DNA from: Candidatus Peregrinibacteria bacterium GW2011_GWF2_38_29
GTDB taxonomy: Bacteria; Patescibacteriota; Gracilibacteria; UBA1369; UBA12463
Direction of reading: 5' to 3'
Assembly (NCBI GenBank): GCA_000992695.1
Contig: LBUS01000002.1
Span: 62,001-126,000, forward strand
DNA: 64,000 nt
The translations under genes and the position numbers were made by a program. Shown in pieces: positions 1-64,000 of this stretch. Position 1 is the stretch's first letter, and each line of letters starts with the position of its first letter. Under the pieces are notes generated by a model that was given only the letters and a program-made list of their open reading frames with translations, was not told the origin of the DNA and made no database searches.

Positions 1-1
1 T

Positions 2-1285
2 TCTTCCGGCGTTCCTGGTGCGGATTTCGCGCCTTCTCCTGCCGTTGATCAGCCTGGATTTTCCGAGGCTGTGCCTTTTTCAGATGAACCTATTGAATCA
101 ACCCCCGTAGAAGAAAAGCCAACTGAACAAAAAGTTTTGTCTGAAGATAGATTTATGGATTTAAGCGGAGGAGATTCGTTGGAAGAGGACCTTAATGATA
201 AAAGCGAATTTTTAGGCGAAGTAAAAAGCTCTTTAATTGGTACTTTTAGATTTAAAAAAGCATTTGGCTGTGTTGCCGTAGCTTTGATTTTGATAGGAAT
301 TGGATTTTATTTATTTTATGGGAAGGTTAACTTTTTGTTTAATACATGGGATAAAGTTACTTCACTTGTTAAAAAAACCGAGACCGTTGTTACGCAGAAT
401 GTTGATAGTGCGAATAAGGTGATTAAAGATATTCAGACTAAAGTTGAAAATAAGAATGTAAAGACTCAGCCGGTTTCATCTCAAGAAAGTTTTATTAAAG
501 AAATTATTAATTTATCTTATCAAATTGGCGAATCTTATGAGTTCGTACACGGAGGTGCGTTAACTTCATTTCTTGAGACTGCTTATTTGACTGGAGTTTT
601 GCCTGGTAAAAAATCGGGAATTAATACAGGTCTTGCTCTGGCTTTTAGAGTTGGTTTTACGAAATCAATTCTTGAAGATAATGTTTTTAAAAAGTATGTT
701 CGTGTTTTTGGTGAGCTGAAAAACGCTTACGCAACCGATATTTATAATATTTTGAATAATTCAACAAATAGAACCGAATCTCTCAATTCCGAACTTGCGA
801 TTCTTGAAGATGCCTATAAGCGTGGAAAAGAGCAGAGTGATTTAATTTTGAAAGAAATGGCTCAATTAAAAGCTGATGCAAAGGTTGTTGATGCTGAAAA
901 ATCTAAAATGGAAAAGGCATTTTTTGAAGATTTGAAAGCCGCAAAGCCCGATGATAGTTTTGATAAATTAACCTCTTTTACGCTTTTAACTCAAAAGAAA
1001 GGGGAGATTTCCGTCAGACACAATGCGCTCAAAGCTCTTGATGGTTATTATAAAATAGTTCTTAAACGCGTTGGTATAAGAATCGACGATATAAAGAAAA
1101 ATAAAGATGCTTTGATTCAAGGCGTTAGAGTTTATGAAGTTCCAGGTTCAAATGTTGATGTGATAATCAAAAATGGTACAACCGGCACTAAATCTAATCT
1201 TATTGATTCTTCATTAGATGGTGCAGATGGCGTAGTCCCTGGTGCTGATAATTGGAATATTCCAAAAATTCAATTGAATTTTTAA
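2..1285 (+). CDS. Membrane-anchored protein of unknown function, 5'-truncated by window edge
   Basis: Frame stays open upstream of the listed start (GTG at 71) to the window edge; one TM segment (CVAVALILIGIGFYLFY) followed by a coiled-coil-rich region. Confidence 0.6.
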   Translation, partial: SSGVPGADFAPSPAVDQPGFSEAVPFSDEPIESTPVEEKPTEQKVLSEDRFMDLSGGDSLEEDLNDKSEFLGEVKSSLIGTFRFKKAFGCVAVALILIGIGFYLFYGKVNFLFNTWDKVTSLVKKTETVVTQNVDSANKVIKDIQTKVENKNVKTQPVSSQESFIKEIINLSYQIGESYEFVHGGALTSFLETAYLTGVLPGKKSGINTGLALAFRVGFTKSILEDNVFKKYVRVFGELKNAYATDIYNILNNSTNRTESLNSELAILEDAYKRGKEQSDLILKEMAQLKADAKVVDAEKSKMEKAFFEDLKAAKPDDSFDKLTSFTLLTQKKGEISVRHNALKALDGYYKIVLKRVGIRIDDIKKNKDALIQGVRVYEVPGSNVDVIIKNGTTGTKSNLIDSSLDGADGVVPGADNWNIPKIQLNF

Positions 1286-1324
1286 TTTAGTTTCCTTATA
1301 TTTTGTTTAGCTTAACAGATTTTT

Positions 1325-3520
1325 GTGGCAAAGCTAAAAAATTTTATAGATAAGGTCAAAAAAACTAATCCTTCTGCGGATGTGCTTAAACTGGAGGCGG
1401 TTTATGATTTTATAATGAATCTTTCCGATAGTGAGCCTGATTTGTCCGTTGCGGAAGAGGTTTTGAAATTAAAGCCCGATTTAAGCTCTGTTATTGCCGC
1501 AATGCTTTATCCTGTTATTGAAAAAATTGATCATGAAAGTAAAAAGATAACAGATCTTGTTGATCCTGATTCTGTGAAGCTTTTGTCTTATGTTAAAAGA
1601 TTAAAAGGTATTTCTTATAACGTTGAAGTTACTGATCCGGAAACCATACGCGCTATGTTTATTGCTATGGCAAAAGATTTGAGAGTTATTTTGATTATGC
1701 TTTGTAGTATGGTTGTTATATCTTCCAAGCTTGGTGAGTTGGACGAGGCCGAGTGTGATAAGTTTGCTTTTCGAGCTATGAATATTTTTGTTCCAATTGC
1801 CGCAAGACTTGGTATCTATGAGATAAAGCATAGGTTGGAAGATAATGCTTTTAAATATATAAATACCGAGCAATTTAAAATCATTTCCGATCAATTAAAG
1901 AAATTTGGGCAAAAGAAAGCGGGATATATTAAAGAGATAAGGAATATTCTTACAGAATTTTTAAAAGAAAATGATATAGAAGGTTTTGTTGATGGCAGAA
2001 TTAAGAGCATTTATAGCATCTATCGTAAGATGAAGTTGAAGAATAAATCTTCAATTGATGATTTATTTGATATCGTTGCGATGCGCATTGTTTTGCCAAC
2101 GCAGTATTCTGCGGATAATAATGAAACTGTCGAGCATCTTTATAGGGTTTTGGGCCTTATACATGGCAAGTGGACTCCAATGCAGAATAGGTTCAAGGAT
2201 TATATTGCTGTTCCAAAGCCGAATGGTTATCAAAGTTTGCATACAACGGTTCTTGGCATTGCTCCTGATTTTTCAGAACAGCCTGTTGAGATACAGATAA
2301 GGTCTGAGCGTATGCATCGTGAGGCCGAGCTTGGTATTGCGACACATTGGATTTATGAAGAGAGCGGAAGTCATTATAGGATTGATTCTGCGAAATCAAA
2401 TCCCGCTCAAAAAAATCGCTTGGCTTGGTTGAGTGGACTTAAAGACGTCAAAGCTTTTGAAGGTATTTTTGATGGTACGGATATCATAAATGCTTTTGAA
2501 GATAGAATTTTTGCCCTTACTCCAAAGGGTGATGTTAAGGATTTATCCGTTGGCTCAACTGTTATTGATTTTGCTTATGCGATCCATACGGATATTGGTC
2601 ACAAAGCTTCTATGGCAAAGGCAAATGGCATTTCGGTTCCACTCAGTTATGAAATCAAAAACGGCGATATTATTGAAGTTGTATTAAAACCAAAGCCCGC
2701 TCCAAAGGTTGAATGGCTTGGATTTGTTAAAACAGATGGCGCAAGATCGAGAATTAAGTCTTGGGTGAAGAGTCAACATAATGATTATAATTTTAAAAAT
2801 GGTCGTGAAATTATTAATAAATATCTTGAAAGATCCGGAATGAATACGCTCGACGATAGCTTTTCGATATTAAAGACTTATGATGGACGATTATTAAGTC
2901 TTGCTCAGAGGAAAAAACTTGTAGAGGACGTTGGAAATGGTGCGATTTTGATAAAGAATTTTATTAAAAAATTGTTTCCACAAAATGTTACTGTGAAGCA
3001 TGGAGTTGTGCCAAAAATTTCTGTATCGAAAAAGCTGAAGAGTGTTAAAAAAACCGCTTCTGATAATCAAGTTTTCATAGGTGGTGAATCGGGTTTGCCT
3101 ATTAAATTTGCCAAATGTTGTTCGCCTAAAAGAGGCGATGATATTGCGGGTTATGTTACTACTTATGGCCATATCACGGTTCATAAAACTGCATGTAAGT
3201 TTTGGAAAAATAGTATTTCCAAGAGAATGGTTGAGGCTTCTTGGTCTTTATTTGATGCACCAAAAGATAAAAAATATACTGTTAAAATTGTAGTTGAGGT
3301 TAAAAATAGAATTGGTCTTTTGCGTGATATTGCTTCTGTTATAGCCGGAATGAATATAAATATCGTTGATGTTGTTTTTATTGAGAGAAAAGACGATTTT
3401 GTTAAAAGAGTTTTTGTTCTTGAATTTTCAGATTATTCGCAGGTTGATGCGCTTATGGATAAGCTTGAGAATATTTCAGACGTTATGAAGGTTTACGTTC
3501 AGCCGTCTTCAAAATCTTGA
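1325..3520 (+). CDS. RelA/SpoT-family (p)ppGpp synthetase with degenerate HD hydrolase domain
   Basis: Synthetase motifs GRIKSIYSIYRKM, FDIVAMRIV, FKDYIAVPKPNGYQSLHT, EIQIRSERMHREAELGIATHW; TGS and ACT regions; GTG start. Confidence 0.9.
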   Translation: MAKLKNFIDKVKKTNPSADVLKLEAVYDFIMNLSDSEPDLSVAEEVLKLKPDLSSVIAAMLYPVIEKIDHESKKITDLVDPDSVKLLSYVKRLKGISYNVEVTDPETIRAMFIAMAKDLRVILIMLCSMVVISSKLGELDEAECDKFAFRAMNIFVPIAARLGIYEIKHRLEDNAFKYINTEQFKIISDQLKKFGQKKAGYIKEIRNILTEFLKENDIEGFVDGRIKSIYSIYRKMKLKNKSSIDDLFDIVAMRIVLPTQYSADNNETVEHLYRVLGLIHGKWTPMQNRFKDYIAVPKPNGYQSLHTTVLGIAPDFSEQPVEIQIRSERMHREAELGIATHWIYEESGSHYRIDSAKSNPAQKNRLAWLSGLKDVKAFEGIFDGTDIINAFEDRIFALTPKGDVKDLSVGSTVIDFAYAIHTDIGHKASMAKANGISVPLSYEIKNGDIIEVVLKPKPAPKVEWLGFVKTDGARSRIKSWVKSQHNDYNFKNGREIINKYLERSGMNTLDDSFSILKTYDGRLLSLAQRKKLVEDVGNGAILIKNFIKKLFPQNVTVKHGVVPKISVSKKLKSVKKTASDNQVFIGGESGLPIKFAKCCSPKRGDDIAGYVTTYGHITVHKTACKFWKNSISKRMVEASWSLFDAPKDKKYTVKIVVEVKNRIGLLRDIASVIAGMNINIVDVVFIERKDDFVKRVFVLEFSDYSQVDALMDKLENISDVMKVYVQPSSKS

Positions 3521-3522
3521 TT

Positions 3523-4278
3523 TTAAAATTTTAAATTTAAGGCTACTTTTTCAGAATTTATTTGAGGGAGGTTATGACTGTGCCAAATTTCAGAGATTAT
3601 AGTTTCAAGAAATTCAATGTCTTCTTTTGAGATTTTTATTTGAAGTATTTTTTCATAACTGTTTTTTAGTGCAAAGTTAATGAGCTTTAACATATTTGGC
3701 TCAAATGAGACTCCTTGCAGTTTGCCTTGTTTGTTTTGTAAGCATGAATTGCAAATGAGATTTTCTATATTCCACGCGATTATGTCTCCGATTTCTATTT
3801 TTTTATTACACATCATGCAGTGCTTAAAAGAGGGGACTATCCCCGCCATATCAAGGAATTTGATCTTAAATATAAGGTAAATCAGATATGGTTTTTCAAG
3901 AACTTCAATTGCAGACATGGCCTCTTCTATTAATGTGAAATACTTTCTCATTCCATAATTTTGATATGTGAGCTTGTCTGCTATTTCAGTTATTCCCTCA
4001 ATAAGAGCGAATCTTAATATGTTGTTTCTTGCTTTTTGGAACGTTTTTTCGAGGATACATTGTCTTATTGTAAAACTGCCTTTTGTGCTTTTATAAAGGT
4101 TTAATTTGCAAATGTTTGTTTTGTCGAGTCTGCCTACAAATGGCGATGATGGTTTTTGGGCGAATTTGGCAGTTGCGCGGATTTTTCCGTATGCACGCGT
4201 AAAAATGGAAACAAATCTATCGTATTCTTTTTGTACGCTATAGCCGAGGATAATGCCTGATGTCATTATTTCACGCAT
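3523..4278 (-). CDS. recO: DNA repair protein RecO
   Basis: N-terminal OB-like GIILGYSVQKEYDRFVSIFTRAYGKIRA and CxxC...CxxC zinc motif (CMMCNKK...CNSCL). Confidence 0.8.
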   Translation of the reverse strand: MREIMTSGIILGYSVQKEYDRFVSIFTRAYGKIRATAKFAQKPSSPFVGRLDKTNICKLNLYKSTKGSFTIRQCILEKTFQKARNNILRFALIEGITEIADKLTYQNYGMRKYFTLIEEAMSAIEVLEKPYLIYLIFKIKFLDMAGIVPSFKHCMMCNKKIEIGDIIAWNIENLICNSCLQNKQGKLQGVSFEPNMLKLINFALKNSYEKILQIKISKEDIEFLETIISEIWHSHNLPQINSEKVALNLKF

Positions 4279-5207
4279 TATTTCAGAAAGTGTTTTTTAA
4301 TATTTCTGTGAACGCTCCATATACTGCCGAGTACGCATATTGTTATTGCTGTGAAAAGTTCAAGTAAAAAGACCGTTCCAATTCCAATTCCGGATTCCGC
4401 GAAAATTCCAAACCCTCCAAGAAATTTTCCCCAAAGCATGAAAGACGTGAGAATAAAGCCAATTATACTTGCAAGGATTGCGTACCATGCGGCTTCAAAT
4501 ATGAATGGGAGTCTGATGAATATTGGTTTTGCTCCAACAAGGCGCATGATGTTTATTTCCGCTCGTCTTGAATAGATCGTGATGTGGATTGCGTTGTTGA
4601 TTATGAGCGCGCTTCCAATGATGAAAAGCATAATAACCCACAAAATAATATTTTTCGTGAACGAAGACATTTCTGTTAATTTTGCTGAAACTTTTTGAGT
4701 TATTGATGCGTCATTTTGATTTTCAATATTTTCGAGTAAATTCTTATATTTGCTTTCTTTGAGCGCATTTTCTATATATGAATATTGAGCTGGATCTGTT
4801 GCGATGACGTGGATGCTTGGAGGAAGCGGGTTTTGCATATTGTATTTTTCAAAAAAGCCCGCTGTATCCGGGTGACCTTTTTTGAATGATGAAAAAGCTT
4901 CTTCTTTTGAAACGAATTTTGCTTCTTGTATTCCCGGCATATCTTTAATGTCTAAAGCCATTTTTTCAGCATCGTATTTTTCAGTATCTTCTTTTAAATA
5001 AATAACCAAATCAACTTTTGAGCTCATGTCTTTAATTGCTCCTGATGCGATGAAATTCACAACCAGAAGCACATTAAATATAAAAATAAGGATTGCCATA
5101 ACGATCGTTATTCCGATTGAAAGCACGCCATTTCTTTTTATATTTGCGACGCTCAATGCCAGTGTGCGCTTAAGCAGGACGAAGAAGTTGTTCTCCTTGA
5201 TTTTCAT
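4278..5207 (-). CDS. ftsX: Cell division protein FtsX
   Basis: FtsX-type permease topology, VDLVIYLKEDTEKYDAEKMALDIKDMPGIQEAKFVSKEEAF, C-terminal RRAEINIMRLVGA. Confidence 0.85.
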   Translation of the reverse strand: MKIKENNFFVLLKRTLALSVANIKRNGVLSIGITIVMAILIFIFNVLLVVNFIASGAIKDMSSKVDLVIYLKEDTEKYDAEKMALDIKDMPGIQEAKFVSKEEAFSSFKKGHPDTAGFFEKYNMQNPLPPSIHVIATDPAQYSYIENALKESKYKNLLENIENQNDASITQKVSAKLTEMSSFTKNIILWVIMLFIIGSALIINNAIHITIYSRRAEINIMRLVGAKPIFIRLPFIFEAAWYAILASIIGFILTSFMLWGKFLGGFGIFAESGIGIGTVFLLELFTAITICVLGSIWSVHRNIKKHFLK

Positions 5208-5661
5208 ATATTATTGTTTTAATTTCTTTTTTTATTGAAGAGTGTTCGCGCTTTGCTGCGATCAACGATGATTTGTACACATCAGGCCTGTATGGCTTTA
5301 AGCGATAGATGCTTGCGTCGAGTTTTAATTGTATGATTAGGCTTTTTATGCCGTATGTAAAAGCAAATTGGTCATATCCGAGCGCGATTACGTTTGGTCT
5401 ATATTTTTTGATCGCGAAATATTTGTCATTTTCATCACCGAGTATGATTTTATCTATTAATTCGGTTTTTTTGAGATTTTTGATGCGCTGGTTTTCGTTA
5501 TTTATTGTGGCGCGTCCTTTGATTTTTTTTACAGTTGAATCACGGGCAATGACAGCAATTATATATCCGCCGAGTTCATGCGCTTGTTTGAACATGTTTT
5601 CATGTCCGGCATGTAGAATGTCAAAAGTTCCAAAGATCATTACTTTTTTGATTTGCGTCAT
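5170..5661 (-). CDS. Cytidylyltransferase-family nucleotidyltransferase, FAD synthase (RibL)/TagD-like
   Basis: GTFDILHAGHENMFKQAHELG motif; 163 aa stand-alone domain. Confidence 0.75.
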   Translation of the reverse strand: MTQIKKVMIFGTFDILHAGHENMFKQAHELGGYIIAVIARDSTVKKIKGRATINNENQRIKNLKKTELIDKIILGDENDKYFAIKKYRPNVIALGYDQFAFTYGIKSLIIQLKLDASIYRLKPYRPDVYKSSLIAAKREHSSIKKEIKTIIYENQGEQLLRPA

Positions 5662-5664
5662 AAT

Positions 5665-5973
5665 TTAAGGCGTTAAATCCGGGAAAATTATTTCAAAAAC
5701 AATGATAAGCATTATAAATGTACCTAGTGTTGCTCCGGCCGGGATTAGAATTTTTTTGTTGAGTTGGCCCGGTTCGGTGAATCCTTCAACTAATTGTGAA
5801 ATTCCGTATACTAAAGCGGAAATTATGAATGGGATTTGTATTGTTTGATGCGTTATAGTTGCGTGTATTTTATAAAAATCAGCGAGAATCATGAGTCCGC
5901 TCATAATATAAATTCCACCTAAAATTGCGAAAAACCAAATTCCGACCTTTTGGATGTTTTTTATTGTTTCCAT
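5665..5973 (-). CDS. Small integral membrane protein
   Basis: Start set at ATG 5971-5973 (METIKNIQKVGIWFF...); ORF-track extension to 6147 runs into a structured intergenic element. Confidence 0.55.
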   Translation of the reverse strand: METIKNIQKVGIWFFAILGGIYIMSGLMILADFYKIHATITHQTIQIPFIISALVYGISQLVEGFTEPGQLNKKILIPAGATLGTFIMLIIVFEIIFPDLTP

Positions 5974-6005
5974 CGCGGATATTATACATATTTCCGTTAA
6001 ACAAA

Positions 6006-6163
6006 GGAAGATTAGAATTTTTGTTCCATCAAAAGACGCTGTTGATTTCCCCTGCGAGGAAATCACAGCTCGCGCTCGGTTGTCACTCTTTTTGCTTTGC
6101 AAAAAGCCGTGCCCGCGACAACCTCCGCGACGCTTTTTCTGTACCAAAAATCTCTAATCTTCC
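6006..6163. repeat. 158-bp imperfect inverted-repeat element enclosing two nested hairpins
   Basis: GGAAGATTAGAaTTTTTG (6006-6023) versus CAAAAAtcTCTAATCTTCC (6145-6163); inner hairpins at 6044-6064 and 6071-6129. Confidence 0.8.
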
Positions 6164-6209
6164 AACTATTTCAAAAATTCTGTTATAATCTTCGCGTAAA
6201 CTAAAAATT

Positions 6210-6503
6210 ATGTTATCGGAAGAAGAGGTCAAACATATTGCAAAGCTTGCGAGAATTCGCCTTACTGATGCGGAAATTAAGAAGTATTCCACTCAGCTGA
6301 CGGATATTTTGGAATATGTGAAAATTCTTGAAGAAGTTGATACAAAGAACTTTGAGCCGACTTCGCAGGTGACGGGGTTAAAAGATGTGACGCGTGAGGA
6401 TGTTGTTGTGAGCAATTCTGCAACCGGTGAGGATTTACTTAAATGCAGTACGCTTCCGGTTCAAAACAATCAAATAAAAGTTAAACCTGTTATAAAACAA
6501 TAA
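6210..6503 (+). CDS. gatC: Asp/Glu-tRNA amidotransferase subunit C
   Basis: LSEEEVKHIAKLARIRLTDAEIKKYSTQLTDILEYVKILEEVDT. Confidence 0.93.
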   Translation: MLSEEEVKHIAKLARIRLTDAEIKKYSTQLTDILEYVKILEEVDTKNFEPTSQVTGLKDVTREDVVVSNSATGEDLLKCSTLPVQNNQIKVKPVIKQ

Positions 6504-7984
6504 TGGATCTGACGAATTTAACATTAAAGGAGGCAAGTGAAGGCTTAAAGGCTAAGAAATTTTCTTCTGTTGATTTAACAAAAGCTTATTTTGAACGTAT
6601 AAAAAAAGTTGATAAAAATTTGCATGCGTATGTTTTGGAGACCGAAGAGCAAGCCCTTAAGGATGCGGAAAAAGCTGATGAAATTTTGGCGAAAGGAGAG
6701 GGGAGCGCATTAACCGGGATTCCATGTGCATTGAAAGATAACTTTAATACAAAAGGCGTGCGAACGACTTGTTGTTCAAAAATTTTGGAGAATTTTGTTC
6801 CACCTTATGACGCGACTGTTGTTAAAAAATTAAAAGAAGCCGGCGTTGTTGTTCTTGGTAAAACAAATACTGATGAGTTTACGTGCGGTGGTTCAACCGA
6901 ACATTCATGTTTTGGTCCGACAAGCAATCCTTGGGACGTTTTTCGCGTTGCAGGAGGAAGCTCTGGTGGAAGCGCTTGTGCAGTTGCTTCTAATATGGCC
7001 GTGTTTGCACTTGGGACAGACACCGGTGGGAGTATCCGTGAACCTGCGAGCTTTTGCGGATGTGTTGGCTTAAAAGTTACATATGGAAGAGTTTCTAGAA
7101 GCGGTGTAACTTCTTTTGCTTCAAGCTGGGATACGATTGGTCCTCTTGCGAAAACTGTTGAAGATGCGGCTATGGTTTTGCAAGCTATTGCCGGTCATGA
7201 TGATCTTGATTCAACAACGCCAAATATTCCTGTTCCTGATTATTTGAAAAATATTGATAAAGGCGTTAAAGGTCTTAAGATAGGTATTCCTAAAGAATAC
7301 TTTGAAGAAGGGATTGAGGTAGGCGTGCGTGAAGTCGTTATGAATGCCGTTAAAGAATATGAAAAAATGGGCGCGGAAATTGTTGAGATTTCTCTTCCAA
7401 TGACAAAATATGCCGTTGCGGCTTATTATATTGCGGCGCCTGCGGAATTGAGTGCGAATTTGGCGCGTTTTGACGGGATTCGATATGGAAGAAAGCCGCA
7501 AAATGAAGGTGAAGACTTGTTGGATTATTATTTTGCCGCTCGCGGAGAAGGTTTTGGCGATGAAATAAAAAGACGTGTAATGATCGGTACATATGTTTTG
7601 TCTGCCGGATATTATGATGCGTATTATAAAAAAGCGCAGAAAGTGAGAACTTTGATTATTAAAGACTTTGAAGATGCGTTTAAGAAAGTTGATGTGATGA
7701 TTACACCTGTTGCGCCGATTCCCGCATGGAAAATTGGTGAAAAAATGAACGATCCTTTGGCAATGTATTTGGCCGATGCTTTTACGATTCCGATTAACGC
7801 AGCCGGTGTTCCTGCGATGTCTGTTCCTGCGGGTTTTGTGAAAGGAGATAAAGGCGATTTGCCGGTTGGAATACAAATTATTGGACCACAGTTTAGCGAG
7901 GAATTGTTGTTTCAAGTAGGTAATGCGTATGAGAAAAATTCAAAAGTCAAAGCTCAAAACGTAAAACCACAATTCAAAGCTTAA
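6503..7984 (+). CDS. gatA: Asp/Glu-tRNA amidotransferase subunit A
   Basis: Amidase signature GGSSGGSACAVASNMAVFALGTDTGGSIREPASFCG; abuts gatC. Confidence 0.96.
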   Translation: MDLTNLTLKEASEGLKAKKFSSVDLTKAYFERIKKVDKNLHAYVLETEEQALKDAEKADEILAKGEGSALTGIPCALKDNFNTKGVRTTCCSKILENFVPPYDATVVKKLKEAGVVVLGKTNTDEFTCGGSTEHSCFGPTSNPWDVFRVAGGSSGGSACAVASNMAVFALGTDTGGSIREPASFCGCVGLKVTYGRVSRSGVTSFASSWDTIGPLAKTVEDAAMVLQAIAGHDDLDSTTPNIPVPDYLKNIDKGVKGLKIGIPKEYFEEGIEVGVREVVMNAVKEYEKMGAEIVEISLPMTKYAVAAYYIAAPAELSANLARFDGIRYGRKPQNEGEDLLDYYFAARGEGFGDEIKRRVMIGTYVLSAGYYDAYYKKAQKVRTLIIKDFEDAFKKVDVMITPVAPIPAWKIGEKMNDPLAMYLADAFTIPINAAGVPAMSVPAGFVKGDKGDLPVGIQIIGPQFSEELLFQVGNAYEKNSKVKAQNVKPQFKA

Positions 7985-8050
7985 AGCCATAATTCATTGA
8001 CATATGTATAATAATAGTTATTGTTAATGTATTATATGATTTAAATTCTT

Positions 8051-8248
8051 ATGGTAAATTTTACCGTTAGTGGACCTGATTGGATTAATGCTCCTTGGAG
8101 ACCATCAGAAGCAACATTGGCAAGAATGCGTAGGTTTGATGAAGAACAGCGGAGTATTGCAGCTGAAGTTGCTGGATTAAGTGCCGAAGAAAGAGAAAGA
8201 ATTATTGATGATTTTTTGGGACCTGATGTTCCCGAAAAACGAAATTAA
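8051..8248 (+). CDS. Small hypothetical protein (65 aa)
   Basis: Complete ORF in an intergenic gap; TTGACA and a TATGTATAAT-like box upstream at about 7997. Confidence 0.45.
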   Translation: MVNFTVSGPDWINAPWRPSEATLARMRRFDEEQRSIAAEVAGLSAEERERIIDDFLGPDVPEKRN

Positions 8249-9012
8249 AAGTGCACGTTTAATTCTTCTGAATTCTTTTTAATTCCCGCGAATTCCCAAG
8301 CCATTTTGAAGATTGCTTTTTGAGTGTTTGCGATTTCTTTACTTTCGATAATCATGCCGATGAGTTCTCCTGTGAATGAAGCGATTGCGACTTTGTCGTC
8401 ATAGATGTTGATTTCGTTGGTGAAATCAAATTTTTGTGGATCTATAAGGCGAATTTCACGGAAGTATTTTTTATCGTCTTTATGAACGGTTTTGCCGTAT
8501 TCGTCGTCGGGCGCGATGCCACGTAAATAGATTTTCTTTTTTACGCGTTTTTTTACGTATTCATTGTCGTAATCAGGCCAAAAGTTGCGAATTTCACGTG
8601 AGTTCGCGTAGTTTAAGATTTCGCTTTTACTGGTTAACGTATCTGCATAAATGGCTTTTATACCTTCAACTCCTTCAAAGTAGCGGATGTGCGGATGGAT
8701 TGCGTCTCCTTTTAAACGCTTTAAATCCGGTAGAATTGATTTTAAGTTTTGCGCTTTTCTGTGAGTTTCGGAAACTACAATTTCCGGATCTGTAGCACTG
8801 AAAAATTTGAGTTGGTTTTTTGTTAAAAAGCTGACAAAGCCCTTTTCTTTAAGCTTTTCGAGGATGTCGTATGTTGTGACGCGGTTGAGTCCGGATGATT
8901 TTGCAATTTTTGAAACAAGGCTTGTGCCAGATTCAAGACAGGCAATATAAACGCGGGATTCCTTGTCCGTTAATCCGATATCTTTAAGAGTGTGAATTAA
9001 TGTTTTTGTCAA
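8245..9012 (-). CDS. TrmB-like transcriptional regulator
   Basis: N-terminal HTH LKDIGLTDKESRVYIACLESGTSLVSKIAKSSGLNRVTTYDILEKLKEKGFV typical of TrmB family. Confidence 0.8.
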   Translation of the reverse strand: MTKTLIHTLKDIGLTDKESRVYIACLESGTSLVSKIAKSSGLNRVTTYDILEKLKEKGFVSFLTKNQLKFFSATDPEIVVSETHRKAQNLKSILPDLKRLKGDAIHPHIRYFEGVEGIKAIYADTLTSKSEILNYANSREIRNFWPDYDNEYVKKRVKKKIYLRGIAPDDEYGKTVHKDDKKYFREIRLIDPQKFDFTNEINIYDDKVAIASFTGELIGMIIESKEIANTQKAIFKMAWEFAGIKKNSEELNVHF

Positions 9013-9244
9013 TTTAAAATTGTTGTAGAAATTTTCGACAGTTAAATTTTACATCAAGGTTTTATGCCGCACAATGTATTTTATGTTTTATGTATTTTTT
9101 GGCCTTTGGATGCGATAAGTATTGGTAGTGAAACTTTTTTCTACAGTGATTTTTTCACGATTCAAAATTGATTGAAATTGAAAAATTTTAGTAATACTTT
9201 AAATTTGTGTTTTAAAAATTTATTTAAAATCTAACCCAAAAAAT

Positions 9245-10636
9245 ATGCCTACAAAAGCTGCGGCCGTAAGACGTAATTATTATAAAGATTTGCCAAAAAC
9301 TGGCGTCACAAAGCAAATGGTGATGGATATTGTTAAGCACGAAGGAATTGAATTTGTGAACATGCAGTTTATTGATATTTTTGGCATAGTAAAGGGCATA
9401 ACCGTTCCAACTTCTAAGTTGGAAGATGCGATTGATCACAATGTTTGGTTTGATGGTTCTTCGATTGAAGGTTATGCAAGAATTTTTGAAAGCGATATGT
9501 ATTTGAAGCCCGATTTGAACACTTTTGCGATTATTCCTTGGACGCGTGAAAGCGCGCCAACCGCAAGAATTATTTGTGACGTTTATACGCCTGACGATAA
9601 ACCTTTTGCCGGTGATCCTCGCGGCGTTTTAAAGAAACAATTGGAAGAGGCGAAGAAGCTTGGTTTTATATATTATACGGGTCCGGAACTTGAATTTTTT
9701 CTTTTTAAAAAAGATGAAGAAGGAAATATCACTCCTTTGCCACATGATTCAGGAAGTTATTTTGATTTTGCGACAGATTTGGGCGAAGAGATCAGAAAAG
9801 AAATGTGTTTTGCTCTTGAAGAAATGCGCATTGACGTCGAGAGGAGCACGCATGAAGTTGCGAATGGTCAGCAAGAAATCGGATTTAAATATGACAACGC
9901 TTTGAGCGCGGCGGATAATGCTGTTACGTTTAAATACGTTATGAAAACGATTGCCGCAAAACATGATCTTTATGCGACATTTATGCCAAAGCCGATTTTT
10001 GGGATCAATGGTTCTGGTATGCATGTGCATCAGAGTTTGTTTAAGGATGGGAAGAATGCATTTTATAAAAAAGGGGATGCGCCTTATTATTTTTCAGATA
10101 TGGCAAAAAGTTTTATTGCCGGTCAATTAACGCATATTCGTGAAATGAGCGCGATTCTTGATCCGATCGTGAATTCATATAAAAGACTTGTTGCGGGTTA
10201 TGAAGCGCCTGTTTATATTGCGTGGGGACAAATGAATAGATCTGCTTTAATTCGTGTTCCAAGATTTACAACGGGGCGAGGGGAGGCAACTAGGTGTGAA
10301 CTTAGATGTCCGGATCCAACTTGCAATCCATATCTTGCTTTTTCTCTTATGCTTGCCGCTGGATTGGACGGTATAAAGAGAAAATTAACTGCACCAAAGC
10401 CGGTTGAAGAGAATATTTATCATTTGTCAGAAGCGGATAGAAATCTCAAAAACATTGATTCTTTACCAAAAGATTTATATGAAGCTTTGCAGGAATTTAA
10501 AAAGAGCAAGCTTGCTGAAAATGTCCTTGGCGAACATATATTTGGTAAATATTATGATGCGAAAATGAAAGAGTGGGATGAATATCGAATTAGAGTGACG
10601 CAGTGGGAACTCGATAAATATCTTGAGCGATATTAA
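9245..10636 (+). CDS. glnA: Glutamine synthetase type I
   Basis: VWFDGSSIEGYARIFESDMYLKPD, NGSGMHVHQSL, catalytic Glu/Arg motifs. Confidence 0.95.
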   Translation: MPTKAAAVRRNYYKDLPKTGVTKQMVMDIVKHEGIEFVNMQFIDIFGIVKGITVPTSKLEDAIDHNVWFDGSSIEGYARIFESDMYLKPDLNTFAIIPWTRESAPTARIICDVYTPDDKPFAGDPRGVLKKQLEEAKKLGFIYYTGPELEFFLFKKDEEGNITPLPHDSGSYFDFATDLGEEIRKEMCFALEEMRIDVERSTHEVANGQQEIGFKYDNALSAADNAVTFKYVMKTIAAKHDLYATFMPKPIFGINGSGMHVHQSLFKDGKNAFYKKGDAPYYFSDMAKSFIAGQLTHIREMSAILDPIVNSYKRLVAGYEAPVYIAWGQMNRSALIRVPRFTTGRGEATRCELRCPDPTCNPYLAFSLMLAAGLDGIKRKLTAPKPVEENIYHLSEADRNLKNIDSLPKDLYEALQEFKKSKLAENVLGEHIFGKYYDAKMKEWDEYRIRVTQWELDKYLERY

Positions 10637-11713
10637 TTATTTACACAGGTTAATTATCAATTTTTCCATTGCCAGCATCGCTTCCGTCTTATTATCAACA
10701 GTTTCCTTAACCTTGCCGGTTTTGGTATCAGCGTCGGTTTTAAGGAGCATTGCGTAAATTTCACGCAGGCGATCAAGGTTGAAATTTTTGGCTTGTTGAC
10801 TATAAATGCTTATTACAAATGGTTGTATCTTTGGGTCATATAAATGGAATTTTTGCCCTATTTGATTAAATGAAAGATTTTGATTTTTTAAATCCCAAGC
10901 AAGAGTCAAAAGTCTAAAATGTCGCAGTATCATGCTGAAAATTTGATGATGGTTTTCGCCACTGGAAACAAGTGTGTGAAATAATTTCATTGCTTTTGAT
11001 GTATTTTTTTCGCCGATTGCGTTCGTGAGTTTGAAAATTGACGTTAGCGGATTTGGAGGTACAAGCATGTCGATATCTTCTTTTGTTATTTCTTTGCCAA
11101 GACGATAAGTCGCAAGTTTTTCCATTTCTTTTTCAGCTGCCCAAGAGTCTCCATTTACGGCTTCTATGAGATATTTTATTGTATCTGGTTTGATTTGGCT
11201 TTTTGATTTTTCAGCAAGCGCTTTGATGAAATTTTGGAGCTCGAATTCTGTGAAAATTTTGAAGAGTTTTATTGTTCCGATTTCTTTAATTTTTTTAAAA
11301 ATTGCACCGGTTTTTATTTCTTTTTCTTCAAAGAAAACAACGATTGTGGAAGAGGGGACTTTTGAAAGCGCGTTTACGAGTTTTTTTGTTTGTTTTTCTT
11401 CCGCAGGTTTATCTTCTGACTCATTTGTTGATCCTTTTACCTGTTTTTTGCTGTGATCCTCAATATAATTTTTTATAATAACCAGCTTTTTTTCACTTAA
11501 AAAAGGTGCGACCAAAATGGCGGAAATTATTCCATCTGTTTTTTCAGCATCTTCAAATATTTCCATGTCGCTATCGCCATGTTTTTTTACAAATTCATCT
11601 TTCCATCTGTTTAGCTCGGCTGTTGATGAAAAAATATTTTCACCGTGAAAAAGATAAATATTTTTAACTTGTTCGATTTTTTTTTCTTCCGGCATGAGCT
11701 TATTGTATGCCAT
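10637..11713 (-). CDS. holA: DNA polymerase III delta subunit
   Basis: YLFHGENIF...; AILVAPFLSEKKLVIIKNY; ANPLTSIFKLTNAIGEK-type region. Confidence 0.8.
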   Translation of the reverse strand: MAYNKLMPEEKKIEQVKNIYLFHGENIFSSTAELNRWKDEFVKKHGDSDMEIFEDAEKTDGIISAILVAPFLSEKKLVIIKNYIEDHSKKQVKGSTNESEDKPAEEKQTKKLVNALSKVPSSTIVVFFEEKEIKTGAIFKKIKEIGTIKLFKIFTEFELQNFIKALAEKSKSQIKPDTIKYLIEAVNGDSWAAEKEMEKLATYRLGKEITKEDIDMLVPPNPLTSIFKLTNAIGEKNTSKAMKLFHTLVSSGENHHQIFSMILRHFRLLTLAWDLKNQNLSFNQIGQKFHLYDPKIQPFVISIYSQQAKNFNLDRLREIYAMLLKTDADTKTGKVKETVDNKTEAMLAMEKLIINLCK

Positions 11714-11855
11714 ATGTGATTAAAAATACAAACGCGCTTATTGTGCGCTTACTGTGCCCAATAATAATAGGATTTGCTTTTGTGTAAATTATTTATTATA
11801 ATTTTATTTAGTTTTTAGATATACAATTTTTTTATATATAATTAACCCCTAAAAA

Positions 11856-13259
11856 ATGAACAAAAAAATGTTAATCGGCGTATTGCTGATTGCCGTTTTA
11901 GCCGTGGGCGGGTATTACTTTTATCAGTCTTCCGGTGGAAGCGGGGTGAAGGGAAATATCTTTACAACTTCAACGGGCTCGACTGCGCCAATTGTAAGTG
12001 TTTATGACGATTTTGGCGTTAAGTCGTCAAATGTCGGAGTACGTATGGTAAGTGATTTTGACGCTAATCCTTCTATGGTTGCAGGTTTTAGCAAGACGAC
12101 ATTTCAGGTCTACGATAAAACTACGGGCGCGATTTTGACAAATTATAGGGATTGTGCGAACACTTCCACTTCTCCTAATTCTCCAAAGTTTTACGATTTA
12201 ACAAAGTTGAACGGTTTATCCATTAATCTTACAAAACAAGGCGGATATTGTACGGATGCGTGTGGTGAGATCAAATTGATACCTGACAACACACAGACGT
12301 CGCAGACGATACTTTCTATTTTTGATGAAACTGCAAAGCTTGCATGTTATTCATCTAAAGCTTGTTCTGTAAAGACAGATACATTTCACGCTTTGTTAAA
12401 ATCTAAAGTTCTTAAATTTGCCGATTTAAAGAAATTTTATACTGATAATTTGACTGTCGGCGGTTGTGCGGTCTCAATTACAGACCTTAATGAATATAAA
12501 TGTTTTGAAGCTAAGGATATATTTGCCACCGCTGTTTCTGGAGGAGATTATGATTCAGCCAAGATAGCTTTTGGCAAAATTGCTCAGATTAGTGGCTGTG
12601 CCCTTGGAGCTTCAGATGCAGCTGCGCTTGCTGATTACGGAAAGCTTGGAAGCGCGGATAAGTGTAAGGATTTGAAAGATCAATTAAAGGCTGCATTTGA
12701 TGCTAATAAAGATTCGGCTACAATTGCCAGTTTATTGAATCAAATCAAAAATCAATCTAATTGTGACTCTACTGTTGCAGAGAAGGCTGCTTATGATGCT
12801 TTGCTTGCCAAGGAAAAATGTGATAAAGCTCAGCTTAATTTGAAAAACTTTTTGGATAATATGCCAAAAGATAGTTCGGTTCAACCATCAGACGCTCTTG
12901 CATCGGGCATTGCGTATTTATCTATTAAAGCAATGGTTCCAACATGTACTTTGTCTTCGACTTTAGCTTCCACCTACAATACTCAAGTTTGTTCGATGAT
13001 AAATAATTCATTTACAAAAAAAGATACTGCTAAAGATGTGAGTGGTGCATTAGCCGTTGTTTCAACTGCCGGTAAGGTGGGTTGTATAACAACTACTCCG
13101 GTTGTTGCTAATGCTTTCATGAAAACCAACAATACTAATGTTTGTAAAAAGCTTGGAACGGACTTCATGACGGCTAAGGCCGGTAGCAATAGCGCGAAGA
13201 TGACTTCTATTAAAAAGGATGGTACTACGTTAGGGTGTAATATGACTTCTTGGAGATAA
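11856..13259 (+). CDS. Secreted/anchored cysteine-rich tandem-repeat protein
   Basis: N-terminal TM/signal (MLIGVLLIAVLAVGGYYFY); about five to six ~52-aa units each with two Cys. Confidence 0.7.
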   Translation: MNKKMLIGVLLIAVLAVGGYYFYQSSGGSGVKGNIFTTSTGSTAPIVSVYDDFGVKSSNVGVRMVSDFDANPSMVAGFSKTTFQVYDKTTGAILTNYRDCANTSTSPNSPKFYDLTKLNGLSINLTKQGGYCTDACGEIKLIPDNTQTSQTILSIFDETAKLACYSSKACSVKTDTFHALLKSKVLKFADLKKFYTDNLTVGGCAVSITDLNEYKCFEAKDIFATAVSGGDYDSAKIAFGKIAQISGCALGASDAAALADYGKLGSADKCKDLKDQLKAAFDANKDSATIASLLNQIKNQSNCDSTVAEKAAYDALLAKEKCDKAQLNLKNFLDNMPKDSSVQPSDALASGIAYLSIKAMVPTCTLSSTLASTYNTQVCSMINNSFTKKDTAKDVSGALAVVSTAGKVGCITTTPVVANAFMKTNNTNVCKKLGTDFMTAKAGSNSAKMTSIKKDGTTLGCNMTSWR

Positions 13260-13270
13260 TACAATTTTTG

Positions 13271-13303
13271 AAAAAGACCTCGGCTTGTCCGGGGTCTTTT
13301 TTT
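13271..13303 (+). terminator. Rho-independent terminator
   Basis: AAAAGACCTCGGCTTGTCCGGGGTCTTTTTTT hairpin plus T-run directly after the preceding CDS. Confidence 0.85.
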
Positions 13304-13338
13304 GTGGTAAATTTTTCTAAGATGTAATCAAATAAAAA

Positions 13339-14001
13339 ATGAATCTTCCACTATTGCTAGTTAATTTTAAGGCCTATGAGAAATCGACGGGTTTTAATGC
13401 TGTTGCATTAGCCAAAATTCATGATGAGGTTGCAAGTGAAACGGGTTTAAGCATTGCGATTGCTGTTTCCGCGGTTGATATAAAAGATGTTGTTGCGGCT
13501 GTTAAGATTCCGGTGTTTGCCCAGCACTGCGATCCCGTTGATTTTGGTGCGCGTACGGGATTTCTTCCTCCAAAGCTTTTAAAAAGCCTTGGTGTTTCAG
13601 GAACGCTTTTGAATCATTCTGAGCATCAAATTTCGGATGAGGTTTTGCAAAAAAGCATTGAAGCTGCAAAGGCGGCGGGACTTTTTGTTATCGTTTGCGC
13701 GAATACGCCGGAAAAGGGTGCTGATGTAGTTAAATTTGGTCCGGATTTGATTGCTGTTGAGCCGCCGGAATTGATTGGTGGTGATATTTCTGTTGCAAAG
13801 GCAAAGCCGGATATTATTGTGAAATCTGTTGAATTAATCGGTCGTGATAAAGTTCTTGTCGGTGCAGGCGTTAAGAATGGCGAAGATACGAAAATAGCAC
13901 TTGAGCTGGGCGCGCAGGGCATTCTTGTTGCTTCCGGAGTTACGAATTCACTTGATCCTAAGAAAGCAATTTTAGATTTGGTTTTACCATTTAAAAAATA
14001 A
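13339..14001 (+). CDS. tpiA: Triosephosphate isomerase, archaeal-type short form
   Basis: NFKAYEKSTG, GTLLNHSEHQI, DLIAVEPPELIGGDIS; 220 aa. Confidence 0.88.
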   Translation: MNLPLLLVNFKAYEKSTGFNAVALAKIHDEVASETGLSIAIAVSAVDIKDVVAAVKIPVFAQHCDPVDFGARTGFLPPKLLKSLGVSGTLLNHSEHQISDEVLQKSIEAAKAAGLFVIVCANTPEKGADVVKFGPDLIAVEPPELIGGDISVAKAKPDIIVKSVELIGRDKVLVGAGVKNGEDTKIALELGAQGILVASGVTNSLDPKKAILDLVLPFKK

Positions 14002-14005
14002 ACAC

Positions 14006-14587
14006 ATGAACATCCAATTTTCGAAGAGTCATTTTAATCTTAATGACGAGCAAAAAGATTATATTCTTAAAAAAGTTGAGCATCTTGCGACGTTTGCGGA
14101 TCGCATGAACGATGAATCGGCTGAGGTTCACATTAATGTCAAAGAAAATAAGATGAAGGGGACTGATAATAATGTTTCGATTGAAATCACGATGATTGTT
14201 CCACATGCATTAATTCGCGCGGAGGTTGATGGAAAGACCGTTCAAGAAGCGACAGATTTATGTGAAGAAAAACTTCGAAAGCAGATTGAGAGGTATAAAG
14301 GTAAACTTCATAGAAGGGTTGATTCCGGCAAATTGATGCCAAAATCGACGCTTGAGCAATTGGCGGGAACGCAAGAGGAATATGTTGAATTGAAAAAGAT
14401 TTTGAAGAGAAAAGTTTTCAATGATTTGAAGTCGATGCACGAAGAAGAGGCTCTTGAGCAAATGGAACTTCTTTGCCATGACTTTTTTGTTTTTGAGAAC
14501 GTTGCAACAGGAGCTCCTGCGGTTGTTTATCAAAGAGCGGACGGAACATATGGCTTAATTGATATAAAAACATCTCCTAAACAATAA
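14006..14587 (+). CDS. hpf: Ribosome hibernation promoting factor, long form
   Basis: N-terminal RaiA-like domain and C-terminal FVFENVATGAPAVVYQRADGTYGLIDI. Confidence 0.85.
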   Translation: MNIQFSKSHFNLNDEQKDYILKKVEHLATFADRMNDESAEVHINVKENKMKGTDNNVSIEITMIVPHALIRAEVDGKTVQEATDLCEEKLRKQIERYKGKLHRRVDSGKLMPKSTLEQLAGTQEEYVELKKILKRKVFNDLKSMHEEEALEQMELLCHDFFVFENVATGAPAVVYQRADGTYGLIDIKTSPKQ

Positions 14588-14590
14588 AAT

Positions 14591-15916
14591 ATGGATATAA
14601 CTTTTATTGCTATTTTTGTCGCATGGGCAGTTCTTGTTTTTCATTATCCAAGGTTTTTTACAATTCTTCTTTCATTTGAATTTTATGGAATCCCTTTTAC
14701 GTTTGTTGAATGGCTTACATATGCGACGGCTTTTGCGCTTTTGATAGTTTATAGAAAAAGAGCTCTTAAGTGGTTTGATGAATTTTTTGAAGGAAATATT
14801 TTTAGAAAAATTGAATTTTGGGTTTTTGCGTTTTTTGTCGTTAATGTTGTTTCGGTTTTTATTGTTCCTCTGGAATTCAGAAATCAGGCTCTTGGGATTT
14901 TGAAAGGATGGATTTTTGCACCGATTGTTTATTTTTTCATTGTAAAGGGATTTATTAAGAATTTAGCTGATGCAAGGCGTTTGTTGGATGCTTATCTTGG
15001 TTCCGCAGTTGTTTTATCAGTTATTGGGATTTATCAATATATGCATGGAATTTTGATTGATAATCGCGTGACGGCACTTTTTACATCCGCAAATTATTTG
15101 GCGTTTTTTATAGCTCCTGCCTTTGTTTATGCTGCGATTTTGGCATGGCAAAACATTCGTGTGATTGAGATGCCTTGGTGGAAAAAAGTTTTCATTAAGT
15201 TGTTTAGAAAAGAAGTCGATGAAACGAATACAGCTTTCTTCTTTGCTTATTTGGGATGTGCTTTGATTACGGGATTTGCCCTTACGGCAACCAATTCTTA
15301 TGGTGCGTTTATTGGCGTTATTTTTGCCGCAATTTTATATAGCATTTATCATTATTGTTTTTCTCCTTGGAGGCAAAATTTACATTCAAGTGTTCAGAGA
15401 ATAGTTATTTTTACAGTTTTACTTGTTGCGTTTTTGGGCTTATTGGTGCCAAAGCTTGATGCATGGAAATTTAATACTTTATTTACGTTTAAAGATGGAA
15501 CTTCTTCTGCGATAAGACTTGAAACGTGGCAAGTTGCAGGCGATTTGATAGCGAAAAATCCTGTTATGGGAATTGGACTTGGACAGTTCCAGAATGAATA
15601 TAGCGCGCATGCGGAAGAGACTCTTGGGCGAGCACCTGTGAGGACTTCCATGTTGCATCCACATAACGTTTTCATGACAACATGGCTTTATTCCGGCATT
15701 ATTGGACTTTTTGTATTTTTGGCGATTTTGTTTCAGGTTTTTATGCTTTTAAGGAATAAAAATTCTGATGTTAGGAGGAGGCTTATTGTTGTTCTTGCGG
15801 CTATGATGCTTGTTATTGTGATGCATGGATTTGTTGATACACCATTTTGGAAAAATGATTTGGCAATGCAATTTTGGTTGATTGCCGGATGTGCTTTTGG
15901 GCTTTCTAAAAAATAA
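14591..15916 (+). CDS. O-antigen ligase-like polytopic membrane protein
   Basis: Multiple TM helices; RLETWQVAGDLIAKNPVMGIGLGQF...HPHNVFMTTWLYSGIIGL. Confidence 0.75.
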   Translation: MDITFIAIFVAWAVLVFHYPRFFTILLSFEFYGIPFTFVEWLTYATAFALLIVYRKRALKWFDEFFEGNIFRKIEFWVFAFFVVNVVSVFIVPLEFRNQALGILKGWIFAPIVYFFIVKGFIKNLADARRLLDAYLGSAVVLSVIGIYQYMHGILIDNRVTALFTSANYLAFFIAPAFVYAAILAWQNIRVIEMPWWKKVFIKLFRKEVDETNTAFFFAYLGCALITGFALTATNSYGAFIGVIFAAILYSIYHYCFSPWRQNLHSSVQRIVIFTVLLVAFLGLLVPKLDAWKFNTLFTFKDGTSSAIRLETWQVAGDLIAKNPVMGIGLGQFQNEYSAHAEETLGRAPVRTSMLHPHNVFMTTWLYSGIIGLFVFLAILFQVFMLLRNKNSDVRRRLIVVLAAMMLVIVMHGFVDTPFWKNDLAMQFWLIAGCAFGLSKK

Positions 15917-15917
15917 A

Positions 15918-16274
15918 ATGAGGGGAAAAATAATCAAAGGTATCGGGAAGGGAAAGGGCCTCGGTTATCCAACTGTTAATATTGAAATTCCGGTGGATTT
16001 TAAATATGGATTTGGTGTTTATAGTGCGAATGTTCTTATTGGTGACGAAAAGTATTTGGGTGCGTTTTTTTATGGTGAACGAAGTATTTTTGGCATAGAA
16101 AAGCCAAGTCTGGAGGTTTATTTAATTGATTTTAAAGGCGAAATCAATGAGAGTGAAATTGAATTTGAAACTTTCAATAAAGTGCGAGATGTGAGAAAAT
16201 TTGATTCAGCTGAAGAGCTTAAAAAAGCAATTTTCAGTGACGTTGAGATTATAAAAAATAATAAAAATGAATAA
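15918..16274 (+). CDS. Stand-alone riboflavin kinase domain
   Basis: GIGKGKGLGYPTVNIEIP...YGFGVYSANVLIGDEKYLGAFFYG...LEVYLIDFKGE; ATG at 15918 after upstream stop. Confidence 0.8.
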   Translation: MRGKIIKGIGKGKGLGYPTVNIEIPVDFKYGFGVYSANVLIGDEKYLGAFFYGERSIFGIEKPSLEVYLIDFKGEINESEIEFETFNKVRDVRKFDSAEELKKAIFSDVEIIKNNKNE

Positions 16275-17553
16275 ACTGTTAACTCCTTTAAAGTTCCTGT
16301 ATCACAAAATAACAGCTATTTTTGCGAATATTCGTTATAGATTTCCTGCGCGAAAATTAAAAGTTATTGGAGTTACAGGGACAAACGGAAAAACTACAAC
16401 CGTGAATTTGATTGCAGATATTTTTCATGAGGCTGGAATTCCTTTTGGAATGGCCTCTACAATCAATTTTCGTATTAAAGATAGGAAATGGACCAATGTT
16501 ACGAAAATGACAACGCAAAGTGCGGGTTTTATACAAAAGTTTTTGCGTCAGCTTGTTAATGAAGGTTGCACACATGCAATTATTGAAGTTTCTTCACATG
16601 CCCTTCATCAATCCAGGGTTTTGGGTGTTGATTTTGGCAGTGCGGCTATCACAAACGTTACAGTTGATCACCTTGAATATCATGGAGGTTTTGAAAAATA
16701 TAGAAAAGCAAAGGAGTTGTTATTTCGAAGTTTGTCTTCTTATAAAGGAAAAACCGGCAAACCTTCTGCGTCTGTTTTGAATATTGATGATAAAGAAAAT
16801 TTTGAGTTTTTTAATAAATATAATGCAGATCGAAAATATACATATGGTATTAAAGAAGGGCTTTGCAGAGCCAAAAATGTTGTGCTACATGAGGAGGGCT
16901 CAAACTGGATTTTATCTACGCCGTTTGGTGATATTGATATTAATTTAAATTTGATTGGTTATGTGAATGTTTATAATGCATTGGCAGCCGCTTGCATTGC
17001 TTTGGCTGAACATATTCCGCTTGAGACGATAAAGAGTGCACTTGAAAAATGTTCGACTGTTCCGGGCAGATTTGAAAATCTAAAATTCGGACAGCCATAT
17101 AAAATTATCGTCGATTATGGTCATACTGCTGATGCGCTTGAGAAATTGTTTGCAACTTATAAAGAGCTTACAAAAGGGGATTTGATTGTTGTTTTTGGAG
17201 CGACAGGTGGCGGGAGAGATAAAGGCAAAAGGCCTATTATGGGTGAAATTGCGGATAAATATGCCGATTATATTATTCTGACGGATGATGACCCTTATGA
17301 AGAGGATGAAATCGAAATTATTGAAATGATTGCGAAAGGTATAAAACGTAAAGAAGGGGAAAAGCTTTGGAAGATTCCGGATAGATATGAAGCGATTAAA
17401 TTGGCGCTTTATTTAGCCAAAAAAGACGATACTGTGATTGTTTCCGGAAAGGGTTGTGAAGAGATCATGATGATTCATGGAAAGAAAATTCCGTGGAATG
17501 ATGCTGAGGTGATCAAGGCAATTTTATCGCGTGAAATTAAGGTGCAGATTTAA
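16267..17553 (+). CDS. murE: MurE-like UDP-MurNAc-peptide ligase lacking the N-terminal domain
   Basis: GVTGTNGKTTTVNLIADIF, ITNVTVDHLEYHG, VPGRFENL, ILTDDDPYEED. Confidence 0.85.
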   Translation: MNKLLTPLKFLYHKITAIFANIRYRFPARKLKVIGVTGTNGKTTTVNLIADIFHEAGIPFGMASTINFRIKDRKWTNVTKMTTQSAGFIQKFLRQLVNEGCTHAIIEVSSHALHQSRVLGVDFGSAAITNVTVDHLEYHGGFEKYRKAKELLFRSLSSYKGKTGKPSASVLNIDDKENFEFFNKYNADRKYTYGIKEGLCRAKNVVLHEEGSNWILSTPFGDIDINLNLIGYVNVYNALAAACIALAEHIPLETIKSALEKCSTVPGRFENLKFGQPYKIIVDYGHTADALEKLFATYKELTKGDLIVVFGATGGGRDKGKRPIMGEIADKYADYIILTDDDPYEEDEIEIIEMIAKGIKRKEGEKLWKIPDRYEAIKLALYLAKKDDTVIVSGKGCEEIMMIHGKKIPWNDAEVIKAILSREIKVQI

Positions 17554-17569
17554 ATAATTTATTATAAAA

Positions 17570-18268
17570 ATGGTTGATTTGAATGGTTTTTTGATTGTTG
17601 ATAAGCCGACCGAAATGACTTCTTTTAAAGTTATAGATTATTTGAGGCGCGTTACGGGTGTGCGAAAAATTGGGCACGGCGGGACGCTTGATCCTTTTGC
17701 GACCGGAGTTTTGATTATTGCGATTGGTAAAGCGACAAAAAGATTGGACGAGTTTTTGGGTAGCGATAAAATTTATTTGGCAAAAGTTAGGTTTGGCGCG
17801 GTTTCGGATACTTATGATAGGGATGGTGTTATTGTTCCATATGAAAAAGGCGCGAAATCGTTTGATGTATCTCGCGTTTCGCTAGATGTGATCAAAAAAG
17901 TTGTTCAACAGTTTGTGGGCGATATTGAACAGATGCCACCGAAATTTTCCGCAATAAAGATCAAAGGCCGAAGAGCTTATGATTATGCGCGAAAAGGCGT
18001 TGAGATTGAGATGACTGCGCGAAAAGTTAAGGTTTATGATATTGAAGTTGTTGATTATAAATGGCCGGATTTGGATATTCGAGTGAGATGTGGAAAAGGG
18101 ACTTATATAAGGAGCTTGGCTTTTGATATTGGCGAAAAGCTTGGATGCGGAGCTTATTTGCAGGAGCTTAGAAGGGAAAGCGTTGGTGATTTTGATTTGA
18201 GAAGAGCGACAAAGCTTGAAGATTTGAAAGTCGCAGAGGATGTTTTAAAAATGATTTTTGCGAATTAA
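17570..18268 (+). CDS. truB: tRNA pseudouridine synthase B
   Basis: GFLIVDKPTEMTSFKVIDYLRR, KIGHGGTLDPFATGVLIIAIGKATK. Confidence 0.95.
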   Translation: MVDLNGFLIVDKPTEMTSFKVIDYLRRVTGVRKIGHGGTLDPFATGVLIIAIGKATKRLDEFLGSDKIYLAKVRFGAVSDTYDRDGVIVPYEKGAKSFDVSRVSLDVIKKVVQQFVGDIEQMPPKFSAIKIKGRRAYDYARKGVEIEMTARKVKVYDIEVVDYKWPDLDIRVRCGKGTYIRSLAFDIGEKLGCGAYLQELRRESVGDFDLRRATKLEDLKVAEDVLKMIFAN

Positions 18269-18286
18269 TTAATACGCCTTTATAAT

Positions 18287-19342
18287 TTGTTTATGCAATT
18301 TTTTTATCCGATTATATTTGCTTTTGCTTTGGGCCTACTTCTGATGTTTTTGGCTGTGAAGATTTTTCCAAAGCTTGGAATGTTGGATCGACCATGGAAA
18401 TATGGCTTAAAAAGAGAAAGAATCCCTTATTATGGCGGGATTGCGATTTATTTAACTTTTATTACTGCGGTTTTGATGTTTTTGCCTTTTGATAGGCAAG
18501 TGGCTGGTGTTTTGATTGGTGGAAGTATGATTTTTATTGTTAGCCTGCTTGATGATATTTTTGATGTGAAGCCTGTTATTCGTTTGATTGTGCAGGTTCT
18601 GGCGGCGTGTATTTTGATTTTGAGTGGGATTGGGATTTTATCGATTAGTAATCCTTTTGGAGGCGCACCTTTTATTCTTGATGCGCAGAAATTTGAATTT
18701 GTTATATTTGGTATAAAGATGAGCTTCGCGCTGTTATCTGCTATTTTTACGATTATTTGGGTAATTTTGATTATAAATACGATAAATTTTTTGGATGGAG
18801 TTCCGGGCATGGTTTCCGGAACAAGCACTATTGCCGGATTTGCGATTTTTTTGCTTGCGATTCGACCCGGGAATCTAGTTGATCAGCATGCGGTTGCTTT
18901 GATGGCGGGCGTTATTGCTATCACCGCTTTGAGCTTTTTGATTTTCGATTTTCATCCACCAAAAATATTGATGGGTGATACGGGAAGTATGTTTTTGGGC
19001 TTTATTTTGGCCACTTTGGCAATTTATTCCGGTGGAAAAGTCGCGACAGCTTTTCTTGTTCTTGGTTTTCCGATTTTGGATGCGGTTTGGGCGATATTTA
19101 GGCGTTTGCTTAGCGGCAAATCGCCATTTAAAGGAGATCTTGGGCATTTTCACCACAGGTTGATTGCAATTGGCTTATCTGAAAGGAAAGCAATGCTTAC
19201 GATTTATTTTGTGAGCTTGGTTTTTGGTGGAATTGCGGTTTTTATTGGAAGTGGGCAGAAATTGGTGGCAATTATTATTATGGCGATTTTGATGGTTTTG
19301 ATCGGTTTTGTCATGGCCAAACGTCTTGATATTAAGCGCTGA
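18287..19342 (+). CDS. Undecaprenyl-phosphate glycosyl-1-phosphate transferase (WecA/TagO-like)
   Basis: LLDDIFDVKP, NTINFLDGVPGMVSGTS, MGDTGSMFLGF, GDLGHFHHRL. Confidence 0.88.
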   Translation: MFMQFFYPIIFAFALGLLLMFLAVKIFPKLGMLDRPWKYGLKRERIPYYGGIAIYLTFITAVLMFLPFDRQVAGVLIGGSMIFIVSLLDDIFDVKPVIRLIVQVLAACILILSGIGILSISNPFGGAPFILDAQKFEFVIFGIKMSFALLSAIFTIIWVILIINTINFLDGVPGMVSGTSTIAGFAIFLLAIRPGNLVDQHAVALMAGVIAITALSFLIFDFHPPKILMGDTGSMFLGFILATLAIYSGGKVATAFLVLGFPILDAVWAIFRRLLSGKSPFKGDLGHFHHRLIAIGLSERKAMLTIYFVSLVFGGIAVFIGSGQKLVAIIIMAILMVLIGFVMAKRLDIKR

Positions 19343-19363
19343 TTGGAGTATATAATTTATGCT

Positions 19364-21136
19364 ATGGCAGACTTAGTTGCGGACATAAAGGCGCGGCTTT
19401 CTATTGAGGATGTTGTTGCAAATTACATCCCTTTAAAACGTGCCGGCAGAAGTTTTAAGGCGTGTTGTCCTTTTCACAATGAAAAGACGCCTAGTTTCGT
19501 TGTGAGTCCGGAAAAGCAAATTGCTTATTGTTTTGGGTGTCATCAGGGTGGCGATATGTTTAAATTTGTTGAGCAGGTTGAGAATACGGATTTTATGGGA
19601 GCTATGCGGATTTTGGCGGATCGGGCGGGACTTAAGCTTGAAGATTATAAAATTGAAACCGATAAGCCAAGAATCAGTAAATCCGAGAAAGAGACTTTAA
19701 TTCAGATGCACGAGGCTGCCGCAGAATATTTTGTTGACAATTTATGGAATACCGAAGATGGCAAAAAGGTCATGCAGTATTTGAAAAATCGAGGAATGAC
19801 AGATGTGATAATCAGGCATTTTAAAGTTGGTTTTGCGCCGGATAATGACAGTGGACTTATTGATCATTTAGTTAAAAAAGGCTTTCAAAAGAGTGCGATG
19901 ATTAAATCCGGTTTGGTTACAAGTAAAGACGTTTCTTCGGATAAGATTTTTGATAAATTTCGAATGCGGCTTATGTTCCCGATTGCAGATGCCACGGGCA
20001 ACGTTATTGCTTTTGGTGGACGTGCTTTAAAAGACGCGCAAGAGCCAAAATATTTGAATTCTCCGGAAACGGAAATTTATCACAAGGGTTCTGTTTTATA
20101 TGGACTTTATTATGCAAAGAAGGCCATTAAAGATGCTGACGAAGTCGTTGTGGTTGAAGGATATATGGATACTTTGATGTCTTTTCAATCCGGAATTGAA
20201 AACGTTGTTGCGAGTTCCGGAACAGCGCTTACGCAGGAGCACGCGCGTATGATTAAAAGAATAACTTCAAACGCTGTTTTTGCGTTTGATAATGATAATG
20301 CCGGACAGGAAGCTTCTAAGCGCGCGTTTATTATTGCGCAGGAACAGGAAATGTCGATTAAATTTTTGAAAGTTCCGCATGGCAAAGATCCTGCTGATAG
20401 CGCGAAAGAGAATCCGGATGAGCTTAAGGCTGCTATTAAGAATGCAAAGCCGTTTTTGGAAGTGTTTTTTGATAATTTGGCCGGGAGGTTTGATTTGAAT
20501 GATCAGGCGCAATTAATGGAATTTTTGCGTGAATGTATGTCTGTTTTGAGCGCTGTTAAAAATAATATTATTCAAGATTTGGCTGTAAGAAGTCTTTCTG
20601 CGAGGATAAACGTGAAAGAGGAAAAAATTTATGACGAAATCGAAAGATATAAGAGCTTGGCCTTAAAACAGCCGCAAAGTAAAATGAAGGAGCCTCCTTC
20701 AGATAATGGTGCAAATGTTAAAAAGATGTCTGCAGAAGATACGATTTTAGCTATACTTTTTCTTTACCCTGAACTTTTTTCAACAATTGATTCCAGGATT
20801 GATGAAAATGATTTTGAAAATGAATTAAAATCGCTTTACAAAACCTTTGTCACTCAAGACGGTTCTATTACTGATGCAATTCTGAAAAATTTAGATTCTG
20901 AGCAAGAGCGTAACCGCGTACATTTTTTGAGTTTATATGCTGAATCTAGGTACGAAAATATTAAAGCTGAAGCCGTTAGGAAGGATTTTGACCAGCTTGT
21001 ACAACACGTTGTTTCAAAGAAAATGGTTGTTAAAAAAGAAGAGCTGAAGAAAATGATCAAAGAGGCTGATAGAAAAGGAGATATGGGAGGGCGAGAAGCT
21101 CTTCTGAACGATCTACAAAAGTTATGTTCCAAATAA
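19364..21136 (+). CDS. dnaG: DNA primase
   Basis: Zn finger [30 protein letters not shown] and [21 protein letters not shown] at 19364. Confidence 0.96.
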
Positions 21137-21149
21137 AATAATTGAATTT

Positions 21150-22286
21150 ATGGCAAAAATTAAAAAGTTTATAGTGCACCCGACCGATGATAGATTGGCC
21201 GGTTTTCCAAAAGAGGTTCAGGATCTTGTTAAAAAAGGTCGTGGACAAGGTTTTATTACACAGGAAGAGCTTCTTAAAGCTGTTCCACATGCGGAAGATG
21301 ACGTTATTCTTCTGGATGAGATTTATAGTTTATTTTTGGATTGTGGAGTTGAGGTTATTGATATGAAAGAGGCTGATTCTATGATTTGGGATGCTGAGCC
21401 AAAAGATGAAGTTACGCCTGAGGTTGTTCGTGTTGATAAAAAGAAAAAAACTTCTGATTATAACGAGATTGCGAATGATTCAATTAGACTTTATTTATGC
21501 GAAATTGGTAAAGTTTCGCTTTTGAACGGTAAGCAAGAAGTTGATCTTGCGAGACGTATTCTTAAGGGTGATCAGTCTGCAAAACAACAGCTTGCGGAAG
21601 CCAACTTGAGACTTGTTGTCAGTATTGCTAAAAAATATATTGGACGCGGTCTTTCTTTCTTGGATTTAATTCAGGAAGGGAATATTGGTCTTTTCCGTGC
21701 GGTTGAAAAATTTGATGCGAAAAGAGGATTTAAATTTTCAACATATGCAACTTGGTGGATTCGTCAGGCTATAACTCGTGCTATTGCAGATCAAGCCAGA
21801 ACGATTCGTATTCCGGTTCATATGGTTGAAACGATTAATAAGCTTACTCATACGCAAAGAAGACTTGTGCAAGAACTTGGTCGCGAACCTTTGATTGAAG
21901 AGCTTGCGGCTGAAATGGACATGGATATAAAAAAGATTAAACACATTCTTAAGATTTCTCAGGATATTGTTTCTTTGGAAGCGCCGGTTGGTGCTGAGGA
22001 AGATAGCAAATTGGGCGATTTTATTGAGGACGACGATACTTTGAGCCCATCTGATAATACAAATAGACAGCTTGTTAAAGAGAATATTCTGAGTTTGCTT
22101 CAATATTTAACCCCACGCGAAAGAAAGATTATTGAAATGCGTTTTGGGCTTAAAGATGGCGTTGGACATACTTTGGAAGAAGTTGGTCGTGAATTTAAAG
22201 TTACACGTGAAAGAATTAGACAAATTGAAGCAAAGGTTTTGCAAAAGTTAAAAGAACATCCGCTTAGTGCGAAGATTCGTCCATGA
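21150..22286 (+). CDS. rpoD: Housekeeping RNA polymerase sigma factor
   Basis: [55 protein letters not shown]; region 4.2 [18 protein letters not shown]. Confidence 0.96.
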
Positions 22287-22328
22287 TGACGAAATTTTAA
22301 ATATCAATTATCAATTACCAAAATAATT

Positions 22329-22850
22329 ATGGCAGACGAACAAAATCAAACACAAGGAGGAGGACAGGTCGGCGATGATAAAATGACTTTTGTTACTAAA
22401 GAAGGTCTTCAAAAGATCCAAGAAGAGCTTGAAAATCTTAAAAACGTAAAAAGAAAGGACGTCGTTGAGAGAATCAAGGAAGCTATTACTTATGGTGATC
22501 TTTCTGAGAACTCTGAATATGAAGATGCGAAAAATGAACAAGCTTTCGTTGAAGGTAGAATCATTGAGCTTGAAGACAAGGTCAAATATGCAAAAATTAT
22601 TGATGAAAAGAAAAAATCTGCAAATCAGGTTAGAATTGGCAGCACTGTGACAATAAGAAGAGTTGGAAAAAAGTCTGCTGAATCAGAAGAATATATAGTT
22701 GTTGGTTCAACTGAAGCAGATCCTGTAAATGGCAAGATCTCAAACGAATCGCCTGTTGGCAAAGCTTTGCTTGGCAAAGAAGATGGCGAAACTGTAAAAG
22801 TTTCCGCTCCAGCCGGTTTTATTGAATATGAGATCGTGAAAGTGAAATAA
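22329..22850 (+). CDS. greA: Transcription elongation factor GreA
   Basis: DLSENSEYEDAKNEQAFVEGRIIELEDKVKYAKII. Confidence 0.94.
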   Translation: MADEQNQTQGGGQVGDDKMTFVTKEGLQKIQEELENLKNVKRKDVVERIKEAITYGDLSENSEYEDAKNEQAFVEGRIIELEDKVKYAKIIDEKKKSANQVRIGSTVTIRRVGKKSAESEEYIVVGSTEADPVNGKISNESPVGKALLGKEDGETVKVSAPAGFIEYEIVKVK

Positions 22851-22860
22851 ACATAATAAA

Positions 22861-23580
22861 ATGCGATTCGGACCATCTCTAAAGGTTATTTCCGAGGCAA
22901 CTCTTGTGATTGGGTTTTTTGTTGTTGGGTTTTATATGGTTTTGAGTATTTATGGTTATAGGTACGATACGATTCTTAATGACTTTGAAAAGACCAGCAT
23001 TGTTGATCTTGGAGGCTATTTGAAAGATGTTGATGTTTTTTTGGATGACGTTAAGGTTTCCAATAAGCTTCCTTTTACAATTCGAGGAGTTAATCCTGGA
23101 ATTCATCACGTAGTCGTAAAGGGGCCTTCGCATTTTGATTTTAAGGCGTTTTTGAATGTTAGTAATGATTTAGTTTCAAAAATAGACTCAGTTATTCTTA
23201 TGCCTGATAAAATCGTTTTTAATGAGGTCGTTTTTGATCCGGCTTTTAAGTTTGAAAGTGAGGTTTATGCCGATAGGAGTGTTTATTCTAATGGCAATGA
23301 GGTTTGGTTTGTTAATCCTGATGGTGTAAAAAAACTTATCTCAAGGATGTATTCTCCCGTGACGATGGTGAAATTATTTTCAGATGGATATAGTTTGCTT
23401 TTCGTTCGCGATAAGAAGCTCTTTTTTTGTGATCAGCTAATGCAAAACTGCTATGCGCTTCGTGATTACAAAGAAGGGGATTTGTTTATTTCAAAAGCCG
23501 GTAAGATTTTTTATAAGGAAAAATCCGGGAAAATCTTTGAGTTTGAGATTATGAAGGAAAGTTCTATCTATGCTTTTTAG
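22861..23580 (+). CDS. Membrane-anchored protein with PEGA-like region
   Basis: TM near N-terminus; VDVFLDDVKVSNKLPFTIRGVNPGIHHVVVKGP resembles PEGA repeats. Confidence 0.55.
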   Translation: MRFGPSLKVISEATLVIGFFVVGFYMVLSIYGYRYDTILNDFEKTSIVDLGGYLKDVDVFLDDVKVSNKLPFTIRGVNPGIHHVVVKGPSHFDFKAFLNVSNDLVSKIDSVILMPDKIVFNEVVFDPAFKFESEVYADRSVYSNGNEVWFVNPDGVKKLISRMYSPVTMVKLFSDGYSLLFVRDKKLFFCDQLMQNCYALRDYKEGDLFISKAGKIFYKEKSGKIFEFEIMKESSIYAF

Positions 23581-23959
23581 TCGTGTATTTCGGAATGTTC
23601 ATTTTAGCTGCGATTTCTTTGCTTTCTTTTTTATATTTCTTGAAGAATGTATAGACCTGTTTGCCTGTCCAATAAACAAATATTAAAAGCGTAAAATAAA
23701 GCATGAATCTCATGCTGAAGAATGCGATATTCTCATAGCGCGAGAATACGAGGAAGCCTATTATTGCTGCAAAATATAACAAATTTAGAGGTACGGTTCC
23801 AAAATTCTTTTTAAACGCCGGATTCTTGTGTTTTTTGATTAAGAATCTTGATATTAATGCGCCTGTCAATAATATTAAAAAAAGCACTAAGAATATCGTA
23901 TAGAAGCTAAATTTTACGCCTGGAGCAGGGGAGAATAAGTATTTTAGAATGTCATTCAT
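23564..23959 (-). CDS. Hypothetical membrane protein
   Basis: 131 aa, about three TM helices; complete ORF. Confidence 0.5.
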   Translation of the reverse strand: MNDILKYLFSPAPGVKFSFYTIFLVLFLILLTGALISRFLIKKHKNPAFKKNFGTVPLNLLYFAAIIGFLVFSRYENIAFFSMRFMLYFTLLIFVYWTGKQVYTFFKKYKKESKEIAAKMNIPKYTTKKHR

Positions 23960-23964
23960 GGTTG

Positions 23965-24756
23965 TTATTTTTTAAGTTTTTTTATTATTGGGTCGAACAA
24001 ATTATACCTATTTAGAAAAAATATTAAAGAGATTATGAATACTGACATGGAAGCTATGTGTGCGAATCTTATTCCTAATATTTCAAGAGCTTCATTTCCG
24101 CGCCAGAATTCTTCCAAAAATCTAAAGCCGCTGTATGAAATTATTCCAATAAACATTATATTTCCTTGTTTGATTTTGTTTTTTAGCATCAAGACGCCTA
24201 AAGTGATCGTTAGCACTATTAGGAATAATGTGCCATATATTTGCACCGGATGTATTGGGATTGTGTATGGGATTTCTATATTTTCAAAACTTATTCCCCA
24301 TGGGAGTTCTGTTGGAGAACCATAGTTCGTTCCATCGAAAAAGGCTCCAATATAACCAAAGATCATCCCCAGCAATATGGAAACCGTCAATACGTCGCCC
24401 CATTTCATCATGTTCTCACGTGTGCGTTTTGCATACCAATAAAATGCAATTGTTATTCCTGCGATTGCGCCCCAAAAAGACAGCCCTTTATCCCATATTG
24501 AGATTAGTCCAAATAGCTTGTTAAGGCCAAAATCTGAGAAGTAGTAATCCAGATTTTTAAATATAAAAACCATTCTCGAGACTATTAATCCGGATAATAA
24601 TATTTTGAAAAAATAAATGCGCAGAAAGTTTAATTTTAGCCTTAACGTGAGTGCAAATTTTGTTAGAGATAAGCTGCCGACAAGGAATCCCATAATAATA
24701 AATACCCATAAGGTGTTTATGGCTATTGGTCCGTATTCAAAGAGTATTGGGTACAT
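23965..24756 (-). CDS. lgt: Prolipoprotein diacylglyceryl transferase
   Basis: DKGLSFWGAIAGI, FGYIGAFFDGTNYGSPTELPWG, HPVQIYGTL, GFRFLEEFWRG. Confidence 0.88.
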   Translation of the reverse strand: MYPILFEYGPIAINTLWVFIIMGFLVGSLSLTKFALTLRLKLNFLRIYFFKILLSGLIVSRMVFIFKNLDYYFSDFGLNKLFGLISIWDKGLSFWGAIAGITIAFYWYAKRTRENMMKWGDVLTVSILLGMIFGYIGAFFDGTNYGSPTELPWGISFENIEIPYTIPIHPVQIYGTLFLIVLTITLGVLMLKNKIKQGNIMFIGIISYSGFRFLEEFWRGNEALEILGIRFAHIASMSVFIISLIFFLNRYNLFDPIIKKLKK

Positions 24757-26153
24757 TAAAAGTTAAGTATGATTAATGTTGATAATATTAATATGAGTAT
24801 AAATGCTAGAATCGCACTTGCAAGATTTTTCTTAAATAACATGTTGCGCGCGGTAAATGTTATGTTTGTTATGAATAAAATTGCCGTAATGTAATTGAAT
24901 TGAACGGATTTTTGGATTGCGAATATTGAGCTTTCCGCATTTTCAATTATGTTTTTTGAAATGATATATTCTGAAATGATGTAAAACGTTAGGTAGAAAG
25001 CCAATAAATATCCGGAAAGAATTGTTAATTCGTCGATTGCTTTATTAAATAGCGAGTCTTGTTCAAGGCTGTCGCGCTCCTGTTTGATTTTGTCTTGTAT
25101 GGATTTGATTTCACTTTCAACCTGCTCTTTTTCGTATAAAAGTTTTTTGATCGTTTCTTGCATTTCATTTAGCACTTCTTCGGAGATTTCTTTTTTATAA
25201 ATCTTATTGTAATCGTTGAGTTTTTGTTTGACTATGCGGAGTTTGGTTTTAGCCTCTGTTAAGCGCGGATCTTCTTCTAAGCTTTCTTCTATAAATTCGA
25301 AAAATTGGTTTAAAAATTTATTTATCGAGGAAGGCCTCACCGAGTTTACAATATTGTTATTTCTCCATGTTGCGATTCTGCCTAAAATGTCTTGTTTAAG
25401 CGTTTTTCCAAGCTTATTTCTTTGGATATCGCTAAGCATTGTTTTTATTTCGATGTTGAATGCTTGGACTTTTGCATCATTTGCTTTTTGAGCTATATAT
25501 ATTTCTTGATTTTGTATGTACCTAAGCAAATCTTCGCTTAAATGAGCGATATAATCGGTGTTTGAACTCGTTTTAAGACGCATAAGCCTGTCTTTTCTTT
25601 TTTCTATATTTTCATATTCTTCAGGCTTTATTATTTCTCCAAAATTTTTAAATAATTCTTCAATTTTTTTAACGACAAAGTCAACTTGGGCGGCGACATA
25701 TTTGCTTTGTACTTCTTTATCGTCGAGCGTTTTTTTGGCGGCCATTGTAGCGTCACTTTCCTGTCCGGTTTGTTCTTTTTTGAATTCCGTATATAAATCA
25801 ATTACGCCTTTTTGTTTTTCAGTTTCTTTTTCTTCAATTGTTGCCGCGCCTTTACAAAGAGTCTCAACCGCGAGGTGATATTCTTGATTTAGCTTTTTAA
25901 ATGCGGAATATTTGTCTTTTGCTTCTATTGTACCTTTTACTTTTTTATTGTTTTGATCAACCGCTTCAAATTCGTATTTAACAATTTTACCGATGATTTT
26001 CTTTTCTTCCAGATCGGAAATCGGCGTAATATCCAGCACCGAGAACTCCATTTTATTAAGTTTTTCTCGGGCAGAATTTTCATTTTCCGCTTCGATGATC
26101 CCGTCAAGTTGGTTGCCTTCTTGATTTATGACGGTGTAACTAAACTTTTGCAT
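24756..26153 (-). CDS. Protein with two tandem PilC/GspF N-terminal-like motifs, coiled coil and C-terminal TMs
   Basis: FSYTVINQEGNQLDGIIEAENENSAREKLNKMEFSVLDI and YEFEAVDQNNKKVKGTIEAKDKYSAFKKLNQEYHLAVETL. Confidence 0.55.
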   Translation of the reverse strand: MQKFSYTVINQEGNQLDGIIEAENENSAREKLNKMEFSVLDITPISDLEEKKIIGKIVKYEFEAVDQNNKKVKGTIEAKDKYSAFKKLNQEYHLAVETLCKGAATIEEKETEKQKGVIDLYTEFKKEQTGQESDATMAAKKTLDDKEVQSKYVAAQVDFVVKKIEELFKNFGEIIKPEEYENIEKRKDRLMRLKTSSNTDYIAHLSEDLLRYIQNQEIYIAQKANDAKVQAFNIEIKTMLSDIQRNKLGKTLKQDILGRIATWRNNNIVNSVRPSSINKFLNQFFEFIEESLEEDPRLTEAKTKLRIVKQKLNDYNKIYKKEISEEVLNEMQETIKKLLYEKEQVESEIKSIQDKIKQERDSLEQDSLFNKAIDELTILSGYLLAFYLTFYIISEYIISKNIIENAESSIFAIQKSVQFNYITAILFITNITFTARNMLFKKNLASAILAFILILILSTLIILNF

Positions 26154-26156
26154 TTT

Positions 26157-26226
26157 ATTTATATAGGCCTGTGCTTTTTATTTATATAGACCTGTACTAC
26201 TTCGTAGCGGTCTGCTGAGCGGCCTG
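26157..26226. repeat. Dispersed hairpin element, copy 1 (contains two nested AGRCC/GGYCT stems)
   Basis: TTTATATAGGCCTGTGC...TTTATATAGACCTGTACTACTTCGTAGCGGTCTGCTGAGCGGCCTG. Confidence 0.7.
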
Positions 26227-27828
26227 TTTAATGAATGCGAAAAACAGAGGATGTGGACGTAATGGGCGCGATAGGAATTCCGGATGGAACTGTGTGCCTA
26301 TCATGAAGGGGTGTCCTTTGATTTCCGCGATTTCAACCAATTTTTCCTTTTCATATAGTCCGCTGATTATAAAGCCAAACGGTTCGAGCTTTTCTATGTA
26401 ATCATTGTTGAATTCGTAGCGATGTCTGTGGCGTTCTTCGATTCTGTCTGTTTTGTAAGCCTTTTCTGTGAGGGTGCCTTTTGTAAGTTTGCAAGGATAT
26501 GCGCCAAGCCTGAGCGTGCCACCTTTATCTCTTTGATGCGATTGTCCGGGTAAAAAGTGAATTATGTATTTTGATTTATCCAATTTGCATTGTTCGTCAA
26601 ATTCTTCGGATGTGATTTTTGAGTCTTTAAGCATTGCGCGAGCGAATTCTATGCTCATAATTTGCATTCCAAGACAAAGTCCAAAATATGGAATTTTGTT
26701 TTCTCTCGCATATTTTGCGGCCATAACTTTTCCTTCAATTCCACGTATTCCAAAGCCGCCCGGAACAAGAATTCCATCGCAAGATTTGAGGTCTTTCCAA
26801 GCTTCTTTGTCTTTTTGCTCGAGTTTTTCAGAGTCTATCCATAAAGTTTTTAATTTGCGTTTATTATGGTAGCAAGCGATTTTTAGTGATTCGATGACGC
26901 TTAAATATGCATCGCCAAGTCCGGTATATTTTCCGACCAGTCCGATTTTTAAAACGGGTCTATGTGCTTTTATTTCACCAACAAGATTTCTCCATGCTTT
27001 TAAATCAGGTTTTAATTTGCCAAGATTGAGTTTTTTGGCTATCAGTTCAGTCATGTGATAATCTTCATAAATAAGCGGTACTTCGTATATTGATTTAACG
27101 GTTGTTCCCGGAATTACAGCTTCTTCTCCAACGTCGCAGAAAAGTGATATTTTTTTAAGAAGTTCTTTTGAAATTTTTTGATCAGCTCTTGCAATGATTA
27201 TATCCGGCTGAATACCAATTGAGCGAAGTTCACGCACAGATGCTTGAGTTGGCTTTGTTTTGAGCTCTTTTGATGCTTCAAGATATGGGAGAAGGGTGAG
27301 ATGAATAAATAGTGTATTTTCGTGACCGAGTTTGTAACGCATTTGGCGAATTGCTTCAAGGAATGGAAGTCCTTCGATGTCTCCAACCGTTCCGCCTATT
27401 TCAACAAGCATAACATCCGCTTTTGATTGAGTGGCTGCCGAAATTATGCGATTTTGAATTGCGTTCGTGATATGTGGAATAATTTGAATTGTGCCTCCTA
27501 GAAATGTGCCTTTTCTTTCTTTACCAAGAACTTCCGAATATATTTTTCCTGTTGATACGGAAGAAGGTTCGGTTAGATTTTCATCAATGAATCTTTCATA
27601 GTGACCAAGGTCAAGATCGGTTTCCGCTCCGTCATTTGTGACAAAAACTTCTCCATGTTGAAATGGGCTCATTGTGCCCGGATCAATATTTAAATAAGGA
27701 TCCATTTTTTGAACGCATACTTTTAACCCCGCGGCTTTTAAAAGTGTCCCAATCGATGCGATAGCTGTGCCTTTCCCTAAGGAAGAACACACACCACCGG
27801 TGATAAATATATATTTGGGACTTGTCAT
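26197..27828 (-). CDS. pyrG: CTP synthase
   Basis: YIFITGGVCSSLGKGTAIASIGTLLKAAG, amidotransferase PYFGLCLGMQ. Confidence 0.97.
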   Translation of the reverse strand: MTSPKYIFITGGVCSSLGKGTAIASIGTLLKAAGLKVCVQKMDPYLNIDPGTMSPFQHGEVFVTNDGAETDLDLGHYERFIDENLTEPSSVSTGKIYSEVLGKERKGTFLGGTIQIIPHITNAIQNRIISAATQSKADVMLVEIGGTVGDIEGLPFLEAIRQMRYKLGHENTLFIHLTLLPYLEASKELKTKPTQASVRELRSIGIQPDIIIARADQKISKELLKKISLFCDVGEEAVIPGTTVKSIYEVPLIYEDYHMTELIAKKLNLGKLKPDLKAWRNLVGEIKAHRPVLKIGLVGKYTGLGDAYLSVIESLKIACYHNKRKLKTLWIDSEKLEQKDKEAWKDLKSCDGILVPGGFGIRGIEGKVMAAKYARENKIPYFGLCLGMQIMSIEFARAMLKDSKITSEEFDEQCKLDKSKYIIHFLPGQSHQRDKGGTLRLGAYPCKLTKGTLTEKAYKTDRIEERHRHRYEFNNDYIEKLEPFGFIISGLYEKEKLVEIAEIKGHPFMIGTQFHPEFLSRPLRPHPLFFAFIKQAAQQTATK

Positions 27829-27892
27829 AGATTGTTAATTGACTTTATAGCGCAATTTAATTTTCAAATTTCAAACGGAATGCGACCCTGCG

Positions 27893-28873
27893 CTACGCTT
27901 CGGGTCCTAAGCCTGTTTTTTGCTTTACTTTAGCCATTGTTGCGCTTGCGATTTTTTTCGCTTTAATTGCGCCCGTTTTCAATACTTCACTAACATATCT
28001 TAAATCCTTTTGAAGTTCAATTCTTTTTTTGCGAGCGGGTCCAAAATATTCAAGAAGTTTTTTGAGTAATTCTTTTTTTGCGTCGCCGTAGCCAAAATTG
28101 CCGGCTTCATATTTTTTCTTTAAATTTGCAATTTCAGTTGGTGTTGCGATGTATTCATAAAGATGAAAAATCGTGCATTTTTTTGGATCTTTTGGCGATT
28201 CGACAGGTGTTGAATCGGTTACAATGCTCATGACTTGTTTTTGAAGAGTTTTTTCTTCTGCAAAAATTTCAATTACGTTTCCATAGCTTTTGCTCATTTT
28301 ATTAACTCCGTCTGTTCCGCGAACAGTTGCGACATTTTCTTTTATATAAGGTTCCGGAAGTTTGAATGTTTCGCCAAAATGTTTGTTAAAATTGAGAGCT
28401 GTATCGCGGCTGATTTCGACGTGTTGTTTTTGATCTTGGCCAACCGGGATGACGTTCGGTTGATATAAAAGGATATCCGCCGCCATTAAAACCGGATAAT
28501 TAAAAAGTCCGACCGTGGTGTCTTTTTTGCCTTTTGCTTGCGCGTCTTTCCATGCGTGAGCTCTTTCCAGAAATCCCATTGGAGTTATGCAATCAAAAAT
28601 CCAAGCAAGTTCGGAGTGTTCCGGAACGTCGCTTTGTTTGAAGAAAACTGTTTTTTCAGGATCAAGTCCAAGAGCAAGATAATCAAGCGCTAGATTAAGC
28701 GTATTTTCACGCATTATTTTGGCATCGCGTACGGTTGTTAATGCGTGTAAATCGGCAATAAAAAGAAAACATTCGAATTTGCTTTGCATTTCGATGTGTT
28801 GACGGATTGCACCAAGATAATTTCCAAGGTGAATTTTTCCGCTGGGTTGCACGCCTGAAAGAATACGTTTCAT
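27893..28873 (-). CDS. trpS: Tryptophanyl-tRNA synthetase
   Basis: SGVQPSGKIHLGNYLGAI, PVGQDQKQHVE, KMSKSYGN; ATG at 28873. Confidence 0.95.
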   Translation of the reverse strand: MKRILSGVQPSGKIHLGNYLGAIRQHIEMQSKFECFLFIADLHALTTVRDAKIMRENTLNLALDYLALGLDPEKTVFFKQSDVPEHSELAWIFDCITPMGFLERAHAWKDAQAKGKKDTTVGLFNYPVLMAADILLYQPNVIPVGQDQKQHVEISRDTALNFNKHFGETFKLPEPYIKENVATVRGTDGVNKMSKSYGNVIEIFAEEKTLQKQVMSIVTDSTPVESPKDPKKCTIFHLYEYIATPTEIANLKKKYEAGNFGYGDAKKELLKKLLEYFGPARKKRIELQKDLRYVSEVLKTGAIKAKKIASATMAKVKQKTGLGPEA

Positions 28874-28977
28874 GGAATCAAGTATAAGACAAAGATGAAA
28901 ATTTGGCAAAAAACAATATTGCATTGAGATAATTTTAATGTTATTTTTTGTTCCAAATTTATAAAATCATATAAAAG

Positions 28978-29529
28978 ATGACACGATTAGAGGTAGAGAG
29001 AGTTCATGATAACGTCACTTTTCTTAGAAGACGTAGTTTGCTTGAAAGAGTAATGATTTTACCGGTTAAAGCGTCTATAAATGCCATTAGGCGCAATGTT
29101 AGGGATCGATCTAGGCAAATCTTTCAATGCATTGGACTTTCTATGATCGCCTTGGGCTGCCTTGGGTTTATAGAGGACAGGCATGTGAATGAAGCCGTAA
29201 GATTTAAAGGAGCCGTCTTTAAATATGAAAACCCGCAAAAAGATGCTTTTTTTGAAGGTTATAAAATCGTAGATTCTAGGCTTACTCGTGATGCGGATGG
29301 AAAATTAGTTGTTCAAATAACACTAATTGATGGTAGTCGCGTGATGTCTCATTTATCTATTGATGAAATTAAAACGCACATTGAGACTGATGTTGAAATC
29401 GGGTCAATGTCGATTTTCCAGCCTTCGATGTTTTGGAATGGCGCGACGATTTCCGAAGTGAGGTTTGCGCCTTTTATAAGCATGTTAAAGATGAATTTGC
29501 CTTTAATTTTTTTGATGAAAGAAGGGTAG
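28978..29529 (+). CDS. Hypothetical single-TM protein
   Basis: 183-aa ORF; N-terminal two thirds lie in otherwise empty sequence; 3' end overlaps priA antisense. Confidence 0.5.
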   Translation: MTRLEVERVHDNVTFLRRRSLLERVMILPVKASINAIRRNVRDRSRQIFQCIGLSMIALGCLGFIEDRHVNEAVRFKGAVFKYENPQKDAFFEGYKIVDSRLTRDADGKLVVQITLIDGSRVMSHLSIDEIKTHIETDVEIGSMSIFQPSMFWNGATISEVRFAPFISMLKMNLPLIFLMKEG

Positions 29530-31388
29530 GTTAGGATTTCCATTTTTTTGCCTGGCGAATTATTTTTTGAATTTTTATGCGAATTTTCTTGAATTAATGC
29601 TTTTGCTCTTTGAATTGCTTTTATGCATTCTTGCTCATTTGCATGCGAAAAAGTAAGCTTAATCAGTTTTGAGAACGGAGGATAATTTGCGATGCGACGT
29701 TCGTTAATTGCAAAGTCGTACATTTCTTTATAATCATAATCTTGCACGGATTTTAAAATCGGATTTTCCGGCATATAGGTTTGAATTACCACTTTATCTT
29801 CAATGTCGTGATTTCTTTTGATTCTTCCTGCGCGGCCGGCGATTTGCGTTAAAAGTTGAAAAGTTCTTTCGCTTGTTCGAAAATCAGGGAAGAGAAGGCT
29901 GATGTCTGCCAGCATAATCCCGACAAGGCTGACATTTGGTAGGTGTAATCCGTGGCTTATTAATTGGGTTCCGATGAGAATATCGGCTTTGTGGTTTTTG
30001 AAATCATTATAGATTTTTTTGAAACTTTCACGTTTTTGAGTTGTATCTTTATCTGCGCGAATTATGCGTGCTTTTGGGAAAATTTTATGCAATTCTTCTT
30101 CGACTTTTTCTGTTCCCGATCCGATAAATCGAATTGCGACACCTTTGCAACTTGGGCAAAGTGTTGGTGGATTTTTTTTGAATCCACAGTGATGGCAAGT
30201 GAGTTTTGAATCCGCTTGATGATATGTCATGGCAACGTCACAATAGCCACATTTTTCAATGTATCCGCATTCGCGGCAAATTACGGCAGAGCTTGTTCCG
30301 CGCTTGTTTAAGAATAAAATCGCTTGTTCGTTGCGTTCTAAAATTTGTGAGATATTTTCCGCCAAAGTTTCGCTGAATATTGAATAATTTTTCTTTTTCA
30401 TTTCATCGCGCATATCCACAATTTCAACTTTTGGATGAGGTTGTTCGTATATTTTTTTATTCATTTCGAATAGCGAAATTTCTTTATTTTGAGCCTTAAA
30501 ATACGTTTCTACAGATGGCGTTGCGCTTCCAAAAACGATTTTTAAATTTGGTAAAAGTTCAGACATTTTATAAATAACATCGCGAGTGTTATATCTTGGA
30601 GATTGGTCTTGTTTATAAGAAAATTCGTGTTCCTCATCCATGATAATCAGGCCGAGATTTTGGAAAGGGGAGAATAGGGAAGAGCGTGAGCCAATAACCA
30701 CTTTTGCTTCATTATTGAGGATTTTTTTCCATGCGTTTTTTCTTTGAACGCTTGTTAATTTACTATGAATTACTGCAATTTTTTTTGAAAAAATCTTTTC
30801 AAAATATGTTGTCATTTGCGGTGTGATTGATATTTCCGGCACAAGGATTAAGGCTTGCTGATCTTGATTTGTGTAATGTTGTGCTAATTGTAAGTATATT
30901 TCGGTTTTGCCTGATCCTGTTATGCCGTGTATAAGCGAAATCTTGTTATTTTTTTCAAGAATTTTATTGAAAATTTCTTTTTGATCAGGCGTTAATTCGT
31001 GAATGTTTGAGGTAGGGGAGAGCGGTTCAACAATTGCCTCCGTCCCCGTTCTATCTTTTGTTAAAACGCGTTTTGGGATAAACATTTCCAGGCATTTATA
31101 CATTGGGCAGGCGTAATAATCGGAAATCCATTGCACAAGCTCAATCTGCCATTCTTTTAGATATGTTTTTTCGCCGACAATGTCTATGATTTCTTTTGTT
31201 TTGAATTCCGGCTCCTTATCATTAAGCTTTAAAATTGTGCCTTTTATTTTTTTTGAACGCAGTGGAATAAGCACTTCTGAGCCGATTTTGACTTCTTTTG
31301 CGAGATTTTCCGGAACCTTATAAGTGAGTGTTCCTGGCCCTTTCCCTATATTTTGCGGTATTAAGATTTCCGCATATAAATCAGCCAT
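29349..31388 (-). CDS. priA: Primosomal protein N' (PriA)
   Basis: LIHGITGSGKTEIYLQL, IIMDEEHEFSYKQDQSPRYNTRDV, Zn cysteines CRECGYIEKCGYCDVAMTYH...CHHCG...CPSC. Confidence 0.95.
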   Translation of the reverse strand: MADLYAEILIPQNIGKGPGTLTYKVPENLAKEVKIGSEVLIPLRSKKIKGTILKLNDKEPEFKTKEIIDIVGEKTYLKEWQIELVQWISDYYACPMYKCLEMFIPKRVLTKDRTGTEAIVEPLSPTSNIHELTPDQKEIFNKILEKNNKISLIHGITGSGKTEIYLQLAQHYTNQDQQALILVPEISITPQMTTYFEKIFSKKIAVIHSKLTSVQRKNAWKKILNNEAKVVIGSRSSLFSPFQNLGLIIMDEEHEFSYKQDQSPRYNTRDVIYKMSELLPNLKIVFGSATPSVETYFKAQNKEISLFEMNKKIYEQPHPKVEIVDMRDEMKKKNYSIFSETLAENISQILERNEQAILFLNKRGTSSAVICRECGYIEKCGYCDVAMTYHQADSKLTCHHCGFKKNPPTLCPSCKGVAIRFIGSGTEKVEEELHKIFPKARIIRADKDTTQKRESFKKIYNDFKNHKADILIGTQLISHGLHLPNVSLVGIMLADISLLFPDFRTSERTFQLLTQIAGRAGRIKRNHDIEDKVVIQTYMPENPILKSVQDYDYKEMYDFAINERRIANYPPFSKLIKLTFSHANEQECIKAIQRAKALIQENSHKNSKNNSPGKKMEILTYPSFIKKIKGKFIFNMLIKGANLTSEIVAPFQNIEGWKIDIDPISTSVSMCVLISSIDK

Positions 31389-31410
31389 AATGGTGGTTTG
31401 CTAATAGCCC

Positions 31411-31438
31411 TTGACAAAATCTGAAAAACCTGTAAAAT
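31411..31438 (+). promoter_or_regulatory. Putative sigma70 promoter TTGACA-N16-TAAAAT
   Basis: TTGACAaaatctgaaaaacctgTAAAAT 23 nt upstream of the ATG at 31461. Confidence 0.65.
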
Positions 31439-31460
31439 TATAATCCTTTATTAAATTATA

Positions 31461-32027
31461 ATGGATAAACCACAAAAAATTAAGCTGTTGATTGGAAACG
31501 AGGAGGCCTGTATAAAAGAATACACAAAGAATGGGCCGGATGGTCTTGCGCAGTTTCTTGGAATGGATCGAAACGGCGCGATGTTTAAAGAGATTATGCT
31601 TTATTTTGCTTTTGAAAAAGATGTCATTTTTAAGTGTGCAATTGAGAATATGGAGACAATCCAGCAGATTTTTGTTGCAATTGGGCCGAGCGAAATGCGT
31701 AAATTGATGGGTATTGAAGGCAGCGCTTTCGACGTTTGTTTTGAATCCATTTTTGATATAATTGGCCTAGGACTAAGGTCATTTTATAAATATACAGTGA
31801 GTCACAAAGAAGAATTGTCAGCGATTTTGTTTGAAAAAGGGCCGGAAGCGCTTCGCGCTCAGCTTTGTATTATTGGTGAAAAATATGACAACCTTTGGGA
31901 AGCTGTTATGGATTTGATTTTGAACGAATTTACCAAGAAGAAATTTGAAGAGCGCACGCTTTCTCACCAGGAGAAATTTGCGAAATTGATGCCGAAATTG
32001 CAGAAATATATTAGAGGGATTTTATAA
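31461..32027 (+). CDS. Hypothetical protein with three internal GPxxLxxxLGI repeats
   Basis: Complete 188-aa ORF with own promoter-like sequence; repeat alignment by eye. Confidence 0.6.
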   Translation: MDKPQKIKLLIGNEEACIKEYTKNGPDGLAQFLGMDRNGAMFKEIMLYFAFEKDVIFKCAIENMETIQQIFVAIGPSEMRKLMGIEGSAFDVCFESIFDIIGLGLRSFYKYTVSHKEELSAILFEKGPEALRAQLCIIGEKYDNLWEAVMDLILNEFTKKKFEERTLSHQEKFAKLMPKLQKYIRGIL

Positions 32028-32043
32028 GACTTGAGATGCGCTT

Positions 32044-33876
32044 CTATTTTGCCATCCAGCAATAAATATTTGATGGATGTCCTCCTTTTTTGCTTGGATT
32101 TGGCATGTTGCCTACAATTATTTTAAATGGACAATCGAGCTCTTCAAGCCTTTTAATTAATCTGTTTATGAGCGTTCGGTTATTGGCAAGTAATTCGTCC
32201 ATTCTTTCATTGTGTGACGGGATTGAGGTGCCATAGTTTGAAGCTAAAAATGTAGCTAAACCTTCCAGGCTTGATCCTCTTTTATCGAGTTTGTTTGTTT
32301 TTATCCATTCAAGAGATTCTCTTATTGCGGCTTTTATTTCATCGTTTTTGCCGTCATCATTTCTTTTGTCATCGTTTCCGCCGTTTCCATCATCTCCGCT
32401 GCCACCTTCATCGTCTTTTTCATCCCCGTTGTCGTCTTGCGTCGCGGCAGTTCCGTCTTTTAACGTTAAGCGATAAGTTGCAATAGCTTTGCCTTCGGTG
32501 TTTCTTGCGCCAGAACGATTCCTTTCTATTGTGTAAGGACTTGATTTAAAGCCTTTTGATAATGTGAAGTTGCTTATCATTGCTGCGGTGCCGGTTATTT
32601 GTTTAAATCCAACTTTTTTAAAATATTCTTCTATTTGTTCCGAATTTACCTCTTTATTAAAATTCTCAGCAAGATACATGCCTAACCAATAATTGTTGCC
32701 TTTATCTTTTCCGAACGTTTCTTCCACCCATTCGATTGCTTGTTGATGCTTGCGTTCATACGATCCTCGAGGTTCTTCCGTGACCACTTTGACTGCTTTT
32801 TGTTTTTTAGTGGTGAATATTCCATATGTTGATATAGCTCTTCCTCCTCCTTTTGGATTTGGTGCTAAGCCGGATTCTAATGTAAATGGAGCGGGGTGTT
32901 GTTCGTATAGCATTTTTGCGTCGTAATGAATGCTTGGTATTTTGCTAGTGAAAGATGGATGTTTTTGTCTCATCAAAGTTTCTACTTCGGCGCAGGTAAG
33001 CATCTCGTTGGCGTTTTCCAGTAATACCGTGAAAAACGCCCATATTACCGTGTTTTTACGTAGGTTTTCTATTGTCCATTCTTTAGCGCTATCCAATGGA
33101 GAGACATCTTCTTGTTTTAATCCTGCGGCTGGAGCTGGAGCCGCTATGGTTGCGGGAGAGTTTTTCACGTTAGCTAGTAACGTCATTGCTCTATCCACTT
33201 CTGCTTTTACAGCTTCCAGTAATCCGAACAAATCCCTTGTTGTTTGTGCCAATATTTCAGGAAGAGTTTGTACGCTTTCCGCATCCATGCTTAATCTTAA
33301 TCCTTGCAACATTCTTTGTAAGCTGGCTAAATCGCCATCTCCTTCTTGTTGTGAAAGTTTTCCGCTTGCAAGCAATATTTTTGCAGTATCGTTATATGCT
33401 TTTGCGAATTCGGTTTTTAAGATGTCAGTTGTTTCCGAATTTGCTTCCGATTCACTTATTTCCTCCCCTTTAGTTATTTTTTTAAGAAAACCGGCTTTTG
33501 TTGTTATTTCAGCCTTTTTTTGATCAATGAAAAGTTGCAACTTTGTGAATTCCGCGCCGTTTCCTCTTATTTGATTTTTTTTTGCGTTTTGAATAAGTGC
33601 ATCCATTTCTTGTTCAGCGTCTCTTGCTTTCATGCGTCCGTCGTGCAATTTTTGTCTTATTTCTATTAATTGTGGTTTATTTTTTTGTAAGAACAAGTCT
33701 AAAAAATCCGAATCTTCCGCCGTAAATGGTCCGATTTTGCCAATGCTTTTTATGTATGCGCAAGAAAGTAGTTCGCTAATTGCGTCCATCATGTCGTGCC
33801 TTAAAATGCGTGAAATTACGATTTGGTCAATTGATCTTAATGTTGGTAACCTTTCTACTGCTTGTGTCGCTTCCAT
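32044..33876 (-). CDS. 610-aa protein with three winged-helix-like modules, no sigma core
   Basis: Three modules ending in PFTLESGLAPNPKGGGRAISTYGIF / PYTIERNRSGARNTEGKAIATYRLTL / PFKIIVGNMPNPSKKGGHPSNIYCWM; shares promoter with adjacent sigma genes. Confidence 0.7.
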   Translation of the reverse strand: MEATQAVERLPTLRSIDQIVISRILRHDMMDAISELLSCAYIKSIGKIGPFTAEDSDFLDLFLQKNKPQLIEIRQKLHDGRMKARDAEQEMDALIQNAKKNQIRGNGAEFTKLQLFIDQKKAEITTKAGFLKKITKGEEISESEANSETTDILKTEFAKAYNDTAKILLASGKLSQQEGDGDLASLQRMLQGLRLSMDAESVQTLPEILAQTTRDLFGLLEAVKAEVDRAMTLLANVKNSPATIAAPAPAAGLKQEDVSPLDSAKEWTIENLRKNTVIWAFFTVLLENANEMLTCAEVETLMRQKHPSFTSKIPSIHYDAKMLYEQHPAPFTLESGLAPNPKGGGRAISTYGIFTTKKQKAVKVVTEEPRGSYERKHQQAIEWVEETFGKDKGNNYWLGMYLAENFNKEVNSEQIEEYFKKVGFKQITGTAAMISNFTLSKGFKSSPYTIERNRSGARNTEGKAIATYRLTLKDGTAATQDDNGDEKDDEGGSGDDGNGGNDDKRNDDGKNDEIKAAIRESLEWIKTNKLDKRGSSLEGLATFLASNYGTSIPSHNERMDELLANNRTLINRLIKRLEELDCPFKIIVGNMPNPSKKGGHPSNIYCWMAK

Positions 33877-33929
33877 AAAAATATTTATAGGATGTGGATT
33901 TTACCATATGCCAAAAGAAATTCAATAAT
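33877..33929 (-). promoter_or_regulatory. Shared sigma-cluster promoter/leader, copy A
   Basis: Minus strand TTATTGAATTTCTTTTGGCATATGGTAAAATCCACATCCTATAAATATTTTT-ATG. Confidence 0.75.
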
Positions 33930-33934
33930 TTTCT

Positions 33935-35782
33935 TTAGTCTTGATATAGGAATCTTTTCCCGCTTCCTCCGATGCTCGGCATTATTGTTTCGTTCATTTC
34001 CACAAACATTTCAAATAGAGTGTTTATGTTTACGCTTGGGAATTTTTGAGCGAATCGTTCTCGCACTTTATCTGTTAATTTTTGTTTGATTTGTCTTATT
34101 CTTTCTCTCGTTACTCCGACTTCCGCTCCAATATCTTCAAGAGTTGCTCCATCTTTGCTTGAGTTTGATTTTTTAACGCCAAAGTATCTTGTTAAGATAT
34201 ATATTGCTCTGTCTAATTCAGCTTTTGATCTGAACATTTTTGATCCTTCCGCTATTTCCATTATTCCGTTAATCAGAGCTCCTTGCATTTCTTCTCTTTC
34301 AAGATTTGCATATCCTTGATCGTGTTCTCCAATCATGTCTCCGAGCGTTGTATCATTACTTTCTCCGACCGGCGTGTCGATTGAGACTTTGTGCGTTAGT
34401 GCGGCCTTTGCTTTTTCCACTTTCTTTGCTGATAGTTTTATGCCTCTTTTTTCTTCAATGAAGTCTACGAGTTCTTCTGTTGTTGGCTCTGTGCCATTCA
34501 AAATTTGAAACATTTTTGTATATTTTCTAACCATCTCCATGAGATCTACTTGGTGTATTGGATAGCGTATCATTGCTCCATCGGTATCTAATGATCTTGT
34601 TATTGATTGGCGAACCCACCATGTGGCGTATGTTGAAAATTTGTAACCTCTTGTTGGGTCGAATTTTTCAACAGCTCGCATGAGTCCAATGTTGCCTTCT
34701 TGTATTAAATCTAAGAATGGCAATTCTCTGCCAGATCTTCCCCCGATATATTTTTTAGCAATGCTTACGACAAGTCTAAGGTTTGCTTTTATCATTACTT
34801 CTCTTGCCGCTTTTCCCGCTATTACCATTTGTTGTTTTTCTGCGTTTTCACCCGGACCTCCTTCTCTTTCTATTTGGAGCCAAGCTTGTATTTTTAGCCC
34901 AAGCTCTACTTCTTCTGCGCGGCTTAATAACTTAAATTTACTCATTTTTCTTAAGTATATTGATACGGGATCGTTTTTTGCTGTTTCTATTTTTTCTTTT
35001 TTCTCTGCGCTTTCTTCTTTTTCTTCTTCTTCGGGATCTGGAGTTGATTTTGCCGCTGCTTCGGCTGCTGTTTCTTCTGCATCTTCGTCGCCCTTTGCAG
35101 GTTCTTCATTTATTTTTATGCCTTCGAGATTTAATATTGTATTTTTGCGGATTCCATATGCGCCATTTTTTTCGTATATTGTAAACTTTAGGCCATTTGT
35201 TGTTGCAATCAATCTATCTAGGGCTTTTTTGATCACATTTTGTTTGCTTTTTTTTGGCCCTTTTTGCTTTGCTGCTATTTCTGATGTGAGCTTGAATCCG
35301 GGCATATCCTTTATTTTATCCGGTGGATTTTTTATTATTCTTTCTATATCTTCGATTGTTAATCTTCTTGGTCTTTGGTGTCTCATTATATGCAAAATTA
35401 GATAGGTCAGGGTTGTGTAATGCGTTATTTCATCTATCCATTCTGAGAATGTTTTGGGATCTATTCTGTTTGCGCTTTCCGCGTTGTCGCCGTTTTCTAT
35501 TGATTTTAATACTTTTAATATTAATTCTTTTGCAATTCTACGTAGTCCATCAAGCGGAGTTTTGTTTGTAAGTATTTCCGTTGGTTTTTGGTCAAATATG
35601 GCCATAGCACGCTCTACGACGTGTTTTTTTGAATTATCGTCTATTCCCAATATCATTTCGCCAATAACTGCTTGTAAACGCTGTCTTACTTCATCTGTTT
35701 TAGCAGATATTTGTGGCGTTGCGCCTTCATTTGTTGTCGTTGATGCTTCGTCATTTTCCGGTTGTACGACCCGAGTTTCCAT
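33935..35782 (-). CDS. Primary-type sigma-70 factor with large N-terminal extension (paralog 1)
   Basis: [43 protein letters not shown]; 4.2 [13 protein letters not shown]; acidic linker after about 230-aa N-terminal region. Confidence 0.93.
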
Positions 35783-35833
35783 AAAAATATTTATAGGAGG
35801 GGATTCTACCTGATAATTGTATAAAATTCAATG
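35783..35833 (-). promoter_or_regulatory. Shared sigma-cluster promoter/leader, copy B
   Basis: Minus strand TCATTGAATTTTATACAATTATCAGGTAGAATCCCCTCCTATAAATATTTTT-ATG. Confidence 0.75.
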
Positions 35834-36020
35834 AAAGGATTTTGATTGTGCGCAACGCGGTCCGCCTCTCTTCAACGCTATTTGCAATAGGGTTTTGCTG
35901 GTCTCATTCAAAAATAAGCCTCACGTTTGTTCGTCTAATTTTTGACTCGACCTCCTGCGTTCCACGTACGCTAAATTCGCGTCCGCTTCACTTCGGACCG
36001 CAAAACTCGCTACTATTTGG

Positions 36021-36094
36021 TGCACCCGGCGGGATTTGAACCTGCGACACCTAGTTTCGAAGACTAGTGCTCTATCCAGCTGAGCTACGGGTGC
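36021..36094 (-). tRNA. tRNA-Arg (anticodon TCG)
   Basis: Minus strand GCACCCG...CTAGT-CTTCGAA-ACTAG...GGTTCAAATCC...CGGGTGC-A; cloverleaf by eye. Confidence 0.95.
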
Positions 36095-36170
36095 ATAATG
36101 TTAATATACAATATTAAAGTTCAAAGCTCAAAAGTCAAAACTCAAAACTGACTTCAAAATTGAGCTCCGT

Positions 36171-37991
36171 TTACATTATTGGTTTGCCAAACATAATAAG
36201 TTCTCCATCATTTTGTTTAAATAATGCACTTACACTTGCTTCTCCCGTGTTTTCTACTAACATTGCAGCTATTCGGGGTTTTGCTCGTTCAATTATGTCT
36301 CTCGTCATTTGCCTTACTCTTTCTCGCGATAAGCCAAATTCGTCACCAATGTCTTGCAGCGTTCCATCTTCTGCCCCATTTGATCGCGCGCTATTTCTTA
36401 GAACGTCGTATCTTCTTAGAAGAATATATTCATTCCTGTCTTTTATTGCTTTTCCGGTTTTGCTATTCGCTATTACTTCTTTTAAGATTGTTGTTATTTT
36501 TTCCATTACAGGCGCTAGTGATCTTGTTTCTATTTCGTCAAATCCCGTATCGTTTTGCCCCATTGAATCAGCAAAAGTTTGATTTTTTTGGTCGTTTGAT
36601 CCTTTGATTTCATCTTCGAGTCTTATTTCCGGCCTAAAATGTCCAAATGCTATTTCTATTGATAATGTGTTTTTTTTAGGGAAACGCGCTTTGCATTCAG
36701 CATGAGTCGGTTCTCTTCCGTTTTTTTCTTTAAATTCTTCTATGTATCTTTTAATTTTCATTATTGCTTTGCCATATGCTGATGGTAATCTCACATTCCC
36801 TCTTTGCTTCCTTATTTCGTCTGTAATTATTGCTCTTATCCACCATACTGCATATGAAATAAAGCGATATCCTCTTTCGTGTTCAAATTTTTTTGCAGCC
36901 ATTATCATCCCTATATTTCCGGCTTGTATTACGTCCATTAATGGAAGGCCTTGGTCTTTATACTGAAATGCAATTTTAATTACGAATCTTAAGTTTGCAT
37001 TTACGATTTGTTTTCTTGCATTTTCATCTCCTGCGTCGGCTTTTTTTGCAAGCTCTGCCTCTTCTTCACGTGTTAATGTTTTATATCGACAAACGTCTCT
37101 CATATATCGTTCAAGCTCACTTGATTTTTGTCCTTTTACCAAATTGTAAATACTTCTTTCATCGGATTCCCCTTGTTTTGGGTTTAAGCAATGCGCGCTT
37201 TCAGATGCGGTTATTTCAGCCATTCCGTCGTCTCCATTAACAATGCAATCTTCTACTGCTTCATCTATATCATCATCGTCATCATCTTCTGTTTCGTTTT
37301 CATTTTTCTGCGGTTTTTGTTGAAATATTGCATATTTTTCATCTTCTTTTTTCAAGATAAATCTCCATTCTTGGTTTCTAATTTTAGAAATACGGTCTAA
37401 GGCTGCTTTTATTTTTTCAATGCTAATTTGTTTATGTGTGCTTGCTTGAAATAGCGTATACGCCTCCATTTCCATTATTTCCTTTGTTGGACGTTGTAAT
37501 CCTTTGTGTAATTCTTCGGCGCTTACATATTCTCTTTCATGTTTCTTTTTTAACATCATTAAAATGATATATGTTAATGACGTGTAATGAGTTACTTCTT
37601 CTGTCCATTTGTAGTATCCCGGCATTGATGATAACAGTTGACCTATTCCAATTTTTTCAAGTGGTTTTGTTGAATCTTCTGCCGAAAGTACTATAGATAG
37701 TAGAATTTTGACTATAATTCTTATGTCTTTTATGGTTCCTGTCCGATCATTAATTTCTATTTCGTCCGGTAGTTTTGGTATTTTTGCTTCTCCATTTAGG
37801 TGAAATCGTAAAAGCGCTGCTACATGTTCGGCTTTTTCATTTGGACGCTTGTCTTTTTGCTTTCTTAGCTCTTCTAAAGCTGCGTTTCGAACGGCTTTTT
37901 CAATACGATCAATCCTGGATGGCAATACGATAAGATTAAGTTTACGATAAGGATCTGTTAAATCTTCGAGTTCTATTCGATTTAATGCCAT
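36171..37991 (-). CDS. Divergent primary-type sigma-70 factor with large N-terminal extension (paralog 2)
   Basis: LMDVIQAGNIGMIMAAKKFEHERGYRFISYAVWWIRAIITDEIR; 4.2 LSRERVRQMTRDII. Confidence 0.92.
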   Translation of the reverse strand: MALNRIELEDLTDPYRKLNLIVLPSRIDRIEKAVRNAALEELRKQKDKRPNEKAEHVAALLRFHLNGEAKIPKLPDEIEINDRTGTIKDIRIIVKILLSIVLSAEDSTKPLEKIGIGQLLSSMPGYYKWTEEVTHYTSLTYIILMMLKKKHEREYVSAEELHKGLQRPTKEIMEMEAYTLFQASTHKQISIEKIKAALDRISKIRNQEWRFILKKEDEKYAIFQQKPQKNENETEDDDDDDIDEAVEDCIVNGDDGMAEITASESAHCLNPKQGESDERSIYNLVKGQKSSELERYMRDVCRYKTLTREEEAELAKKADAGDENARKQIVNANLRFVIKIAFQYKDQGLPLMDVIQAGNIGMIMAAKKFEHERGYRFISYAVWWIRAIITDEIRKQRGNVRLPSAYGKAIMKIKRYIEEFKEKNGREPTHAECKARFPKKNTLSIEIAFGHFRPEIRLEDEIKGSNDQKNQTFADSMGQNDTGFDEIETRSLAPVMEKITTILKEVIANSKTGKAIKDRNEYILLRRYDVLRNSARSNGAEDGTLQDIGDEFGLSRERVRQMTRDIIERAKPRIAAMLVENTGEASVSALFKQNDGELIMFGKPIM

Positions 37992-38044
37992 TAAAAATGT
38001 TTATTGGAAATGAATTTTATCAGAAATCGGAAAAAATTCAATAA
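37992..38044 (-). promoter_or_regulatory. Shared sigma-cluster promoter/leader, copy C
   Basis: Minus strand TTATTGAATTTTTTCCGATTTCTGATAAAATTCATTTCCAATAAACATTTTTA-ATG. Confidence 0.7.
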
Positions 38045-38087
38045 ATCAAATAAAGCTTTTGTTTAAAACGATAGACGATAGCGGCAT

Positions 38088-38486
38088 TTATATTTCGTAG
38101 TCTATGACGCTTGTAGCGGAACTGCCAGTTTGTTCTCTGGCGCCTTTTAGCGTTTGCGCTTCTTGAGCCTCAGCTTGTCTTTGTTTTTCCGCTCTTTGCC
38201 CAAATAGTGTCCATTTTTCTTGGATGCCTGGGTCTTTAAATTTTTGACCATTACTAACAACGTCACGTGTTGTTTCGCTTATATATCCTGCTTGCGTAAG
38301 CGCGTCGTGGTTTTTCTTTGTTGAGCGAGCTATGCATATTTGGCCTTTTTCATTGATATATGTGATTACGCCATTGTTGTCTTGAAAAAGACCTATTTTC
38401 TCAGCTCTTTCCCATATATCCGCAGGGCTGTCTGCTGATGGTGCTTTTAGCATTGCTTTATCGTGTTCAGATGATATAGTCTTCAA
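38088..38486 (-). CDS. Small hypothetical protein (up to 132 aa; TTG or internal ATG start)
   Basis: Open frame MKTISSEHDKAMLKAPSADSPADIWERAEKIGLFQDNNGVITYINEKGQ...; overlaps the 3' end of an upstream small ORF. Confidence 0.5.
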   Translation of the reverse strand: MKTISSEHDKAMLKAPSADSPADIWERAEKIGLFQDNNGVITYINEKGQICIARSTKKNHDALTQAGYISETTRDVVSNGQKFKDPGIQEKWTLFGQRAEKQRQAEAQEAQTLKGAREQTGSSATSVIDYEI

Positions 38487-38631
38487 TTGCTGTTGGATGA
38501 ATTTGTCTTAATTCTGCACATTTTGCGAATATAAAATCTCTTCCTGCGGGTGTTGCCATTATAATTTTTCGTTGAGCTAATTCGTCGCTTACAGTAGTTT
38601 TAAATTCATGTCCTATTCTTGGCGTGTTCAT
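38467..38631 (-). CDS. Small ORF, 54 aa
   Basis: ATG 38629-38631 to TGA 38467-38469: MNTPRIGHEFKTTVSDELAQRKIIMATPAGRDFIFAKCAELRQIHPTAIEDYII; upstream TTGCGA-N17-TATAAT; below the ORF-track cutoff. Confidence 0.5.
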   Translation of the reverse strand: MNTPRIGHEFKTTVSDELAQRKIIMATPAGRDFIFAKCAELRQIHPTAIEDYII

Positions 38632-38755
38632 GGTGCTTGGTTTGTTATGTATATAAATATATTATAACATATTCTATATTATATCGCAAATCCTGTTAAG
38701 GTTGAATATTTAGCGTTTTATCTATAAAATCATTATTGCATTTCGAAATATATTT

Positions 38756-38832
38756 GGTGACGTACCCAAGTGGCCTAAGGGGGCAGTTTGCAAAACTGTT
38801 ATTCGTGGGTTCGAATCCCACCGTCACCTCCA
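38756..38832 (+). tRNA. tRNA-Cys (anticodon GCA), encoded CCA
   Basis: GGTGACG...GCAGT-TTGCAAA-ACTGT...GGTTCGAATCC...CGTCACC-T-CCA; U73 consistent with Cys identity. Confidence 0.95.
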
Positions 38833-38843
38833 AATATATGAGC

Positions 38844-38866
38844 AAAAACCTTGTCGGTTTTTTCTC
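38844..38866 (+). terminator. Terminator after tRNA-Cys
   Basis: AAAAACC-TTGTC-GGTTTTTT hairpin, flanking TGAG/CTCA extends the stem. Confidence 0.7.
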
Positions 38867-38884
38867 ATTACTCTTTTTCCCTTC

Positions 38885-38988
38885 AAGGTGTTTTTCTTCT
38901 GCATTCATTTACGCTCTGCTCTCTTATTTCGAGAGCAGGCTTCGCTCGCAAGCTCGCTCGTACGCTATTCATTCCGAAGAAAAACCTT
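38885..38988. repeat. 104-bp inverted-repeat element with GC-rich interior
   Basis: AAGGtgTTTTTCTTC (38885-38899) versus GAAGAAAAACCTT (38976-38988); inner hairpin CTGCTCTC/GAGAGCAG. Confidence 0.65.
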
Positions 38989-39017
38989 TAATTATAAGTT
39001 TGTTTTTATGGATTTAA

Positions 39018-39044
39018 AAAGGGCACCTTTTTCAGATGCCCTTT
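39018..39044 (-). terminator. Rho-independent terminator of secDF
   Basis: AAAGGGCA...TGCCCTTT perfect arms with T-run on the minus strand. Confidence 0.75.
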
Positions 39045-39070
39045 ATTTTATTACGTTGTGAGCGCGGTTT

Positions 39071-42000
39071 TTATTTTGCCGCTTTTTTATTCAATGCCCA
39101 TTTTGTCCAGTATACAACGACCGGTGTTGCAATGAATATGGATGAATATGTTCCGATGATGATACCAATGTCGAGAGTTAAGATGAAGTAGAAGATTGAT
39201 GAGCTTCCGAATATAAGCATTGCTGTGAGCGTCAAAACAGCCGTAAGAGATGTGTTTATGGACCTGCTTAGTGTTTGTGTCATTGATATGTCTGCGATTG
39301 TTTCAATGTCTTCTTTTTCGTCAATTCTTAAGTGTTCACGCAACCTATCGAAAACGACGATTGTATCGTGAACAGAGAAGCCGAGGATTGTAAGAAGAGC
39401 TGTGATGAACAAGATGTCGATTTCAAAGTTTGTGAAATAGCCGATTATTACAAATACGCCGATTGTAATCCATATATCGTGCACAAGGGCTATGATTGCG
39501 GCGATGCCAAATCTCCACGGATTGACGTGTTTTGGTATTTTTCTGAATGTGAATGCGAGATAAAGCATGATCATCAAACATGTTGCGACAACTGCCCAAA
39601 TGGCTTTGTTTTGCATGGATCCTCCGACTACCGCTCCGATTGTCGTGAATCTTAATTCTTCCATGTTTTTATCAAGCTTTGTTTTAAGTTCTGTTACGAT
39701 TTTGTCATGCGTTTCGTTGCTGATGTATTTTGTTTTGACGATGAATCCGTCTTCTCCGGAAGAAATGATTTGTGCGTTTTCAAGATCAAGTTTTTCTTCT
39801 GTTGATGAAAGTTCCGTCGATTGAGTTGTTTTATCTGCGATAGGGGAGATGGCCGGTGTTTTTGTTGCTATTGGTACCGCTTTGTTTAATTCTGTGCCAA
39901 TTTCTGTTAAAGCTGTTTTAAGTGTTTCTGTTGTTACGACCTTATCTTTATTTACGAATTTGAATTCCATAAGCGTCCCGCCTGTGAAATCCAGTCCCGG
40001 TTTGAATCCGAATATCAAAGTGGCGATAACTCCAAGTGTAATCATTGTTGCAGATGCTCCCAAGAAGATTTTTGACCTGGACATGAATTTGATTATTGGT
40101 CTTTCTTTCGCGCCTTGCTTTACACCAAATAGCCATAAATTTTGGCCGTATTTTGTGCCTATGAACGCTTTTAATAATGTTTTTGTGATTGTGATTGCTG
40201 TGAACATGGAAACGATAATACCTGCAGCCAAGTTGAATGCGAATCCTTTTACGATTGAGCTTCCAAGATAGAACAAGATTGCGCATGTTAGAAGAGAGGA
40301 GTAGTTGGAATCACGGATTGAGCTCCATGCTCTGTCAAAACCTGCGTCAACCGCAGCAGCAAGCGTTTTTCCTGATCTTAGTTCTTCCTTCATTCTTTCA
40401 AATATGAGGATGTTTGCATCAACTGCCATACCGATTGAAAGGATGACACCGGCTACGCCGGCGAGCGTTAAGGTTACAGGCGTTCTGAGCAAGAATGCGA
40501 CAAAAAACAATAAGAAACATGCCAGCAAGAAGCTTAAGATTTTTTCAAGAGCCGGTTCATTGGCTTTAAGCAATTTATATGTAACTGCGACAAATATAAT
40601 TGCTGAAAACAAGAATGCGATAATTAAATTTATTTCACTTTTGATTAAGAAGATGAGAATTAATGAATAAAGTGAAAGTGCACCGACTGCGAGTAAGCCC
40701 GGAAGTCTATAATAAACAATCATGAAAATTGCGACTATTAAAAGTCCAAGCAAACCTGCTTTGACACTTTTTGTAAGAGCTTCTTGACCGATTGTTGAGC
40801 CAATTGTGTGCTGTCCAACAAGAAGAACAGGAGCAGGTATTGCGCCTGTGTTAAGATCACGAGCAAGATTATTTGCATCTTCAACCGTGAATCTTCCGGA
40901 AATTTGTGCTGAGCCACCGGAAATTTTATTTTTTACGGTTGGTGATGAAATGAATTCGCCACCAACAAAGATTGCGAGTGGTTTTTCAACATTTCTGCCT
41001 GTGATTTCTTCAAACAATTTTGCGCCTTCCGCGTTGAATTGAATTGAAACGTATGGTTGATATAATTGATCAAAATTAACGTCTGCGTGTGTGAATTGTG
41101 AGCCATCTAAGCCTGTTGTTCTCCACATATCCGCTGCCGTTGAAAAGAATACTTTTTCAAGTTTTACTTGTCTTTCTTTTACGTCTGTTTCAATTTTTGT
41201 AGCTTTGATAATGTGATATCCAAACTCTGAGCTTGTGATTTCTGAAATGTCGCCTTCGGCTTTGAGCGCGAGGGAAGCGTCTTTGAATACTTGAACATAT
41301 TGTGCGCTCTTATTTACAGGGCTTGGAAGCACTCCGCCTTGATTTTTTGAACCCGGATCGTCTGAATATGTTTTTGCGAGCGTGCTGAAATCTTCGCCTG
41401 CTTTTATTTTTGCAAGCACTTCTTTTGCGGCTTGAAATGCATCCGTTTGGGTGCGTGTTACTTTTTCATCCGCTTTTTGCGCACCTTTGTATGATAACAA
41501 GATGTGGCTTACATAAGCCTGTTTATCAAACCTAACAGTTTCTTGTTCATCGACTAATTTAATGGCATAAACGCCCTCTTTTTTGCTTAATTGTCCGGAT
41601 TGATTAACCGCATATTCGTCGTCTGAAGCATCAACTAATTTTTTGTAGATATCGCCTTTTTTCATATCTTTAAGTACGGTTGCGATATTTTTTGGTTGGT
41701 CGTTTGCAAATGAGAATTCCGGATCAAGTTCATATTTAACTTTGCCAATATTGTTCTGCTCTTCTTCTTTGCCGGCTAATGTTATGTCGTTTTTCTTTAA
41801 AATATTTTTAAGTACGTTTTGTGCGTATTCTTTCATTCGTTCGACTTCTTGAGGATCTGCTTTTTCTTTTTGTTCTTTGAATTCAAGTTGAATTGTTTTT
41901 CCAACAACTTTCTTGGCTTCTTCGAGATCTTTAATACCTGCGAGTTCAACGATGATGTGTTGTTCGTCGCCGACATTAGATGTATATATGCTTGGCTCTG

Positions 42001-42265
42001 AAACTCCAAGGCCGTTTACGCGTTTTGTAATAACCTGAAGAACTCCGTCGACAATCGCGGCTTGATCTTTTGCAGGTACTTTTCGAAGATCAACTTTATA
42101 ATCGAGTTGAGATCCGCCTTGAAGGTCTAGCCCAAGGTGAATCTTATCTTTTGTTATGGAATCCGGAAGGTGTAGTGCTTTTTGAACGCTCGCGGGAGCA
42201 TTATATAGCCCCAAAAATACTGCAAATAAAATAATAATTGCGATTTGCCATACGGTTCTTTTCAT
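39071..42265 (-). CDS. secDF: SecD-SecF fusion with embedded parvulin-type PPIase domain
   Basis: SecD GLDLQGGSQLDYKV, DANILIFERMKEELRSG; SecF FKPGLDFTGGTLMEF, VHDTIVVFDRLRE; parvulin insert YVSHILL...GEDFSTLAKTYSDDPGSKNQGGVL...SSEFGYHIIKATK; start set at MKRTVWQ. Confidence 0.93.
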   Translation of the reverse strand: MKRTVWQIAIIILFAVFLGLYNAPASVQKALHLPDSITKDKIHLGLDLQGGSQLDYKVDLRKVPAKDQAAIVDGVLQVITKRVNGLGVSEPSIYTSNVGDEQHIIVELAGIKDLEEAKKVVGKTIQLEFKEQKEKADPQEVERMKEYAQNVLKNILKKNDITLAGKEEEQNNIGKVKYELDPEFSFANDQPKNIATVLKDMKKGDIYKKLVDASDDEYAVNQSGQLSKKEGVYAIKLVDEQETVRFDKQAYVSHILLSYKGAQKADEKVTRTQTDAFQAAKEVLAKIKAGEDFSTLAKTYSDDPGSKNQGGVLPSPVNKSAQYVQVFKDASLALKAEGDISEITSSEFGYHIIKATKIETDVKERQVKLEKVFFSTAADMWRTTGLDGSQFTHADVNFDQLYQPYVSIQFNAEGAKLFEEITGRNVEKPLAIFVGGEFISSPTVKNKISGGSAQISGRFTVEDANNLARDLNTGAIPAPVLLVGQHTIGSTIGQEALTKSVKAGLLGLLIVAIFMIVYYRLPGLLAVGALSLYSLILIFLIKSEINLIIAFLFSAIIFVAVTYKLLKANEPALEKILSFLLACFLLFFVAFLLRTPVTLTLAGVAGVILSIGMAVDANILIFERMKEELRSGKTLAAAVDAGFDRAWSSIRDSNYSSLLTCAILFYLGSSIVKGFAFNLAAGIIVSMFTAITITKTLLKAFIGTKYGQNLWLFGVKQGAKERPIIKFMSRSKIFLGASATMITLGVIATLIFGFKPGLDFTGGTLMEFKFVNKDKVVTTETLKTALTEIGTELNKAVPIATKTPAISPIADKTTQSTELSSTEEKLDLENAQIISSGEDGFIVKTKYISNETHDKIVTELKTKLDKNMEELRFTTIGAVVGGSMQNKAIWAVVATCLMIMLYLAFTFRKIPKHVNPWRFGIAAIIALVHDIWITIGVFVIIGYFTNFEIDILFITALLTILGFSVHDTIVVFDRLREHLRIDEKEDIETIADISMTQTLSRSINTSLTAVLTLTAMLIFGSSSIFYFILTLDIGIIIGTYSSIFIATPVVVYWTKWALNKKAAK

Positions 42266-42281
42266 ATAGATTTTGTTAAAT

Positions 42282-42677
42282 TTATTTATTTGATGCGAGT
42301 TTTTTATCCAGTTTTTCATCATTTCCTTTACCTTTTCTTCCGTAATCATCTTCGATTTTAACAACATCATCAAGTTCCGGAGTTGATACCTCGAATATCT
42401 CCAAATCGCTTAAGGCCTGGATGCGGTGAATAGTATAAGGAAGAATATCTATTTTGTCACCAGTTTTTAAAATTCTTGTTGTCAGTTTGTTTTTTTTGTT
42501 GCCAAAGGTTAATTTAGCGCTTCCTTTATATATATATTGGGTTTCTGTCTTTTTTTCGTGATATTGAAGGGAAAATCTGTGCCCTTTTTTTAAATGTAGG
42601 ATTTTGCCCGCGTATTTTTCGTTATGCGCGAACCAGATTTCTTTTCCCCAAGGCTTTAATTTTATTTGAACTTTCAT
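42282..42677 (-). CDS. Cupin, mannose-6-phosphate isomerase type II C-domain-like
   Basis: KPWGKEIWFAHNEKYAGKILHLKKGHRFSLQYHEKKTETQYIYKG. Confidence 0.8.
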   Translation of the reverse strand: MKVQIKLKPWGKEIWFAHNEKYAGKILHLKKGHRFSLQYHEKKTETQYIYKGSAKLTFGNKKNKLTTRILKTGDKIDILPYTIHRIQALSDLEIFEVSTPELDDVVKIEDDYGRKGKGNDEKLDKKLASNK

Positions 42678-42687
42678 TTTTATAATT

Positions 42688-43716
42688 TTATATCGATTTT
42701 GGGCTGATTTTTTTAATTTTTTCTACGATTTCTTTGAGTCTGCCACTTTGCGATTTATCGCATACCAAAAGCGCATCCGGCGTATCGATGATAACAATGT
42801 TTTTAAGTCCGATTGTTGTGATTATTTTTTTGCCTTCTCCATATATAAGCGAATTTTCAGTGTCAATTTCTGCGTATGTTCCTTTTGTTACATTTTGGCC
42901 GTTTTTGTTTAGTTCATCATAAATTGCTTCCCATGTTCCAATGTCGTTCCAGCCAAGTTCTGCAGGAATAATTCGAACGCGCGAAGGATCGATTTTTTCC
43001 ATTACACCATAGTCGATTGAGATTTTTTCACATTTTTCATAATCTTTTTCGAGCAAATCATATGTTTTTGGCATATGTTTTTTGATTTCCTGAAGTATTA
43101 CAGATGCTTTCCAAACGTAGATTCCCGTATTCCAAAGGTATTTATAAGATGCGACATATTCTTCCGCAGTTTTTTTATTTGGTTTTTCCGTGAATTTTTC
43201 AAATTCATATATTTCAGCTCCATTAACGATTTTTAGCATTTTGCCGATTTTGACATAGCCTAGTGCCGTACTTGGATATTTAGCTTTAACTTCAACGATA
43301 TTGAGAGTGTTTTCTTCACGTGCGAGTTTTTCGGCAACATGCAATTTTTCGATGAATTCTTTTTTATTCTTTATTAAATGGTCGGCGTAAATGATCGCCA
43401 TAACTTCGCCCGGATATGTTTTTTCCACGCGTTTTGCTGCAAGTCCAATACAAGCCGCCGTATCACGCAAAGCGGGTTCAATAATTATCTGATTTTTTGG
43501 AATTTTCTTTTTAAGTGCGGTTTTTGTTACTTCACTTGCATAAGCCTTGCTTGTAGCTATAAAAATATCTTTTGGTTTTAAAAAATCCAAACGGTCGAGC
43601 GTATCTTCAAGAAGAGTTTGGTTTGTGATTAGTTTTTGAAATTGTTTTGGCTTGTTTTCGCGAGATAAAGGCCAAAGCCTTGTTCCGCCACCGCCTGCTA
43701 AAATGACTGCTTTCAT
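42688..43716 (-). CDS. manC: Mannose-1-phosphate guanylyltransferase
   Basis: ILAGGGGTRLWPLSRENKPKQFQKL; FTEKPNKKTAEEYV; LGWNDIGTWEAIY. Confidence 0.93.
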   Translation of the reverse strand: MKAVILAGGGGTRLWPLSRENKPKQFQKLITNQTLLEDTLDRLDFLKPKDIFIATSKAYASEVTKTALKKKIPKNQIIIEPALRDTAACIGLAAKRVEKTYPGEVMAIIYADHLIKNKKEFIEKLHVAEKLAREENTLNIVEVKAKYPSTALGYVKIGKMLKIVNGAEIYEFEKFTEKPNKKTAEEYVASYKYLWNTGIYVWKASVILQEIKKHMPKTYDLLEKDYEKCEKISIDYGVMEKIDPSRVRIIPAELGWNDIGTWEAIYDELNKNGQNVTKGTYAEIDTENSLIYGEGKKIITTIGLKNIVIIDTPDALLVCDKSQSGRLKEIVEKIKKISPKSI

Positions 43717-43773
43717 AATAGAAATTTACTGAAAGGATTTTAGCATGAAAGCCGTGTTGGCGCCAATTTGGAT

Positions 43774-45294
43774 TTAAACAATCAAGCTTTTCCCTGTCAT
43801 CTCTTTTGGCTGTTTGATTTTAAGTAATTTCAAAACCGTTGGAGCAATATCTTTTAGTCCTCCGTCACTACGAAGTTTTGGGTTTTTTATTTTATCTGAT
43901 ATGACAAGAAATATTGTTGGATTTGTTGTGTGAGAAGGACAAGGATCGCCGTTTGGATAAAGCATTTGTTCCGCATTGCCATGATCGCCGGTGATTAAAA
44001 TGTCATAACCGAGTTTTTGCGCGGTTGGAACGATTTGCTTTAGGCATGTATCAAGCGTTTCTACTGCTTTTTTTGCGGCTTTAAAGTCTCCGGAATGACC
44101 GACCAAGTCGCAGTTTGCAAAGTTTAAAAGTATAAAGCCGTAATTATTGTTTTTCATTTCGGAAATAAGTTTTTTTGTTACTTCAGGGGCGCTCATTTCC
44201 GGTTTATCCGCATAAGAAGGGCATTTTGGCGAATGAATCAAGGTCCATTTTTCGTATGGGAATTGCGTTTTTATTTGGCTGTTAAAGAAATATGTCACAT
44301 GAGCGTATTTTTCAGTTTCCGCGATTCTGAGTTGTGGAATTTTGTTTTTAACAAGCACTTCGTTGAGATTATTTTTGACGATTGGAGCAGGGAACATAAC
44401 AGGTGCGCGATTTGAATATGGACCAAAACATACAAATTCCGGATTTACTCTTTTTGTTGGTTTAAAGTCCTTAAATGCACGTTTTATAAACGCTTTTGCG
44501 ATTTGTCTTGCGCGATCTGTGCGGTAATTAAAGAAAATAACACTATCTTCGTTTTTAATGAGTCCGTTTTTATCGATAAGCATTGGGCCGATGTAATAAT
44601 CGGTTTCCGCGCCCAGTTTTTCCGCTTTATCAATTGCTTTCATTGGATTTGGCTCAAATGTGCCTTTTCCGCTTACATAAAGGTTGTGCGCAATTTTTGT
44701 GCGATCCCAGTTTGTGTCTCTGTCCATTGCATAATATCTGCCGATAATTGTTGCGATTTTGCCAATTCCATATTCTTTGATTTTCTTTTGAATCATTTCT
44801 ATGTATTTTTTTGCGGAATGTTCCGGGACGTCGCGACCATCTGTGATTGCGTGAATATAAACTTTTTTAAGTCCACGCATTTTTGCGAACTTTAAAAGCG
44901 CAAAAAGATGGCGTATATCACTATGAACGCCTTGATCTGAAATCATTCCAAGAATATGGAACGCGGAATTGTTTATTTCACAGTTTTTTGCGGCTTCACG
45001 TAAAAATTTATCTTTGAAAAACTCGCCTGATTTTATTGATTGATTTATTTCTTCAAGAGTTTGCCAGACAATTCTTCCCGCACCGATTGTGAAGTGTCCA
45101 ACCTCGCTTCCTCCTTGTGTGTGAGGCGGTTCGCCAACGTCTTCGCTGTCTGTTTTAACAAGCGTATGTTTGTATTTTTTGCGAAGCTCTTTCATGAAAG
45201 GCGTATTTGCGCGCGTAATTGCGTTTCCGGGATAATCTTTTCCTTCGCCATAGCCATCCATAATAATCAGCATGACTTTATTTTTAGTAGGCAT
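43774..45294 (-). CDS. gpmI: 2,3-bisphosphoglycerate-independent phosphoglycerate mutase
   Basis: IIMDGYGEG...NAITRANTPFM; HTQGGSEVGHFTIGAGRIV; ITGDHGNAEQM. Confidence 0.96.
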   Translation of the reverse strand: MPTKNKVMLIIMDGYGEGKDYPGNAITRANTPFMKELRKKYKHTLVKTDSEDVGEPPHTQGGSEVGHFTIGAGRIVWQTLEEINQSIKSGEFFKDKFLREAAKNCEINNSAFHILGMISDQGVHSDIRHLFALLKFAKMRGLKKVYIHAITDGRDVPEHSAKKYIEMIQKKIKEYGIGKIATIIGRYYAMDRDTNWDRTKIAHNLYVSGKGTFEPNPMKAIDKAEKLGAETDYYIGPMLIDKNGLIKNEDSVIFFNYRTDRARQIAKAFIKRAFKDFKPTKRVNPEFVCFGPYSNRAPVMFPAPIVKNNLNEVLVKNKIPQLRIAETEKYAHVTYFFNSQIKTQFPYEKWTLIHSPKCPSYADKPEMSAPEVTKKLISEMKNNNYGFILLNFANCDLVGHSGDFKAAKKAVETLDTCLKQIVPTAQKLGYDILITGDHGNAEQMLYPNGDPCPSHTTNPTIFLVISDKIKNPKLRSDGGLKDIAPTVLKLLKIKQPKEMTGKSLIV

Positions 45295-46114
45295 AATTGA
45301 AATAAGTTGAAATTAAAAAGTTTCCAAAAAATATTGCGGTAAGCGCTCCTGTAACTAAAAATGGTCCAAATGGAATTGCAGTTTTTAATCCCGCTTTTCC
45401 AAAAGACATCATCAAAATGCTTATAATTGATCCGATTGCATATGCTATAAATACCGCTGCGATAAAAAGTTGCCATCCAAGGACTAAAGCCATCATAAAG
45501 CCAAGAATTGAATCTCCAAGCCCAATCCATTTTCCTTTTGAAAGGATTCTTTGGCCTTCAAAAATCAAGAATGCAAAAACAACCGCATAAACCATGTCTT
45601 TTATTGATGGAGTAGGGAAGTTAATTTGTATGTGCGTTATTTGGTTTGCTACGCCTGCTAAAATTGCGAGAACTATGCCTGTATACGTAAACATGTCCGG
45701 AATTTCCTTGTACAATAAATCATAGAAAAATATTCCGATTAAAAGTGCACAGATTATTGCGCCGTAAATATAAAAAATTGCGTTATTTAAGCTGAAAGTC
45801 AATGCGTGTGTTCCGAATGATAAAAACGGTAATTGAAAATAAAGCATTGCGAAAATCACGCCCGTTAAGAGTTCTATCAAAACGTAATGAGGTGAGATTC
45901 TTTTTTTACAATTACGGCATCTTCCAAGCGTGAATACAAAGCTTAAGATTGGGATTAAATCGAGTGCCGCAAGTGTTTTTCCGCATTTTGGACAGAATGA
46001 TCTGCCAAGCATAATTCCTTTTTTATTTTTTTTGTGTCTGTAAATCAGTACGCTTAAAAAACTTCCTAAACTTGCTCCCAGATAGAAGGTGATTATTGAG
46101 AGGAATATATCCAT
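45284..46114 (-). CDS. Type IV prepilin peptidase
   Basis: GASLGSFLSVLIYR, CPKCGKTLAALDLIPILSF...GRCRNCKKRISPHYVLIELLTG, GLGDSILGFMMAL. Confidence 0.9.
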   Translation of the reverse strand: MDIFLSIITFYLGASLGSFLSVLIYRHKKNKKGIMLGRSFCPKCGKTLAALDLIPILSFVFTLGRCRNCKKRISPHYVLIELLTGVIFAMLYFQLPFLSFGTHALTFSLNNAIFYIYGAIICALLIGIFFYDLLYKEIPDMFTYTGIVLAILAGVANQITHIQINFPTPSIKDMVYAVVFAFLIFEGQRILSKGKWIGLGDSILGFMMALVLGWQLFIAAVFIAYAIGSIISILMMSFGKAGLKTAIPFGPFLVTGALTAIFFGNFLISTYFNYAY

Positions 46115-46122
46115 TTTATTTT

Positions 46123-47589
46123 TTAACGATTAAATGAATTGGCCTGATAAGTTTTCTTTTCAAGTTTATTATACTTTTCCGCGGCCGTAGTTGCTATAGA
46201 AGTTGTTTTTTTATCTAAAGTGAATGCTTTTTTATAGTAATCTTTTGCGGTTAATGGATATTCCATTTTTTCATAAAGTTGTCCCAGATTTAAATATACC
46301 GCTGACATGGAAGGCGCTATTGCAAGCGCTTTATCAAGGTTTTGTTTTGCGGATTTATAGTCTTTGTTTGCGATGTTTGCCCATCCAAGAAGGTTATATG
46401 CCATGGCGCTATTTGGATGTGCTTTTAATGCGAGCTTTGCGAGCTCTAATGCGGCTTTTGGATTATTTAATTTTTCAATATAAATCCAAATTGGTCGAAC
46501 AAAATAGTCTACATTTCCGCTATTTATTCCGAGAACCGTTTCATATGCTTTTGCGGATTTTTCATAATCTTTTTTTAAGAAATAAAGTTCGGCGAGTTTT
46601 TGATGAGCTTGAATTTTTGGCTCAAATCCTTTTTGAAGTGCTGCTTCAAGGTGCACGATTGCATTATCGATTTTATTTTCTGCGAAATAAGAAAGTCCTA
46701 AGAAAAATAAAGTTTCTGCTTTTGCCGGATCGAGCTTTTTGGCTTCTTCAAGCGCTTGCGATGCTTCGCTTGGTTTGTTGCCATTCAAATATGCATATCC
46801 GAGCAAAATCCATGCGTCTCTATAATCTTTTTTACTTTTTATAACGTCAGAAAGAAGCTGTGTTGCCATCGTGTTTTCTTCTGCATTTATTAATGCTTTT
46901 GCGATAAGTGTTTTTAAATGTGATATTTGTCCGCCTTCAAATTTTGAGAATTCCGTGAATGCGTTTAAGAAAGCTTGAGCTTTGCTTTTAAGTCTTGTGT
47001 CTGTATTTATTGTTGCGAGAAGTGTTTTTCCCTTTTCATATTCTCCAAGATAAATTGCGATTATTCCTTTGTAATAAGAGATAATTTCTTCTTTTGGGTC
47101 GAGTTGTTCAAATGATTTGCTTGCTTCGCCGATATTGCCTTCCATTAAATATGCGCGACCTATATTTAGCTTTGCTTCAAAATCGTTTGAACCCATATTT
47201 AAAACTTCTTCGAATGATTCGCGCGCTTTTGTTGGATCTTTTTGCGTTAAATAAATTGCTCCAATTTTCATAACAGGGTCAATTGAGCCCGGCATTGTGT
47301 TTGCCGCTTTTCTGTATGAGTTTATTGCAAAAGCAAAACGTCCTTTTAAGCTTAGAGCGTCGCCTTCTTTCATTAAAGAATTGTAACTTTCATAAACGCT
47401 TTTTGACGTGTTTACCGGTATGGTTTGAATTGGCTTTGCGCTTTGTGGTTGCGCTACTCTAAATGTTTGAATTTGTATACCTGCGTCATTATCGCGAAAT
47501 GGCGGGATTTTAAAAATATATGCAAGATTAAGCCCAAATCCAACGATTAGTATTGCCGGCAATATCCATTTTTTACTGTTCTTTAACAT
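46123..47589 (-). CDS. TPR-repeat protein, N-terminally membrane-anchored
   Basis: Multiple TPR motifs (e.g. AWILLGYAYLNGNKPSEASQALEEAKKLDPAKAETLFFLGLSYF). Confidence 0.85.
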   Translation of the reverse strand: MLKNSKKWILPAILIVGFGLNLAYIFKIPPFRDNDAGIQIQTFRVAQPQSAKPIQTIPVNTSKSVYESYNSLMKEGDALSLKGRFAFAINSYRKAANTMPGSIDPVMKIGAIYLTQKDPTKARESFEEVLNMGSNDFEAKLNIGRAYLMEGNIGEASKSFEQLDPKEEIISYYKGIIAIYLGEYEKGKTLLATINTDTRLKSKAQAFLNAFTEFSKFEGGQISHLKTLIAKALINAEENTMATQLLSDVIKSKKDYRDAWILLGYAYLNGNKPSEASQALEEAKKLDPAKAETLFFLGLSYFAENKIDNAIVHLEAALQKGFEPKIQAHQKLAELYFLKKDYEKSAKAYETVLGINSGNVDYFVRPIWIYIEKLNNPKAALELAKLALKAHPNSAMAYNLLGWANIANKDYKSAKQNLDKALAIAPSMSAVYLNLGQLYEKMEYPLTAKDYYKKAFTLDKKTTSIATTAAEKYNKLEKKTYQANSFNR

Positions 47590-48071
47590 TTTATTTTTGT
47601 TAGTTTTAGCGAATTTGCGAGCGAGAATGCGGCCGCGATTGCGTCTGCCGCATCGTCAGGTTTTGGTGGGTTTTTTAATCCAAAAATAATTTGAATCATT
47701 TTTTGCACATTTTCTTTTCCGGCTTTTCCGTATCCACAAGTATTTGATTTGATTTGCTGTGGAGTGTATTCGGTTATTTCTATTCCTTTTGAGTGTAGTA
47801 TTTCTAAAATAACGCCGCGTGCATGTGCGACTGAAATTGCAGTTTTAACATTTTTTGTAAAGAAAAGCCTTTCTATTGCGGCTTTTTTTGGTTTCCAGAG
47901 TTTTATGATTTTTGTGAGATCCATTGCGATTTCTGATAATTTTAGTTCAAGAGGGGAGTTTGGTTTTGTTCTTATGCATCCATAATCGAGCAGTTTGCAG
48001 GTTTGCTTTGATGTCTCTATTATGCCGAATCCAACAATCGTTGTGCCCGGATCTATGCCGATTATTATCAT
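47583..48071 (-). CDS. ruvC: Holliday junction endonuclease RuvC
   Basis: IIIGIDPGTTIVGFGII; PDDAADAIAAA. Confidence 0.94.
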   Translation of the reverse strand: MIIIGIDPGTTIVGFGIIETSKQTCKLLDYGCIRTKPNSPLELKLSEIAMDLTKIIKLWKPKKAAIERLFFTKNVKTAISVAHARGVILEILHSKGIEITEYTPQQIKSNTCGYGKAGKENVQKMIQIIFGLKNPPKPDDAADAIAAAFSLANSLKLTKIKC

Positions 48072-48072
48072 T

Positions 48073-49476
48073 TTAAATAAAAATTGTATTTATTAGTTTT
48101 TCATCTTTGCTTGCATTTATTACTATAACAATTTTATTTCCTTTTTGAACGAGATTTTTCTTAATAAGAATGTTTCTCACTTCCTGCGTTGCGTTTTTCA
48201 AGTCTATTTTATGTTGAATTATTGGATTTATGCCCCAAACAAGCGCGAGTTGATTCTTTGTTTTTTCGTCTTCCGTGATTGCGATTATTGGGATGTATAT
48301 GCGGTGTCTTGAGATTTGCTGAGCCGTGAATCCGCTCAAAGTCACTGCGACTATTGCGTTTGCATTTATATCTATTGCTAACTTTGAAGCGTTTAAAGCT
48401 GTTGCGTTTGAAACCGGGAGATTCAGATTTTTTTGAGTTGGAAGTAAGTCGTGATCTTTTTGAAGATTTTTTTCAACGACACTTGCGACGCGTGAAAGCG
48501 TTTTTACCGCATCCACGGGATATTTTCCAACAGCAGTTTCGTTTGAAAGCATCATTGCATCTGTGTGATCAAAGACAGCATTTGCGGCATCGGAGATCTC
48601 GGCACGTGTTGGTGTTGCGTTTTCAACCATGGATTGAAGAATTTGCGTTGCGGTAATAACCGGTTTTCCGTATAAATTTGCAAGGTGAATTATGCGTTTT
48701 TGTGTCAAAGGAACTGTTTCCGCCGGCATTTCAACGCCAAGATCGCCACGTGCGACCATAACTCCATCTGCGACTTTCATTATGTTTTTAAGATTTCGGA
48801 CAGCTTCAGGTCTTTCAATCTTTGCGATAACTTTTGCTTTGCTGTGATGCTTTGCTATGATTTTTTTAAGCCTGATTATGTCATTTGCGCATTTAACAAA
48901 TGAAAGAGCAATATAGTCCACGTCGTTTTTTATGCCGAAAATCGCATCTTTTTTATCTTTTGCAGTGATTGGATCTGCGCTGATTGTGACGCCCGGAACA
49001 TTTATTCCTTTGTGGGTTTTTACGATTCCGCCTTTCAAGACTTTGCAGTAAATATTTTGGAATCTGTCATAAATGACTTCAAGCTCAATTGTTCCATCAT
49101 CGATAAGGATTGTATCGCCACGCTTTACCTCTTTTGGAAGTTTTTTATATTGGATTGGAAACGTTTTGCTATTTCCAATCATATTTTTTGTTGTGAGTGT
49201 AATTTTTGCGCCTTTTTTGATTGCGATGCCTTGCGCCGGCATTTCTCCGATTCTTATTTTTGGGCCTTGTAGATCTTGCATGATTGCGATTGGCACACCT
49301 GTTTCAAGCGAAACTTGTCTGATTTTTTGAATTAAATCTTTAAATTCCGAGTATTTTCCGTGTGAAAAGTTCAGCCTGACAACATTCATTCCCGCATGAA
49401 CCATTTGCTTGAGTATATGCGCTGAACTTGAGGCAGGGCCAAGAGTTGCAATGATTTTTGTGTTTTTCTTTATCAT
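48073..49476 (-). CDS. pyk: Pyruvate kinase
   Basis: TKIIATLGPASSS, VAKIERPEAVRNL, MVARGDLGVEMP, TRAEISDAANAVFDHTDAMMLSNETAVG. Confidence 0.96.
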   Translation of the reverse strand: MIKKNTKIIATLGPASSSAHILKQMVHAGMNVVRLNFSHGKYSEFKDLIQKIRQVSLETGVPIAIMQDLQGPKIRIGEMPAQGIAIKKGAKITLTTKNMIGNSKTFPIQYKKLPKEVKRGDTILIDDGTIELEVIYDRFQNIYCKVLKGGIVKTHKGINVPGVTISADPITAKDKKDAIFGIKNDVDYIALSFVKCANDIIRLKKIIAKHHSKAKVIAKIERPEAVRNLKNIMKVADGVMVARGDLGVEMPAETVPLTQKRIIHLANLYGKPVITATQILQSMVENATPTRAEISDAANAVFDHTDAMMLSNETAVGKYPVDAVKTLSRVASVVEKNLQKDHDLLPTQKNLNLPVSNATALNASKLAIDINANAIVAVTLSGFTAQQISRHRIYIPIIAITEDEKTKNQLALVWGINPIIQHKIDLKNATQEVRNILIKKNLVQKGNKIVIVINASKDEKLINTIFI

Positions 49477-49597
49477 TTTTGTTTTGTATATGAGGTTTTA
49501 CGTCTAACTTGTTCCTTATATTTTAGCATAATTTTCGTGTTTTGGCTTGGAAATACCCTTGACGAAAGTAAAGGTTTAGGTGTTGCTTCGCAACGTT

Positions 49598-51376
49598 TTA
49601 CTTCACAGTAACACTTTTTGCTAGATTTCTTGGCATGTCGGGGTTGTTTTTGCGCAGAAGCGCAAGTTTGTATGCCAAAATTTGGACAGGGATGATGTTT
49701 ACGATAGGGGATAACGTTTGAACATCCGGAACGCGAATCCAATAATCAAAAACGTCTTCATTGGTTGGAGAAACGCCGATTATGTAGCCGCCGCGCGCTT
49801 TAACTTCCATCGCGTTGCTTAAAATCGCTTTTTTATTTTCGTCATTTGCGCATAAAACAATGCACGGTGTGTCTTTTTGAATAAGCGCGATTGGGCCGTG
49901 CTTGAGTTCGCCTCCTGCGAACCCTTCAGCGTGAATATATGAAACTTCTTGAAGTTTTATGGCTGATTCAAGCGCCATTGGATAGTTTGATCCGCGACCG
50001 ATTATATACATGCTTTCAAAATTTTGTAATTTTTGTGCGAGTTTTGAGATGTGTTCTTCGTAACGAGGATTTAACATGTCGTTTATTTTTCCTGCAGTTT
50101 CAAGAAGCAGTGTTTTTCCATCATTTAATCTTTCAGCGCACGCATATGCGAGAAGCGTGATTACGGCAATTTGTGCTGTTGTGACCTTTGTTGATGCCAC
50201 AGCCTTTTCCGGGCCGCATTTTGTTGGAACTATCATGTTGGACATTTGTGCCATGGATGAAGTTTCAACGTTAACGATTGATAAAACTTTTGCTTTTTTT
50301 TCTTTCGCGATTTCAATTGCTTCAAGCGTGTCTGCGGTTTCGCCGCTTTGAGAAACGCCGACTATGAGCGTTTTATTTGTTATGAAGTGATGATGCGCCG
50401 GAAATTCCGAACCAAATGTTGAATTTATGTGTTTGTGTGCGATTTCGGAAAATATATATTCACCGGTTAAGCAAACTTTTCCGGCTGTTCCACAGCCAAT
50501 AAAATACGTTCCAATCGCCTTGTTTATCATTTCTGCTGCGCGTTTGATGATTTTATCGTCTTGATTTAAAACGCGATATAAAGTTTCTTTTTGCTCCATG
50601 ATTTCTTTTATCATGAAGTGCGAATATTCGCCTTTTTCCGCGCTTTCCGGATTCCAAGTGATTTCAACTATGCGTTTTTCAATTTCTTTTTTATTTGTGA
50701 GTTCATAGAATTTGGCTTTTGCATCGCTTAAAACGACCATTTGGTTATTATCCAAATACATGACTTTATTGGTATATTTTAAGAATGCCGGAATGTCTGA
50801 AGCTATATAAAATTCTTTGTTTTTGCCGACGCCAACGATTAAAGGGGATCCGCGTCTTGCCGCAATAATTTTGTTTTCTTTTTTACAAATTACAACGATT
50901 GCATATCTTCCTTCAATTTTTAAAATTGCTTTTCTGACACTTTCTTCTAAGCCCTCTTTTTCAAGATTTTCCTGAATTAAATGCGCTATAACCTCTGTGT
51001 CGGTTTCGGATTTAAATTTGTGTCCGCGTTTTATAAGTTGTTTTTTAACTTCCAGGTAATTTTCAAAAATTCCGTTATGTATAAGAACAACTTCGTTGTC
51101 TTCTGTTGAATGTGGATGTGCATTTTCTCTTGTTACTCCTCCATGCGTTGCCCATCTTGAATGTCCAATTGCGATCTCAGTTTGTTCGCAAATTTCTTTT
51201 GGAAGGGAAGTGATATCACCTATTTTCCCGGTTCTTTTATAAATCGCGATGTTGTTATCGTTTTTACACGCGATTCCCCATGAATCATATCCACGATATT
51301 CAAGGCTTTTAAGTCCTTGCACGAGTATTTTACCCGCATTGGTTTTTGGTCCGTAGTAAGCGAAAATTCCGCACAT
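49598..51376 (-). CDS. glmS: Glucosamine-fructose-6-phosphate aminotransferase
   Basis: MCGIFAYYG, GHSRWATHG, two SIS domains, C-terminal NLAKSVTV. Confidence 0.97.
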   Translation of the reverse strand: MCGIFAYYGPKTNAGKILVQGLKSLEYRGYDSWGIACKNDNNIAIYKRTGKIGDITSLPKEICEQTEIAIGHSRWATHGGVTRENAHPHSTEDNEVVLIHNGIFENYLEVKKQLIKRGHKFKSETDTEVIAHLIQENLEKEGLEESVRKAILKIEGRYAIVVICKKENKIIAARRGSPLIVGVGKNKEFYIASDIPAFLKYTNKVMYLDNNQMVVLSDAKAKFYELTNKKEIEKRIVEITWNPESAEKGEYSHFMIKEIMEQKETLYRVLNQDDKIIKRAAEMINKAIGTYFIGCGTAGKVCLTGEYIFSEIAHKHINSTFGSEFPAHHHFITNKTLIVGVSQSGETADTLEAIEIAKEKKAKVLSIVNVETSSMAQMSNMIVPTKCGPEKAVASTKVTTAQIAVITLLAYACAERLNDGKTLLLETAGKINDMLNPRYEEHISKLAQKLQNFESMYIIGRGSNYPMALESAIKLQEVSYIHAEGFAGGELKHGPIALIQKDTPCIVLCANDENKKAILSNAMEVKARGGYIIGVSPTNEDVFDYWIRVPDVQTLSPIVNIIPVQILAYKLALLRKNNPDMPRNLAKSVTVK

Positions 51377-51377
51377 A

Positions 51378-52697
51378 TTATTTTGAGTAAATTAAACTTG
51401 AATGAGGATTGTGAAAAATGTGAGTTTCAAGAATCGCGTTTATGTTTCTTGGTTCATTTTTGAGAACCCAAAGTAGTCCCTTTTTAATTTCTGTAATGTT
51501 TTTTATTCCAAAGTGTTTTTTTAGTCCGGACATTGCATTTTTGCCCATGTAATTATTTCTTTCAAAAACAAAATATGCCATTTCAAAATTGTCTTGGAAT
51601 TTTGATTCGATAAGTCCTTCATTTGCATCATATTCGTGCCAAATTCCGTTAATTTTGACATATGGTAATTCTTTATTTGTATTTATCAATTCGCCGGACT
51701 TAATAGCTTCAATAATCAATGATTTTTTGTCTGTTTTTCCTTCGGTTTTTATTCCGAAATATGAATATTTTTTGAGTTGAATTCCGATGAAGCCCATATC
51801 TTTTAACGCGTTTTCAATTGTGCGTTCTTCGTTGTCCGTGATTATTAATTCAACGAGCATTTCAATGTCATATTTTTCATCGTATTTTCCGATTTTTTCT
51901 TCTCTAAACTCGCCTTTATATTTCTTTTTTGCTGATACTGGAGCGGTTATTTTAAATTCGCCTGTTATATATTTTTTCATTGATGCGAACACCGGATCGC
52001 CATTAGTCGTTCTTTCCGGATGCGGCATTAAAGCCATGATATTTCCATCCGCGTTACAAACTCCCGCAAGGCTATGAATTGCATTATTTGGGTTTATTGG
52101 GAATTCATTTATGAATTTTCCATTTTCATCACAATATCTGAAAATCGTTTGTTCATTTTCAATAAGTGTTTTTAAAAGCGCTTTATCTTGCGTTATATAT
52201 CTGCCTTCACCATGAGCAACAGGGCATTTTATTAATGTTTTTTTATCAAACATATTGAATGCGCATCTTCCTGTTGGCGCATCTGATTTTAAATAAATCC
52301 AATCATTATAAAACCCAATTCCAAGAATTTCATTGTTTTTAATTCTTTCGTTCCAAGCGAGTGCCATTTCAAGTTTTTTGCCTTCAAGTCCAGGTATTAC
52401 GCCTGATTCAACGAGCATTTGCGCACCATTGCATATTCCAATTAATGGTTTCCCCTTTGAGGCTTCTTTTATAACTTGTGCGATGATTGGATCTTTTGAG
52501 GCAATAATTCCTGATCTTCCGCGGTCTTCATATGAAAATCCGCCAGGTAAAATGAATCCGTCGTATGATTTTAAATCAACATCTTCATTCCATCTTAAAA
52601 TTTCGGCATTCATCCCTACTCTTTTGCAAGCTCTTGCGGCTTCAAGTTCGCAGTTTGTTCCGGGGAAGAGGATTATGGCTATTTTTGGTGTATTCAT
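51378..52697 (-). CDS. purQ: PurQ-type glutaminase fused to two PurS-like repeats
   Basis: ILFPGTNCELEAARA, GGFSYEDRGRSG, GICNGAQML, ALMPHPERTTNGDP; two C-terminal PurS-like segments. Confidence 0.8.
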   Translation of the reverse strand: MNTPKIAIILFPGTNCELEAARACKRVGMNAEILRWNEDVDLKSYDGFILPGGFSYEDRGRSGIIASKDPIIAQVIKEASKGKPLIGICNGAQMLVESGVIPGLEGKKLEMALAWNERIKNNEILGIGFYNDWIYLKSDAPTGRCAFNMFDKKTLIKCPVAHGEGRYITQDKALLKTLIENEQTIFRYCDENGKFINEFPINPNNAIHSLAGVCNADGNIMALMPHPERTTNGDPVFASMKKYITGEFKITAPVSAKKKYKGEFREEKIGKYDEKYDIEMLVELIITDNEERTIENALKDMGFIGIQLKKYSYFGIKTEGKTDKKSLIIEAIKSGELINTNKELPYVKINGIWHEYDANEGLIESKFQDNFEMAYFVFERNNYMGKNAMSGLKKHFGIKNITEIKKGLLWVLKNEPRNINAILETHIFHNPHSSLIYSK

Positions 52698-52702
52698 GTT
52701 AT

Positions 52703-53785
52703 TTATTTGATTATCGCGCTTTCTAGATTTTTTGGCATGCGCGTTATATTTTTGTTATTTCCGTGACTATCTAAAATTATCATATCTTCGATTCTTACGC
52801 CAAAGAAATTTTCAATATAAATTCCGGGTTCAACCGTTATTATGCAGTTATTTGGGAATTTGTTTTTGTATTCCTGATTAGTTGACGGAATTTCGTGTAT
52901 TTCAAGCCCAATTCCGTGTCCGCCGCTGTGTGTGTAATTTTTGCCATAACCGGCTTTTTCAATCATTTTTCTGGCAAAGTTGTCAACGTGTTTTCCCGTC
53001 ATTTTTGCACGTGCGTTTGAAATTGTTTTTTCTTGTGCGGAAAGAACTAGGTTGTATATTTTTTCTTGTAATTTTGTAGGTTTTGATTTGAAGAAAAACG
53101 TGCGTGTCATGTCTGAGCAATAACCTTTAAATTTCATGCCCATATCAATTAAGACCGTATCTCCTTTTTTCAATTTTGTTTCGTTGCATTCGTGGTGTGG
53201 AATTGCTGAATTTTTCCCAAAAGCAACGATTGGTTTGAACGACGTTTCGTCCGCGCCAAATTTCAGTCCATATATTTTTATTAATGTTGAAATTTCTTTT
53301 TCTGTTATTCCGATTTTTAAGTTTTTTAAAACTTCTTTAAGTGTTTTTTCGTTTATTTCTTGCGATTTTTTTGTATATTCAATTTCTTTCGAGTCTTTAA
53401 TTGCACGTATTTCTTCTGCTAAATTTTGAACGCCTTTAAACTTTATGCCGTGCGTTGCTTTTTTGAAGAATTTTAATTGCGCAACCGTCATGCTGTTTTC
53501 TTCGAAAAAGCATTCTTTTATTTTTAATTTTTTAACGAATTTTGCCCAAAGTTTTTGTAGATTTTTTTCTATTTCAATTGCTTTTGCATTTTTTGGTAGA
53601 ATGCGTTTTATTTCATTAAAATATCTTGCGTCCGTTAAAAAATATGCTTGTTTTTGCGTAACTAAAGCCATTCCGCGGGTTCCATGAAAATTAAATAAAT
53701 ATTTTAAATTTGGCCTGTGTGTAATTAAAAAAGATGAAACTCTTTTTTCTTTGAGCAATTTTTGCAAATCTTTAATTCTTTGCAT
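52703..53785 (-). CDS. M24 Xaa-Pro aminopeptidase/dipeptidase
   Basis: DTVLIDMGMKFKGYCSDMTRTFF, HSGGHGIGLEIHEIPS, TVEPGIYIENFFGVRIEDMI. Confidence 0.93.
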   Translation of the reverse strand: MQRIKDLQKLLKEKRVSSFLITHRPNLKYLFNFHGTRGMALVTQKQAYFLTDARYFNEIKRILPKNAKAIEIEKNLQKLWAKFVKKLKIKECFFEENSMTVAQLKFFKKATHGIKFKGVQNLAEEIRAIKDSKEIEYTKKSQEINEKTLKEVLKNLKIGITEKEISTLIKIYGLKFGADETSFKPIVAFGKNSAIPHHECNETKLKKGDTVLIDMGMKFKGYCSDMTRTFFFKSKPTKLQEKIYNLVLSAQEKTISNARAKMTGKHVDNFARKMIEKAGYGKNYTHSGGHGIGLEIHEIPSTNQEYKNKFPNNCIITVEPGIYIENFFGVRIEDMIILDSHGNNKNITRMPKNLESAIIK

Positions 53786-54938
53786 TTAGATATTTTTTTG
53801 TTAATTTTTTGCCAAGTTCAACGCCTGGTTGGTCAAATGCGTTTACATTGAATATTTCGCCTAAAAGTGCAACTTGAAGTTCAAAAATATAAATTAATGA
53901 TCCGATGTTTTCTTCATTTAACTTGTTTAATTTCAGCGTTATATTTGGTCTGCCTTTTTTGTTAAAAGTCTCTTCTATTGCGCGTTTTTCCGCATTTAAA
54001 AGCTGTCCCATTTCAACATTTTGAAGATAACTCAATGTGGAATTTTTTAAACTTTCGCCATTTATTTTAATTTTATTTTCAAAATTTTCTATTTCAATAA
54101 AAATAATAAATTTATTGTCCGGACCATCCATAAAGAGTTGTAGTTGTGAGTGCTGATCCGTGACACCAATTGCTTTTAACGGAGTTGGTCCGATTTTTTT
54201 GTTTTTACCAATGCTTTCTGATAAAAGTTGGATATACCAATCCGCAAAAGAACTTAATTTTTTGGAGTAGGGGAATATAACTGTGATTGGTTTTTTTTGT
54301 TTTGTATAAGCCTTGAATTGCATTTCTGCCAATATCGAAGCCGGATGAGTATTTGGTGTTTTTTCGAATATGTTTTTTGCACTTATGGCTCCTTTTAAAA
54401 TTTTATTTATATCGATTTTTGCGAGAGCGGCAGGCACAAGCCCCATTGGTCCGAGAACCGAAAATCTTCCGCAAACATCTTTTGATATATGAAAGCATTT
54501 TATTTTTTCTTTTTTTGCAATTTTATTGAGAAAATTATCATTATTTTCCGTTATTATTATCGCGTTTTTTCTCCATGAAATTTTTTGCTTTTCAAGAATA
54601 TTTTTTAATGCTATGAAATTGGCGATTGTTTCAATTGTGTCTCCGGATTTGCTTGCTATAACGAAAATAGATTCCTTCAAATTTGTTTTGCTGATTATTT
54701 CCGTGAAAAAGTCCGGATCAATATTGTCTAGAGCGATTACGCGTGGTGTTTTTTCGTTTTTAAGGCTTTCTATAAGCATTTTTCCGCCAAGTATTGAACC
54801 TCCAATTCCAATCATTACGATGTTTTTATACTTGAGAGTTTTGACGTATTTTTGGATTTCCTTTGTTGTTTTTTCATCTTCCGGTAAATGTAAAAACTCA
54901 TACATTTTGGAGGAAGTATTTGATGATTTCTTCGGCAT
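53772..54938 (-). CDS. pgi: Glucose-6-phosphate isomerase (start may be ATG near 54905)
   Basis: NIVMIGIGGSILGGKML, VIASKSGDTIETIANF, DVCGRFSVLGPMG. Confidence 0.85.
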   Translation of the reverse strand: MPKKSSNTSSKMYEFLHLPEDEKTTKEIQKYVKTLKYKNIVMIGIGGSILGGKMLIESLKNEKTPRVIALDNIDPDFFTEIISKTNLKESIFVIASKSGDTIETIANFIALKNILEKQKISWRKNAIIITENNDNFLNKIAKKEKIKCFHISKDVCGRFSVLGPMGLVPAALAKIDINKILKGAISAKNIFEKTPNTHPASILAEMQFKAYTKQKKPITVIFPYSKKLSSFADWYIQLLSESIGKNKKIGPTPLKAIGVTDQHSQLQLFMDGPDNKFIIFIEIENFENKIKINGESLKNSTLSYLQNVEMGQLLNAEKRAIEETFNKKGRPNITLKLNKLNEENIGSLIYIFELQVALLGEIFNVNAFDQPGVELGKKLTKKYLNAKN

Positions 54939-55470
54939 TTTTTATATTTTTTGGAATATTTTTTAAAACTTTATTTACGTGATTTCTTTGATATCCAAGC
55001 CTTGTTATTGCTTCTATTATTTCATCTTCAATTTCAGATTCATTTTCTTTTGAATAAGGTGTTCCCGGAGCCAAAATTTCAAGTTTTCCTTTTAGCTCAA
55101 GGATAATTCTTTCTGCGGTTTTTTTACCTATTCCTGGTATTTTTGTGAGCATGGCGAGATCGGAATGAAGTATTGCTCCTTTTAATTTATTTAATTCCAC
55201 GCCCATTAATTCCATTGCTGTTTTTGGGCCAACTCCGGGTACGCTTAATAAAACTTTGAAAAATCCCAATTCTTCGATTGATTGAAATCCATATATAACA
55301 ATTTGTTCTTCGCGTAGATATGCTCGTGTGTAAAGTGATATTTTTGATCCGTTCGTAGCCTTGTCTAAGCTTGAAGTTGATATGAATATTTCGTATCCTA
55401 TGCCATTATTTTCAATAATAGCGCTTTTTTCGAACTTGTTTAGTATTTTTCCTTCGATGTATGAAATCAT
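54898..55470 (-). CDS. ruvA: Holliday junction helicase subunit RuvA
   Basis: VGPKTAMELMG, IPGIGKKTAERIILELKGKL. Confidence 0.94.
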   Translation of the reverse strand: MISYIEGKILNKFEKSAIIENNGIGYEIFISTSSLDKATNGSKISLYTRAYLREEQIVIYGFQSIEELGFFKVLLSVPGVGPKTAMELMGVELNKLKGAILHSDLAMLTKIPGIGKKTAERIILELKGKLEILAPGTPYSKENESEIEDEIIEAITRLGYQRNHVNKVLKNIPKNIKNAEEIIKYFLQNV

Positions 55471-55616
55471 TTTGAATGTTTTTTAGGCGTATTAACAAGC
55501 CTTTGAAGGGTAAAAACGCTTTTTCCGGTTACAATCATTTTTGTTTTGCGTTTTTCGTCTCTTCTTTTATATTTATTTTCCAGTTTTTTATCTAGCTTTT
55601 CTTCGTGATTATTCAT
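55467..55616 (-). CDS. 49-aa basic small ORF translationally coupled to ruvA
   Basis: ATG 55614-55616 to TGA 55467-55469 overlapping the ruvA ATG (ATGA); MNNHEEKLDKKLENKYKRRDEKRKTKMIVTGKSVFTLQRLVNTPKKHSK. Confidence 0.5.
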   Translation of the reverse strand: MNNHEEKLDKKLENKYKRRDEKRKTKMIVTGKSVFTLQRLVNTPKKHSK

Positions 55617-56817
55617 TGTTTTTTGGTCTAAATTCAGCCAAAAATTGTTTTTTGAACTTTCCGAATTTTCCGAGTGCGATTGATTCTCGAATATTACGCA
55701 TTAAGTTTAGCAAAAAGTGCAGATTATGGATAGTCATAAGTCGAAGACCGAGAGTTTCGCCTTCGGTAAATAAATGTCGCAAATAACTTTTCGTGAACGT
55801 TTGACATGTTTCACACGCGCAACCTTTCATTAAAGGAGTTTGATCAAGTTTATATTTTGCGTTAGTGATATTGAATCTTCCTGCGTTTGTCCAAAAACTG
55901 CCATGTCGGGCGAGTCTTGTTGGCATAACGCAGTCAAACATGTCTATTCCGCGATCAACCGCTTCAAGAATGTTTTCCGGCGATCCTACGCCCATTAAAT
56001 ACGTTGGTTTTTCATGATTTATATGTGGATAGACGTTTTCAAGTGCTTCATACATTTGTTCGTGTTTTTCGCCAACGGAAAGTCCGCCGATCGCAGTTCC
56101 GGGTAAATCTAAATCTGTTATAAATTTTGCAGATTCTGTGCGTAAGTCTTTATGCATTCCACCTTGAATGATTGCGAATAATGCTTGGGCAGGGGAGTTT
56201 TTTTTACTTTTTTCAAGTTTTTCGTGCGTTTTTTTGCATCGCATTGCCCATTTGTGAGTTCTTTGGGTCGCATTTTTTGTATAAGCTTTGTTTGCGTCGT
56301 GTGGAATGCATTCGTCTAAAGCCATGATTATATCTGCGCCTATTTCGTGTTCTATTTTGATTACATTTTCAGGCGTGAAAAAGTGCAAAGAGCCGTCTAT
56401 GTGTGATTTGAACTCAACTCCTTTGTCTGTGATTTTTACGCTGGTTTTTGTGTCCGATCCTTGATTATGTGGATTTTTTCGATCTTCGTGTAATGAAAAG
56501 ACCTGAAATCCGCCGGAATCAGTTAAAATTGGCTTGTCCCATCCAATCCATTTGTGTAATCCGCCGAATTTTTTGATATTTTTTGATCCTGGGCGGAGAT
56601 ATAGATGGTACGTATTTGAAAGCATTATTTCTGCTCCAAGACTTTGCAGTTCCTTTGGCGTTAAAGTTTTTACAAAGCCCGTTGTTCCAACCGGCATAAA
56701 AAAAGGCGTATGGATTGCACCATGCGGTGTATGAAAAATTCCCGATTTTGCTCTTGAATTAGACTCTTTAGCCTGAATAATAAATTTGAACGGAGATTGA
56801 ATACTTTTTTTGTTCAA
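55609..56817 (-). CDS. tgt: Queuine/preQ1 tRNA-ribosyltransferase
   Basis: ILTDSGGFQVFSL, GGLSVGEKHEQMYEAL, Zn motif CACETC. Confidence 0.95.
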   Translation of the reverse strand: MNKKSIQSPFKFIIQAKESNSRAKSGIFHTPHGAIHTPFFMPVGTTGFVKTLTPKELQSLGAEIMLSNTYHLYLRPGSKNIKKFGGLHKWIGWDKPILTDSGGFQVFSLHEDRKNPHNQGSDTKTSVKITDKGVEFKSHIDGSLHFFTPENVIKIEHEIGADIIMALDECIPHDANKAYTKNATQRTHKWAMRCKKTHEKLEKSKKNSPAQALFAIIQGGMHKDLRTESAKFITDLDLPGTAIGGLSVGEKHEQMYEALENVYPHINHEKPTYLMGVGSPENILEAVDRGIDMFDCVMPTRLARHGSFWTNAGRFNITNAKYKLDQTPLMKGCACETCQTFTKSYLRHLFTEGETLGLRLMTIHNLHFLLNLMRNIRESIALGKFGKFKKQFLAEFRPKNNE

Positions 56818-56851
56818 GAGCTGTTTTTCTATGACTTTTTCTGACTATTTT

Positions 56852-57205
56852 TTAAGCTTTTTTCGTTGTTGCTTTCTTTGTTTTTGCCTTTGCCGTTTTG
56901 ACTGCGGTTGTTTTCTTTTCTTCAACGAGATGTTCAAGTCTTTCTTCAATCAACTTACCTTTCTTTTCTTTCTTTTCTTCTTCAAGTTTTTGATTAAGAG
57001 TTGTTTTTGCTTGTCTTCTTGCGTTGAATCTGTCAACACGTCCTGCGGCATCAATCAATTTGCTTTGTCCTGTATAGAAAGGATGGCAAGCTGAGCAAAG
57101 TTCGGTTTTTAGACCTTCTTTTGTTGATCCTGCGATGTATACAGCTCCGCACGAGCATGTGATTTGTATGTCTTTGTAGTATTTTGGGTGTGTTTCTTTC
57201 TTCAT
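56852..57205 (-). CDS. rpmE: Ribosomal protein L31 with Lys-rich C-terminal extension
   Basis: MKKETHPKYYKDIQITCSCGAVYIAGST...CSACHPFYTGQSKLIDAAGRVDRFNAR. Confidence 0.93.
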   Translation of the reverse strand: MKKETHPKYYKDIQITCSCGAVYIAGSTKEGLKTELCSACHPFYTGQSKLIDAAGRVDRFNARRQAKTTLNQKLEEEKKEKKGKLIEERLEHLVEEKKTTAVKTAKAKTKKATTKKA

Positions 57206-57231
57206 CTCTAAGTGTTTTAAATGTTATATAT

Positions 57232-57290
57232 TGTGTTTGCTTCGCAAACGCTTTGTTTATATGGGCCTGTGCGGCTTAGCCGCGGCCTGT
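57232..57290. repeat. Dispersed hairpin element, copy 2
   Basis: GTTTGC-TTC-GCAAAC hairpin then TTTATATGGGCCTGT-GCGGC-TTA-GCCGC-GGCCTG. Confidence 0.7.
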
Positions 57291-58547
57291 TTTCACCTTC
57301 TTCGCTGGCTTTTTAGCCGGAATAGGTTTTTTTAGGCCTTTAGTATAAGTAAAACCAAAAATAAGCGCAAGAGCAATTATTAAAATTATTGCGCCGATTT
57401 TTAAATATGCAATATAGTTGATTACGTATACTGTTTTTGATTTTGTTACTTTTTCTCCCGCTGAGTCTGTTACTTCAAGCGTAACTCTGTATTTTCCTTG
57501 ATCTTTAAATGTATAAGCAGGGCTTGCTCCTTCAAGCTTTATTGACTCGTTTATTGTCCATGCAAAATTTGTAATTTCACCGTCTTTATCAAGAGAGTCG
57601 CTTGAATCAAAGTCAACCGTTGTTTCAATTTGTACAAACATTCCCGGTTTTTCGAATTTTACTATTGGAGCCAGGTTTGTTGGAAACGGGTCGTCTTTGT
57701 CTAAAATTCCGTCATTATCGTCATCCGGATCAGCATTATTGCCAATTCCGTCTCCATCTGTGTCTTCCCACTCTTTTGGATCAAGAGGGAAGGCGTCTCT
57801 TCCATCAATAGTATTATCTTTGTCCGTATCCGGATCTTTAGGATTTGTTTTTACTAGAACTTCTTTTGTGTCATCTAAAAAGTCATTATCATTATCTTTA
57901 TCGCTATTATCGCCAATTCCGTCTTCATCCGCATCTTTCCATTCTTTTGAATCAAGTGGGAATACATCTACTTTGTCCGGCGCGCCATCATTATCATCGT
58001 CTAAATCAGCATTATTTCCAATTCCATCTCCGTCTGTATCAATTGATTCTTTTGGGTTTCTTGGAAACGCATCTTCGCCATTTGCCGCTTTGTCACCGTC
58101 CATATCCGTATCCCGACTATCTGCAATTCCGTCTCGGTCCAAGTCCGGTGCTACATATATTGTTTTAGTTATAATGTTGTTTGCAGGATTATCTCCCTCG
58201 GCTTTAAAGGGGAATACTTGGACTTTTATCGTGATTGTTCCTGCCGGCATTTTAAAATCAACGAAAACATCATCTGTTTTGCCCGCTAAAGTTGAAACCG
58301 GTTGATCTCCATTTATTTGTTTATCATGCGTTTCATCAATGAATTTTACAGTTCCGAGCAAGTCCGTTGTTGCGCTGTTTCCCACTGTTGCGTAAATCTT
58401 TACGGACTGTCCTTCAGTTGGCGCATTATCTGAGAATTTTACATTATCCGCTGAAAGCGATAAGTCGCTTGTATAAGCGGCTAACGTTACTATTGGTTGT
58501 GCGAAAAAGCACAATAAAACAAGTCCAATTGTTAAAGTTTTTTTCAT
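57276..58547 (-). CDS. Secreted protein with thrombospondin type-3-like Ca-binding repeats and PKD-like domain, C-terminal TM
   Basis: Signal peptide; repeated DTDGDGIGNNADxDDDNDGxxDxxDxFPLDxKEW; LDKDGEITNFAWTI...YTFKDQGKYRVTLEVTDSAG. Confidence 0.85.
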   Translation of the reverse strand: MKKTLTIGLVLLCFFAQPIVTLAAYTSDLSLSADNVKFSDNAPTEGQSVKIYATVGNSATTDLLGTVKFIDETHDKQINGDQPVSTLAGKTDDVFVDFKMPAGTITIKVQVFPFKAEGDNPANNIITKTIYVAPDLDRDGIADSRDTDMDGDKAANGEDAFPRNPKESIDTDGDGIGNNADLDDDNDGAPDKVDVFPLDSKEWKDADEDGIGDNSDKDNDNDFLDDTKEVLVKTNPKDPDTDKDNTIDGRDAFPLDPKEWEDTDGDGIGNNADPDDDNDGILDKDDPFPTNLAPIVKFEKPGMFVQIETTVDFDSSDSLDKDGEITNFAWTINESIKLEGASPAYTFKDQGKYRVTLEVTDSAGEKVTKSKTVYVINYIAYLKIGAIILIIALALIFGFTYTKGLKKPIPAKKPAKKVKTGRG

Positions 58548-58583
58548 TGTGAGGTGGGTTATTTTAAGGGCCTTTTTTGGCCT

Positions 58584-61286
58584 TTATTTTTTGACTTTCG
58601 CGGGCGCTGTCTTTTTTTCTTCCATTTCGATTACTTCTGTTGTTTCTCCGTTTTCAGGATTTTCGTCCGCTTTTTCATCGACAGGGATAATCGATATGGA
58701 TGCAACTTTGTCGTTTGGATTCATTCTCATGAGATAAACGCCTTGAGTTGCTCTTCCTTGAACTGGAATATTTTTAATATCAATTCTTATTGTTTGTCCT
58801 TCTTTCGAAATTATCAAAAGATCGCTAACCATTGTTTCGTCGATGATTTTTGCTCCAACGACTTTGCCTGTTTTTGGCGTTACGTTAGCTGTTTTTATGC
58901 CGCTTCCGCCTCTACCTTGAAGCCTATAGTCTTTTACAGAGCTGATTTTCCCAAGACCGTTTTCCATTATAACGAGGAGCTCAGCTTCTTGGTTTTTAAC
59001 GACATCCATTTCAACAACATAATCAGTGCCTTTTAATCTTATTCCGCGTACGCCGCTTGTTGCTCTTCCCATTGCGCGCGCTTCGTCTTCTTTAAATTTG
59101 ATACTTTGACCGTTGTTTGTAATGATTGTGATTTCTTGACCCGTTGAAACTTCGCGTACCCATTCAAGCGAATCGTTTTCGCGTATTTTTATTGCTATAA
59201 GGCCGCTTTTTCTAACATTTTCAAAGTCTTTTATAATGGTTTTTTTGATTGTTCCTTTACGAGTTGCCATAACCAAATATTCTCCGCAAAGCTTTTCTCC
59301 ACAGTTTAAGATTGCGGTTACTTGTTCGCCATCTCTTAAATTAAGAAGATTTACAATTGGAGTTCCTTTTGCAACGCGCATTGCTTGTGGGATTTCATAA
59401 ACGAAAATTCGGTATACGCGACCTGCGTTTGTGAAGAACATCATTTCATCATGGTTTGTGCCATAACGTACGATTTTTATTTCATCTTCTTCTTTTGTTG
59501 TGATGCCAATAACGCCTTTTCCGCCACGCCTTTGCGTTCTGAATGATGCCGGAGGCATGCGTTTTATATAATTGGATTGTGTGAGCATGACAACCATTGG
59601 CTCATTTGGAATGGTGTCTTTGAGTGAAATTTGATCAACGGCGGTTGGAACAACTTCTGTTCTTCTTTCATCGCCATATTTTTCTTTAATTTCGATAAGC
59701 TCTTTTTTCATTATATCGAGGATCTTTTTTGCACTTTTCAAAATTCCCTCAAGTTCTTCGATAAGAGCCAATTTTTCTTTATATTCTGCGACAATCTTGG
59801 ATCTTTCAAGGCCGGCTAATGTTTGAAGTCTCATTTCCAAAATTGCATTTGCTTGAAGGTCTGATAATTTGAATTTTTTAACCAAAGCAACTTGAGCAGT
59901 TTCTTTTGTTTCGGATTTTCGGATTGTATCAATAACTTCATCTATGTTATCAAGCGCTATAACAAGCCCTTCTAAGATGTGTGCTCTTTCTTTTGCAATT
60001 CGAAGATCATATTGAGTTCTTCTTGTGATGACTACTTTTCTATGTTCAACGAATGTTTCAAGAATTTGTTTTAAATCAAACAATTTTGGCTGAATTCCAT
60101 CTGCAAGTGCAATCATGTTCATATTGAATGTTGATTGCATTGGTGTGAGTTTGAATAATTGATTGAGAATTTTTTTAGGATAAGAATCTTTTTTTAATTC
60201 AATGACAACGCGAATTCCTTCTCTTTGATTGGACTCATCTCTGATGTCTGTAATCCCTATGATTTTCTTTTCGTGAACGAGTTCTGCGATTTTTTCAACG
60301 AGAGTTGATTTGTTTGTTTGATAAGGGATTTCTGTAATTATAATGTCGAATCTTCCATTTTTTCTTTCTTCAATTGATGCTTTTGCTCTCATAACAATGC
60401 CTCCGCGACCTGAGCTATATGCGGCTTTGATTGCGTTTACATCATAAATATAGCCTCCGGTTGGGAAATCTGGTCCTTTAATAAATTGCATTAAATCGTC
60501 GATCGTTGCTTCTTTGTTGTCTGCGATATGCAAAATTCCATCAATAACTTCAGTGAGGTTGTGCGGTGGAATGGAGGTTGCCATACCAACTGCGATACCG
60601 TTTGTTCCGTTTAATAACAATTGTGGAATTTTTGATGGCATAACCATTGGCTCTTTAAGCCTTCCATCATAGTTCGCTTGCCAGTTGACCGTATCTTTAT
60701 CTATATCTGTTAAAACTTCTTCTGCGAGTTTTGCTAATTTAACCTCAGTGTATCTCATGGCGGCAGGGGAGTCACCATCAATAGAACCCATGTTTCCTTG
60801 TCCATGAACGGTTGGATATCTCATGGAGAAGTCTTGTGCCATGCGGATTAATGCGTCATAAACCGAGGCATCGCCATGTGGATGATATTTACCTAAAACT
60901 TCACCGACTACGGTTGCGGATTTTCTGAAAGGTCCAGTTGGGCGAAGTCCGATTTCGTGCATTGCATATAAAATGCGTCTATGAACGGGTTTTAAGCCAT
61001 CGCGAACATCCGGAAGTGCGCGTGAAACGATGACGCTCATGGCATAATCCAAATAACAAGTTTCCATTTCGTCTGAAATTTCACGCTTGTATACATCTTT
61101 CATTTCAAGAGGAAGAAGCGATTGTTCCGCAGAATCGTCTTGATTTTCTAAGGCTTGCTCAGGAGCTTGTTCAGAGGTTTGTTCTGGCTCGGTTTCCGGC
61201 AGGTCTTGTTTTTTGCCTTTATCTTGCGGATTTTTTGAATTTTTGTTCTTTTTATTTTTATCGTCGTTTGAATCTTTTTTTGCCAT
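58584..61286 (-). CDS. gyrA: DNA gyrase subunit A
   Basis: [41 protein letters not shown], GyrA-box QRRGGKG. Confidence 0.97.
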
Positions 61287-61293
61287 ATATAAT

Positions 61294-61354
61294 GATGTCG
61301 CTTCGCGACAGTTAAATTTATATAGGCCTGTGCTCGCAAACGCGAGCGGCCTGA
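61294..61354. repeat. Dispersed hairpin element, copy 3
   Basis: TGTCGC-TTC-GCGACA hairpin then TTTATATAGGCCTGT-GCTCGC-AAAC-GCGAGC-GGCCTG. Confidence 0.7.
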
Positions 61355-61493
61355 AATAAGCGTTTTAAGTCACGAATAATTTAGCATAGATTGGTGAAAA
61401 ATAAAATAGTTAAATATTTCTTAAACTTTTCTTGCAAGTTTTTATTTGTGAGTTAATTTGTCGATGATAGTATTGATTTTTTATTCGATGTAC

Positions 61494-61522
61494 GTTATTA
61501 TGTACATGTATTACATAATAAC
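61494..61522. promoter_or_regulatory. Perfect 11-bp-arm palindrome, candidate toxin-antitoxin operator
   Basis: GTTATTATGTA-catgtat-TACATAATAAC just upstream of the antitoxin start. Confidence 0.7.
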
Positions 61523-61532
61523 AAAAATTAAT

Positions 61533-61844
61533 ATGAATATGAGAACGATTTTATCTATATCCGAGGCTAGAAAGAGAATATTTGAAATTGCGGATGATGT
61601 TTCCAAGGCGAGCGTTTATTATACTTTAACTGAAAACGGTAGGCCAAAAGTCGTGATTATGTCTGCTGAAGAATTTGAATCGTGGACTGAAACGATTGAG
61701 GTTATGCGAGAATTTCCAGATATATTAAAGGAGATAGAAGAAGTTGAAAAAGACATGAAGAGTGGAAAGTATAAAAATTATACAACTTTAGATGAAATTC
61801 TTGAGAAAGAGGGCTATAAAAAGACTAAATCGAAAAAGATATGA
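61533..61844 (+). CDS. Phd/YefM-family antitoxin
   Basis: MRTILSISEARKRIFEIADDVSKASVYYTLTENGRPKVVIMSAEEFESW. Confidence 0.82.
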   Translation: MNMRTILSISEARKRIFEIADDVSKASVYYTLTENGRPKVVIMSAEEFESWTETIEVMREFPDILKEIEEVEKDMKSGKYKNYTTLDEILEKEGYKKTKSKKI

Positions 61845-62095
61845 AATATAAAGTGAGTTTTTCGCCGAATGCCGAAAAGGATATGAAAAAACTTCCTGAT
61901 AAGCTTCGCTTGCGCATTCTTTTGGTTTTATCAAGGATTTCTGTGAATCCTTTTATGGGTAAAAAACTGGATGGAAAACTCTCCGGGCATTATTCTTTCC
62001 GAGCTTGGCCTTATCGAGTTATTTATCAGATTTTTAAAGATAAGTTGCTTGTTGTTGTCGTTAAAATTGGACATAGGCAGAGTGTTTATTTATAA
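61841..62095 (+). CDS. RelE/ParE-family toxin
   Basis: MKYKVSFSPNAEKDMKKLP...GHYSFRAWPYRVIYQIFKDKLLVVVVKIGHRQSVY; overlaps antitoxin stop. Confidence 0.88.
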   Translation: MKYKVSFSPNAEKDMKKLPDKLRLRILLVLSRISVNPFMGKKLDGKLSGHYSFRAWPYRVIYQIFKDKLLVVVVKIGHRQSVYL

Positions 62096-62124
62096 TGGCG
62101 ATACACAAAAATAAACATTATTTT

Positions 62125-62703
62125 ATGAAAACCTTTTTAAAGTTTTTTACTTTAATTTTGATTTTACCGCTTCTATTTTTAGGCGGATGTAGTTCGGATT
62201 CTTCAAATATAACTAACCAAGATAATATGGCTAAAGCTATAAAAGCGACTGTTTATACGACTGTTGGCGACTTTGATCTTGAATTGAACGTAAAAGATAC
62301 GCCTGTGACTGCGAATAATTTTGTTACTTTGGCGAAAAAAGGATTTTACGATAATACGATTTTTCATCGTGCGATTAAGGGTTTTATGGTTCAAGGTGGA
62401 GATCCAACCGGAACCGGAATGGGTGGCCCTGGTTATAAATTTAAAGATGAGCCTTTTAAAGGTGAATATGATAGGGGAGCGATTGCAATGGCTAATAGCG
62501 GACCAAATACAAACGGAAGCCAGTTTTTCATAATGCATAAAAGCTATCCTTTGCCAAAAAATTATGTGATTTTCGGGAAAGTTACGAAAGGAATTGAGAC
62601 GATTGATAAGATTGCCGAGGCAAAGGTTGTTAGGAGCGATTCCGGTGAAATGTCTAAGCCGGTTGATCCTGTGAAAATTACAAAGATCGAGATTGCTGAT
62701 TAA
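62125..62703 (+). CDS. Cyclophilin-type PPIase lipoprotein
   Basis: Lipobox LFLGGC; IFHRAIKGFMVQGGDPTGTGMGGPGYKFKDE...MANSGPNTNGSQFFI; start at MKTFLKFF. Confidence 0.92.
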   Translation: MKTFLKFFTLILILPLLFLGGCSSDSSNITNQDNMAKAIKATVYTTVGDFDLELNVKDTPVTANNFVTLAKKGFYDNTIFHRAIKGFMVQGGDPTGTGMGGPGYKFKDEPFKGEYDRGAIAMANSGPNTNGSQFFIMHKSYPLPKNYVIFGKVTKGIETIDKIAEAKVVRSDSGEMSKPVDPVKITKIEIAD

Positions 62704-62854
62704 TTCGGGTTTTTAATGCGAATTCCGCATAATTTATTAGATTTTAAATTATTTTTTTGTCAAACCTATTATTTTAGTAACCATGTTGTACCCCTTGAAC
62801 GGAAAATGCTTTTGTGCTATACTATAACGATATATTTGAAATAAAAATAAAAAC

Positions 62855-64000
62855 GTGGAGGAAACAAAAACTCAAACAGTTGGTGGTGTGAATCCGGCTT
62901 CTGCTGTAAATACAGCCGTTTCTGGTCAAGATACGGCGCAGACGCTTGCTTCTCCGGAATGGCTTAATAAGGCTGCGGCTCCAGTTCCTGCTGTTTCGAT
63001 TGCGGAAGCACCTGCTGCTCCGGCTACTGCATCGACGTTTCAAGTTCAGACGCCAATTACTCAGGCGGAAGTACTATCTTCTGCTCAGACAGAGGTGCCA
63101 GTTGCGACTTCAACTCAAGCTCAGGCGCCGGTTCAAGAAGCTGCTGTTGTCCCCGATCAAGCCGTGACTCAAGCTTCTCAAAAGAAAAAGAGTTTGTTTG
63201 ATAGTTTTAAAGAAAATTTCTTACCAGGTATAGGTAGTTTTGAAAAGAAGGTTAATGCTGCTCCTGCTTCAATCGCTTCCGGCATGCCTTCTATTTCCGC
63301 TCAAGCCGCTGAAGCTGAAAGACGCCAATTGATGGAGGCTGAAAAGGTTTATCAAGAAGGTCTTGCTTCGATTCGTGATTTGATCGCTCCAAGCTCAATG
63401 GAAATTCGTTATGATTCGATTAGGCTTGAGAGCGTTTTCGCAGAAAGTTTTTATGTGTTCACATATCCTCGTTTTCTTGAAGCTAACTGGCTTGCTCCGA
63501 TTATTAACTTTGAAGGAACGGTTGATATTTCACAATTCATTTATCCGATTGATTCGGGTTCGATAATGAAAGTTTTGAAAAAGAAAGTTGCACAAATGCA
63601 ATCCGCAACACATATAGCTGCGGAAAAAGGTCAAGTTCGTGATCCCGCTCTTGAAACAGCTCTTGAGGATGCGGAACAACTTAGAACGGAAATTCAACGT
63701 GGTCAGGAAAAATTCTTTCAATTTGGGCTTTATGTCACAATTTATGCCGATGATGAAGCTAAACTTAAGAGAATTTCAAAACAGCTTGAAGGTTTGCTTG
63801 GTGGAAAATTGATTTTAACAAAACGCGCACAAGTTAGAGCTGAACAGGCTTTTACATCTTGTTTGCCTTTATGTTTGGATGAATTGGATGAAGTTAGAAA
63901 TATGAATACTTCGCCTTTATCAAGCACATTCCCATTCATTTCCACAAGTCTTACATCTGATAATGGTATTTTATATGGAATAAATCGTCATAATGATTCG
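62855..64000 (+). CDS. VirB4/TraC-like ATPase, N-terminal part, truncated by window end
   Basis: Open frame to 64000 from GTG 62855; MEIRYDSIRLESVFAESFYVFTYPRFLEANWLAPIINF...FPFISTSLTSDNGILYGINRHNDS typical of VirB4-like proteins. Confidence 0.75.
   Translation, partial: MEETKTQTVGGVNPASAVNTAVSGQDTAQTLASPEWLNKAAAPVPAVSIAEAPAAPATASTFQVQTPITQAEVLSSAQTEVPVATSTQAQAPVQEAAVVPDQAVTQASQKKKSLFDSFKENFLPGIGSFEKKVNAAPASIASGMPSISAQAAEAERRQLMEAEKVYQEGLASIRDLIAPSSMEIRYDSIRLESVFAESFYVFTYPRFLEANWLAPIINFEGTVDISQFIYPIDSGSIMKVLKKKVAQMQSATHIAAEKGQVRDPALETALEDAEQLRTEIQRGQEKFFQFGLYVTIYADDEAKLKRISKQLEGLLGGKLILTKRAQVRAEQAFTSCLPLCLDELDEVRNMNTSPLSSTFPFISTSLTSDNGILYGINRHNDS

Follow-up and report, generated by a model that had tools for sequence, protein, structure and literature searches.

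What kind of object is the 158-bp nested inverted repeat that occupies positions 6006 to 6163 of the window (the whole 64,000-nucleotide stretch of DNA analysed here)? A preliminary description had noticed the repeat, its GC-rich interior and its position between two genes, and had suggested either a MITE-like unit or a structured non-coding RNA. The position was as described, with gatC (6210 to 6503, plus strand; Pfam GatC) downstream and a divergently read small ORF without a Pfam match (5665 to 5974, minus strand) on the other side, both of which serve only as context. The GC content of the interior (6041 to 6140) is 0.54 versus 0.37 for the window. The repeat itself is real. Its outer stem is formed by a left arm, GGAAGATTAGAATTTTTG (6006 to 6023), whose sequence is private to this copy, and a right arm, CAAAAATCTCTAATCTTCC (6145 to 6163), which pairs with it. 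Within the outer stem (stems and hairpins are given without strand) are a closing stem P1 (CAAAAG, 6030 to 6035, with CTTTTT, 6133 to 6138), a hairpin H1 (6044 to 6064; GATTTCC-CCTGCGA-GGAAATC, stem 6044-6050/6058-6064) and a compound hairpin H2 (6073 to 6129) with a CGC/GCG base. H2 consists of a GGTTGTC/GACAACC stem (6078-6084/6117-6123), an apical stem CTTTTTGC/GCAAAAAG (6088-6095/6099-6106) and a conserved C-rich internal loop CCGTGCCC (6107 to 6114, plus strand; family form ACCRTGCCC). Read from H1 to H2, the element lies on the plus strand, and the strand predicted to fold best is its complement. RNA folding gave -59 kcal/mol for the plus strand (z -6.9) and -75.4 for the minus strand (z -8.0), and none of 200 dinucleotide shuffles folded as well on either strand.

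The element contains no noteworthy ORF. The ORF list does run the small divergent ORF and some others across it; because the element is multicopy and intergenic at the sites examined, these frames can be attributed to chance. A transcription terminator was considered and rejected, since no terminator-like site was found between 5900 and 6260 and the copy sits between divergent genes. There is also no obvious sigma-70 promoter leading into the element.

A DNA search of the genome of origin (G000) returned partial repeats, the flanks of which diverge yet fold alike. We relied on covariance models, the first of which (R1) was a hand-made structure on seven copies and the second (R2) a wider model. 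The conserved core of the window copy (104 positions, 6030 to 6136, plus strand) matches R1 with 101.3 bits and an E value of 7.9e-20, a score to be read with the window copy being part of the training set. R1 identified 16 copies in G000, 8 and 3 in two congeners and 11 in G054, which belongs to another family, and none in five sister-genus genomes. With R2, copies were found in 14 of the 89 genomes of the order, including 15 in G054, and members in at least 25 of the 381 phylum genomes sampled, distributed over many families; because no more than ten candidates per genome were scored, the counts from the phylum sample are minimum values. When named genomes were scanned with a degenerate pattern and the covariance model was then applied, at least 42 matches were obtained, and the groups among the matches listed include Patescibacteria groups, Omnitrophota, Aminicenantes, Deltaproteobacteria and WOR-3, the phylum names being those of MAG titles, in which binning errors are possible. 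Pattern matches in cultured genera (Streptomyces, Amycolatopsis and others) were not confirmed by the model and provide its negative control. The patchy occurrence and the absence from the sister genus could in part reflect model sensitivity, and two weak members (L045 and L125) may be false. No Rfam family matches the element, and a DNA search of phage and plasmid collections gave no match. In IMG/VR, 28 pattern matches were found and none was confirmed by the model, which leaves a viral carrier without support. The preliminary description would have been refuted by a single copy, absent from relatives and without structural conservation; the data contradict this condition on every count that could be tested.

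The copies vary in extent. A longer one (186 nt; L208, 4448-4633) lies among clustered ribosomal protein genes in a Patescibacteria MAG. Short matches in G054 (for example, L062, 1658-1722) are truncated copies of ~65 bases from which H2 is mostly missing, one of them adjoining a full copy; they may offer a picture of how copies decay. Adjoining two copies of the main element is a second long nested palindrome (L029, ~1660-1790; L031, ~1300-1430). It has CCCC/GGGG at its centre and a different pair of arms at each of the two loci, and may represent another family of similar design.

All of the family shares one anatomy, a three-way junction composed of P1, H1 and the long H2, wrapped in a long outer stem. 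H1 has a 7-bp stem and a loop close to CCAGCGA, and H2 carries a conserved asymmetric internal loop, CTC versus ACCRTGCCC. In the core alignment (73 copies), double changes were observed at all 30 modelled pairs, and covariation was 0.741, compared with 0.217 for shuffled and at most 0.122 for slid versions. Fitting the alignment to the model inflates these percentages, but with so large an effect and with the slid versions as controls, this is unlikely to matter. The outer stem, typically 15-25 bp, is private in sequence to each copy and complementary to itself: in 109 copies, arms aligned to their own partner with a mean score of 31.5, as against 14.1 for shuffled partners. The arms differ between copies even where the cores are 93-100% identical (L029/L031/L032 and L133/L153), and the two G294 copies L133 and L153, with an identical core, differ at 5-6 bp in both arms, the changes being complementary.

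The orientation of the copies follows the composition of the chromosome strand. GC skew was calculated from third codon positions around the copies, separately for genes on each strand, and a site was counted as strongly skewed when both gene skews had the same sign and a mean of at least 0.15, a threshold picked after seeing the data. At such sites, all 35 copies, from six genomes (9 in G000, 15 in G054, 4 in G113, 5 in G264 and 1 each in G241 and G226), have the H1-to-H2 reading on the G-rich strand. Copies from the same genome are only partly independent; the 20 outside G054 would give 2e-6. Three further copies, with genes on one strand only, have the same orientation. Weakly skewed sites are mixed, and two are contrary (G000 C1:14106 and G226 C3). 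Compositional drift does not account for the rule, given that the core on the H1-to-H2 strand is C-rich (2586 C, 1801 G). The inverted pairs that share a contig in G440, G144 and G185 stand outside the skew comparison; close inverted pairs (G440 C3 33214-34126 and C12 59176-59499; L188 3256-4547; L199 2213-4062) are exceptions to one-way orientation within a contig. Contig C1 of G054, sampled at 20 places (L078-L097) over 998 kb, has uniformly negative skew for the genes of both strands, with no sign switch, a pattern similar to that of Ch65, a closed Microgenomates-group genome that has been proposed to replicate unidirectionally (PMC7143001).

Do the copies come and go? Seven G000 copies have orthologues in G001, and six other G000 sites are cleanly empty there, with 5-24 bp replacing ~160-340 bp. 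Two of these sites (L035 and L036) are empty in G002 as well, for which gain in G000 is the simpler reading. Neither arm is present at the six empty sites, and insertion into a pre-existing hairpin was rejected on this ground. At a seventh pair (L029/L065), the sister genome G001 keeps a plain hairpin, which represents either an empty hairpin target or a deletion of the core. The check for target-site duplications raised in the preliminary description came out negative: none was visible by eye at the six empty/occupied pairs, where the flanks have diverged and short duplications could be lost. No donor and recipient copies with matching arms were found, so movement is deduced from the empty sites, some of which could be deletions. 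Orthologous copies evolve unevenly: the arms of L037/L059 have changed in a compensatory manner, and L032/L053 differ along their whole length; our guess is that fast arm change arises through template switching within the palindrome. We would give an even chance to the view that the window element is one copy of a dispersed, protein-free DNA family, the functional form of which is a single strand folded into a three-way junction borne on a long stem, and which is likely non-autonomous and mobile.

The window copy itself counts against this view. All 158 of its positions are identical in two species, compared with 104 changed third positions out of 366 (28%) in gatA, which looks like selection at the site and not like a parasite; the identity spans the entire intergenic region, and promoters may be part of the constraint. 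One alternative hypothesis is a fork-oriented folded chromosome site that serves the host in replication, segregation or repair, through priming, loading or polarity, is selected for, and has moved only secondarily. The strict orientation to GC skew is also what such a site would show. Against it are the absence of copies from the five sister-genus genomes and from most genomes of the order, the six sites empty between two close species and the uneven spacing of the copies in G054. We regard this hypothesis as unlikely, if the most credible of the alternatives to a mobile folded-DNA family.

As a second alternative, the complement strand could be transcribed into a structured RNA, either the product of a non-coding gene or a cis-regulatory RNA. 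The strongly conserved structure, which bore out that part of the preliminary description, would fit an RNA. A structured RNA should tolerate G-U wobble on its transcribed strand. On the H1-to-H2 strand, the core stems contained 1664 Watson-Crick, 12 G-T and 29 A-C cells, with no wobble preference and thus not RNA-like, whereas the acceptor and T stems of tRNAs at the same loci, examined as a control, contained 354, 14 and 1. The A-C to G-T ratio was 51:26 in the core (both alignments) and 128:68 in the arms, so that, read on the complement, wobble is mildly favoured, ~1.9:1 (binomial ~3e-7, with related copies not being independent). Drift from C to T on the H1-to-H2 strand, which is the G-rich one, would produce the opposite bias. 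With DNA parameters, the complement was also the better-folding strand in 114 of 115 copies. These results favour the complement DNA strand as the one that folds. An RNA transcribed from that strand is possible, as it is compatible with the same wobble and folding data. However, wobble of either kind is rare in absolute terms next to the 14:1 of tRNA, Rfam and the promoter inspection offered nothing, and orientation is mixed relative to the neighbouring genes and follows GC skew instead, so that the RNA genes at skewed sites would all run counter to the usual leading strand. Taken together, the near absence of wobble, the orientation fixed to skew and the mixed orientation to genes argue for a structure at the level of DNA; the non-coding RNA reading is disfavoured, and we consider it quite unlikely.

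The leading strand is G-rich in most bacteria. Assuming that this holds here, the folding strand of the DNA element would be the leading-strand template. In this respect the family would resemble the attC sites of chromosomal integrons, the folding bottom strands of which lie on the leading-strand template in 25 of 30 cases (PMC5371416), and it would differ from IS608, which follows a lagging-template rule (PMC6006769). Like attC sites, the copies are DNA palindromes of similar size, variable in sequence and conserved in structure, with a single, imperfectly paired folding strand. Unlike them, they form a three-way junction and not one hairpin, occur as single dispersed copies between host genes and not in cassette arrays, and lack the RYYYAAC/GTTRRRY box pair, which was present at the ends of 1 of 115 copies (0.7 expected from shuffles). 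The parallel is thus one of working and not of membership; the element may work like an attC site or a REP without being either. A proposed single-stranded structured DNA motif from comparative structure analysis, OTH-22-1, has RYYYAAC at its 5′ end and has been described as attC-like (PMC8632094), in contrast to the present family without the box pair.

The MITE-like reading was partly upheld. A classical MITE would be a deleted DNA transposon with terminal inverted repeats, the arms of which have since decayed. Small size, the lack of a protein, multiple dispersed intergenic copies and presence or absence at orthologous sites are all as in MITEs. In contrast, no terminal inverted repeat is shared, even among copies with nearly identical cores; decay would break the pairing of the arms, and the pairing is kept; the six empty sites show no visible target-site duplication; and cut-and-paste transposition would not be expected to give a fixed orientation. 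We, therefore, find a decayed MITE improbable.

One could also envision REP or REPIN elements mobilised by a resident Y1 transposase. REPs are short (~20-60 bp) hairpins of conserved sequence with a GTAG/GTGG tag. Like them, the copies are dispersed, non-autonomous intergenic palindromes, and RAYT, a Y1 transposase, is encoded in G000, G001 and G002. The copies differ in being ~160 bp long with private stems. No GTAG/GTGG tag was conspicuous when they were aligned. No R1 copy lies beside any of four RAYTs. Two of these genes (L076, 1190-1990, in G000 C1, and L075, 1355-2140, in G001 C5) have flanking repeats of their own, GGGGACGGAGGT/ACCTCCGTCCCC, a motif that is also seen at some empty sites of G001 and G002 (L063, L065 and L064). 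Although the REP-related IS608 and ISDra2 have single-stranded DNA at replication forks as their substrate (PMC6006769, PMC3116915), mobilisation by RAYT is very improbable, given that G054 has 15 copies and no Y1 transposase, that the RAYTs of G000 and G001 are flanked by other repeats and that the folding strand would lie on the leading and not the lagging template.

The Y1 transposase was, therefore, rejected as the mobiliser, as was reverse transcriptase, which is absent in the element-bearing G054, G059, G078 and G144. Xer-type recombinases are found everywhere, and tyrosine recombinases occur equally in genomes without the element. An autonomous version was sought between the inverted pairs of L188 and L199 and beside the L208 copies and rejected, since no transposase was recognised there among the ORFs by eye. 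Among the families tested, no mobilising enzyme was found.

How might a mobile, folded DNA family of this kind work? The complement of the H1-to-H2 strand would be the strand that folds, and an enzyme acting in trans could spread the copies by reading the shape and the C-rich loops and not the letters of the stems. Copies that persist would be those with the folding strand off the exposed lagging-strand template, as has been reported for most attC sites of chromosomal integrons (PMC5371416). Recognition of shape alone, together with fast compensatory or template-switch change in the arms, may account for the private outer stems. Because the family differs from attC, REP/RAYT and MITE elements in the defining feature of each, we set it apart from all three. 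A description of the family was not found in the open-access literature, and subscription journals may hold one; it is apparently undescribed so far. We lean slightly towards a new class of single-strand-folding DNA present across several uncultured phyla, recognised by shape, free in stem sequence and locked to the direction of replication, which is either mobile by way of a shape-reading enzyme or a fork-oriented site.

If this is true, there would be a class of chromosomal DNA, comparable in kind to attC or REP, in which shape is conserved and sequence is free, in lineages whose mobile DNA and replication are little known. The strict orientation could mark the direction of the replication fork in fragmented genomes. 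Mobility is directly testable at the empty/occupied pairs. The element thereby makes one question concrete, namely, which enzyme in these reduced genomes reads a folded DNA strand.
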